This document shows positions 1 to 39,441 of a DNA stretch of 39,441 bases, piece by piece (within the stretch, counting starts at the first letter, position 1; every line of letters begins with the position of its first letter). The translations under genes and the position numbers were made by a program. The notes below the pieces were generated by a model that saw only the letters and a program-made list of their open reading frames with translations, did no database searches and was not told the DNA's origin. The DNA is from a virus. The stretch covers positions 1 to 39,441 of IMG/VR virus record IMGVR_UViG_3300008735_000029. One strand, given 5' to 3'.

Positions 1-98
1 ACAAGTTTGAGTAACTTAGAAGCATAGCGCAGTGCAACAAACATATGTTTAAAATAAGACTCATTCTCTTGTTCTAAATGCTTGTAGTTAATTTCCAT
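1..98 (-). CDS. Truncated small protein, DUF6356-like pattern (C-terminus beyond window)
   Basis: Reading leftwards from an ATG at 98-96, an open frame runs off the window edge after 32 codons. It begins MEINYKHLEQENESYFKHM and continues FVALRYASKLLKL. The 'H-E-x-x-x-x-S-Y-x-x-H-x-x-x-A' arrangement recalls the short phage family DUF6356, whose members go on to an 'IHaxxPxxF' segment; that part would lie outside the window, so the family call comes from memory and is weak. It overlaps the 3' end of the next upstream gene by 11 bp, as neighbouring phage genes here do, which supports it being real. Function unknown. Confidence 0.45.
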   Translation of the reverse strand, partial: MEINYKHLEQENESYFKHMFVALRYASKLLKL

Positions 99-279
99 TG
101 TTATTGTACCGTTCTTCATATTGTGTTCTTAACCATCTAGTGTGCGCAAAATAATAGACTTCGAAGTGTTTGTAAGGTCTTTGCCCATGTTCACGTCTCT
201 CATGACAGTTCTCATCATATAGCCACTTACAAAAATCCATAAATGCTTTGTTATCGCTGTCTAGTTCTTCATTCGACAT
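88..279 (-). CDS. Small hypothetical protein downstream of small terminase
   Basis: A 63-aa charged protein rich in Tyr, Trp, His and Arg (for example WLYDENCHERREHGQRPYKH), with no signal peptide or membrane helix. Its start overlaps the 3' end of the probable small terminase gene by 11 bp, and its own end overlaps the next gene, so the three form a translationally coupled minus-strand run. I do not recognise the family. Its place in a terminase operon suggests a late or packaging-linked role, but that is only context. Confidence 0.6.
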   Translation of the reverse strand: MSNEELDSDNKAFMDFCKWLYDENCHERREHGQRPYKHFEVYYFAHTRWLRTQYEERYNNNGN

Positions 280-691
280 CTTCTACATCTATTATAGTAT
301 TTATTTCTTTCTTGGCGGGTAATATGAACACACCACCAGTTGAGTTATGATTTACTTCTAATCGTTCTTTTTTAGTTACTCCAACACGATCAAGGATTGT
401 TTGTGCTGCTTGTAGTTTGTTGGATATCTGCGGGATAGGCCTATCTGTTTTCATTATATCAACTAGTTTAAAGGCTGCTTCAGGTGCAGAGTTCGCTAGA
501 ACATCGGTGGCTAAGTCTATGATCTCATCCTTTAAAGATTTAACAACCTGGTAGTGGTTGCCGCTATAGCCTGCTAACTTTGCTGCTTCTTTCGGATTAC
601 CGTTAGTTTCTATTAGACAGTCTAAAAACTTCTGTTGTTTCTCAGTAAGGTTTTTAGAATTGCTTTTAGGTTGTAAGTATGTGTTTACCAT
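269..691 (-). CDS. terS: Probable terminase small subunit
   Basis: A 140-aa protein. Residues about 15-45 read LTEKQQKFLDCLIETNGNP then KEAAKLAGYSGNHYQVVKSL, the usual N-terminal DNA-binding helix-turn-helix of phage small terminases: 'LT.kq..F...y...gN...AA..aGY'. A helical oligomerisation region follows, and then a C-terminal tail ending in acidic residues. Small terminase recognises viral DNA and hands it to the large subunit for packaging into the prohead. The large subunit is not visible and would be expected further left. The gene is read from a strong promoter at 703-731 whose predicted transcription start lies only a few bases before the ATG, and no Shine-Dalgarno sequence is visible, so the message may be nearly leaderless. 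Confidence 0.7.
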   Translation of the reverse strand: MVNTYLQPKSNSKNLTEKQQKFLDCLIETNGNPKEAAKLAGYSGNHYQVVKSLKDEIIDLATDVLANSAPEAAFKLVDIMKTDRPIPQISNKLQAAQTILDRVGVTKKERLEVNHNSTGGVFILPAKKEINTIIDVEDVE

Positions 692-702
692 TATATTTTA
701 TA

Positions 703-731
703 AGTATAGGACTGGTTAACAAGTTTGTCAA
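703..731 (-). promoter_or_regulatory. Leftward sigma70-type promoter for terS
   Basis: On the minus strand, TTGACA (complement of 726-731) is followed after exactly 17 bp by TATACT (complement of 703-708). This is a near-consensus sigma70 promoter. The expected transcription start is about 696, only some 5 nt before the terS ATG at 691. It is back to back with the rightward promoter at 757-785. Confidence 0.75.
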
Positions 732-762
732 GTCTTTTTTAAAAAAGTTTTTTTACTTGACA
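726..762. repeat. Inverted repeat spanning the two -35 boxes
   Basis: TGTCAAGT (726-733) and ACTTGACA (755-762) form a perfect 8-bp inverted repeat separated by a 21-bp T/A-rich spacer. The arms contain the -35 boxes of the leftward and rightward promoters. The symmetry could be a by-product of two consensus -35 elements (the shared AAGT/ACTT flank goes beyond that) or a shared operator. Confidence 0.6.
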
Positions 763-785
763 AATTGTAAAATGAGATATATACT
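757..785 (+). promoter_or_regulatory. Rightward sigma70-type promoter reading into the origin region
   Basis: TTGACA at 757-762, a 17-bp spacer, then TATACT at 780-785. Expected start is near 792, at the edge of the first C-tract. No convincing gene follows until 1470, so its transcript would first cross the C-tracts and DnaA-box array. It may supply an origin transcript or primer, or simply a long leader for the early genes. Confidence 0.7.
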
Positions 786-864
786 ATAGTAACACCCCCC
801 CACACCTTACACCTTATTATTGTTTATGTATAATAGTGAGCGCATATTTAGTATTGCGCACTAC

Positions 865-893
865 TCTGGTGAACACTTGAAAACCTTTGGAAA
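865..893 (+). repeat. Left copy of imperfect direct repeat flanking DnaA array
   Basis: Contains CTCTGGTGAACACTTG followed by AAAACCTTTGGAAAA. It matches the stretch at 1252-1281 (TCTGGTAAACATTTG then TAAAACCTTTGAAAA) apart from a few substitutions and a one-base gap. The two copies lie either side of the box array in the same orientation. Confidence 0.6.
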
Positions 894-955
894 ATGTTCG
901 ACCACTACATATATATAGGCCCCCCACCCCTGTACACCTGCCCCCCCTTAAAAAG

Positions 956-1208
956 TTATCCACAGCTTATCCACAGGTTATTATATTTTACACAGGTTAT
1001 AAACACTTTATCCACAAGGTATCCACAGATTTCACAAAGTTATTCACAAAGTTATTAACAATTTTGAAAATGTCACACTTTTTGAAATAAAAGTTATTAA
1101 CAAGTTATTAACAATTTGTGAAGTTATCCACAATTTTACACAGGATATCCACAAAATTATTAACAGATTTCACACAGTTTTGCACAGTTTATTAACAGCT
1201 TATCCACA
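956..1208 (+). repeat. Array of DnaA boxes and near-boxes, all in one orientation
   Basis: Exact TTATCCACA occurs at 956-964, 967-975, 1008-1016, 1124-1132 and 1200-1208, and TTATTCACA at 1040-1048. The variant TTATTAACA occurs at 1052-1060, 1094-1102, 1105-1113, 1157-1165 and 1189-1197. Further near matches are TTTTACACA (986-994, 1134-1142), TTATAAACA (997-1005), GTATCCACA (1019-1027), ATATCCACA (1145-1153) and TTTTGCACA (1178-1186). All lie on the plus strand, and several neighbours are 11 bp apart (956 and 967; 986 and 997; 1094 and 1105), close to one helical turn, so proteins bound there would face the same side of the DNA. Confidence 0.85.
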
Positions 1209-1251
1209 TATATAGATTTGTCGGTAAGCCTTTTGAAATTATCGCATATAG

Positions 1252-1281
1252 TCTGGTAAACATTTGTAAAACCTTTGAAAA
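1252..1281 (+). repeat. Right copy of imperfect direct repeat flanking DnaA array
   Basis: Contains TCTGGTAAACATTTG and TAAAACCTTTGAAAA, and matches 865-893. It is followed directly by AT-rich DNA. The pair may bind another initiation factor, or may be an old duplication. Confidence 0.6.
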
Positions 1282-1390
1282 CCTTTTTAAAATTAGGAAG
1301 TATTATTTCAAAAAGGTTATACAAAACAACAACATACAAGATAGATACATTTAATATACTTAATACATTTTAAAATATTTGAAAAATAGT

Positions 1391-1420
1391 TTGACATGGC
1401 CTTTTAAAAAAGCTTAGAAT
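1391..1420 (+). promoter_or_regulatory. Early promoter for the first rightward operon
   Basis: TTGACA at 1391-1396, an 18-bp spacer, TAGAAT at 1415-1420. The predicted start near 1427 gives a leader of about 43 nt to the ATG at 1470, which has an AGAGGG ribosome site upstream. Confidence 0.7.
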
Positions 1421-1469
1421 GGCATCTAACAACAAAATTTAACTTAATCAAATAAGAGGGATTAAACAA

Positions 1470-1799
1470 ATGAAAACAAAAATAGACGAATATCCACAAA
1501 AACAATATCTTTTATCTACTATTGAAAAAGATTTAATAAAACAATTAGAGAAGGACAAAAAAATAATCTTAGGGATAGAAGATAACAATGACGTTCATTA
1601 TCTGGATTATGTAAATACTTATATGCATAGATTCAAACATGATCCATATAAGCAAGCTATGGTTTATGCCAACAACTACGAATTGTGGGAAAGGCGTACT
1701 AATATTAAAACTGATGTAAGTATTAAAGGAATAATAACTTCACTTATCTATAAGCATTTAGTGAATGTTGCAGACTCTTGGATAAAAGAACAACTATAA
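1470..1799 (+). CDS. Hypothetical early protein, first gene after the origin
   Basis: A 109-aa soluble, Lys/Tyr-rich protein without recognisable motifs. The start is set by an AGAGGG site about 10 nt upstream and a strong promoter at 1391-1420. As the first gene after the origin it is in the position where phages usually place small host-takeover proteins or replication accessories, but nothing in the sequence shows which. A stable hairpin follows its stop codon. Confidence 0.7.
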   Translation: MKTKIDEYPQKQYLLSTIEKDLIKQLEKDKKIILGIEDNNDVHYLDYVNTYMHRFKHDPYKQAMVYANNYELWERRTNIKTDVSIKGIITSLIYKHLVNVADSWIKEQL

Positions 1800-1810
1800 A
1801 AAGGTTTTTT

Positions 1811-1839
1811 GGTGGCTTGCCTAATTATAAAAAGCCACC
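1811..1839 (+). promoter_or_regulatory. Intergenic hairpin between first and second early genes
   Basis: GGTGGCTT (1811-1818) and AAGCCACC (1832-1839) form a perfect 8-bp stem with a 13-nt AT-rich loop. It is preceded, not followed, by a T-run, so it does not look like a plus-strand intrinsic terminator. It could stabilise or process the message, or tune the next start at 1859. Confidence 0.5.
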
Positions 1840-1858
1840 ATTTAAAATAGAGGATAAT

Positions 1859-2242
1859 ATGAATAATTTAGCACACAAATTAAAACCTGAACCAATAACA
1901 ACAACAGAAGTAGAACACACATCTACATTAAAACACACTTCAAAAGGTTTAAGAATCTGGATAGAAAATGCCAGCTTTTTAAATGATTGTGGATTTAGTG
2001 TAGGTCAAAGGTATGACCGAGAATATAAAGACGGCTATATTGAGTTAACTCTTAATAATATATCTGGTAAGTACAAAGTGTCTAATAGTGCAAGAAACGG
2101 CAAGCAAAGGCCTATAATTGACATTGTAGGCAAAAAGATAGGTAATAGTATTGATCCAATTAAATTTGATCTAGTTAAAGCTACTTTTTATGGTGTTAAT
2201 GCTATTGATAAAGTAATCATCATTGAGGGGATACAATCATGA
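1859..2242 (+). CDS. Hypothetical early protein (phage/plasmid-type family)
   Basis: A 127-aa protein. I chose the ATG at 1859, preceded by AGAGGATAAT, rather than an upstream ATG at 1778 that lies inside the previous gene and upstream of the hairpin. The centre reads KGLRIWIENASFLNDCGFSV then GQRYDREYKDGYIEL, with a later RPIIDIVGKKI. The pattern 'RIWIE...L..aGF..G..Y' looks like a short conserved phage/plasmid family that I cannot name with certainty. Its end overlaps the next gene by 4 bp (ATGA), so they are translationally coupled. Function unknown. Confidence 0.65.
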   Translation: MNNLAHKLKPEPITTTEVEHTSTLKHTSKGLRIWIENASFLNDCGFSVGQRYDREYKDGYIELTLNNISGKYKVSNSARNGKQRPIIDIVGKKIGNSIDPIKFDLVKATFYGVNAIDKVIIIEGIQS

Positions 2243-2451
2243 TAAAAGATTTAGAAAAAATTAAAAAAGGCACTAAATTAAAAGTAAATAATGGTTTAGG
2301 ATTATGTACAGCCTACTCATTAGAAAGTATCAAACAAGGTAGAGGCTATAAAAATATTCTATTAGTAGATTTAAAAGCTAGTGAAGTAGGTTTCTTTGAT
2401 GAAATAGGTTCTATCTATGTAAGCCATATTAAAGAAGTGGTATTGTCATGA
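2239..2451 (+). CDS. Hypothetical 70-aa early protein
   Basis: A small protein with alternating hydrophobic and charged residues (KGTKLKVNNGLGLCTAYSLE) consistent with a small beta-rich fold. It has no membrane helix and no recognised family. It overlaps both neighbours by 4 bp (ATGA junctions), so it is part of a coupled run. Confidence 0.6.
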   Translation: MIKDLEKIKKGTKLKVNNGLGLCTAYSLESIKQGRGYKNILLVDLKASEVGFFDEIGSIYVSHIKEVVLS

Positions 2452-2678
2452 AAATTAAAAATATCATTAACTTTTTAGACTGTTATCCCATAACTGTTAG
2501 TTTATTTTTTGCTGTTGGTTTTAACTTCTTGCTTTTTGGTGGCGCTTTTACCATGTTAGCAAGTGTGTTATTTTTACAAGGATTACTATCATACTTATTT
2601 TTTACAATGGGTTTTATATCAAGTATAGCTAGTTTTTATTTGTTAAATGCTATGAATAGAATAGGTAGTTCATTATGA
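2448..2678 (+). CDS. Small two-helix membrane protein
   Basis: A 76-aa, very hydrophobic protein with two membrane segments, about residues 14-42 and 45-68, and a short Lys-rich N-terminus. Small early membrane proteins of this kind in phages may act in superinfection exclusion or host membrane takeover. Its early position, far from other lysis-type genes, makes a holin role less likely. No family recognised. Overlaps both neighbours by 4 bp. Confidence 0.6.
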   Translation: MKIKNIINFLDCYPITVSLFFAVGFNFLLFGGAFTMLASVLFLQGLLSYLFFTMGFISSIASFYLLNAMNRIGSSL

Positions 2679-2809
2679 ATTATAACTACAATAAAAAAGC
2701 AGTAGATAAGGCAATAAAATCAAACAATAGAGCCACTAAAAAGATAGGTAAAAAAGAATCTAAATTAATTCATGCACTATTAAAAGGTAGACAAAAAAAT
2801 GATTTATAA
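2675..2809 (+). CDS. Small basic 44-aa protein
   Basis: A complete short frame from an ATG overlapping the preceding TGA (ATGA) to a TAA that overlaps the next start. The product begins MNYNYNKKAVDKAIKSNNR and is strongly basic (many Lys/Arg), with no hydrophobic core. It exactly fills the gap between two genes with overlapping ends on both sides, as the surrounding genes do, which is the main evidence that it is translated. A nucleic-acid-binding role is possible from charge alone. Confidence 0.6.
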   Translation: MNYNYNKKAVDKAIKSNNRATKKIGKKESKLIHALLKGRQKNDL

Positions 2810-3656
2810 AACATATCTAGATAAGGCCTCATTAGATCATAAACTATTATTTAATGGTTCTATTAAAACATTAGGTTATATATTAAAAACAAATAAAGAA
2901 TATTTTAGTAAAAAGCCATATCAATTATTAGGTATTAATCCATCTACTAAAATAGAAAAAGGTAAAAAGATCAATGTCAATACGGCTATTCTTTATCTTG
3001 CACCAGATACAACAGTCACTGATAAGACTATATGTCCTAATGCAAGCCGTAATGGTTGTTCTAAGGATTGTCTAGCGACTAGTGGTAGGTTAGGTATGCT
3101 TAACGGCCAACTGGCTCAAATTAGACGTACTTTATATTATCTATATCATAATGAGGCTTTTATGATTCAATTACAAAATGAGATAGATAAGTATCACAAA
3201 AAGTATGGCGATAGTTTAGCTGTTAGGCTCAATGGTACTAGCGATTTAAACTTTTCTAAACTCATAGCTAGAAATCCTGGCATACAATTTTATGATTATT
3301 CAAAACTTAGAAATATGATTGTAAAGAATAAAAATAAAAATCATCATTATACTTTTAGTGGTTCTATGTATTCTGATTATTCTAGAAAAGAATTAAAGAA
3401 AGCTGTAAATGATGGCCTTAATATTGCTTTAGCTTTTAATACAAAAGGAACCAAAAAAGATACACTAAGAATCCCTAAAAAGCTATTCAATAAAAAGCTA
3501 ATAGATTTTGATATAACTGATGTTAGGTTTAAAGATAAAAAAGGATCAATAGGATTCTTAAAAAGAAAAGGAAGTCATGTTAATGAACGTCTAATAGATA
3601 ATAAAAAGGTTAATAACTTTTTTATAACTGAATCAAATATAAAAGAATTGATTTAA
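2799..3656 (+). CDS. GP88-family phage protein with three-cysteine motif
   Basis: A 285-aa protein. Residues about 40-48 (PYQLLGINPS) and 79-97 (ICPNASRNGCSKDCLATSGR) match the phage 'gene product 88' family as I remember it; the family has no settled biochemical function. Cys79, Cys87 and Cys91 (C-x7-C-x3-C) could bind a metal or an Fe-S cluster. A later VRLNGTSDLNF segment and FSGSMYSDY are also typical. It overlaps the small basic gene by 11 bp and is the last gene before a strong terminator, so it closes the first early transcript. Confidence 0.75.
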   Translation: MIYKTYLDKASLDHKLLFNGSIKTLGYILKTNKEYFSKKPYQLLGINPSTKIEKGKKINVNTAILYLAPDTTVTDKTICPNASRNGCSKDCLATSGRLGMLNGQLAQIRRTLYYLYHNEAFMIQLQNEIDKYHKKYGDSLAVRLNGTSDLNFSKLIARNPGIQFYDYSKLRNMIVKNKNKNHHYTFSGSMYSDYSRKELKKAVNDGLNIALAFNTKGTKKDTLRIPKKLFNKKLIDFDITDVRFKDKKGSIGFLKRKGSHVNERLIDNKKVNNFFITESNIKELI

Positions 3657-3677
3657 AAATAAATCCCTCTGAAAAAA

Positions 3678-3711
3678 GGTAGGCATTGTAAAGATGTCTA
3701 TCTTTTTTTTT
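3678..3711 (+). terminator. Rho-independent terminator of the first early operon
   Basis: GGTAGGCAT (3678-3686) pairs with ATGTCTATC (3694-3702) as a 9-bp stem with two G-T pairs and a 7-nt loop, followed directly by nine T residues. It lies 21 bp after the GP88-family stop codon. Confidence 0.85.
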
Positions 3712-4063
3712 GTTTTTTTATTCCTGGTTTCTGGCATATAATGCAGTTTTTAGGGGATACTAAGGTATCAACTACACTTCAAAAGTGTCTTAGAATGTAA
3801 ATAAGAAGGCCAAAATTATCCTATTACAGTTAAAAATCATTAATATGTATGTTTTATAAAAAATGTAGTAAGGCCACAAAAGAAAAAAACTATCATCACA
3901 ATAGACCTGTTTGGCAGTTTTGTCGCGTTAACGCAGTCCAAGGAATTAAACTTACCTATCTTATGCTATCTTCCTGGTTAATAGTTATGTAGATATGTTG
4001 TTGATTTACAAAGATATTTTATAAATTAAGGGTAATATTAATAGACTTGTCTGTTATATATAT
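3712..4063. other. Non-coding interval with several dyads
   Basis: No convincing gene is seen. A possible -10 box TATAAT is at 3737-3742 with no good -35. Just downstream are a dyad GATAC/GTATC (about 3756-3769) and a tight hairpin ACACTT-CAA-AAGTGT (3774-3788). The palindrome GCGTTAACGC is at 3925-3934. Two TCCTGG hexamers lie at 3722 and 3972. The dyads could be operators or RNA hairpins. No tRNA cloverleaf was found. Confidence 0.5.
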
Positions 4064-4092
4064 TTGACAAAGCTTTACATTTTTAGTAAAAT
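4064..4092 (+). promoter_or_regulatory. Promoter of the second early operon
   Basis: TTGACA at 4064-4069, a 17-bp spacer and TAAAAT at 4087-4092. The predicted start is near 4099, giving a leader of about 50 nt to the ATG at 4151 (ribosome site AAGGA). Confidence 0.75.
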
Positions 4093-4150
4093 CCAATAAC
4101 ACAGTGGGCAAGGTAAAGACCTCACATTAATAAATTATTAAGGAACAAAT

Positions 4151-4381
4151 ATGTCAATTAAGAAAAACAACAAAGACTGGTTTGATACTCATTTTGAAGT
4201 AATTATGTTTGACTCTGAAGGCCAAGAAGATAAAGAAACAGCAACGAAACTTAAAGAAGGTTTTAGAGAAAAACTTAAAGAAGGTTTTAGAATTGAAGAA
4301 TTAGAATCAAGAGTATGTTCTTGTGGTAAACTTGTAGAGGATTGTGACGAGGCCTATGAACACGCAACAAGTGGCGCATAA
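4151..4381 (+). CDS. Small acidic protein with tandem repeat and Cys motif
   Basis: A 76-aa acidic protein. Residues 33-48 are two copies of KLKEGFR(E/I), encoded by a 24-bp unit at 4247-4270 repeated at 4271-4294 with the first 20 bases identical, which is a recent-looking tandem duplication. A C-terminal CSCGKLVEDC (Cys56, Cys58, Cys65) could bind zinc. It is the first gene after the promoter at 4064-4092 and so is probably highly expressed early. Family not recognised. Confidence 0.65.
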   Translation: MSIKKNNKDWFDTHFEVIMFDSEGQEDKETATKLKEGFREKLKEGFRIEELESRVCSCGKLVEDCDEAYEHATSGA

Positions 4382-4392
4382 AGTAGCACATT

Positions 4393-4917
4393 ATGGATAC
4401 TTCTAATAAGAAACAAATAACTTACACTGTAAAAGATATAACAATAGAAGAAACAAGAGCGCAAATTGCGTGCATGCTTAATGAATTATGGCATAGCAGA
4501 CTTCCTAAAATACACTGGTCTAATGTTGTTAGAAATACACATTATGTTTGTTATGTTTTTAAATATAACGAAGCTATAATAGGTGTGGGTATATGGTCAT
4601 CTCCTGTTGCTCAGAATAGGATGAAAAACGGTAAAACAATTTTAGAATTAAGAAGATTAGCACTTTCTGATTTTTGTATAAAAAATACAGCTACTTATGT
4701 TATAGCAAAAATGATTAAAGAAATTAAAAAGAAATTTCCAGAATTAACCAAATTAGTCAGTTATCAAGACACAGATGTTCACTTAGGAACAATATATAAA
4801 GCCGCTAATTGGCATATGCATGGTCAATTATCTTTTATGGATTGGGATACAAAGAAAAGAAAAAGAAATACGGCACAATCTAAATCTTCTAAGATAAGAT
4901 GGGAATATTACTTGTAA
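4393..4917 (+). CDS. Mom-like GNAT-fold DNA modification protein
   Basis: A 174-aa protein resembling phage Mu Mom and its relatives, a GNAT-fold group that modifies adenine in phage DNA and shields it from restriction. Visible family features are ILELRRLAL near the middle, the helix TATYVIAKMIKEIKKKFPEL, then LVSYQDTDVHLGTIYKAANW and HGQL, matching Mom's 'SYaD..hhGtiYqAaNf...G'. The length is similar to classic Mom proteins. It is the second gene of an early operon, so DNA could be modified soon after entry or during replication. A general N-acetyltransferase is the alternative. The modified base cannot be told from sequence. Confidence 0.7.
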   Translation: MDTSNKKQITYTVKDITIEETRAQIACMLNELWHSRLPKIHWSNVVRNTHYVCYVFKYNEAIIGVGIWSSPVAQNRMKNGKTILELRRLALSDFCIKNTATYVIAKMIKEIKKKFPELTKLVSYQDTDVHLGTIYKAANWHMHGQLSFMDWDTKKRKRNTAQSKSSKIRWEYYL

Positions 4918-4939
4918 TTTTTTTTATTTCATGTAGAAT
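4912..4939 (+). promoter_or_regulatory. Possible promoter before the small-gene cluster
   Basis: TTGTAA (4912-4917, overlapping the stop of the Mom-like gene), a 16-bp T-rich spacer, TAGAAT (4934-4939). Weaker than the other promoters here. The ATG at 4974 follows an AAGGAAA ribosome site. Confidence 0.4.
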
Positions 4940-4973
4940 TAACTTATCAATTAAATTAATATAAGGAAACATA

Positions 4974-5210
4974 ATGGCAATACCTACACACATAGATACC
5001 TTTGTTGATCAAGCTTATTCTCGATTAGAGGCATTAGATGTTGATGATAACCAAGAACTAGCCGAGATAGAAAGAATTGAACAAGAGGTCTATGATGAAC
5101 TCCTAGAGGCCAATTATAAAGAACTTTCAAAAGTTATAAAAGACTCGGATGACATTGAACAAGAGGCAGAACGATTAACAGAATTACAATTATCCTGGAG
5201 GACAAAATGA
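4974..5210 (+). CDS. Small acidic helical hypothetical protein
   Basis: A 78-aa, strongly acidic, predicted helical protein (ELAEIERIEQEVYDELLEAN) ending LQLSWRTK. No family recognised. It starts a run of six short genes joined by 4- to 8-bp overlaps or tiny gaps. Acidic helical early phage proteins are often inhibitors or DNA mimics, but no motif supports that here. Confidence 0.6.
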   Translation: MAIPTHIDTFVDQAYSRLEALDVDDNQELAEIERIEQEVYDELLEANYKELSKVIKDSDDIEQEAERLTELQLSWRTK

Positions 5211-5554
5211 TAAGTGATTTTATTTATGAAGAAGAACAAAAAGAAGGTTGGACTAGCTGTGCTTTTTACCAAGTTGATAGTAAGGGTAAAAAAGTAAAAG
5301 GAGATAAAGAAGATTGGTGTATTGTCGTTGGCCAAACAACCTGCGGAAAATATACAGAATTTCAAGTATCAGACGGAATATCAGGGGAAAGAGATACTAG
5401 CATCAATTTTCGTTTTCTTGATGAGGCTATGGAGGAATGTAAACGATTTAATAAAAGTGGTGGCTTTAAAAAAGAATACTATGAAGGGTTTATCGAAGAA
5501 CGACCAAAACTCACACCTGAAGAAGTAACCGTAGAGGAGATGCCTGATGACTGA
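5207..5554 (+). CDS. Hypothetical 115-aa early protein
   Basis: A soluble acidic protein. Residues about 15-55 look beta-rich (SCAFYQVDSKGKKVKGDKED then WCIVVGQTTCGKYTEF) with a helical, acidic C-terminus ending PEEVTVEEMPDD. Its ATG overlaps the previous TGA (ATGA) and its end overlaps the next start by 8 bp. Family not recognised. Confidence 0.6.
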   Translation: MISDFIYEEEQKEGWTSCAFYQVDSKGKKVKGDKEDWCIVVGQTTCGKYTEFQVSDGISGERDTSINFRFLDEAMEECKRFNKSGGFKKEYYEGFIEERPKLTPEEVTVEEMPDD

Positions 5555-5837
5555 AATTAGCAAATTAACAAATACAAATCTAATTAACTACGGATACGGC
5601 TATAACTCAACAAATTCAATCGCAATTATTTGGAGCATTGATGATGTTAGACACGCTATAGAAAACTATGAAACTGTAGATGTTGACTTAACAGATGAAG
5701 AATGTATGGAAGTATTAGATTATTGTCTTAACAATCACGATGCTGAATATGGCATGGGTTGGGAAAACATTGATAACGCAATAGACTATTTATTTATTGA
5801 AGAATCTGAAATAAAAAGGGAAGGTATTGTAGAATGA
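5547..5837 (+). CDS. Hypothetical 96-aa protein with conserved-looking WSIDDV/LTDEEC pattern
   Basis: It contains IIWSIDDVRHAIENYE, then LTDEECMEVLDYCLNNHDAE and YGMGWENIDNAIDYLF. This 'W.i.DV...LtdeE...vL....n.hDa..G..W..i...i' layout is one I associate with short uncharacterised phage and plasmid proteins, but I cannot give a function. It is acidic, soluble and coupled to both neighbours by 4- to 8-bp overlaps. Confidence 0.65.
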   Translation: MTEISKLTNTNLINYGYGYNSTNSIAIIWSIDDVRHAIENYETVDVDLTDEECMEVLDYCLNNHDAEYGMGWENIDNAIDYLFIEESEIKREGIVE

Positions 5838-6061
5838 CTGAATCTATACATTACGGCATTAAGTTGAATCTTAAAAATGTCACAGAGGCTAGGAAATATC
5901 TCACACAATTTAAAGATATGTCTTTAGTTATAAGAGTGAACGGCAACAAACAATACACACTCTTGACTAAGGGCATATTCAAAATGCGTGGCATGAAGAA
6001 TATTAAATTAATTAACGGATTGGAAAATCCTAGAACATATCATTTTAAAAGAGATGAATAA
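5834..6061 (+). CDS. Hypothetical 75-aa protein
   Basis: A basic, beta-rich small protein (SLVIRVNGNKQYTLLTKGIF) with no recognised domain. It overlaps the preceding gene by 4 bp (ATGA) and the next by 8 bp. Confidence 0.55.
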   Translation: MTESIHYGIKLNLKNVTEARKYLTQFKDMSLVIRVNGNKQYTLLTKGIFKMRGMKNIKLINGLENPRTYHFKRDE

Positions 6062-6257
6062 ACAACCTTTATCCTGGCACTATCCAAAAGACTATAGGCA
6101 ACGCATCATTAGAAAAATAAAAGATAGGCCTTTTGTAGCCAGTTTTAATTTAAAGTTTTGGATTAGCGGCATGAACGGCTCTAAATATTTAACTGTTTAC
6201 GACAATAACAACAACAATAACAACAAACTTATAACTTATAAATTAACAGAGGAATAG
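6054..6257 (+). CDS. Hypothetical 67-aa protein with poly-Asn tract
   Basis: A basic small protein starting MNKQPLSWHYPKDYRQRIIR. Near the C-terminus seven consecutive Asn are encoded by an AAC/AAT microsatellite (about 6204-6226), a stretch prone to replication slippage. It overlaps the preceding gene by 8 bp. No family recognised. Confidence 0.5.
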   Translation: MNKQPLSWHYPKDYRQRIIRKIKDRPFVASFNLKFWISGMNGSKYLTVYDNNNNNNNKLITYKLTEE

Positions 6258-6265
6258 CAAAAAAA

Positions 6266-6712
6266 ATGAAAGCATACGAAACAGAACAATTTAAAAAAGG
6301 CTTACAAGAAAGTTTAGACGGCAAAGGTACTATCATCTTTACTTATACTAATTCAGAAAAAGAAACAAAACTAAGGCGAGTAGATGTAGAAAAGATTGAC
6401 GATACTTTTAAAGGTTTTACATTCAGAGGTGTCGATAGATCAGCAGACGATGAACACAGGTGTTTCAGATTAGACAGAGTTGTTAGCTATTATTATCTCG
6501 ATAAGTATAAGAAACCTTATATTGTTGTCGTTAAAACTTTTGGTTATTGGCTAGATGAATACGAAGTAGAGGCAGAAAGTGAAGAATTAGCTGAAGAAGA
6601 ATACTTTGAGAATGGTGGATATAAATTAAATGATGATCCAATGGCTTTTAAAGATTACGAACACGAGATTACATCTGTTAGGCCAGACTTTATTGAAGAG
6701 GATTGGGATTAA
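6266..6712 (+). CDS. Acidic protein with a WYL-like segment
   Basis: A 148-aa protein. Residues about 20-75 (GTIIFTYTNSEKETKLRRVD through FTFRGVDRSADDEHRCFRLD) recall a compact WYL module: 'i.Y....g..r.r.V....i....f.g......R.FRLDRI'. WYL modules sense nucleotides or other ligands and regulate transcription or nucleases. Here there is no DNA-binding domain, so it would be a stand-alone module, and the match is by eye only. The C-terminal half is very acidic (EYEVEAESEELAEEEYFENG). The next gene follows after one base. Confidence 0.5.
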   Translation: MKAYETEQFKKGLQESLDGKGTIIFTYTNSEKETKLRRVDVEKIDDTFKGFTFRGVDRSADDEHRCFRLDRVVSYYYLDKYKKPYIVVVKTFGYWLDEYEVEAESEELAEEEYFENGGYKLNDDPMAFKDYEHEITSVRPDFIEEDWD

Positions 6713-6713
6713 T

Positions 6714-6974
6714 ATGAACGGTAGAAAAGCTAAACGACTAAGAAGAAAAGGTAGAGAAATCCTGGTAGAGTGGTTACAGTCTATTATTCCAGACGAAACT
6801 GAGGCCAATAAAATAAATACTAAGAATTTAAACGAATATTTAACAGAACAAACTCATGTGTTTATGAACAATAGGTTTCTATTGAGTGCCTATTCTTTGA
6901 AGTGGATTTACAAAAAAGTAAAAAGAAATCCAAACTTAACCTTAGAACAATTACAAAAAGACGTTAAAATTTAA
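6714..6974 (+). CDS. Hypothetical 86-aa basic protein
   Basis: I start this at the ATG at 6714, just after the preceding TAA, giving MNGRKAKRLRRKGREILVEW; an ATG 84 bp upstream would lie deep inside the previous gene. The N-terminus is strongly basic and suits nucleic-acid binding. The centre reads EYLTEQTHVFMNNRFLLSAY then SLKWIYKKVKRNP. The 'lpeQthv......lSaYs.kW..kk.k..P' layout seems conserved among phages from memory, function unknown. Confidence 0.6.
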   Translation: MNGRKAKRLRRKGREILVEWLQSIIPDETEANKINTKNLNEYLTEQTHVFMNNRFLLSAYSLKWIYKKVKRNPNLTLEQLQKDVKI

Positions 6975-7001
6975 CTATCATCAATAAGAGAGGAACAAAC
7001 A

Positions 7002-7367
7002 ATGGCATTAGCTTATAAATATAGAATACCTTACAAAACAAATAAAGAAAAAAAAGAGGCAGATTTATTCTTAAAACTAGAGGACAAGTTTAGGAATCCG
7101 TCATTGCAAAGACGCTTGAGAGCCAACGGTAAAAGAAAACAACACGCTTTGAAAGATGGTTTAAGTCCTAGAGGATATGATCAAGACCTGCCTTTTGAAT
7201 ACGCTGAAGAATGGAGGCTTTATACAGAGATAAGGCCGTCAGTCAGAAGAAAAGAAAGAATAGCCAGATACACTGAAGAAAAAGAACAAGAAGAATTTAA
7301 TGCGTATTCTGATTTTCAACAAAGGCTTGACGATATAGAAAAAGATTATTCCTGGAAACTAAGATAG
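7002..7367 (+). CDS. Hypothetical 121-aa basic/charged protein
   Basis: A highly charged protein (KLEDKFRNPSLQRRLRANGK), predicted helical and without membrane segments, ending SWKLR. The start has an AGAGG site upstream. It ends one base before the methyltransferase start (TAG then ATG), so the two are likely co-translated. Function unknown; the charge suggests nucleic-acid or protein binding. Confidence 0.6.
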   Translation: MALAYKYRIPYKTNKEKKEADLFLKLEDKFRNPSLQRRLRANGKRKQHALKDGLSPRGYDQDLPFEYAEEWRLYTEIRPSVRRKERIARYTEEKEQEEFNAYSDFQQRLDDIEKDYSWKLR

Positions 7368-8177
7368 ATGTTTTTAAATGTCTTAGACCTATTCTCTGGA
7401 ATAGGAGGTTTCAGTCTTGGATTAGAACGAACAAACGGATTCAAGACTGTTGCCTTTTGTGAGAACGATGTTGATTGTCAAAAGGTTTTACAAAAACATT
7501 GGCCTAGTGTTCCTATTTTTAACGACATAAATAATTTAACTTATGAAAAAATCAAAGAAAGAAAAATTAAAAAACCAGATGTTATTGTGGGAGGATTCCC
7601 ATGCCAAGACATCTCAGACGCGAACATCGACAGAGACAAAACAGGAGGTATCACAGGAAAAAGAAGTGGCCTCTGGAAAGAATTCTCAAGACTCATTGAA
7701 GAAATCCAACCTTCCTGGGCAATTATCGAAAATGTCGCATCCCTTAGAAATAAAGGACTTGCATTGGTCTTACAAAATCTCTGGGAGATCGGGTATGATG
7801 CGGAATGGCATATTATATCCGCTTGTTCCGTTGGTGCAATTCACAGAAGGGAAAGAGTTTTTATCGTTGCCTACCCCAACATCGAGAGATTACAAAGATA
7901 CGGCAAAAGATTGGAGGAATCTAGCCAAGTATGCTCACAAATACAGATTAGCGCCATGCGTAGCGAAAAAAGAAAAAAGGAATGGTTACCTATCAGTCAA
8001 CCTAGTGGAATGGATGATGGGATTCCCAGAAGGGCATACAGACTTAGACAGTTAGGTAATGCTGTCGTTCCGCCAGTCGTAGAGTATATAGGCCGTTGTA
8101 TATTAGACACAGAAGAAACACAATACTTAAATGAAAGAGCTTTTTATATTAAACAAAACTATCCAGATCAAATTTAA
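7368..8177 (+). CDS. C5-cytosine DNA methyltransferase, solitary
   Basis: A 269-aa enzyme that would transfer a methyl group from S-adenosylmethionine to C5 of cytosine. Motif I DLFSGIGGFSLGL (residues 7-19), motif IV GGFPCQDIS with the catalytic Cys, motif VI ENV, motif VIII near HRRERVFIVA and motif X RLRQLGNAVVPPVVEYIG are all present. It is short for the family because the target-recognition region is small. No partner restriction enzyme is nearby, so it is probably an anti-restriction or self-marking enzyme. Codon use within about 7570-8050 is richer in C-ending codons (ATC, GAC, TTC) than neighbours. A second family-like reading frame lies over the last third (see findings). Target site unknown. 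Confidence 0.9.
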   Translation: MFLNVLDLFSGIGGFSLGLERTNGFKTVAFCENDVDCQKVLQKHWPSVPIFNDINNLTYEKIKERKIKKPDVIVGGFPCQDISDANIDRDKTGGITGKRSGLWKEFSRLIEEIQPSWAIIENVASLRNKGLALVLQNLWEIGYDAEWHIISACSVGAIHRRERVFIVAYPNIERLQRYGKRLEESSQVCSQIQISAMRSEKRKKEWLPISQPSGMDDGIPRRAYRLRQLGNAVVPPVVEYIGRCILDTEETQYLNERAFYIKQNYPDQI

Positions 8178-8189
8178 TTTAGAAAGTAG

Positions 8190-8218
8190 TTGTAATAGTC
8201 TATAAAAAATGATATAAT
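8190..8218 (+). promoter_or_regulatory. Promoter of the replication module
   Basis: TTGTAA at 8190-8195, a 17-bp spacer and a perfect TATAAT at 8213-8218. Predicted start is near 8225, giving an unusually long leader of about 210 nt before the SSB gene. Confidence 0.75.
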
Positions 8219-8224
8219 CCGTAA

Positions 8225-8435
8225 TATGAATTTAACAAAGGCCACACAAGACTCCAAAAAGCTCAATATAGCAAGACGGCAAGATGTGGTCTTTAAATAG
8301 GTTAGGAACAAAGAGGTAATCCTATTAAAATTATACCTGCACTCTACCCTCTGAGGTAACAAACGAGCTATAAACAATGCCTATTTATATTTTCAATAAT
8401 AATAATAATAACTAAATAAAAAAAGAGGAATAACT
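8225..8435 (+). promoter_or_regulatory. Long structured 5' leader of the SSB transcript
   Basis: No convincing gene is present; a 24-codon frame at 8226-8300 lacks a ribosome site. Inverted repeats are GGCCACA (8240-8246) with TGTGGTC (8285-8291, one G-T pair), AATAGG (8296-8301) with CCTATT (8321-8326), extendable inward by TTA/TAA, and TACCT (8334-8338) with AGGTA (8354-8358). The loop of the second hairpin holds AAAGAGG, a ribosome-site look-alike. An AAT repeat (about 8396-8411) precedes the true AGAGG site of the SSB gene. This may be a regulatory leader, possibly sensing SSB itself. Confidence 0.5.
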
Positions 8436-8855
8436 ATGTTAATAACTCCCTTATATCTGGAGTGGTGTAACATCACGACACCACAAACTAGATTCGAACC
8501 CCATAAATACACCGTAACAATGGTGTTAAGTGATGAAGACGCTCAAAAATTCTCGTCAGAAGGTTATAAAATCAACACTAACGAAGATGGCGAACATAGA
8601 ATGACAGCAAAACGAACAGTTTCAAGAACATGGACTGACAGAGATACTGGACAAACTATGGAAAAAACCAATGAACCACCTAAACTCCTGGATGCTGATA
8701 AGCAACCAATGGATGTTATTGTAGGTAATGGTTCTGAAGGTGTCGTTCAAGTTAAACCTTACGACAATAAGTTTGGAAAATTCTTTGAGTTGCAAGGAGT
8801 TATGATAACTAAGCTGAACGAATACAACCCAGACGAAAATGAAATACAGTTTTAA
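8436..8855 (+). CDS. Probable single-stranded DNA-binding protein (gp2.5-type)
   Basis: A 139-aa protein: WCNITTPQTRFEPHKYTVTM near the N-terminus and VQVKPYDNKFGKFFELQGVM near the C-terminus look like strands of an OB fold, and the tail DENEIQF is acidic with an aromatic last residue, as in phage T7 gp2.5 and other SSBs that use the tail to contact polymerase and helicase. T7 gp2.5 is longer (232 aa). Its position two genes before the primase-helicase fits. An uncharacterised DUF2815-like phage SSB family is the closest label I can offer. Confidence 0.65.
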   Translation: MLITPLYLEWCNITTPQTRFEPHKYTVTMVLSDEDAQKFSSEGYKINTNEDGEHRMTAKRTVSRTWTDRDTGQTMEKTNEPPKLLDADKQPMDVIVGNGSEGVVQVKPYDNKFGKFFELQGVMITKLNEYNPDENEIQF

Positions 8856-8878
8856 CTTAAATAAAGAGGTATAAAAAA

Positions 8879-9178
8879 GTGGCCGAAGAAAACACACAAG
8901 CAGAAATGCAACAACAACAACCTTACATCACTATTGACGATGTTCAAATCTCAGTTGATGATCTACCTGATGAAGCTAAAGGAATCTTTGGCAGACTTCA
9001 AAGACTCAACCAAAAGAAAGCGAATCTTGTGCTAGACTTAGAAGAATTACAAGCAGGAATCAATTTCTTTTCTGGTCGAATTGTAGATGTTGTCAACAGT
9101 GAAGGCGAAGATACAGAAGAATCTGAACCTGATATAGAAGAAACTGGTTCTTTCCCTCCTGAAGATGAAGAAGACTAG
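8879..9178 (+). CDS. Small acidic protein, DUF6447-like
   Basis: A 99-aa protein with a GTG start preceded by AAAGAGG. After a Gln-rich N-terminus it reads ITIDDVQISVDDLPDEAKGI followed by a helical region (RLQRLNQKKANLVLDLEELQ). This 'iti.g....ddLsdeAk..l..lq.....i..l..el' layout matches the DUF6447 pattern as I recall it. The last 25 residues are nearly all acidic. It sits between the SSB and the primase-helicase and may be a replication accessory. Function unknown. Confidence 0.6.
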   Translation: MAEENTQAEMQQQQPYITIDDVQISVDDLPDEAKGIFGRLQRLNQKKANLVLDLEELQAGINFFSGRIVDVVNSEGEDTEESEPDIEETGSFPPEDEED

Positions 9179-9193
9179 TTTTATCCTGGGTTA

Positions 9194-9304
9194 CTTAGGA
9201 TTATCCGATAGTAGCTAGTCGATATAACGAATACTCTTCGTTTCCTAGCAATATCAATTCTAATAACCTTGAAGGGCAAGAAGTGCCAAAAGGAAACTTC
9301 GGTT
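9194..9304 (+). ncRNA. Structured RNA element before the primase-helicase gene
   Basis: The 171-bp gap before the helicase gene folds by eye into two domains. The first is a three-way junction closed by TAGGA (9196-9200) with TCCTA (9243-9247), holding a bulged hairpin at 9202-9224 and a perfect hairpin AACGAA-TACTC-TTCGTT (9226-9242) directly next to the closing strand. The second is AACC (9265-9268) with GGTT (9301-9304) and GAAG (9271-9274) with CTTC (9297-9300), enclosing GGCA-AGAAG-TGCC (9275-9287). No known riboswitch class is recognised. Confidence 0.45.
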
Positions 9305-9349
9305 GGGAGGGAGGTCACAATTCTATAATTTCATTAATTGGAGCAAATA

Positions 9350-11011
9350 ATGAGTAAAGATTCAGACAGTAAATTTGTAAACACACATTTAGATTGTCCT
9401 AGTTGTGGACATAAAAAATGTTTTGGTATTAATTCAGATGGTTCTGGATGGTGTTTCAGTTGTCAAACAAGAATACCTAACTACAAAGAAACGGCAACAC
9501 CTTTTACAAACCCTATTCCTGCTAAAACCACTATCATCACTTCTGATTTTAGTGCTTTATCCGACAGAAAAATAACAGAAGAAACTGCAAGAAAGTTTAA
9601 TGTGATGACAACACACGCATTAGATGGAACTGTAAGTAAACATCACTATGCTTATTATAATGACGAAGGAAATAAGGTAGCTACTAAAACAAGAGACACT
9701 AAAAACAAGAAATTTTCTTGGGAAGGAAACACAACAGAAACCGTACTTTTTGGTCAACAATTATTTAAAGACGGAAAGTATCTTACTATTACTGAAGGCG
9801 AATGTGACGCTATGGCCGTATATCAATTATACGGTGGATTTCCAGTTGTTTCTATCAAAAATGGTGCAGGTAACGCAGAAAAAGACATAAGAAATAACTT
9901 AGAATTTGTAGAAGGTTTCGACAATGTTGTTATTTGTTTTGACAACGACAAGGCAGGTAGAGAGGCATCTCAAAAAGTAGCAAGACTTTTGAAACCAGGA
10001 AAAGCAAAAATCATGTCTTTGCCAAAAGGTTTCAAAGATGCTAACGATATGTTAATTAAGAACGAACATAAAAAATTCGTTAATTGTTTTTGGAACGCTA
10101 AGAAATACACACCTGCTGGTGTTATAAATGTTTTTGAAAAGAGAGAAGACTTTCACAAAAGAGAAAAGATAGATACTGTTCCTTTTGCTTGGCAAGGATT
10201 AAACAAAAAAATATATGGTCTTCAACAAAAAACCCTTTTAACATTAACCTCTGGCAGTGGTTTAGGAAAAAGCAGTGTCACTAGAGAATTAACGCATCAT
10301 TTAATTAAACAGACTGAAGATAATGTAGGAATCATTGCCTTAGAGGAAGACTGGCGAAGAACTGTCGATGGTGTTCTATCCATTGAGGCCGACACAAGAC
10401 TATATATAGACCACATAAGAGAAAATATACCTAAAGAAGAAATAGATTCTTATTTTGACATCCTAAAAGATGATAAAGGGAACAGCAGATTATGGATTCA
10501 TTCTCATTTTGGAACAAACGACATCGAAGAAATCTTTTCAAAGCTTAGATTTATGATTATAGGTTGTAATTGTAAGTGGGTTATTGTAGATCATCTTCAT
10601 ATGTTAGTGTGTTCGACAACAGAAGGCGATGAAAGAAGAACGATTGACGCTATCATGACTAGACTCAGGAGTATTGTCGAAGAAACTGGTGCAGGTCTTA
10701 TCCTGGTATCGCATCTAAGAAGAGTAGATGGAAACAAAGGACATGAAAACGGCATACAAGTCAACCTAAGTCATTTAAGAGGTAGTCAATCCATAGCACA
10801 GCTTAGTGATACCGTAATAGCTTTAGAAAGAAACCAACAAGCAGACGATCCAGAAGAAGCTAACACTACAGTATTACGAGTTTTAAAATCTAGATACACA
10901 GGAGATGTTGGTTACGCTACTAGCCTTACTTATGACAGGAATACTGGAAGATTACACGAACTACAAAGAGAAGCTTTTGAAAAAGAAAGCGGAGACTTAC
11001 AATGGAATTAG
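9350..11011 (+). CDS. T7 gp4-like primase-helicase
   Basis: A 553-aa bifunctional replicative enzyme. The ATG at 9350 has GGAG 6 nt upstream and is preferred over a TTG at 9338. A zinc-ribbon primase head carries Cys16, Cys19, Cys35 and Cys38. The TOPRIM domain shows ITEGECDAMAVYQ and VVICFDNDKAGREAS. The RecA-like helicase has Walker A SGSGLGKSS, VIVDHLHML (Walker B region) and LRGSQSIAQLSDTVIALER. The length is close to T7 gp4 (566 aa). It unwinds the fork and makes RNA primers for the polymerase encoded immediately downstream (10-bp overlap). Confidence 0.95.
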   Translation: MSKDSDSKFVNTHLDCPSCGHKKCFGINSDGSGWCFSCQTRIPNYKETATPFTNPIPAKTTIITSDFSALSDRKITEETARKFNVMTTHALDGTVSKHHYAYYNDEGNKVATKTRDTKNKKFSWEGNTTETVLFGQQLFKDGKYLTITEGECDAMAVYQLYGGFPVVSIKNGAGNAEKDIRNNLEFVEGFDNVVICFDNDKAGREASQKVARLLKPGKAKIMSLPKGFKDANDMLIKNEHKKFVNCFWNAKKYTPAGVINVFEKREDFHKREKIDTVPFAWQGLNKKIYGLQQKTLLTLTSGSGLGKSSVTRELTHHLIKQTEDNVGIIALEEDWRRTVDGVLSIEADTRLYIDHIRENIPKEEIDSYFDILKDDKGNSRLWIHSHFGTNDIEEIFSKLRFMIIGCNCKWVIVDHLHMLVCSTTEGDERRTIDAIMTRLRSIVEETGAGLILVSHLRRVDGNKGHENGIQVNLSHLRGSQSIAQLSDTVIALERNQQADDPEEANTTVLRVLKSRYTGDVGYATSLTYDRNTGRLHELQREAFEKESGDLQWN

Positions 11012-12780
11012 TCTTTGATATAGAAACAGATGATTTAAAAGCCACCAAAGTGTGGTGTATTGTCGCTCAAGATTCTGGCTCTGGTCAGATTTATAAATTT
11101 GCTCCTCCTCAACTGGAGTCAGGTCTTGAGTTACTTCAAAAAGCAGACACATTAGTAGGCCACAACATAATAGGTTTTGATATTCCAGTAATACATAAAT
11201 TATTAGGTGTTGATCTATCTCACAAAACACTTATTGACACTCTGGTTTTATCTAGGTTATTCAATCCTAGTAGAGAAGGAGGTCATAGTCTAGGGATGTG
11301 GGGATACCGCTTAAAATACCACAAAATAGACTTTACAGAATACGAAGAATACTCCAAAGAAATGTTAGAGTATTGTGTTCGTGATGTTCAATTAAATACT
11401 TTAGTACATGAAAAATTAAAAGAAGAATCCAAAGGCTTTTCAAAAGAAAGTGTAAAGATTGAACAAGAAGTTTCAAAAATTTTAAAACAACAAGAAGAAA
11501 ATGGTTTTTTATTCAACACTTATCAAGCAACGATGTTATCTGCTGACCTACGAGAGAAAATGCAAAATGCAGAAGATGAGGTTCATAAAGTTTTCAAACC
11601 CAAACTTGTCAATGTGCGTGAAGTTAATCCGTACATAAAGAAAGATGGAACATTATCCAAAAGAGGATTAACAGATGAAGAATACGATAAAGTCCTTACT
11701 GAAATAGTTTTAAGAGAACCTGAACAAGACGAGAACGGAGAGTGGGTTACATCTAAACCAGAACCGTTTATGAGAAAGAAATTACAAGATTTTAACTTAG
11801 GCTCAAGGAAACAAATAGGAGAATACTTACAAGACTTTGGATGGAAACCACAGGATTTTACACCTACTGGTCAACCTATTGTTGACGAAAGAAGATTAAG
11901 CAAGATAAAAAATATACCTGAAGTAAAACTGATCGCTGATTATTTATTACTTCAAAAAAGAATAGCTCTTATTGATTCCTGGATAGAGGCCGTTGAAGAC
12001 GATGATCGAATACATGGCTTTGTCATATGCACTGGAGCAATAACTGGCAGGATGTCAGCTAGGAGTCCAAACACACAACAAATACCTAGTTTAAAAAGTC
12101 CTTACGGAAAAGAATGTAGGTCTTGTTGGATTGTTCCTGAAGGTTATAAATTAGTAGGCGTTGATGCTTCAGGATTAGAATTAAGAATGCTTGCACATTA
12201 TATGAAAGACGAGGAATTTACAAATGAAATTATCAACGGAGACATCCACCAACGTAATCAACAAACTGCAGGACTTAAATCAAGAGATCAGAGCAAAACT
12301 TTCATCTATGCACTCTTGTACGGAGCAGGAAATAAAAAAATTGGACAAGTGGTTGGAGGAAACGCAAAAGATGGAGCAAGACTTAAAGAACATTTCTTTG
12401 CTAATAACCCTGCATTTAGAAGACTTCGAGAGAGAGTATCAAAAGCATCGACAAAGGGTTATCTCAAAGGATTAGACGGAAGGAAGATTTACATACGACA
12501 TCCTCATGCATCTTTAAATAGTTTGCTACAAGGTGCAGGTGCTGTTGTAATGAAAAAGGCTCTTATGTTGTTGAATGATAAGGCAACAAAAGAAAAGTTA
12601 GATTTTAAATTTGTCGCTAATGTTCACGATGAGTGGCAAGTAGAAGTCGTTGAAAAAGATGTAGAGAATTTTGGATCTCTTGCAGTCCAAGCTATTAAAG
12701 ATGCAGGAGAATATTTTAACATGGAGTGTCCTTTGGATGCCGAATATAAAGCAGGAGATAATTGGAGTGAAACACACTGA
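11002..12780 (+). CDS. Family A (T7-like) DNA polymerase with 3'-5' exonuclease
   Basis: A 592-aa replicative polymerase, shorter than T7 gp5 (704 aa). Exonuclease motifs: VFDIETDDL (Exo I), VGHNIIGFDIPVI (Exo II), YCVRDVQLNTL (Exo III). Polymerase motifs: VGVDASGLELRMLAHYM (A), RDQSKTFIYALLYGAG (B, O-helix) and ANVHDEWQVEV (C). The residue at the E. coli Pol I position 762 is Tyr, as in T7. An intact exonuclease implies proofreading. It overlaps the primase-helicase by 10 bp and the following HNH gene by 14 bp. Confidence 0.95.
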   Translation: MELVFDIETDDLKATKVWCIVAQDSGSGQIYKFAPPQLESGLELLQKADTLVGHNIIGFDIPVIHKLLGVDLSHKTLIDTLVLSRLFNPSREGGHSLGMWGYRLKYHKIDFTEYEEYSKEMLEYCVRDVQLNTLVHEKLKEESKGFSKESVKIEQEVSKILKQQEENGFLFNTYQATMLSADLREKMQNAEDEVHKVFKPKLVNVREVNPYIKKDGTLSKRGLTDEEYDKVLTEIVLREPEQDENGEWVTSKPEPFMRKKLQDFNLGSRKQIGEYLQDFGWKPQDFTPTGQPIVDERRLSKIKNIPEVKLIADYLLLQKRIALIDSWIEAVEDDDRIHGFVICTGAITGRMSARSPNTQQIPSLKSPYGKECRSCWIVPEGYKLVGVDASGLELRMLAHYMKDEEFTNEIINGDIHQRNQQTAGLKSRDQSKTFIYALLYGAGNKKIGQVVGGNAKDGARLKEHFFANNPAFRRLRERVSKASTKGYLKGLDGRKIYIRHPHASLNSLLQGAGAVVMKKALMLLNDKATKEKLDFKFVANVHDEWQVEVVEKDVENFGSLAVQAIKDAGEYFNMECPLDAEYKAGDNWSETH

Positions 12781-13318
12781 CCAACTTGATTTATTTGAAG
12801 TACCTATTATTATAAGTGAAGAAGAACAAAAAGACATTTCAGAATGTGCTATTTTTTTTGGTGAGGGAGGACAGAGAATTATTGACTTAAATAGAACTTC
12901 AGAGTTTATTAACTCTATACCTCAAGATAAATATACTTTATTTAAGACAGGTGGTGAACATCAATTACCTCAATACGTTAACAGAAAAGACTTTCCATTT
13001 ATAAAAAATAACTATACAGGAAAGATAGTAAATCTTAATTTTAGTAGGGCTGTTTATCCTTGTTACACATTAGATAATGATTTAACCAGCAAAAGGATTT
13101 ATGCACATAGATTGGCTTCGATGGCTTTTGTATTAAATGAGTTTCCAAATATAACATACAATACCGATCATATTAATGAAGATAAACTCGATTATGCGGT
13201 ATCTAATTTAAAATGGGTATCTGTTTCTGAAAACATGAAAAATATTTCTAATCGAGCCTCTACAAAAAACAATCAATACAAAGTTTATTCAAGCGAGAAT
13301 TATATAAACATAAAATAA
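12767..13318 (+). CDS. Free-standing HNH homing-endonuclease-like protein
   Basis: A 183-aa protein with a GTG start at 12767, inside the polymerase end and preceded by AGGAGA; an upstream ATG at 12671 would need a long overlap. The C-terminal half holds the HNH signature: YAHRLASMAF, TDHINEDKLDYAVSNLKWVS and SENMKN, in the usual 'HRL..F....vDHinGdk.dNr..NL.wvt..eN' order. Such genes cut cognate alleles lacking them and spread by repair. It sits directly beside the polymerase gene, a common homing target. The product of 12671-12766 in this frame is a polymerase shadow. Confidence 0.75.
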   Translation: MKHTDQLDLFEVPIIISEEEQKDISECAIFFGEGGQRIIDLNRTSEFINSIPQDKYTLFKTGGEHQLPQYVNRKDFPFIKNNYTGKIVNLNFSRAVYPCYTLDNDLTSKRIYAHRLASMAFVLNEFPNITYNTDHINEDKLDYAVSNLKWVSVSENMKNISNRASTKNNQYKVYSSENYINIK

Positions 13319-13334
13319 AAGGAGCTAATCAAAA

Positions 13335-14177
13335 ATGAAACACACTAAAGAAACCGTTGAAAGCGTTGAAAAACTTTTAAATAAGTTAAAAATAGATTAT
13401 AAAAGACATGACAACATAGTAAAATTAACTACTAAAATTATACCTAGAGTTGATGGTACAGGTCATCTAAGAAGATATTCTTATGATTATTATATAGGAA
13501 CAGGACAATGGAGAAGTATATATTCTGACGGAACTTATAACGAAACTTATTATAAATCAAATGGTATAGAAGACTTTTTAACAAGGTTTTTTAAGGAGGA
13601 TATAAAACACGATGATATGAAACACATTAAACATTGTAAGAAATGTAATACAGATAAACCTTTATCAGAATATCAAAAGTATATAAAAAATGGAATAAAT
13701 ATAGGACAGTCTTATTGTAGAGATTGTAGAAATAGTAGTAATACTTGGTCTGCTAAAACTAACCCCACAGCTAACCCACAAAGAATGTATGTTAACGGTA
13801 AGTATGTATCTACGTCTCATCCTTTACACAAACCAGGAAGGTTCAAAACTTTTGAAGGCGCGGCTTTCTCAGCTTTAAAAGGATATGAAAAAACACCTGA
13901 AGGTTATGTCTATATAATAGCTAATCCTTCTTTTGATGGTTGGCTCAAGGTTGGAATGGCAATTGATGCAGAAGACAGATGTAATGGTTATCAAACAAGC
14001 AGTCCACACAGGGATTATAAGCTTTTATATGCAAGAAAATTTAACGACAGAAGAACAGCAGAAACAAAAACTATACATAAACTTAAAAAGGTTGTGAAAG
14101 AACACAACGGAGAATGGTTTAAGACAGATAGAAACACTGCTCAAGAAATTATCGAAGGATTATCAATAACATTATGA
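13335..14177 (+). CDS. GIY-YIG/T5orf172-type nuclease-like protein with zinc motif
   Basis: A 280-aa protein. Residues about 100-140 hold HCKKCNTDKPLSEYQKY and YCRDCRN, a probable zinc-binding pair (C-x2-C ... C-x2-C). Residues about 190-270 (EGYVYIIANPSFDGWLKVGM and later NDRRTAETKTIHKLKK and EWFKTD) match the T5orf172/Mug113 branch of the GIY-YIG superfamily. It follows the HNH gene, so two probable mobile endonucleases are in tandem. Its first codons (ATGAAACACACT) repeat those of the HNH gene. It overlaps the exonuclease start by 4 bp (ATGA). A homing role is inferred. Confidence 0.7.
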   Translation: MKHTKETVESVEKLLNKLKIDYKRHDNIVKLTTKIIPRVDGTGHLRRYSYDYYIGTGQWRSIYSDGTYNETYYKSNGIEDFLTRFFKEDIKHDDMKHIKHCKKCNTDKPLSEYQKYIKNGINIGQSYCRDCRNSSNTWSAKTNPTANPQRMYVNGKYVSTSHPLHKPGRFKTFEGAAFSALKGYEKTPEGYVYIIANPSFDGWLKVGMAIDAEDRCNGYQTSSPHRDYKLLYARKFNDRRTAETKTIHKLKKVVKEHNGEWFKTDRNTAQEIIEGLSITL

Positions 14178-15040
14178 AAAAGAAACTAGATACATTAGTA
14201 CAAGATATATACGATACTGTCGCAGTTTTAAATGATGGAGAGTCTTTAAACATACCTGAAGAAGATATTCAAGAGTTTGGTACTGCTATGATGGATGCAT
14301 TAAGGTCTTGGTCTACACCTAGAGATAGGTCTGATCAACACACATTGCGCATGAGTAATGTAGGAAGGCCGTTAAGACAGCTTTGGTACGATATAAGATC
14401 AGACGATGAGGTTCCTCCTATTTCTTCTCCTAACTTCATAAAGTTTTTCTTTGGTCATATGGCCGAACCTTTCCTGTTTCTTTTAATTAAATTAGCAGGA
14501 CATACTATCATAGACGAACAAAAAGAAGTTAAAGTTTCTGGTGTTACTGGACACATGGATTGTATTATTGACGGAGAAGTTGTTGATATAAAAACAGCTT
14601 CTAGTTTTGCTTTTAGAAAGTTTAAAAACGGAACGCTACGAGAAGACGATCCTTTTGGTTATCTAGCTCAACTCGCAGGTTATGAAGAAAGTGAAGGAAC
14701 AACAAAGGGAGGTTTCCTGGCAATCAATAAAGAAAACGGAGAGCTTGCTATGTATTGTCCTGAAGATTTAGATAAGCCAAATATAAAAAGTAAGATCAGA
14801 GGTATTAAAAAAGCATTGAAACTTGACAGTCCTCCAGATCGGTGTTATACTAGTATAGCAGACGGTAAAAGCGGTAACATGAAACTTCCTACTGGATGTG
14901 TTTATTGCCGACATAAGAACACTTGTCATCAAGACGCTAACGAAGGCAACGGCCTAAGAGTTTTCAAATACTCAAACAAGTTAGTATATTTCACAAAGGT
15001 TGCAAAAGAACCTAGGGTTCAAGAGATAACTTATGGCTAA
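14174..15040 (+). CDS. PD-(D/E)XK family phage exonuclease
   Basis: A 288-aa protein with the nuclease core GHMDCIIDGEVVDIKTASSF (catalytic Asp and D-x-K) preceded by a helix containing FFFGHMAEPF. A later cluster, RCYTSIADGKSGNMKLPTGC then VYCRHKNTC, contains four Cys that could bind metal or an Fe-S cluster. In T7-like gene order this is the place of gp6 exonuclease, which recycles host DNA to nucleotides and works in recombination; the present fold is the PD-(D/E)XK one, not the gp6 FEN type. Overlaps both neighbours slightly. Confidence 0.8.
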   Translation: MKKKLDTLVQDIYDTVAVLNDGESLNIPEEDIQEFGTAMMDALRSWSTPRDRSDQHTLRMSNVGRPLRQLWYDIRSDDEVPPISSPNFIKFFFGHMAEPFLFLLIKLAGHTIIDEQKEVKVSGVTGHMDCIIDGEVVDIKTASSFAFRKFKNGTLREDDPFGYLAQLAGYEESEGTTKGGFLAINKENGELAMYCPEDLDKPNIKSKIRGIKKALKLDSPPDRCYTSIADGKSGNMKLPTGCVYCRHKNTCHQDANEGNGLRVFKYSNKLVYFTKVAKEPRVQEITYG

Positions 15041-15242
15041 TCCTGAATCTATAGATATAGATATTAATAAAGTACCTTTAGAAGAACTAATAATTGTTAT
15101 TGGAGGTGTTCTTTACTCTGGTGCAGAACTAGAAGAAATAGAAACTACTTTGCTTTCTCGTTTAGAAGAGCTTATAAAAGCAGAAATAGTAATAAGAGAA
15201 AACGGAATGCAACCTCCTAAAGATGAAGACATGATACATTAA
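15033..15242 (+). CDS. Hypothetical 69-aa acidic protein
   Basis: A small acidic, helical protein (LYSGAELEEIETTLLSRLEE) with a hydrophobic patch EELIIVIGGVL too short to be a clear membrane helix. It lies between the exonuclease (8-bp overlap) and the Holliday-junction endonuclease (2-bp gap), so it is co-translated with them. No family recognised. Confidence 0.6.
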   Translation: MANPESIDIDINKVPLEELIIVIGGVLYSGAELEEIETTLLSRLEELIKAEIVIRENGMQPPKDEDMIH

Positions 15243-15244
15243 TT

Positions 15245-15673
15245 ATGAAAAGAAAACCAAGAAAGAAAAGACCAATTGAAAAAGGACTACCCAAAGGATA
15301 TGACTCAAAATGGGAGTACGACCTACACCAGGAAGAACTAAAAAATTGGGAACACCACAAAGGAATCATAGAGTATAGTATTCCACACAAGTATCATCCT
15401 GATTTTATTAGAGTTATAAAGGATAAGATAATATACCTAGAAGCTAAAGGTAGGTTCTGGGATTATGCTGAATACAATAAATACAAATGGATTAAAGAGA
15501 TACTACCAGATGATTGTGAGTTAGTCTTTTTATTCTCTAATCCTTCTGCACCTATGCCTAATGCAAAGAGAAGAAGAGATGGAACTAAACGAAGTCACGC
15601 TGAATGGGCCTCAAAGAACGGATTTAGGTGGTACAGCACAGAGAGTTTACCTAAAGAATGGAGAGAAGAATGA
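15245..15673 (+). CDS. T7 gp3-like endonuclease I (Holliday-junction resolvase)
   Basis: A 142-aa protein, close to T7 gp3 (149 aa). SKWEYDLHQEELKNW, then YHPDFIRV, YLEAKGRFWDYAEYNKYKWI, LVFLFSNP and HAEWASKNGFRWYSTESLP follow the endonuclease I order, with the catalytic Glu near the N-terminus, PDF Asp and E-x-K. The enzyme cuts branched DNA, resolving replication and recombination intermediates before packaging and helping degrade host DNA. The stop overlaps the next start. Confidence 0.9.
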   Translation: MKRKPRKKRPIEKGLPKGYDSKWEYDLHQEELKNWEHHKGIIEYSIPHKYHPDFIRVIKDKIIYLEAKGRFWDYAEYNKYKWIKEILPDDCELVFLFSNPSAPMPNAKRRRDGTKRSHAEWASKNGFRWYSTESLPKEWREE

Positions 15674-15903
15674 ATTATAAAAAGTTATTATATTTTACAC
15701 TAGGATTTACTATTATATTTAATGGTTTGTTTTTTATAGACTTAGCATCGTTAGCACTAAAAGACGATTTATATATTTTAGGTTATTTAGGATACTTAAA
15801 TAATCTTTTTGCAACAACAATAAAAGGTTCTATTATTGAAACAATTTTAAGTTTTTTGTTTATTTTTTCTGGTTTTGTTTTAATATATAAAGGAGTATCT
15901 TAG
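15670..15903 (+). CDS. Small membrane protein, two or three helices
   Basis: A 77-aa, very hydrophobic protein. I start at the ATG at 15670 that overlaps the previous TGA, with GGAGAG upstream; an ATG at 15658 is possible. Hydrophobic segments lie at about residues 5-30 and 53-75, with a weaker one between. The gene ends one base-step before the DUF3310 start (TAG then ATG). Function unknown. Confidence 0.6.
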   Translation: MNYKKLLYFTLGFTIIFNGLFFIDLASLALKDDLYILGYLGYLNNLFATTIKGSIIETILSFLFIFSGFVLIYKGVS

Positions 15904-16176
15904 ATGAAGAGAAAAAATATGAGTCTTAAACAATTTAATGATAAACTAAACGAAGACTATGTTAATAGTCCACCACATTATAACAAAGGCGGTATAGAAT
16001 GTATAGATGCTATCGAAGCTATGCTTACACACGAAGAATTTGTAGGCTACCTACGCGGCAACTCTTTGAAATATCGCTGGAGATTTAAATACAAGAACGG
16101 AATACAGGATTTGGAGAAAGCCGAATGGTACGAGAAAAAATTGATGGGAGTTTTAAAAGATGAAGAACGAGACTAA
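15904..16176 (+). CDS. DUF3310 protein, related to T7 gp1.7 nucleotide kinase
   Basis: A 90-aa protein with the complete DUF3310 signature: VNSPPHYNKGGIECIDAIEA, then FVGYLRGNSLKYRWRFKYKN and DLEKAEWYEKKL. T7 gp1.7, which carries this domain, phosphorylates dGMP and dTMP, so a role in supplying deoxynucleotides is likely. That agrees with its place directly before the ribonucleotide reductase, with which it overlaps by 17 bp. Confidence 0.9.
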   Translation: MKRKNMSLKQFNDKLNEDYVNSPPHYNKGGIECIDAIEAMLTHEEFVGYLRGNSLKYRWRFKYKNGIQDLEKAEWYEKKLMGVLKDEERD

Positions 16177-18082
16177 ATTACCCACACAATATCAAGAGTT
16201 CATACATCTGAGTAGGTATGCTCGTTGGAACGAAGACTTAGGAAGACGAGAGACTTGGCAAGAGACAGTCACGAGATACTTTGACTTCATGCAAGAACAC
16301 TTAAAGAAGAATAACGATACAGATATATCAGACATGAGACCACAGTTAGAACAAGCTGTGCTTAACTTGGACATAATGCCAAGCATGAGAGCCTTAATGT
16401 CAGCAGGTAAAGCCTTAGAACGAGACAATGTAGCAGGTTTTAACTGTAGTTATGTTGCTGTTGATACACCAAGAGCCTTTGATGAAACACTTTATATACT
16501 TATGTGTGGTACAGGAGTTGGTTTCAGTGTTGAACGACAATACATTAATAAACTTCCTGACCTTCCTGAAGAAATAAACTATACAGATACTATCATCAAA
16601 GTCGCTGACTCAAAGATTGGATGGGCAAAAGCCTACAAAGAATTAATGTCTTTACTTTATGCAGGACAAATACCACAATTAGATGTTAGCAATGTTCGAC
16701 CACAAGGCGCAAGACTTAAAACATTTGGTGGTAGAGCTAGTGGCCCTGCTCCTTTAGATGATTTGTTTACGTTCACATCTAATATTTTCTTTGATGCCGT
16801 AGCAAAAGGACAAAAGAAATTAGTATCGATTGATTGCCATGATTTGATGTGTAAGATCGCAGAGGTTGTTGTGGTAGGTGGTGTTAGACGTAGCGCTTTA
16901 ATCTCACTCAGCAACCTTTCAGACGAAAGAATGCGCAATGCTAAGTCAGGTTCCTGGTGGGAACATAGTCAACATAGAGCATTATCAAATAACTCAGTAG
17001 CTTATACAGACTCAGTAGAAATGGGGCCGTTTATTAAAGAGTGGGCATCTTTACATGAGTCTAAAAACGGAGAACGTGGTATATTTAATAGACAAGCGGC
17101 AGAGAAGCAAGCGGCAAGGAATGGAAGACGAGAAGAATACAAAGACTTTGGTTGTAATCCTTGTAGTGAAATCATTCTGCGTAATAAACAATTCTGTAAT
17201 CTAACTGAAGTTGTTGTAAGACCTGATGATAATTGGGGAACTCTTCAAAATAAAGTAGAGTTAGCTACTATTCTTGGCACATTCCAAGCAACCTTAACTA
17301 ACTTTAGATACTTGACAAAGGCTTGGAAGAACAATACAGAAGAAGAAGCACTGCTTGGTGTATCTCTTACAGGCATTATGGACAACAAGAAAATGTCTAT
17401 AGATAAAAACTTACCTATGAGATTACAAGCTTTAAAGAACTCAGCAGTTACAATGAACGAAGGTTGGTCAGCTAACTTAGGAATCAAACAATCAGTAGCT
17501 ATTACTTGTGTTAAACCAAGCGGTACTGTTAGTCAATTAGTTGATAGCGCATCAGGCATTCATACTCGACACAGTGAATACTATATAAGAACTATTCGTG
17601 CTGATAAAAAAGATCCACTTGCACAGTTGATGGTAGATCAAGGAGTCTATCACGAAGATGATATAACAAAACCAGAACATACCTTAGTTTTTTACTTTCC
17701 TATACAATCTCCAAAAGATTCTTTAGTTAGAAAAGACTTGACAGCCTTACAACATCTTGAAATATGGAAGGTTTATCAAGATCATTGGTGCGAACATAAA
17801 CCTTCTGCTACTATTTCAGTTAGAGAACCTGAATGGTTAAAAGTTGGAGCATGGGTGTGGGATAATTTTGATACTATCTCTGGTGTTTCGTTCCTTCCTT
17901 ATGCAGATCATTCATATCAACAAGCGCCTTACCAGGAAATAACAAAGAAAGAATATAAAGAGTGGTTAAAGAAAACAACAAACAAAGTAGACTGGTCTTT
18001 ACTAATGGATTACGAGAAAGAAGATATGACTGAGAATACTAAAGAATTAGCGTGTACTGCTGGTGCTTGTGAGATAATATAA
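16160..18082 (+). CDS. nrdJ: Class II (adenosylcobalamin-dependent) ribonucleotide reductase, monomeric type
   Basis: A 640-aa enzyme making deoxynucleotides from ribonucleotides. FNCSYV (Cys96) and CNLTEVVV supply the redox cysteines, FGCNPCSEI the catalytic Cys and Glu, CGTGVGFSVE and KPSGTVSQLVDSASGIH the substrate loops, and the C-terminal CTAGACEII the shuttle pair. No separate radical subunit gene is present, as expected for class II, which uses vitamin B12 coenzyme. The layout resembles the Lactobacillus leichmannii triphosphate reductase but is shorter (about 740 aa there). It depends on the host having or importing B12 and on thioredoxin-like reductants. Confidence 0.9.
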   Translation: MKNETKLPTQYQEFIHLSRYARWNEDLGRRETWQETVTRYFDFMQEHLKKNNDTDISDMRPQLEQAVLNLDIMPSMRALMSAGKALERDNVAGFNCSYVAVDTPRAFDETLYILMCGTGVGFSVERQYINKLPDLPEEINYTDTIIKVADSKIGWAKAYKELMSLLYAGQIPQLDVSNVRPQGARLKTFGGRASGPAPLDDLFTFTSNIFFDAVAKGQKKLVSIDCHDLMCKIAEVVVVGGVRRSALISLSNLSDERMRNAKSGSWWEHSQHRALSNNSVAYTDSVEMGPFIKEWASLHESKNGERGIFNRQAAEKQAARNGRREEYKDFGCNPCSEIILRNKQFCNLTEVVVRPDDNWGTLQNKVELATILGTFQATLTNFRYLTKAWKNNTEEEALLGVSLTGIMDNKKMSIDKNLPMRLQALKNSAVTMNEGWSANLGIKQSVAITCVKPSGTVSQLVDSASGIHTRHSEYYIRTIRADKKDPLAQLMVDQGVYHEDDITKPEHTLVFYFPIQSPKDSLVRKDLTALQHLEIWKVYQDHWCEHKPSATISVREPEWLKVGAWVWDNFDTISGVSFLPYADHSYQQAPYQEITKKEYKEWLKKTTNKVDWSLLMDYEKEDMTENTKELACTAGACEII

Positions 18083-18321
18083 TGAACAACGATAAAAAAA
18101 GAACAGAAGCAACGCTTTTAACTTTTTCTTTAGTTTTGGACACAAAAGGAACGCTTTGGACAGATATAGGTGGCCTGTCTCCTAAAGACGTTGATAAATT
18201 TTTTAAAAACAAAGACGATAGTTATGTAATTAAAAAGATTATTCATGAAGGAACAATCAAACTACAAAGCATTCATAAATACCTAGAAGATGAAGTCAAT
18301 GCTATTCAATATGTGGAGTAA
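18082..18321 (+). CDS. Hypothetical 79-aa protein
   Basis: A small soluble protein (SLVLDTKGTLWTDIGGLSPK) with a mixed alpha/beta look and no recognised family. Its ATG shares a base with the reductase TAA, so it is co-translated with it. It overlaps the downstream lipoprotein gene by about 32 bp. Confidence 0.6.
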   Translation: MNNDKKRTEATLLTFSLVLDTKGTLWTDIGGLSPKDVDKFFKNKDDSYVIKKIIHEGTIKLQSIHKYLEDEVNAIQYVE

Positions 18322-18667
18322 ACTTTTAGTTTTAATTCTTTTAATTACTTCTTGCGCCATAATAGAAACAACTATTGAGTCCAGTAAAAAGATAGGCAAC
18401 GCTGTTATAGATGAAACAGTAGACCTAAGTAAAACTATTATTTCTATACCTGTCGATGCTACAAAAACAATAGTAGATAAAATTGATGAAGAGCTACACG
18501 AATCTGATCCTATATCCCAAGAAGAAACGCCTCTACCACAAGCAACACCAGAAGAAGATAAAAGTATTTATACTTCTTTATATGGTATTGCAATGGCGTT
18601 GTTCGTTGCTTTACTAATACTAATTTTTAGATTTGTATTTGTTAATTTGCTAAAGGGTTATCGTTAA
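18290..18667 (+). CDS. Lipoprotein with C-terminal membrane helix, possible u-spanin
   Basis: Up to 125 aa; the ATGs at 18299 and 18311 are equally possible starts. A signal peptide MWSKLLVLILLITSC ends in a lipobox-like LITSC, so the Cys would be acylated. Then comes a charged helical periplasmic part, a Pro/Glu-rich linker, and a C-terminal helix LYGIAMALFVALLILIFRFV near the end. Lipid anchor at one end plus membrane helix at the other is the layout of unimolecular spanins such as phage T1 gp11 (131 aa), which fuse inner and outer membranes in the last step of lysis. It ends the rightward operon and overlaps a minus-strand gene by 26 bp. Confidence 0.55.
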   Translation: MKSMLFNMWSKLLVLILLITSCAIIETTIESSKKIGNAVIDETVDLSKTIISIPVDATKTIVDKIDEELHESDPISQEETPLPQATPEEDKSIYTSLYGIAMALFVALLILIFRFVFVNLLKGYR

Positions 18668-19007
18668 TATTCTTTAAAGACTGCACATCAACGTAGATTA
18701 TATCTACACTTGCATTAATCCCCGCAACACTTGTTTGTAGTGCAACGATGTCTGCTTTGATAGGACTTAGGTCTTGTGTTTCTATATTCAACGATTTAAT
18801 TTGTTCGTCAACAGCGACTACTTGTTTATCTAGTACTGCTACTTCATCTCCAAGCGCGTCTATTTCATTAATGTAACGAGCCATTTTAGATTCTAAATTC
18901 TCTATACGATTAACATATGTAGCACCTGTATATCCAAAGCCTGCTAGTGTTCCTATTATAGAAACTAAGCCTATGATCTGTGCTGCTTTTGATTGAAACC
19001 AATCCAT
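18642..19007 (-). CDS. Membrane-anchored coiled-coil protein
   Basis: A 121-aa protein with one N-terminal membrane helix (IIGLVSIIGTLAGFGYTGAT) and a long heptad-like coiled coil (RIENLESKMARYINEIDALG onward). AAGGAG lies 8 nt before the ATG. It would be anchored in the inner membrane with the coiled coil exposed. It is the last gene of the leftward run and its 3' end overlaps the convergent lipoprotein gene. A lysis-accessory (spanin-like i-component) or virion role is possible; no family recognised. Confidence 0.65.
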   Translation of the reverse strand: MDWFQSKAAQIIGLVSIIGTLAGFGYTGATYVNRIENLESKMARYINEIDALGDEVAVLDKQVVAVDEQIKSLNIETQDLSPIKADIVALQTSVAGINASVDIIYVDVQSLKNINDNPLAN

Positions 19008-19022
19008 AGTATTCTCCTTTTG

Positions 19023-21659
19023 TTATAAGTTAGGTTGTAAGTTTTTCATAGCATTTAAGCCATTCAAACTATCACTATACATACCAAAAAATGCCTTTGT
19101 ATTATCAGGTATTGATGCGTTTGCATAGATATCTTCTGGTTCGTACCAAGCTGTGGCTGTTGGCATTTCTATTTGCCTGTAATCACTAAATCCTGGTACG
19201 AATCCCATAAAAGCAATCAAGGTTGAGGAGTCTCCGTACTCTCCTGTTTCCTGTTGTTTCTCTTCTAATTGTTCTTGTTGTTGTTTTATATTCTGAGCGA
19301 CAATCTTATCTGCGACAGTATCAGCTTCAGAGGTTGTAGAAACTTCTGCAATGGTTACATTAATCTCAGCCTGTACTGAACCAACTGCTATATTATTGTC
19401 ACCACTAGTATTCCCAACTGCTACATTATTATCACCACTAGTATTTCCTACTGCTGTATTATTATCACCACTTGCATTGCTTGCAACACTACTGTTGTCG
19501 GTGGTTTCAGTCGTGTTGGTGGTATCTGATCCTACAGCTACATTACTATTACTGTTGGTATTCCCAACTGCTGTATTATCCGCACTCGCAGTATTTCCTA
19601 CTGCTGTATTATCCGCACCTACGGTTGTACTGTTTGAATCAACAGTTGTTGAAGTATCTAATGTTGATGAAGTGTCTAAAGCACTACTAGTAGTCTCTAC
19701 ATTAGAAGAAAAACTAATTGTTTCTGTAGTAGTACTCATAGATAAAACTTGTTGTGTTTGTATTGCTGAACTCGCTACTTGAGCAGAGATACTAGGTGAA
19801 TTACTAGTGCTTATTCCACCACCAGATGCTGAATTAGCTACTGCGGTACTTGTAGTATTAGCAACACCACCAGAGGCTTTTGTGTTACCTGTTGCTTGTA
19901 TAGACGTGCCTGCTGTCGTTCCACTAACACTATTAGTAGCTGCTTGTATGGTACTGGCTACTACATTTAACTGAGTTTCTCTACTGATACCACTCTTTTC
20001 TTCTTCTGCTACCCTTGTTTCTTCAGTCTCTTCTTCAATATCTTCGACTTCTTCTTCAATGTCTTCTTCAACAAGTTCAATCTCTTCTTCTATTGTTTCT
20101 TCTTCTATTGCTTCCATCTCTTCTTCGAACCATTCTTCTAATTCTTCAACGGTTTCAAATTCTAGAAACTCGCGTGGTTCTTCTTCGAAAACTTCAATAA
20201 TTTGCTCATGTTCAAAATGTACTAAAAGTTCTTCTGAAACATCTATTGTTTCGTATTCTTGTTCGAAGTCAAAGGCATATAAATCTTCGTAAGTTTCTTC
20301 ATACACTTCTTCATAGACCTCTTCATAAACTTCCTCATAAGTTTCTTCATAAGTTTCTGTATAAACTTCTTCATAAGTTTCTTCATAGACTTCTTCGTGA
20401 TAAGGATCAAATTCTTCATACGCATCTTCGAATAAATATTCTTCTTCGTAATATAGTTCTTCTTCTACGCGCAACTGTTCTTGTTCTAGGTCATACTCAT
20501 CCATTAAAACATCTACATCATCGTAAGATTCTATAGTTGTTGTTTCCCATTCAACCATACCATCGTCACTAAACTCTACATCTGTGCCGAACCATTCATC
20601 AACTTGTTCTTGTCCAAACTGTTCTACATCTAACTCATACCAATCTTCATCTGTAAAATCTGCACAAGCGTTTTCATAACAAGGATCATTTGGTTCTAAC
20701 CATTCATCGTATTCTTCATCGTACCAATAGTCTTCTTCTGTATATCCGTAATCAAATTCATCTTCAACATAATAAGCTACCGATTCTTCTTGTGTGTAGC
20801 CTGCACAGAAAGGTCCGTATTGAGGATCTAAAGTACATTGAAGATCATCGTATGCATCCCAATATAAAGGACAGGCCGTATCATATAAAGAATTTAAACC
20901 GCATTGTTGTGTCAGATATGCTGCTGCATAACCCAAACATTCTGAACTACTTAATGGATCAGAAGAACAAGCATTATTATATATGAGAGATTTGTTTTCG
21001 AGAAGAGTGTTGTAGGCAGTGCTGTTCCAGTTGGTATTAACACAGTTACTAAGGTTTGTTGAGCCTGTATTACATTCATCGTGGAAAAGGTATTGCTTGT
21101 ATTCAGTACTTGATCCTTGTATACCTATAAGAACATCGTGATTCTTTATATCTAAAGGACCATATCTAAACTCTATAGCAGAGTCAGCTTCGTAGAGTAG
21201 CATCTCTATAGTATTGTCTGATGCTCTATTGTATTCGCGCAGGTTATACCAACCTACTACAAAATAATCGTTGTTGTCTCCAGAAATTTCAAAACTTTTA
21301 GAAAGTATTTTAGAACCACTATCTCTTATAAGATCAGTCCAGAACGGATAGATTGTATAAGGGGTGTCAGGTAACGGATCAGGTGTGTAGTCGTTGCAAT
21401 ACGATGTGGTGAAAGAAAAACAACCATTCGTTGATATGTAGCCACCTGTGTACGTTTCATTATAGAAATCAAAATCAAATCCTATGTCGACCAAGTTTGA
21501 TCGACCATCATCGCTTATATTGTGTTGAGTTGTGCCTGTATATTCTCTTAGATCAAGAATACTTGAAGTACCTGTTGTCCAGTCATTTGCATTCAGATTA
21601 AAACTTAATAATAATCCACATACAAATAAGCTAGTTGCCTTTGTTAAATTCTTTAACAC
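19023..21659 (-). CDS. Large exported protein: NIDO-like domain, Tyr/Glu repeats, Ser/Thr repeats
   Basis: An 878-aa protein with a GTG start behind AGAGGA. A signal peptide (LFVCGLLLSFNLNA) is followed by a region, about 27-210, that resembles NIDO-type extracellular domains (VDIGFDFDFYNETYTGGYIS, TIYPFWTDL, YFVVGWYNL). Next come a Cys-containing section, a very acidic stretch with repeats of YEEVYEE/YEETYEE (about residues 420-465; 20280-20410 on DNA), Glu-rich DNA, then Ser/Thr/Asn repeats with DNTAVGN and SGDNN(T/V/I)AVGN. The C-terminus is less repetitive. It is a surface or periplasmic protein made late in infection. Exported phage proteins of this size are unusual; the role is unknown. 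Confidence 0.75.
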   Translation of the reverse strand: MLKNLTKATSLFVCGLLLSFNLNANDWTTGTSSILDLREYTGTTQHNISDDGRSNLVDIGFDFDFYNETYTGGYISTNGCFSFTTSYCNDYTPDPLPDTPYTIYPFWTDLIRDSGSKILSKSFEISGDNNDYFVVGWYNLREYNRASDNTIEMLLYEADSAIEFRYGPLDIKNHDVLIGIQGSSTEYKQYLFHDECNTGSTNLSNCVNTNWNSTAYNTLLENKSLIYNNACSSDPLSSSECLGYAAAYLTQQCGLNSLYDTACPLYWDAYDDLQCTLDPQYGPFCAGYTQEESVAYYVEDEFDYGYTEEDYWYDEEYDEWLEPNDPCYENACADFTDEDWYELDVEQFGQEQVDEWFGTDVEFSDDGMVEWETTTIESYDDVDVLMDEYDLEQEQLRVEEELYYEEEYLFEDAYEEFDPYHEEVYEETYEEVYTETYEETYEEVYEEVYEEVYEETYEDLYAFDFEQEYETIDVSEELLVHFEHEQIIEVFEEEPREFLEFETVEELEEWFEEEMEAIEEETIEEEIELVEEDIEEEVEDIEEETEETRVAEEEKSGISRETQLNVVASTIQAATNSVSGTTAGTSIQATGNTKASGGVANTTSTAVANSASGGGISTSNSPSISAQVASSAIQTQQVLSMSTTTETISFSSNVETTSSALDTSSTLDTSTTVDSNSTTVGADNTAVGNTASADNTAVGNTNSNSNVAVGSDTTNTTETTDNSSVASNASGDNNTAVGNTSGDNNVAVGNTSGDNNIAVGSVQAEINVTIAEVSTTSEADTVADKIVAQNIKQQQEQLEEKQQETGEYGDSSTLIAFMGFVPGFSDYRQIEMPTATAWYEPEDIYANASIPDNTKAFFGMYSDSLNGLNAMKNLQPNL
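20280..20410 (-). repeat. Tyr/Glu tandem repeat region inside exported protein
   Basis: Short near-repeats of a unit coding YEEVYEE or YEETYEE, seen on the plus strand as recurring CTTCATAAGTTTCTTCATA-type words. It gives misleading long frames on the opposite strand. Confidence 0.8.
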
Positions 21660-22986
21660 AGGTTCCTCTGGATTTTCTTAAACCAGCATTGTTTAATGTA
21701 CCTTTACATTTATCTATATATTTAGCTCTAGCTTCTTTATAGTCTGGTCTGTCTTTTACATTTTCTTGCCAAGCAAGTGTAGCTTCTGCTCCGATCTTAC
21801 CGTAATAAGGACACGGAGTTCCTGCCATCTGCATCGCTTTAAAAACTCTAGGATCTTGACACAATATTCCAACTGCTGCTACCTTCATACCTGTATCATA
21901 TAGATACTTTGAAAGTTTTAAACGTTCACAGTTCTCGTCACGGACTGTAGCACCTGTAGAGATTCCAAAGACTTGACCTTGAAACGCGCCTGATCTACCA
22001 ACAGTACATAGATCCTGGCTATAACTCATAATACTAGGAGCAATCGCAGAAGCAGGCGGTGCTTTTTGCGTGATGTTTTGATTGATAGTTTGTTCAGACT
22101 TAGACTCGTTAATGTTTCTATTCGTGTTATCAGATGTGCTAGTGTTTTCATTTACATTTTTGTTGTCAGTTGTAACGTCTGATTTTGAATTAGAGCTATT
22201 AATATTAACATTCTTATTATCGCTGGAACTAGTACTAGTATTGTTATTATTATTTGTGTTAGTGTTATTGCTAGTGCTATTATTAGTGTTTGTATTATTA
22301 CTAGTGCTAGTGCTATTATTATTATTAGTGTTTGTATTATTGCTTGTATTATTGCTTGTAGACGTGCTTGTATTATTGTTTGTATTAGTTGATATGTTGT
22401 TGTTATTATTAGTATTATTATTTGTACTAGTACTAGTGCTGTTATTTGAATTTGTATTTATATTTGTATTACTACTAGTATTATTATTATTATTGGTATT
22501 ACTAGAATTTACGGTGCTAGATACAGTCGAATTATTTGTATTGCTATTGACATTAGTACTAGTAGATGTACTATTGTTTGTGTTTGTATTTGAATTGGTG
22601 TTCGTACCAGTTGTCGTAGTCGTATTAACATTGGTGTTAGCGTTGGTATTTGTGGCGGTACTAGTGTTAGTATTGTTATTAGTATTTGAATTAGTGTTGG
22701 TACTAGTGTTAGTATTGTTATTTGTGTTAGTATTTGTTTGAGTACCAGTAGTTGTTGTAGTGTTTGTATTATTATTAGTGTTGGAATTGGTGTTAGTGTT
22801 AGTGTTTGAATTAGTGTTAGTATTATTGTTGGTATTGGTAGTTGTTGTAGTATTTGTAGTTGTTAATGAACTCTGCTCACAAAATTCTCCTGTTGTACAA
22901 TCTCCTGTAGGATCAGATTGAACATTATTACTAAAGAAAAGAGCAGATAGAATCAAAGCTCCAAATAAAAATTTAGATTGTTTCAT
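21631..22986 (-). CDS. Exported Asn/Thr-rich protein with conserved Cys C-terminal domain
   Basis: A 451-aa protein with a signal peptide (FLFGALILSALFFSNNVQS) behind a strong AGAGGAGG site. Residues about 40-300 are almost only Asn, Thr and Ser. The C-terminal 130 residues are ordinary and hold seven Cys: QDLCTVGRSGAFQGQVFGIS, RDENCERLKLSKYLYDTGMK, VAAVGILCQDPRVFKAMQMA, GTPCPYYGKIG and later single Cys. I recall a similar domain in other marine phages, always of unknown function. It overlaps the 878-aa gene by 29 bp, so the two exported proteins are coupled and probably act together. Confidence 0.75.
   Translation of the reverse strand: MKQSKFLFGALILSALFFSNNVQSDPTGDCTTGEFCEQSSLTTTNTTTTTNTNNNTNTNSNTNTNTNSNTNNNTNTTTTTGTQTNTNTNNNTNTSTNTNSNTNNNTNTSTATNTNANTNVNTTTTTGTNTNSNTNTNNSTSTSTNVNSNTNNSTVSSTVNSSNTNNNNNTSSNTNINTNSNNSTSTSTNNNTNNNNNISTNTNNNTSTSTSNNTSNNTNTNNNNSTSTSNNTNTNNSTSNNTNTNNNNNTSTSSSDNKNVNINSSNSKSDVTTDNKNVNENTSTSDNTNRNINESKSEQTINQNITQKAPPASAIAPSIMSYSQDLCTVGRSGAFQGQVFGISTGATVRDENCERLKLSKYLYDTGMKVAAVGILCQDPRVFKAMQMAGTPCPYYGKIGAEATLAWQENVKDRPDYKEARAKYIDKCKGTLNNAGLRKSRGTCVKEFNKGN
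22190..22860 (-). repeat. Asn/Thr/Ser low-complexity coding repeat
   Basis: Degenerate (AAY ACN) codon repeats; on the plus strand this appears as GTATTAGTGTTTGTATTA-like words over about 670 bp. Codons vary although the amino acids stay N, T and S, suggesting selection on protein composition rather than simple DNA slippage. Confidence 0.8.
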
Positions 22987-23016
22987 ATACTGCCCTCCTC
23001 TAGTTAGTATAAAAAA

Positions 23017-23175
23017 TTAAGATAATAAATTAAAATGATTTAAAACATCGAAGATTAAATAACCAAATAATATCCGAAACATTAAACGATAACGATAAAA
23101 GTCATCTGTTAATTCTGCTAGTTGTGCTTTGTTTATATGTACCCAATTTATTTGTGGCTTTTCTCCTTGTTCCAT
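23017..23175 (-). CDS. Small 52-aa protein with hydrophobic C-terminal half
   Basis: A complete frame from an ATG (complement of 23173-23175) to TAA at 23017-23019. It begins MEQGEKPQINWVHINKAQLA and ends with a hydrophobic stretch, LMFRILFGYLIFDVLNHFNL. It sits between Hsp20 and the exported-protein genes, in the same direction and with only small gaps, and fills otherwise empty sequence. A one-helix membrane peptide is likely; function unknown. Confidence 0.55.
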   Translation of the reverse strand: MEQGEKPQINWVHINKAQLAELTDDFYRYRLMFRILFGYLIFDVLNHFNLLS

Positions 23176-23191
23176 TTCATTCTTCTGTTAT

Positions 23192-23638
23192 TCATTTAAT
23201 TTTAATTTGTTTAGGTTTCTTCTCTTCAGGAATTATTCTTTTAAGAAAGATATTTAACATACCATTTTTAAAGTGCGCACCTTCGCTTTCTATATCTTCA
23301 GACAAATTAAATTGTCTTTTGAAAGAGCGTTGAGCGATTCCTTTATATAGTTTTTTATCGCTATCTTCTGTTGTTGAAGATTGATAAGAAACTGTTAAGG
23401 TATTCTCCTGTATTTCTACATTCAAATCTTTCTTGTCAATTCCTGCTAATGCGATTTCAATGACAAAATCATCTCCATCTTGTATTACATTGTAAGGTGG
23501 ATAACTTGGTAAGCTTTTAGAGCCTTGTGACATCTGTGCCATGTTCTCAAAAAGACTATCAAATCCTACAAACAATGATGAGAATATAGGATCTCTAAAA
23601 TCCACCATACCATAAAAATCTTTCTTTTTACGTATCAT
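23192..23638 (-). CDS. Small heat-shock protein (Hsp20/IbpA family)
   Basis: A 148-aa alpha-crystallin-type chaperone. The domain shows YPPYNVIQDGDDFVIEIALA then GIDKKDLNVEIQENTLTVSY, FKRQFNLSEDI and GMLNIFLKR, the family's A-x-x-G-like end ('G.L.i.l'). GGAGAG lies 5 nt before the ATG. Hsp20 holds unfolding proteins in solution. Phage copies are known in cyanophages and other marine phages and may help virion assembly or protect infected cells. It is encoded among late genes. Confidence 0.9.
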   Translation of the reverse strand: MIRKKKDFYGMVDFRDPIFSSLFVGFDSLFENMAQMSQGSKSLPSYPPYNVIQDGDDFVIEIALAGIDKKDLNVEIQENTLTVSYQSSTTEDSDKKLYKGIAQRSFKRQFNLSEDIESEGAHFKNGMLNIFLKRIIPEEKKPKQIKIK

Positions 23639-23762
23639 TTTTCTCTCCTTATTTTAAGCAAGATTAATATTAAAAACACACTACTTAAAGTATGCTTCGT
23701 GAATGCCTCTCAGAGCCTCATATGAGCGTTCTAAGCGACTTTTATTTAATTAATAACTGCGA

Positions 23763-23957
23763 CTAGCGCATACTAATTAAATCTCTTACAGAGCGTATTC
23801 CATTTTTAACTTTAGCAATACATTTCTGTATAGTTTCTATCTCTATAATACGTTTTATAGAGTCAGTTATTATGGTAGATATATTTCGCATCAACATCGG
23901 CTGACAGTGCCACATAATTACCATAAAAACTATTATTAAAGACATTATTAATTTCAT
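23763..23957 (-). CDS. Small protein with N-terminal membrane helix
   Basis: A 64-aa protein: one hydrophobic segment (KLIMSLIIVFMVIMW), then an amphipathic basic helix. It overlaps the end of the upstream membrane-protein gene by 4 bp. Between it and Hsp20 lies a 124-bp gap holding the palindrome CTCATATGAG (23717-23726). It may be part of a lysis set; no family recognised. Confidence 0.55.
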   Translation of the reverse strand: MKLIMSLIIVFMVIMWHCQPMLMRNISTIITDSIKRIIEIETIQKCIAKVKNGIRSVRDLISMR

Positions 23958-24340
23958 TTTTTATCCTTGTGTGAATTTGTATAGAGTCCGAACCATGCTG
24001 CGCCAGCACCTACAACAATTGAAATTAAACCTGACTGTTCAAAACTAGGATCTTCCAATCCCATAAACCAAAAGGTTGTGTAGTATAATAGATACATATA
24101 CACAGCAAGGAAAGCTCTTGGTATAATTCTCCAACTATCTATTGCGTGTGCTACAAAGATAAACTTCTGATAAGGATTATTATTTTTTATATCTTCTAAA
24201 TCTCTTATCTTATCCTTTAATGCACCGATCTCTTCGATCATAGCCATGAACTTATTTAAGTCCATCTCTACTTCGTTTCGATCCATGTCTCCACCAAACC
24301 TACCGCTTGGATGATATTGTTGTTGTTGTTCGTCACTCAT
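23954..24340 (-). CDS. Two-helix membrane protein, holin candidate
   Basis: A 128-aa protein with a soluble charged N-terminus including a short coiled coil (FMAMIEEIGALKDKIRDLED), then two membrane helices at about residues 75-97 (FLAVYMYLLYYTTFWFMG) and 103-122 (LISIVVGAGAAWFGLYTNSH), with a basic tail. Paired helices joined by a short turn plus a charged tail fit a holin or a virion-membrane protein. It lies 2 bp from the next membrane-protein gene. No endolysin gene was recognised nearby. Confidence 0.6.
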   Translation of the reverse strand: MSDEQQQQYHPSGRFGGDMDRNEVEMDLNKFMAMIEEIGALKDKIRDLEDIKNNNPYQKFIFVAHAIDSWRIIPRAFLAVYMYLLYYTTFWFMGLEDPSFEQSGLISIVVGAGAAWFGLYTNSHKDKK

Positions 24341-24342
24341 AA

Positions 24343-24783
24343 TTATTTTTTAACTAAACTACCACCGAAATACATTCCGATAATAGCAGACACTAAATTA
24401 GTATCTAATTGTGTTATTACTAAGCCTTGAAATGTAATCCATTCAAATCTTTCTCTGGCTTCTACTAAGAACCAAAAACCAGGTCTCCAGTTAGTGTAAC
24501 CTACTGTTACATCTACATCTGGATAAAAGACTGCTACTATTTTAGGCAATACTACTATTGCAAATACAGAAATCAAAGCGATTATTCTTCGTGTCCACGC
24601 AAAGCCTTTATCCTTTAGGCCATGATCGAGAGATTGTTTCTTGGCTTTCATCTCGAACTCGCCTCTAGTAATAAGAAGCTTTTGTTGTTCTTCTTTTGCT
24701 TTTCTTGATTGCGACCATATACTAAGTACACTACTTAGCAAGGTCGATCCAAGCATCGTAATTATTTCAAATGGAAAACCCAC
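24343..24783 (-). CDS. Three-helix membrane protein, holin candidate
   Basis: A 146-aa protein with helices at about residues 4-24 (FEIITMLGSTLLSSVLSIWS), 65-87 (RRIIALISVFAIVVLPKIVA) and 122-141 (LDTNLVSAIIGMYFGGSLVK), and a Lys/Glu/Gln-rich coiled segment between the first two. Three helices suit a class I or GTA-type 3TM holin, the pore that times lysis, but this is topology only. Overlaps the small upstream gene by 17 bp. Confidence 0.6.
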   Translation of the reverse strand: MGFPFEIITMLGSTLLSSVLSIWSQSRKAKEEQQKLLITRGEFEMKAKKQSLDHGLKDKGFAWTRRIIALISVFAIVVLPKIVAVFYPDVDVTVGYTNWRPGFWFLVEARERFEWITFQGLVITQLDTNLVSAIIGMYFGGSLVKK

Positions 24784-24943
24784 TATAACTCTCTTCTATA
24801 TCACTTGTTAAGACTTCTTCCGCTAAATTTTCGTACATTAATCTAAAGTGTTCTAAGCTCATGAAGCCTAAGTCTTGGCGAATTTGATGGGTTCTATAAA
24901 CCTCGTAAGCCTTTTCAAGTTGTTCTTCTGTATATAATAACAT
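24767..24943 (-). CDS. Small 58-aa acidic protein
   Basis: A complete frame from ATG (complement of 24941-24943) to TGA at 24767-24769. It begins MLLYTEEQLEKAYEVYRTHQ and ends ESYSGFSI, acidic and helical. It overlaps the next gene's start by 17 bp and fills the gap behind the 2023-aa gene, so it is probably real. A strong promoter -10 box abuts its ATG, and no Shine-Dalgarno is visible; transcripts from that promoter would start within the gene. Confidence 0.6.
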   Translation of the reverse strand: MLLYTEEQLEKAYEVYRTHQIRQDLGFMSLEHFRLMYENLAEEVLTSDIEESYSGFSI

Positions 24944-24971
24944 ATTATAGTGCTGTTTTTAATTTTGTCAA
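24944..24971 (-). promoter_or_regulatory. Leftward promoter inside the late arm
   Basis: On the minus strand TTGACA (complement of 24966-24971), a 16-bp spacer, then TATAAT (complement of 24944-24949). It could give separate transcription of the holin-like, Hsp20 and exported-protein genes from that of the virion genes upstream. Confidence 0.7.
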
Positions 24972-24978
24972 GTTTTAT

Positions 24979-27900
24979 TTATTTATGATAATATTTATCT
25001 GCTGCGTAATCAAAAAATATAATATCTTTATCTTTTCTTAATGGTTGTCCTTGATATTGTCTGATTATAGAATTTTTAACCGTATCCATTCTTCTTCTTG
25101 CTTGTGCATTTTTATCTTCTTCTATTTTTGCAAGACCAGCCGCTATGTTATTGTTCCAAGAATCTGATCCTGAATCTCTTACACCAACAAAAGGTTTTCC
25201 TTCAAAAGGTTTTGCATAGCTTATAGCTGAATACATCTCTTTAGCTCCTAAACCAGTAGTCACTAATCCTGGTGCATTAGGAAATGCTTTGTAAACTTTT
25301 AGGGAATGATTGAGGTGATTTAAAGCGTTTGTTCCCATACTTACTGAAGGTAACTGATCTTTCGTCATTCCACCGCCACCTTGATTTACAGGAGCTAGTA
25401 ATTCTTGTGTAATTGTTTCCCATTCATCCTTTGATTGATCAAAAACAGCCTTTTTATCAAATAACTCTCTTATACCTCTTTCTTTTATAAGCTTTTTAAC
25501 TCTATCTCCAAGACCATACTGCTGTCGAGCAAGAAGGCCACCATTTCTTGCAGCTAATCTTCTACTAAAAGACCTATTACTTTCTTTTTTCTTAACAAGT
25601 AAATTACTTGGCGAGTTGTTTCTAGGATTACCGTCTTTATGATCTACATCGTTACCATCACCTGCTGCAATCCTACCGTCTCTTTTTAATTGTCTGTTAG
25701 CGTTGTTTCTATGCGCTCTATCTTTCTTTTGCTTTTCAGAGGAATGGTAGTTAGCGTATTCTTTATCGTAGTCTCGAACAGTTCCTCCAGTCTTGCCGCC
25801 TTTTCTTTTTGGTCTTTCTTTATCATCTTGATTAGTATCATCTTTATCTTCTCTGCTATCAAGGCCGTGTTCACGTATTAAAGTATCATATAGTTTTTTT
25901 CTATCAATTTGTGCTTCTTCTTCGCTGTCATAACCCGCTAATGTTCCGTCTTCTATAGACGAACCTACTTGATTCCACATATCCTCGTCTGATTCATACT
26001 TGTCACCTGTTTCTGTATTATATAAAGGAACTATATAGTATTGTCCATTAGCATTCTGAGCTATTTGTGATGTATTACTCATTATTAGACCTGTTCTTCC
26101 TTTATTTAACCACCTATTAAATATATTAGGTGCGTTTGCTACTACAGAACCCCAAGCAGGTAAGAAATAATCATAGTTTGTTTGGTAAGAAGTAGACGCT
26201 TCAATAACAGGTTCTATTCCGCCATTTTCACCCTCATCTGGTCTTTGTTCACTATAATCATAAGCTTCATCTCTAGCTATTTGAGCATCCATCCAATTAG
26301 CATAATCATCTGCGCCTTGCGATCCATACCTATAAGGATCCATTTGCGGATCTCTAGCGCTATAGTCCTGCCACTCAGTAGGATCTCGTTGATCTTCAGA
26401 CGCACCAGTTCCTACAGGAAGAGAGTAAGACTGCTCATCTCCTGAATAAGAGCCTCCTTGTAATCTAATTCTACCACCGTTTGCTTTAGCTTTACGCTTC
26501 TTTAAAGACTTTTTTAATTTACTAATTTGTTTCTTTGATACAGGTGCTACACCAATAGATACGAGTAAACCATCTTTAAAACCTAACCTTTCCATCTCAG
26601 CTTCATACGGCATACCTGTATTCTTGTCAACTCTTTCAGAAGGTACTAAGTTCACATTAGGTACTGGATAATCTTCAGAGATTGCACCACCTTGGAATTT
26701 TTGTTGTCTGCTTTCAGTAGACTTTGATGCAAGGTTTTTAAATTCTCTTCCTGTATATTCTCTTATTCTTTTTGCATCTTTTTCATTTAAATTATTTTTC
26801 CAATCTTTATCAGTAACATCTACATACACAGGAATTTGTGCCATAGCTGGTCTTATTTCCTTATTTATTCTATATACTAGCTTATTTATTTCTTCTTGTG
26901 TATAGTTTGGATTTTCTGATTGCACCATTGCTAATAAATCAGCTTCATCTATCGCTAATGGCATAAAAGTTACAACAGGTTTTGAACTGTTTTCAACTGT
27001 AAAAGGACTTGCCTCTACTAAAGACCAGCTTAATCCTTGTTCTTGCCTTGTTTCTAACTCTTCATATTCTCTTACTTTACTTGTTGAAGTAACTTTTCTA
27101 CCTATAAGAAGTTTATTAGAATTAACATTAATATTTTTAAATCTTTTATCTCCATTTTCGTCAAGACCGCCATAGTGATTTAAATCAACTGTTGCTTGCA
27201 TAAATCTTCTGTAAGGGCCATAATATCGTCTATTTAATTCTATATATAGTTCTTCAAAATCTTTAGGTGTAAAATCTTTCCCTAATGCTCTACGTAATTC
27301 ACCTTCTAAGTCTCTTTTTAACTTTATAAAATCGTTAGCTTTTCCTTTATATTGAGTTTTAAAATAGTCGCTATTATATTCTGCTCCACCAAAACCACTC
27401 ATTAATTTAGCAGTTTCAATGGTAGGATCAATAACTTCTCCATAAGGAGTCTCTCCCATATCTATTCTTTCTCTGTAACGCTCAACTCTTTTTACTGATC
27501 CTGGTTCGTATAATTTTAACATTCTTGCAGCTAGAATGTGTCCATTAGTATATATATTATTAAACCAATCTCCAGTCTCTTCCCAAGTATCTAAAGGATC
27601 GAAAGGATTAGATATTTTTCTAAGTTTTCCATCTATTCCTTTTTCCATTCCTTGCATTCCTACGTCAGGTAAAAAAGGTTTCCAAACTTCCATTAACAAC
27701 GAAGCAGAAAAAAGCTGATCTGTTGCTGTGGATAAACCATCAGTTATCCAACCTCTCATTGTTTCAACTTCGTTAAATTCTAAAGGATCTTCTGAAGTTA
27801 TTCTATTTAACATAGGAACAAAAATACTGGTTGGAAAATTATAGTAGTTCCAATTACCTATTGGTACAACAGAAACATTCCCATTTTCTGATTCTGAAAC

Positions 27901-30900
27901 AACCATAGATGTGTTTTGAAGGTATTCTGGAGCAGAAGACCGTTTAAATCTTTCTGTATTTTCTTCTGCATCGTCTCCGCTTGTCCAGTAATTAATACCT
28001 CTTTCTGCTGCATAGGTATAAGCTGCCATACTTGAAAATCTTTTTATACCTCTGTTTCGCATTAAAGCTCCAGCCTCACTTGCGCCTTCTTGAATCATTG
28101 CTCGGCCTGTTGATATTTCTCTAAAACTTTGTCTATAGCTTCCCATCATAGTTCTAAGAGACTCATATGCAAAAGAAAAAAATTGTCCTACTACAGGAAT
28201 ACTTTTAAAAGCCTGTATTCGTCTTGATATAAAGTCATAATTTTGAAGTGTTTGTTGAACAATTTCTGAAGATGCTCTTTTTGTATCAGAAATTCTAAAT
28301 TTGTCAAATTTTGGATCGTTTGGTAATGCTTCATTAATTTTATCTAGTAATCTATATTCTTTAAGCCACATAGCAACTTTAAAAATTTCATCTCCAGTCC
28401 TATAAAGTTCAGTAAGTTTTTCACTAGCTTTAATTATACCTGCTTTTTCCATTCCTTTAAGCGCCCAACCTAAAGGATTATACCATTTTCTTTGTGTTTT
28501 TGTAAACTCATCTACTGATCCAGCAATATTACCAGCATCTACATTTTTACCTAATAGGTTATAATATGATACTTCTTCCACTTTTTTTTGGTATTTTGGA
28601 TTTATAGTTTTACCTATTTTATGAGCAAGTATCATAACAGCTTCTCCAAACTCTTTTGATAAAGGATTAATTCCTTGTGCTATAGTTGCTGCATAACTAC
28701 TAGTTACGTTCAATACTTGTGTAGTATGCGAGTAAACAGTTTGAAGTCCATGTGCCATTCCTTTTAAACCACTTAAAAAACCTGCAACATCTTTAAGTTG
28801 TCCTCCTCCACCAACAAGAGTATCATAAGCACTTATATTTTGAAGAAATAAACCTATTTCTTTATTAGTCCACATTCCTGAAAGATTACCAAAACCATCA
28901 GGTATTTGTATACCTTTTGTTCCTTTTGTAAATCCTCTTCCTACATCTTCTGGATTTTTGAAGATATAAATACCTCTTCCCATTTCGTGAACAGCATTAA
29001 AAAATTTCCTATCTTCTATTTCTCTAACCATTTTCGTTACAGATAGCGTAAATCTATCTAATGGATCTTTTACAACACCCATAAATTCTTTGACATTTTT
29101 AGGTATTTCTTTACGTTTTATATTAAGCTTATTTTTTCTTGTATATGTACCTAATTGTCTAAAGAAATCATCTACGTTTCCAGAACTTTCCATAAAACCT
29201 AATAACGCTTCGTTTACTCTTGTATCTAATGCTCTACCTGCAGCTTCTACAACTTCTTTGTCTGTACTATTTAGATCTCTAAGCAATCTAAGATGTGCCT
29301 TTCTTTTATCAAGATCTTTAATTGTTTTAGGATCTAGTTCTAATATAAGCTTTCTTACATCTTGTTTTGCTGCTCTTTCTAATCTAAGCTCTTGTCTAAA
29401 ATAATCGCCTTCAAATAATTCGTAGGATTCTCTAGCATAGTATCCCATTTGTTGTTTGTATTTAGCTATATCTTCTGGCTCTAACATCCCACTATCAATC
29501 ATTCTCTGAGATAAAGCATCTTGATATTCTCTAAGTCTTTTAACAGGTTGTCTAAGTTGTTTAGGAAGAGCTTTTAAAGCTTCATTAAATCCTTGTATTT
29601 GTAATCTCCCTATACTTATACCTTTACTAGTAATAATTGTAGGTGCTTTAAAATCAGTATATAAAGCATAATCTATAATTTTTAATAGTTTTTCTCTTTC
29701 TGTTTCAGATCTAAATTTTTTAGGAAGTTTAGTAAGCATTCTATCAAAAATACCACCTAATTGTTTATCTATATTTCTTGCTATATGTCCTATTTCTGCA
29801 AAAGCCATATCTTTTGTACCTTGAGACTCTAAAAAAACTTTATGCATTTGTTCTGGTAAGCCTTGTCTAGAAGCAGTAAAACCACTTCTAAGTCTATTAA
29901 GCATTCTCATAAAAGAATTTTCAGAATAACGAGCATTAATATTATAAAAGAAGTTATAGCTTCTTTCATCTAAAGCTTCCAGATCCCCCCTAGTAGAAAC
30001 TTCTCCTTCTTCTATTAGTTTTTTTCTTCTTCTTTTTAGATCTTCTTTAAATTTACCGCCTTTTGTTTTAGCTCTAGCATTTTTAATGGTCTGTATAAAT
30101 TTTTGTTTAACTTCAGCAGACGAGTTTCTAATATCTTTTAAAGTTGTAACAAAAGCTTCTGGAGGAGAGATTTCTCCTACTTTTGTTTTAATAGTTTTTC
30201 CAGCAAATAAAACACCTTCAAACGCACCAGTAATGATTAATCCTTCTCCAAGAAGTTTCATTCTTGCTTCAAGCATGGAATCATCTTCTTCATATTTAAG
30301 AGGATCTAATACAAAATCTTCTATATCTTGTATCATTTGGTCTTTTAAAGCTTCTCTTTGTTCATCAGATAATATTCCTTTATCAGATAATAATGTAGTA
30401 GCTGTATCAGTTAAGTCTTTTCCAGACTCTCTCCAAGAGCGTTCTTTAGTTCTTAGTTCGGACTCTTCAGTACCGATCCAATCACCAACCATATTGGCAA
30501 AATTTTCTATTTGGGGATTAAAGGCAAATTGAGTTGCTGCTTCGCCTCTTGTGATTATTGCAGCAGTTTTTTGTGCTTTAGGAAGTTGAGATCCTGTACC
30601 GAATAATTTTCCTAAAGTTATATAGCTCAGAGCAAAAGAACCTGCTCCTCTTGTAAGTGTTTTTCCTACACCTTCTGGTTGTTTAATAGAAGGAACCATA
30701 AGTTTCCCTCTTTTTTGCATTTCAATATTTTCTGATCCTAAATATTTATTTGCAACTTCTTGCAACATATATTCTCGTTCTTGTTGCTCTTTAACGCGCT
30801 CTTCTTCTCTTTGTTTTTGAAACTCTTCGTCTTGTGAAATTTCAGCTATTTCTAAAGTTTTCTCTCTTAAACTTTCAGGTAAAAATCCAGCATATGTCAT

Positions 30901-31050
30901 AGGAGTCATACCTGCAACTTCTTCTTGACCTCTTGAAAAAGTTCGATAAAAATCAATAAAAGTTCTAGCAGGTTCTTGGAACATTCCAGGAACAGTTCTA
31001 ATAAACTGCTCTCTCTTATTTGTAGGATTATTATTATTATCGTTAGCCAT
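24979..31050 (-). CDS. Giant internal-virion-like protein (2023 aa) with embedded HNH domain
   Basis: The largest gene in the window. The long N-terminal 1400 residues are mostly helical and charged, with hydrophobic patches (for example LLGEGLIITGAFEGVLFAGK), in the style of T7 gp15/gp16 ejection proteins that form a channel for DNA entry. Around residues 1500-1560 are GG motifs (NGGRIRLQGG). Around residues 1780-1830 is an HNH nuclease signature: HRNNANRQLKRDGRIAAGDG then NDVDHKDGNPRNNSPSNLLV. A further GG motif (RNGGLLARQQYG) and a conserved-looking C-terminal domain (NALNHLNHSLKVYKAF) follow. Classified by size, position and composition; no lytic transglycosylase motif was found by eye. 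Confidence 0.65.
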   Translation of the reverse strand: MANDNNNNPTNKREQFIRTVPGMFQEPARTFIDFYRTFSRGQEEVAGMTPMTYAGFLPESLREKTLEIAEISQDEEFQKQREEERVKEQQEREYMLQEVANKYLGSENIEMQKRGKLMVPSIKQPEGVGKTLTRGAGSFALSYITLGKLFGTGSQLPKAQKTAAIITRGEAATQFAFNPQIENFANMVGDWIGTEESELRTKERSWRESGKDLTDTATTLLSDKGILSDEQREALKDQMIQDIEDFVLDPLKYEEDDSMLEARMKLLGEGLIITGAFEGVLFAGKTIKTKVGEISPPEAFVTTLKDIRNSSAEVKQKFIQTIKNARAKTKGGKFKEDLKRRRKKLIEEGEVSTRGDLEALDERSYNFFYNINARYSENSFMRMLNRLRSGFTASRQGLPEQMHKVFLESQGTKDMAFAEIGHIARNIDKQLGGIFDRMLTKLPKKFRSETEREKLLKIIDYALYTDFKAPTIITSKGISIGRLQIQGFNEALKALPKQLRQPVKRLREYQDALSQRMIDSGMLEPEDIAKYKQQMGYYARESYELFEGDYFRQELRLERAAKQDVRKLILELDPKTIKDLDKRKAHLRLLRDLNSTDKEVVEAAGRALDTRVNEALLGFMESSGNVDDFFRQLGTYTRKNKLNIKRKEIPKNVKEFMGVVKDPLDRFTLSVTKMVREIEDRKFFNAVHEMGRGIYIFKNPEDVGRGFTKGTKGIQIPDGFGNLSGMWTNKEIGLFLQNISAYDTLVGGGGQLKDVAGFLSGLKGMAHGLQTVYSHTTQVLNVTSSYAATIAQGINPLSKEFGEAVMILAHKIGKTINPKYQKKVEEVSYYNLLGKNVDAGNIAGSVDEFTKTQRKWYNPLGWALKGMEKAGIIKASEKLTELYRTGDEIFKVAMWLKEYRLLDKINEALPNDPKFDKFRISDTKRASSEIVQQTLQNYDFISRRIQAFKSIPVVGQFFSFAYESLRTMMGSYRQSFREISTGRAMIQEGASEAGALMRNRGIKRFSSMAAYTYAAERGINYWTSGDDAEENTERFKRSSAPEYLQNTSMVVSESENGNVSVVPIGNWNYYNFPTSIFVPMLNRITSEDPLEFNEVETMRGWITDGLSTATDQLFSASLLMEVWKPFLPDVGMQGMEKGIDGKLRKISNPFDPLDTWEETGDWFNNIYTNGHILAARMLKLYEPGSVKRVERYRERIDMGETPYGEVIDPTIETAKLMSGFGGAEYNSDYFKTQYKGKANDFIKLKRDLEGELRRALGKDFTPKDFEELYIELNRRYYGPYRRFMQATVDLNHYGGLDENGDKRFKNINVNSNKLLIGRKVTSTSKVREYEELETRQEQGLSWSLVEASPFTVENSSKPVVTFMPLAIDEADLLAMVQSENPNYTQEEINKLVYRINKEIRPAMAQIPVYVDVTDKDWKNNLNEKDAKRIREYTGREFKNLASKSTESRQQKFQGGAISEDYPVPNVNLVPSERVDKNTGMPYEAEMERLGFKDGLLVSIGVAPVSKKQISKLKKSLKKRKAKANGGRIRLQGGSYSGDEQSYSLPVGTGASEDQRDPTEWQDYSARDPQMDPYRYGSQGADDYANWMDAQIARDEAYDYSEQRPDEGENGGIEPVIEASTSYQTNYDYFLPAWGSVVANAPNIFNRWLNKGRTGLIMSNTSQIAQNANGQYYIVPLYNTETGDKYESDEDMWNQVGSSIEDGTLAGYDSEEEAQIDRKKLYDTLIREHGLDSREDKDDTNQDDKERPKRKGGKTGGTVRDYDKEYANYHSSEKQKKDRAHRNNANRQLKRDGRIAAGDGNDVDHKDGNPRNNSPSNLLVKKKESNRSFSRRLAARNGGLLARQQYGLGDRVKKLIKERGIRELFDKKAVFDQSKDEWETITQELLAPVNQGGGGMTKDQLPSVSMGTNALNHLNHSLKVYKAFPNAPGLVTTGLGAKEMYSAISYAKPFEGKPFVGVRDSGSDSWNNNIAAGLAKIEEDKNAQARRRMDTVKNSIIRQYQGQPLRKDKDIIFFDYAADKYYHK

Positions 31051-31067
31051 TATAAAGACTTCTTATA

Positions 31068-32780
31068 CTAATAATTTTCTTGAATCCATAAGTATGTACG
31101 CTTTCCTCTTTTTAAAGCATTCATTCTATATACGTTAGAAAAATCTGCATAATCAACAGCTTCATATGCTTGTATAGAACCATCATCCATTTCTTTATCC
31201 ATCACAATAACTCCTTTATTTAAAAGCTCTCCTTCTTTTTCTGCTCTATAAATAGGATTAATAAGAACGCTATCAGCTAAAGATAGTTCGCTCTTTGTAA
31301 AATCATCTAACGTATATTCTATTAATTGTGCCATAGCTGCTTTATACACATCGTTATCTTTATCTACATCAGGATCACTAATATATTCATTAAGATCTCG
31401 AACTTGATACAACAGTTTTTCAACGGAAGTATCCATTCCAATAAGTTCTTTAGATTTAAAGCTTATGTCTTCTATATAACGATTTCTAACTTCTTCTATT
31501 TCGTCAGTATATGCTGCATTAGTCACTGGATTAATTAGTTTATTTTTTCCGTTTACAAGTTGAAATTTAGCGTTTTTAACACTATTCCAATCTAAACCCT
31601 TCTTTTCTTCACCAGTTATTCCTGCCTCTACAAAAGAAGTAGCCTCTACTTTAACATAGCTTTGTTCAAAAGCCTCTAATAGGTTTGCGTTCTTTTCCAT
31701 TTCTGCATTATATCCTGAAAAAGTATCTGCAATTTTTAAAGATAGTTCATCTATAGATATTTCTTGTATAGGTCCTTTAAACATCTTTGTAACTTCTTGT
31801 ATAGCGTTTTGTTTTAGTTCTACTGCACCGCTTAATTCAGGAGCATACATAATTCTCTGTATTGCTTCTGCTTTACCTATTTTTAGACTTCCTATATCGG
31901 ATACTTTTAAAGGTTTAAAAGAACTATGTCCGTCAATAGTTGTTACTGGTCTTCCTTCAATATTTGTAATTCTAATAAAAGGAGAAGAAATATTACTATT
32001 TGCTACTAGTTGTTCATCCTTTAAAGTTTTTAAAGTTTCTAAATCTTCTTCAAAAGCTAACGCAGCTTTTTTACCAAAACCAAGTCTATTGACAAGCTTA
32101 CCTGCCCAACTAATATTTTCTGGTCGTAATAAACCTTCAATTCTTTTATCGTAGTATTGATTAAAAGGAAGTAAGTTTTCATCTTCAGTTTGTCTGTATC
32201 GGACTTTTGAAAGTTGTTCTGGTGTATATTCTTCTATATAATCTTTAGTTAGAGGATCGTCTTTTTGATACGGTCTTCTTGTCGCAGGATCTATAACAAA
32301 TATACCATCTTTATTTGCAGTATATCCTAGTTTTGCCCACATTTGGTTTTCTAAACCTTTTGCTCTTAGATCTATTTTTTCTTCTCTAAGCCTATTAGCA
32401 AGTTTAGATTTTCTACCTAAACCTGAACCTACATTCTCCCAATAGTTTACATTATTAGGATCTTCATCAAATTTTTTAGATGCTTGTAATTTAAAGTAAT
32501 TAGAATCTTGATCCCACTGATCCAAATCATCAAAAATTAAATTAGCTCGTCTGTGTTGTTCAGTTATTTTTGATTTTTGTGCTATTCTTTCTCTTTCTAA
32601 TGCTCCAAGTTTTAAATTAGTATCTCTAATCATTCTGTTCTCTCTAGCGCCCATCCATCCTAAAAAAGCTGATGCAAGCAATGCTTTTCTTTTGTTTTGT
32701 CTGCCTTTATTAAACCATGCAGTAGCTATATCTTGCCAAGTATTATTTTTATCTTGTAATAAATCTAAAGGATTAGCCAT
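31068..32780 (-). CDS. Probable internal virion/structural protein (570 aa)
   Basis: A long, soluble, helical and charged protein (ARENRMIRDTNLKLGALERE, KITEQHRRANLIFDDLDQWD) with a short Ala/Leu-rich N-terminal stretch LLASAFLGWMGA. It lies between the 203-aa and 2023-aa genes, each within 1-18 bp, in the position of T7 gp15 between gp14 and gp16. The assignment rests on gene order and composition; no domain recognised. Confidence 0.55.
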   Translation of the reverse strand: MANPLDLLQDKNNTWQDIATAWFNKGRQNKRKALLASAFLGWMGARENRMIRDTNLKLGALERERIAQKSKITEQHRRANLIFDDLDQWDQDSNYFKLQASKKFDEDPNNVNYWENVGSGLGRKSKLANRLREEKIDLRAKGLENQMWAKLGYTANKDGIFVIDPATRRPYQKDDPLTKDYIEEYTPEQLSKVRYRQTEDENLLPFNQYYDKRIEGLLRPENISWAGKLVNRLGFGKKAALAFEEDLETLKTLKDEQLVANSNISSPFIRITNIEGRPVTTIDGHSSFKPLKVSDIGSLKIGKAEAIQRIMYAPELSGAVELKQNAIQEVTKMFKGPIQEISIDELSLKIADTFSGYNAEMEKNANLLEAFEQSYVKVEATSFVEAGITGEEKKGLDWNSVKNAKFQLVNGKNKLINPVTNAAYTDEIEEVRNRYIEDISFKSKELIGMDTSVEKLLYQVRDLNEYISDPDVDKDNDVYKAAMAQLIEYTLDDFTKSELSLADSVLINPIYRAEKEGELLNKGVIVMDKEMDDGSIQAYEAVDYADFSNVYRMNALKRGKRTYLWIQENY

Positions 32781-33391
32781 TATTGTTCTCCTTTACTAAG
32801 TAAACTATCGTTCTGTTTTTCAATTCCTATTTTATTTAATAAACTAGGAGTAATTTCTATACCCTCTATCTTTTCTTGTATTTCTTTTGGTATAGCTTGT
32901 TTATCTATTTTAGAAACTGTTTTATTTTTAATATCTGCTAAACTATCTAACGAAACAAGATCAGATTTCATTTGTTCTGTTTTATCTGATTCTATAGTAT
33001 AGTTTTCTAAGAAATCATCACCTGTCTCTAATACATATTCTATTTCTGCTTTTTCAGATAATGCCATTATCATATACATAGTAGGTTCCATTAGTATAAG
33101 CATAAGATCTGGATTCCACTTACCTTCTATAAAACCTGTATATAACATTATACTTGCAATATCTATAACTCCAACACCTCTACTAATAGAAGTGTATACA
33201 TCTATTAATGTTTCTGGTTCTATTAAACCGTTAAAAATAGCGTACATTGCTTCTCTAGGCTCAGTAAAATCTGGCGGCCTTTCCCAATTATACGGTTGTT
33301 CTTTACTGTTTGTTAAAGATTGTCCAGGAACAGGTCTTCCACGATCTATAGAATTTTCTAAAAATTCAATTCCTTTTTCTGATATTGCCAT
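32780..33391 (-). CDS. Conserved virion-associated protein (203 aa)
   Basis: The N-terminus MAISEKGIEFLENSIDRGRP, then PGQSLTNSKEQPYNWERPPD and MLYTGFIEGKWNPDLMLILM, looks like a family I remember from marine cyanophages and other T4- or T7-like phages, thought to be structural but uncharacterised. Two mildly hydrophobic helices (VGVIDIASIMLYTGF and MLILMEPTMYMIMALSE) are in the middle; the C-terminus is charged. It overlaps the 570-aa gene by 1 bp. Confidence 0.6.
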   Translation of the reverse strand: MAISEKGIEFLENSIDRGRPVPGQSLTNSKEQPYNWERPPDFTEPREAMYAIFNGLIEPETLIDVYTSISRGVGVIDIASIMLYTGFIEGKWNPDLMLILMEPTMYMIMALSEKAEIEYVLETGDDFLENYTIESDKTEQMKSDLVSLDSLADIKNKTVSKIDKQAIPKEIQEKIEGIEITPSLLNKIGIEKQNDSLLSKGEQ

Positions 33392-33403
33392 TCTATCTCC
33401 TAA

Positions 33404-34576
33404 TTATACGCTTCTATAAGGAAGTTGTATTCCTAACATACTAGGCATTAATAAATTTTGATCTTCAAACATTTGTAACCATTGAGGTGTTCCTTTACCA
33501 TATAGAGGAGCTTTTTGCAATTGTGTAAATGTTGGCATAATGTTTGTATTTGTTGCCTCTCTAAACGAAGGTGTTATATCTTGTATATAAGCAGCTTTAG
33601 GGCCTACCATGTCAGCTTGTGGCATGACTTGTCCTCTACCGTATACTTCCTCTTCACCCATAATTGCAGACATTGCTGCTCCTGTTGCTGTACCTTGTAA
33701 AACTTCACCAGTAATTTTACCAGGAGTATCGAAACTTTCTTTAAGATCTGTTCCGTATTTTGCAAATCTGTTTCTTATACGCTCACCTAAAGGAGGTGTA
33801 TATGGCCCTTGCTTAAGATCTTTAGCTGCTGCATCTGCTCTTGTTTTCCACCATTCTCCTCTACCTGTTTCAGGATATACATCCGTAATACTTGCTCCTT
33901 CTTTAAGATTACTAAAATCTGTAGGATCTAACAAAGAAGTCGTTTGTGGTGTAGTAGTAGTAGCAGTAGTTGCTGCTCCTCCAGTACTAGAATAAGTTTC
34001 ATAAGTTCCTGGCTGGTATCCCATCATTGTTCCATCAGTAGGAGGCGTTGCAAATAAGTTTTCGCTTGCAAGACTATTTTGATATTTAGGATTAAAAGTA
34101 GTACTTAACTCCTGTTCTACAGCACTTGTAATATTATTATGTACAGAACTTAAAGCATCAGGATTAACCATGCCATTAGAAGCAACGGTTTCTGACATCA
34201 TATGCTCCATGGCAGGAGCCATAGCTTCTGAGTTAGTAGAGGCAGTAGCTATACTTTCTAAAACTGGTCTTTTTGTTGCACTAACAGTTATCTCTTCTAG
34301 CAGTGGAGTGCTTGCTGTAGTTAATGCTTCTCCTGTTTTTGCAACTCCTGTAGATAAAGCTTTTGTTCCTGTTTTTGCTACTGTATCTGCTAATGCTTTT
34401 GTTCCTGTATCTGCTACTACTGGTGCTGCTCCTTGCATACCTGTCATTAAAGCTTTTGCTGCATATCCCATAACCATAGACAAGCCAATCATACCTACGA
34501 TTCTACCTATTTTAGAACTAAAAAGTTTCTTGACTCCTTTTTTAATTTTTTTTCCTAATCTTTTTAAAATTTTCAT
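33404..34576 (-). CDS. Probable internal virion protein (390 aa)
   Basis: The N-terminus is very basic (MKILKRLGKKIKKGVKKLFS), followed by a hydrophobic helix (IVGMIGLSMVMGYAAKALMT), then Ala/Thr-rich low-complexity sequence (TKALADTVAKTGTKALSTGV) and a more ordinary C-terminus with Pro, Arg and Tyr. A basic head plus hydrophobic helix would suit a protein that enters the host envelope with the DNA. The family was not recognised; assignment is by location among structural genes. Confidence 0.55.
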   Translation of the reverse strand: MKILKRLGKKIKKGVKKLFSSKIGRIVGMIGLSMVMGYAAKALMTGMQGAAPVVADTGTKALADTVAKTGTKALSTGVAKTGEALTTASTPLLEEITVSATKRPVLESIATASTNSEAMAPAMEHMMSETVASNGMVNPDALSSVHNNITSAVEQELSTTFNPKYQNSLASENLFATPPTDGTMMGYQPGTYETYSSTGGAATTATTTTPQTTSLLDPTDFSNLKEGASITDVYPETGRGEWWKTRADAAAKDLKQGPYTPPLGERIRNRFAKYGTDLKESFDTPGKITGEVLQGTATGAAMSAIMGEEEVYGRGQVMPQADMVGPKAAYIQDITPSFREATNTNIMPTFTQLQKAPLYGKGTPQWLQMFEDQNLLMPSMLGIQLPYRSV

Positions 34577-34607
34577 ATAGTTTTCCTTACATTTTTATTG
34601 TATATTA

Positions 34608-37355
34608 TCATGGTCCAGGAGTTTGAGTAGTATTTTGCTGCCATCCAGTATATGCAGTATTTAAAGAAGATGCAAAAGAACTCACAATACCTGTTAAATA
34701 ATCATCGTATTTTTCTCCAGACTTACCTTCGTTAGCTAGTGCTGTAGCAACAATCTGTGCCTTTCTGTTTTCGTCATTTTCAACGGCTCTAAAATCAAAA
34801 TCAGCTTGATCTCTTAGTTCTTGCCAAAGAAATGCTAAAGATTGTGAACTCATTTGAAAAGCGTTTTGAGCGTTTTGAGCATTTATAGCATTTTGTGCTG
34901 CAGTATTAATTGTATTTGCTTGTCTTCTCCATTCTACATTAGAAGCTTCAACGGCTGCTGAATTTTGAGCATTCCATTGATTCCTTGCAAAATCTTGTTG
35001 AGCATTAAATTGATCAACTTGAGTAACTAGTTGTGCATCAAATTTTGCAATGTCTGCTGCAATACCTACTCTTCTTGCTTCTTTAGCATTATCTTGTGTA
35101 GCATTAAACTGTTCCATAGAATCTTGTCTTGCTGCATTATTTAAATCAATTTGTGTTTTTAAATTAGCCATAAACTGATTAGTTTGGTTTTCAGACGTAG
35201 CGTTAAACTGTAGTGAAGCGTTTGTTGATGCTTGATTGCTTAACATTCTATCTTGATTCATTTTAGCTCTTAATACTTCTGATTGTTGTTTATTATTAAG
35301 ATTAGTCATGTCTAACTGTAAGAACGCTTGTGCGTTTTGTGCTACAAGTTTTGTGTTAGAATCAAGAGTTGCTAAATCCAATTGTGCATTACTTGCAGCA
35401 TTTTGCATCATAGCTTGTTGATCATTATTAGCATCAGTTAATGTTACAGTTTGTAAAAACTTACTATTAGATAATGCTATTTGTTGATCAGACGTAAACT
35501 GTGCCATATCCATACTAAATGTTTTATCGGCTCTGTCAAGTGCTGTTTGTTGTCTCATTTGAGCATTTAATTGTTCTGCTTGAGCCTCTATCGTTCTTTG
35601 TGACATTACACTTTCTTTTATAGATTGTGCATTACTTTGTGCCAAAGGCATAGCTGCAGTTATCAGACTATTTATTAAAGCATCTCTACCAACAGTGGAG
35701 GCACTCAATCCTCTTGCTACCAGCATTTCATTAACTGCTGCAACTGCTGGCCTAGCAAAAGCAGGAATTTCTCCTGATTCTATTCCATCTAACAAAGAAG
35801 TTAGTTGAGTAGATACTAAAGCTTCGTCAGGCAATCCAGCAATCATACCTCGTTCTGCTTCAGTATAATCCATTAATTCATCTTCTAAAAGTTCTGGATC
35901 ATTACCTATTAGGTTAATTTGGTCTTCTGTTAAACCTGCTCTTCGTAATTGTTTCTTAGCTCGTAAAACTCTTGGTAAGTCTGTACCCGCTACTTTTTGA
36001 AACTCAGCCATTGCTTCAGGACTAAGAGTACCTACAACCCTATCTGTTAAAGTCTTTTCATCTCCTACTCTATAATCAGCAGTAACATCTACTCCTTGTG
36101 CTTGCATTGTAAGCGATTGAGTTTGTAAATCTGCTGTAGAACCAGGACTAAGTTCTTCTAAAGTTTTAGCGTTTACTGCTGTTTCTTGATCTATTATATC
36201 TCCAGTATATGTTCCTGCAGTAATAGCATCAGGATCGCTAACGTCTGGTTGTGCTATTCCTTTAGTAACTGTTTCATCAGGAATATATCCTGCTTTAGTA
36301 GCTGCTGCTCTTTGTTCGTCTGTAAGAGCTAACATTTCTGTTTCGCTCATTTTATATGGAGAATCAGGTTTTTCTTTTCCTATAAAATCAGTAGCTTCTT
36401 GTTTAATTAAATTGTGAAAATCTTCCCAAACATAAGTGGTTCCATCTATTTCAACAGAGTCTGCTGGGTTTGTACCATCACCTGCTCCCCATAAAGCTTC
36501 AAATATATTTTTACCTGTTAAGCCTTGTTCGTTTGTAAGAAGTGTTCCTTGTAATCCACCTTCTTGCCAAGATGTATTTACTTCTTTATCGGTATATATG
36601 CCTGTATCAACTTGTTCTGCAGGCTTAATAATAGCCTCTCCTTGAGGCCCTTCACCTTGTGCAAGCTGTTGAGCATAGGTTTTAGGATGAAAACCAGACT
36701 CTGTAGTTGTATCGTCTGTAGTTGTAGTTGTATCGTCTGTAGTTGTAGTTGTATCGTCTGTAGTTGTAGTTGTATCGTCTGTATTACCACTTGCTATAGT
36801 CCATTGTCCTGTATCAGTATCCCAATACCATCCATCAGATATTGCATCTTCTAAAGTATCATATCCATACTCTTTCCACCACATTCCTCCGCCTGGAGAT
36901 GTTTCTCCGTTTTTATCTGGTCTATCTGGTCTTTCTGGTCTAGATACTGTTTCTGCTGGTCTTTCTGGTCTAGATACAGTGGGTTCTGCTGGTCTAGATA
37001 CAGTGGGTTCTGCTGGTCTAGATACAGTAGGATCTACAGGAGGTGGTACTGGAACTTGTGGTCTAGTAGGCTGTTTAGGAGGTTGTCCTACGTTTGGATC
37101 AAACGGAACTGGTTTAGAGACTACAGGTTTTTTAGACGGTCTAACTGTTGGTTTAACAGGTTTAGTTTTAGTTATAGGCTTATCACTTAGTCCTACTACT
37201 TGTGGAGTAGGTCTTGGCTCTTCTTTTCTAACTGCAGGTTTTCTTATTTTAGGAGTAGCTTTACGTTTTGCTCCTCTTTTACCGCCTCTAGCCAAAGCAA
37301 CTCTACCGCCTTGACGATAATCTTGTCGTTTTTTAGTATTTCTTTTTCTTGCCAT
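34608..37355 (-). CDS. Large structural/ejection-type protein (915 aa) with repeats
   Basis: A basic N-terminus with a GG motif (YRQGGRVALARGGKRGAKRK), then Pro-rich sequence with three or more TVSRPAEP-type repeats, a (DDTTTTT) repeat, an acidic middle (ITAGTYTGDIIDQETAVNAK) and a long Gln/Asn/Ala-rich helical C-terminus (QNAINAQNAQNAFQMSSQSL) with heptad character. This composition is common among internal or tail-tube-associated virion proteins of marine phages, comparable to T7 gp14-type proteins, but no domain is diagnostic. Overlaps the preceding gene by 1 bp. Confidence 0.55.
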   Translation of the reverse strand: MARKRNTKKRQDYRQGGRVALARGGKRGAKRKATPKIRKPAVRKEEPRPTPQVVGLSDKPITKTKPVKPTVRPSKKPVVSKPVPFDPNVGQPPKQPTRPQVPVPPPVDPTVSRPAEPTVSRPAEPTVSRPERPAETVSRPERPDRPDKNGETSPGGGMWWKEYGYDTLEDAISDGWYWDTDTGQWTIASGNTDDTTTTTDDTTTTTDDTTTTTDDTTTESGFHPKTYAQQLAQGEGPQGEAIIKPAEQVDTGIYTDKEVNTSWQEGGLQGTLLTNEQGLTGKNIFEALWGAGDGTNPADSVEIDGTTYVWEDFHNLIKQEATDFIGKEKPDSPYKMSETEMLALTDEQRAAATKAGYIPDETVTKGIAQPDVSDPDAITAGTYTGDIIDQETAVNAKTLEELSPGSTADLQTQSLTMQAQGVDVTADYRVGDEKTLTDRVVGTLSPEAMAEFQKVAGTDLPRVLRAKKQLRRAGLTEDQINLIGNDPELLEDELMDYTEAERGMIAGLPDEALVSTQLTSLLDGIESGEIPAFARPAVAAVNEMLVARGLSASTVGRDALINSLITAAMPLAQSNAQSIKESVMSQRTIEAQAEQLNAQMRQQTALDRADKTFSMDMAQFTSDQQIALSNSKFLQTVTLTDANNDQQAMMQNAASNAQLDLATLDSNTKLVAQNAQAFLQLDMTNLNNKQQSEVLRAKMNQDRMLSNQASTNASLQFNATSENQTNQFMANLKTQIDLNNAARQDSMEQFNATQDNAKEARRVGIAADIAKFDAQLVTQVDQFNAQQDFARNQWNAQNSAAVEASNVEWRRQANTINTAAQNAINAQNAQNAFQMSSQSLAFLWQELRDQADFDFRAVENDENRKAQIVATALANEGKSGEKYDDYLTGIVSSFASSLNTAYTGWQQNTTQTPGP
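36702..36782 (-). repeat. 21-bp tandem repeats coding DDTTTTT
   Basis: Three to four near-perfect copies of a 21-bp unit (plus strand TGTAGTTGTAGTTGTATCGTC). This gives a flexible acidic/Thr linker in the 915-aa protein, and long shadow frames on both strands. Confidence 0.9.
36931..37033 (-). repeat. 24-bp tandem repeats coding TVSRPAEP-type units
   Basis: Copies of a unit containing TCTGCTGGTCTAGATACAGT, partly diverged. They encode Pro-rich TVSRPAEP/VSRPERPA units in the N-terminal linker of the 915-aa protein. Confidence 0.85.
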
Positions 37356-37609
37356 TATTTATTACTCTCTTGTTGAAAAAGCCTGTCTATTTTTACTTCT
37401 AGTTTCTCTAAAGCTTTTATAACCTTTGCCATATCATATTCAAATGTATCTCGTGATATGTATTCTTTAGCCATTTCTTCTCTTGTTTTGTTGATGAGAA
37501 TGTCAAGCCTTCTTAATTCCGTACTATTTGTTCGTATAGCGTACAATACTGGTGCTACCACAAGAGTAAGCACTATATTCCAGACTATGTAACTGGATAG
37601 TTCCATCAA
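37355..37609 (-). CDS. Small protein: membrane helix plus coiled coil (84 aa)
   Basis: One N-terminal hydrophobic helix (YIVWNIVLTLVVAPVLYAI), then a charged coiled coil (ELRRLDILINKTREEMAKEY and later VIKALEKLEVKIDRLFQQ). Short phage proteins with this layout are common near tail-fibre or lysis genes; the function is not established. It lies between two structural genes with a 1-bp overlap downstream. Confidence 0.65.
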   Translation of the reverse strand: MMELSSYIVWNIVLTLVVAPVLYAIRTNSTELRRLDILINKTREEMAKEYISRDTFEYDMAKVIKALEKLEVKIDRLFQQESNK

Positions 37610-37618
37610 TGTTCTTTT

Positions 37619-37939
37619 TTAAGAACTAGGTACTGCAAAATCAGTATCTGGTACAGGTGGTACTACAGGATTCGTTATAACACTGTCTACTTGACTTGCA
37701 AAGACTGCATCCCAATGTGATACAGGACACAATGCTGTCAAAGCTGCCAGATTAAACGTACCTTTAGCTGCTGCGGTGAAATCACCGTCTGCGGCTATAG
37801 CTGTAGTAGAAAACGTGCTAGTGTAATAAGTCGCATCGCCTTCACTGTCGTTCTCATAAGTCATCTCTAAATCCCATTGTTCAGCCTTACCAGACTTCTC
37901 AGCAGGTGTGGCTTTAGTTAATGCTTTAGTTACTGCCAT
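37619..37939 (-). CDS. Hypothetical 106-aa protein in tail-fibre region
   Basis: A soluble beta-rich protein (WDLEMTYENDSEGDATYYTS) with a Pro-rich tail (NPVVPPVPDTDFAVPSS). It lies 2 bp from the S74 tail protein and may be a small virion decoration or tail component. No family recognised. The start follows a good GGAG-type site. Confidence 0.6.
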   Translation of the reverse strand: MAVTKALTKATPAEKSGKAEQWDLEMTYENDSEGDATYYTSTFSTTAIAADGDFTAAAKGTFNLAALTALCPVSHWDAVFASQVDSVITNPVVPPVPDTDFAVPSS

Positions 37940-37941
37940 TT

Positions 37942-39441
37942 TTATTCTCCGTTATTTAATTGTTGTTTTAATTGCTCGACTTCTGCCGAGAGTTCTTTCA
38001 CTGCGTTTATAAGTGGGTATACAAAATCTGCTGGTGAAATTCTTTGTACACCATCAATATCATCTTCTGACCAACCAGCAAAGGTATTTACACCAACTTC
38101 ATCAAGAGCAGCTTTTACTTCTTGAGCAATAAGTCCGTGTTTTAGTTTACCACTGTCTGCTTTATCTTCTGTTGCGCTATAGTGTTCTGTAAGACTTGGA
38201 TCAACTTCTTGTGATGGTTTTAGTTCGTATGTCGCAGGTCTTAGTTTATTGATAAACTCTAGTCCTAACGTATCTGTGTTTATATTCTTTTTAAGCCTTT
38301 CATCTGAAGTCCAAGACCAAGAACTACCGCTTGCAAAAAGTGTACTAACATTATTACCACCGACACCTAGTTTTACATAATTGTTTGCTGTTAAAACTAA
38401 TTCTGTTCCAACACCAACTCTGTTAGAACCATCAACTGATTCCACATCGCATAAATGTCCAATACACACATTGTTTTGTCCAGTAGTAGTAGTATCGCCT
38501 GCAAGTGCGCCAATATATGTATTATCTTGACCAGTCGTTATTGCAGTACCAGCCTGATAACCAATACAAGTATTCAATGTGCCTGTCGTGTTATTTCTTA
38601 ATGCCTCATTACCCACTGCTACATTATAAGCAGCTGTTGTGTTAGCTTCCAGTGCTTGTTTTCCAATAGCAACATTGGATGCACCTGTACTGTTTACTTC
38701 AAGTGCTTGTTGTCCAACGGCTGTATTATTACTTCCGCTAGTTGCTTCACCTGCTAAATTACCAACAAATGTATTATCACTACCTGTTGTTAGCGTTGAG
38801 CCAGAAGAAGCACCAATAGCAGTATTTCTACTACCAGTTGTTACAGAATCGCCAGCTTGATAACCAACTGCTACATTTGATGTTCCTGTGGTGTTTGCTG
38901 CTAAAGCTGACTTTCCAACTGCTACGTTGTTAGAAGCGGTGGTGTTAGCATTAAGAGCATCTACTCCTATAGCCACATTTGTACCGCCTGTGGTGTTTGA
39001 TGAAAGCGAAGATTGACCCATACAAGTGTTTCCTTGCCCTGTTGTATTCGCGTCTAATGCGTTTTGTCCTACTGCGGTGTTTTCAGAACCTGTGGTGTTT
39101 GCTGCTAAAGCACTTCTTCCAACTGCTGTGTTATTTGATGCTGTGGTATTTGCTGTTAATGCTTGCATACCAACCGCTACATTAGCTGTTCCAGTGGTAT
39201 TTACTAATAAAGCATTGGTACCAAAAGCAGCATTACTATCGGCTGTTGTGTTTGCTCCTAGTGCTGCTTGACCAAAAGCTGTGTTGTAAGCACCTGTGGT
39301 ATTGGCATCTAGTGCTTGATAACCAACAGCACTATTAGAAGCACCTGTGGTGTTTGCTGTTAAAGACTGATAACCAACTGCCGTATTGTTTGAAGCTGTG
39401 GTGTTTGCACCAAGAGCATGACTACCAAAAGCCATATTATA
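37942..39441 (-). CDS. Tail fibre/spike with YadA-head-like repeats and S74 chaperone domain (5' end beyond window)
   Basis: About 499 residues are visible. About 20 repeats of 'N-x-A-x-G-x-x-A-L-x-x-N-T-T-G' (for example NTAVGYQSLTANTTGAS) would form a trimeric left-handed beta-roll like YadA heads. From the Ser at codon 38305-38307 the sequence reads SDERLKKNI and continues 121 residues to a coiled-coil end (AVKELSAEVEQLKQQLNN): the Peptidase S74 intramolecular chaperone, which trimerises the fibre and cuts itself off just before that Ser. A start-like ATG at 39435 is probably internal, since the frame stays open and the repeat (YNMAFGSHAL) continues past the edge. Likely the host-binding protein. 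Confidence 0.9.
   Translation of the reverse strand, partial: YNMAFGSHALGANTTASNNTAVGYQSLTANTTGASNSAVGYQALDANTTGAYNTAFGQAALGANTTADSNAAFGTNALLVNTTGTANVAVGMQALTANTTASNNTAVGRSALAANTTGSENTAVGQNALDANTTGQGNTCMGQSSLSSNTTGGTNVAIGVDALNANTTASNNVAVGKSALAANTTGTSNVAVGYQAGDSVTTGSRNTAIGASSGSTLTTGSDNTFVGNLAGEATSGSNNTAVGQQALEVNSTGASNVAIGKQALEANTTAAYNVAVGNEALRNNTTGTLNTCIGYQAGTAITTGQDNTYIGALAGDTTTTGQNNVCIGHLCDVESVDGSNRVGVGTELVLTANNYVKLGVGGNNVSTLFASGSSWSWTSDERLKKNINTDTLGLEFINKLRPATYELKPSQEVDPSLTEHYSATEDKADSGKLKHGLIAQEVKAALDEVGVNTFAGWSEDDIDGVQRISPADFVYPLINAVKELSAEVEQLKQQLNNGE

Follow-up and report, generated by a model that had tools for sequence, protein, structure and literature searches.

A phased, one-orientation array of DnaA boxes between terS and the early genes of a marine HTVC103P-type phage is a candidate host-dependent replication origin

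The DNA that we analyzed (the window) is an IMG/VR virus record that comprises 39,441 bases and is classified there as linear. Since no portal, capsid, or large terminase gene is recognizable in these 39,441 bases, it is a 39-kb fragment, and it belongs to an uncultivated marine phage of the HTVC103P type. Its TerS (55 to 62%), primase (44 to 45%), and PolA (49 to 50%) are nearest to those of the Pelagibacter phages HTVC103P, HTVC104P, and HTVC115P, which are 54 kb long and share their gene order with the window, with early and replication genes on the + strand, then an Hsp20 gene, a giant protein, and structural genes on the − strand. The replication genes, Hsp20, RNR, and terS are all homologous and syntenic within this group. 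HTVC103P-type phages have packaging and morphogenesis of the HMO-2011 type, and the G+C content of the window (34.0%) lies at the edge of the 30.8 to 34.0% range of group III (PMC8528129). Together, the relatives and the G+C content point to a SAR11 host. An 878-aa protein (19023–21659, −), rich in Glu and Tyr, has no Pfam or PHROG match.

The window encodes a T7 gp4-like primase-helicase (9338–11011, +) with Toprim and DnaB_C domains, as had been predicted, and a family A DNA polymerase, PolA (11002–12780, +). Only this pair fits the original description of the phage as T7-like; the phage is of the HTVC103P type and, strictly speaking, not T7-like. The original prediction had seen no single-subunit RNA polymerase, which marks the transcription-primed T7-like class, and PF00940 is indeed absent from the window and from the complete relatives (∼54 kb), while the control CRP-804 was positive. 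The lack is thus shared by the complete genomes of the group that were tested. No DnaA C-terminal domain was found in the window, and we rejected a phage-encoded DnaA on this basis.

The gene for the terminase small subunit (terS, phrog_51) occupies 269–691 on the − strand, and the first early gene, for which no relative was found, occupies 1470–1799 on the + strand; a comparison of close-range conservation through the latter gene was dropped for that reason. Between terS and the early genes, which belong to divergent modules, lies an array of ∼19 head-to-tail DnaA-box 9-mers (956–1208, +). It contains six exact copies of TTATNCACA (956, 967, 1008, 1040, 1124, and 1200), five exact copies of TTATTAACA (1052, 1094, 1105, 1157, and 1189), six sites with one mismatch (986, 997, 1019, 1134, 1145, and 1178), and two weaker sites that are in phase (1030 and 1168). 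All sites in 956–1208 are on the + strand and none is on the − strand. The sites form runs of two, seven, two, and eight: TTATCCACA-GC-TTATCCACA (956–975, +), seven sites at steps of 10 to 12 bp (986–1060, +), TTATTAACA-AG-TTATTAACA (1094–1113, +), and eight sites at steps of 10 to 12 bp, the last of which is TTATCCACA (1124–1208, +). The gaps between most 9-mers are 1 to 3 bp, usually 2 bp, and the only start-to-start steps outside 10 to 12 bp are two of 19 bp and one of 42 bp. The original prediction had counted six and five exact boxes and at least six near matches within about 250 bp, all on one strand, and these counts are correct; its remark that several boxes are 11 bp apart is true, but it understates the order, which extends almost throughout. 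Directly before the array is a C-rich stretch (905–950; CCCCCCACCCC...CCTGCCCCCCC), which is perhaps a DNA-end or regulatory site; relatives have a stretch rich in C or G at the equivalent place.

We compared the array with 5,000 dinucleotide shuffles of its 253 bp (956–1208). The 11 exact boxes compare with a shuffle mean of 0.13 and a maximum of 2, and the 17 sites with at most one mismatch compare with a mean of 1.5 and a maximum of 7, which supports the predicted DnaA-box identity; none of the 17 sites is on the − strand. When the window was scanned for boxes, the next best 253-bp segment had four, and the self-similarity of the array region at a lag of 11 bp has a z score of 5.9. The box cluster above chance, the common orientation, and the ∼2-bp spacers are all features of oriC-type origins. 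In Thermotoga, boxes in the same orientation and 2 bp apart give maximal DnaA complex formation (PMC10316083), and the low-affinity arrays of Escherichia coli oriC have sites 2 bp apart (PMC6727663). Cooperative binding of DnaA is thus best, according to published work, with this arrangement. We consider the array a putative DnaA platform, and it is likely that host DnaA binds it. The likeness to these bacterial origins (E. coli low-affinity arrays, Thermotoga maritima) includes the mixture of strong and weak 9-mers, the single orientation, the 2-bp spacing, and an AT-rich side. Unlike them, the phage array is longer, it is interrupted by spacers of 10 and 33 bp, it has no dnaA gene, and no row of DnaA-trios is evident by eye between the boxes and the candidate unwinding element.

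This element, at 1209–1469 and thus 3′ of the boxes, has 24% GC. The AT-rich neighbor had been predicted, and among the 100-bp stretches of the window (in a genome that is AT-rich throughout), the third least stable starts at 1288, inside this segment. E. coli oriC has its unwinding element 3′ of the nearest TTATCCACA box, and it is because of this geometry that we assign 1209–1469 as a candidate. Sigma-70-like sites, each matching 11 of 12 positions, read toward terS (703–731, −), into the array (757–785, +), and from upstream of the first early gene (1391–1420, +), and motifs similar to the first two are found in relatives. Early promoters had been proposed here; the sites themselves are present, but promoter-like sites are no more frequent than expected by chance.

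The window contains exactly three copies of the pattern CT[AG]GTNWACA, always on the + strand and always in the terS–early intergenic region: as CTGGTTAACA (712–721, within the terS promoter-like site), CTGGTGAACA (866–875), and CTGGTAAACA (1253–1262). The second and third copies flank the array. HTVC115P also has exactly three, at the equivalent place (54249, 54426, and 54633), and HTVC103P has two exact copies, or three in the region with a relaxed pattern (53331, 53492, and 53661); the sequence of the repeat varies between phages. These copies look like a phage operator set that is older than the array, and a phage repressor or initiator might bind them. Many bacteria use DnaA as a transcription factor, and the array has promoter-like sites on either side and is flanked by operator-like repeats 2 and 3; array-bound DnaA might instead control the divergent promoters, as a roadblock for 757–785 or an activator for 1391–1420, and so time early and late genes. 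We find such a transcription switch improbable, because ∼19 sites are more than it needs and because the flanking genes are kept in relatives that lack boxes. GC skew had been proposed as a check for an origin. Its minimum and switch, which coincide with the change in gene direction, occur at the equivalent region in HTVC103P and HTVC115P, which have no boxes, and skew therefore cannot support an origin claim; we rejected it as evidence.

We determined how widely the array recurs by taking the region upstream of terS from 143 contigs (101 nonredundant), with a main comparison set of 22 loci whose TerS identity is at least 70%, the window excluded. In these loci, TTATNCACA occurs 24 times on the + strand and never on the − strand, 250 to 530 bp from terS, and it ranks first among 560 permuted motifs, for which the permutation mean is 0.40. 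At least one box is present, in matching spot and orientation, in 10 of the 22 loci. In the clade, with the window included, TCCAC pairs (7/7) and TTAAC pairs (7/7) are exactly 11 bp apart, with none at other distances from 9 to 17 bp. One array (L026) reads TTATCAACA-ag-TTATCCACA-gg-TTCTTAACA-ag-ATCTTAACA, and two contigs that were reached via the primase (L356 and L358) point to the same locus. In the TerS tree, 11 loci (the window counted) have at least two boxes, and 9 of them fall in one clade of 19 (support 96). The other 12 of the 22 loci have no boxes, including one with 94% TerS identity (L013), nor do the nearest isolates, HTVC103P, HTVC104P, and HTVC115P, at the homologous spot; the TerS groups of 60 to 70% and below 60% show no special enrichment, and none of the 17 annotated isolate records searched carries an array. 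Single − strand boxes ∼85 bp from terS in some relatives were taken for the −10 element of the promoter of that gene and discounted.

The trait is therefore patchy, and not all phages of the group can depend on a DnaA origin: HTVC103P and the other box-less relatives must start replication by another way or via other repeats. Many relatives carry other 8- to 11-bp periodic repeats in the same slot, 250 to 530 bp upstream of terS, as do box-less ones such as L013, L448, L465, and L495 (8 to 10 bp), and the slot appears to be a fast-changing repeat region. The presence of these other repeats might also mean that the array serves another regulator, either CtrA or a phage initiator binding iterons. 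In the clade, 15 TTAA pairs have a spacing of 11 bp, vs. 0 to 7 with other spacings, the CtrA-type motif TTAA-N7-TTAA arises from TTATTAACA at 11-bp steps, and phages of Alphaproteobacteria with CtrA sites have been published (PMC9437464). As in our array, sites for a host cell-cycle regulator are concentrated in a noncoding region of those phages, although their DnaA sites are reported to show no positional asymmetry (PMC9437464). However, CtrA would leave TTATCCACA unexplained, and no CtrA was found in one SAR11 genome, in which three of the four OmpR-type regulators are far below the NCBIfam CtrA cut-off and the fourth was judged by eye. Nor did we recognize an initiator gene in the phage, and we regard either version of this explanation as very unlikely.

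Arrays also occur in a second lineage. An IMG/VR scan for TTATCCACA-N2-TTATCCACA returned at least 120 loci; since this sample was picked by the 11-bp box pair, it gives no frequencies. Among the matches listed, 11 loci have seven or more boxes in 300 bp, and in 8 of these 11 densest loci the array is near a TerL of one family. Most TerL proteins of this family are 66 to 74% identical to that of L190 (L105 is 60% identical to L099); they have no detectable similarity to HTVC103P TerL, and no close isolate was found. Five of the contigs (L128, L129, L144, L210, and L211) encode an HTVC103P-like primase or PolA 2 to 5 kb from the array, and the orientation of the boxes relative to the primase varies among contigs of this lineage. 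The array thus appears to track the replication module and not the packaging module, because contigs with an unrelated terminase encode an HTVC103P-like primase-polymerase. Conservation of the boxes in relatives, which had been proposed as a check of the original prediction, holds in part, with boxes in 10 of 22 relatives and arrays in this second lineage but with 12 of 22 relatives and all close isolates lacking them.

These comparisons bear on whether the array could be a packaging (pac or cos) site for the neighboring TerS that resembles DnaA boxes by chance, as its tandem phased repeats adjoining terS might suggest. The repeats are not conserved with TerS: the 94% identical TerS mentioned above has no box beside it, and box content can differ even where TerS is identical (e.g., L036 vs. 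L034). Since, in addition, the second-lineage contigs have an unrelated TerL and the exact DnaA consensus comes out on top of the 560 permutations, a packaging site is extremely unlikely.

We examined the presumed host for its side of the interaction. SAR11 DnaA retains the canonical box-reading motifs RPRQ and RDHTTV. In 1.2 Mb of a SAR11-family genome (G022, L515 to L574) there are only 6 TTATCCACA and 26 TTATNCACA, with no DnaA-box cluster, and canonical boxes do not show where the SAR11 origin lies. Phased runs at 11 bp did not exceed the reversed controls in 1.2 Mb, and the strict pair with a 2-bp spacer was found in 0 of 60 SAR11 genomes, so capture of a host origin was rejected for SAR11. 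The scarcity of strict boxes makes titration numerically plausible, whereby the array, copied with the phage genome, would soak up host DnaA and stop host initiation without being a phage origin. Each phage genome brings five TTATCCACA and six TTATNCACA in its array, and a few dozen copies would therefore outnumber the host boxes; the many weak in-phase sites would also suit cooperative capture. In datA-type titration sites, clustered DnaA boxes bind many DnaA molecules. Clustering is what the phage array shares with them; unlike datA-type sites, it has contiguous boxes that all point the same way, with AT-rich DNA and early genes next to them. Neither adjoining AT-rich DNA nor a constant position between divergent modules would be required of a sink, and arrays on other contigs have HTVC103P-like replication genes nearby. 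We therefore consider this explanation unlikely.

Our preferred reading is that the array is probably a binding platform for host DnaA that acts as the main or an accessory replication origin of the phage, and the original interpretation is in this sense partly supported; titration and promoter control are the serious alternatives. In its favor are the shuffle statistics, the rank of TTATNCACA, the 11-bp spacing, the clustering in the TerS tree, and the co-occurrence with the replication module, as well as the lack of a phage RNA polymerase and of a phage DnaA C-terminal domain and the intact motifs of SAR11 DnaA. Against it are the box-less isolates and relatives, the lack of arrays in SAR11 chromosomes, and the skew minimum in phages without an array. 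In the predicted mechanism, strong TTATCCACA boxes would anchor DnaA, and a directional filament would grow over the in-phase weaker boxes 1 to 3 bp away toward the AT-rich DNA at 1209–1469. Opening of this segment would expose single-stranded DNA on which the phage primase-helicase could load and feed PolA, a route that would replace the transcription-primed start of T7-like phages with an RNA polymerase. Mobile replicons that use host DnaA boxes have precedents in P1 oriR and other plasmid origins, which need a plasmid Rep protein and iterons. The phage array resembles these origins in being host DnaA boxes on a mobile replicon and differs from them in having far more boxes and no recognized Rep or iterons.

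To our knowledge, it is not settled how replication starts in phages that lack an RNA polymerase but have a primase-helicase and a polymerase of the T7 type, and we found no report of DnaA arrays of this sort in lytic phages in the literature searched, of which our coverage is incomplete. An array of DnaA boxes whose position is fixed, and which accompanies the same replication module even where the adjacent packaging genes are unrelated, offers a concrete and testable answer, and it would link infection by abundant ocean phages to the stage that the host has reached in its replication cycle. More tentatively, marine phages with this gene set might generally start from host-DnaA filament origins, the slot being gained, lost, or swapped for other repeats so that related phages switch initiator.

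Two loci concern DNA modification. A C5 cytosine methyltransferase gene (PF00145; 7368–8177, +) is overlapped in another frame by a 170-aa ORF (7543–8055, +) that matches phrog_1008, "DNA methyltransferase" (E = 2.5e-17), as an overprinted pair or a frameshift arrangement. A Mom-like DNA modification protein (phrog_1384) is encoded at 4393–4917 (+), which together with the C5 methyltransferase suggests that the phage DNA may be modified.
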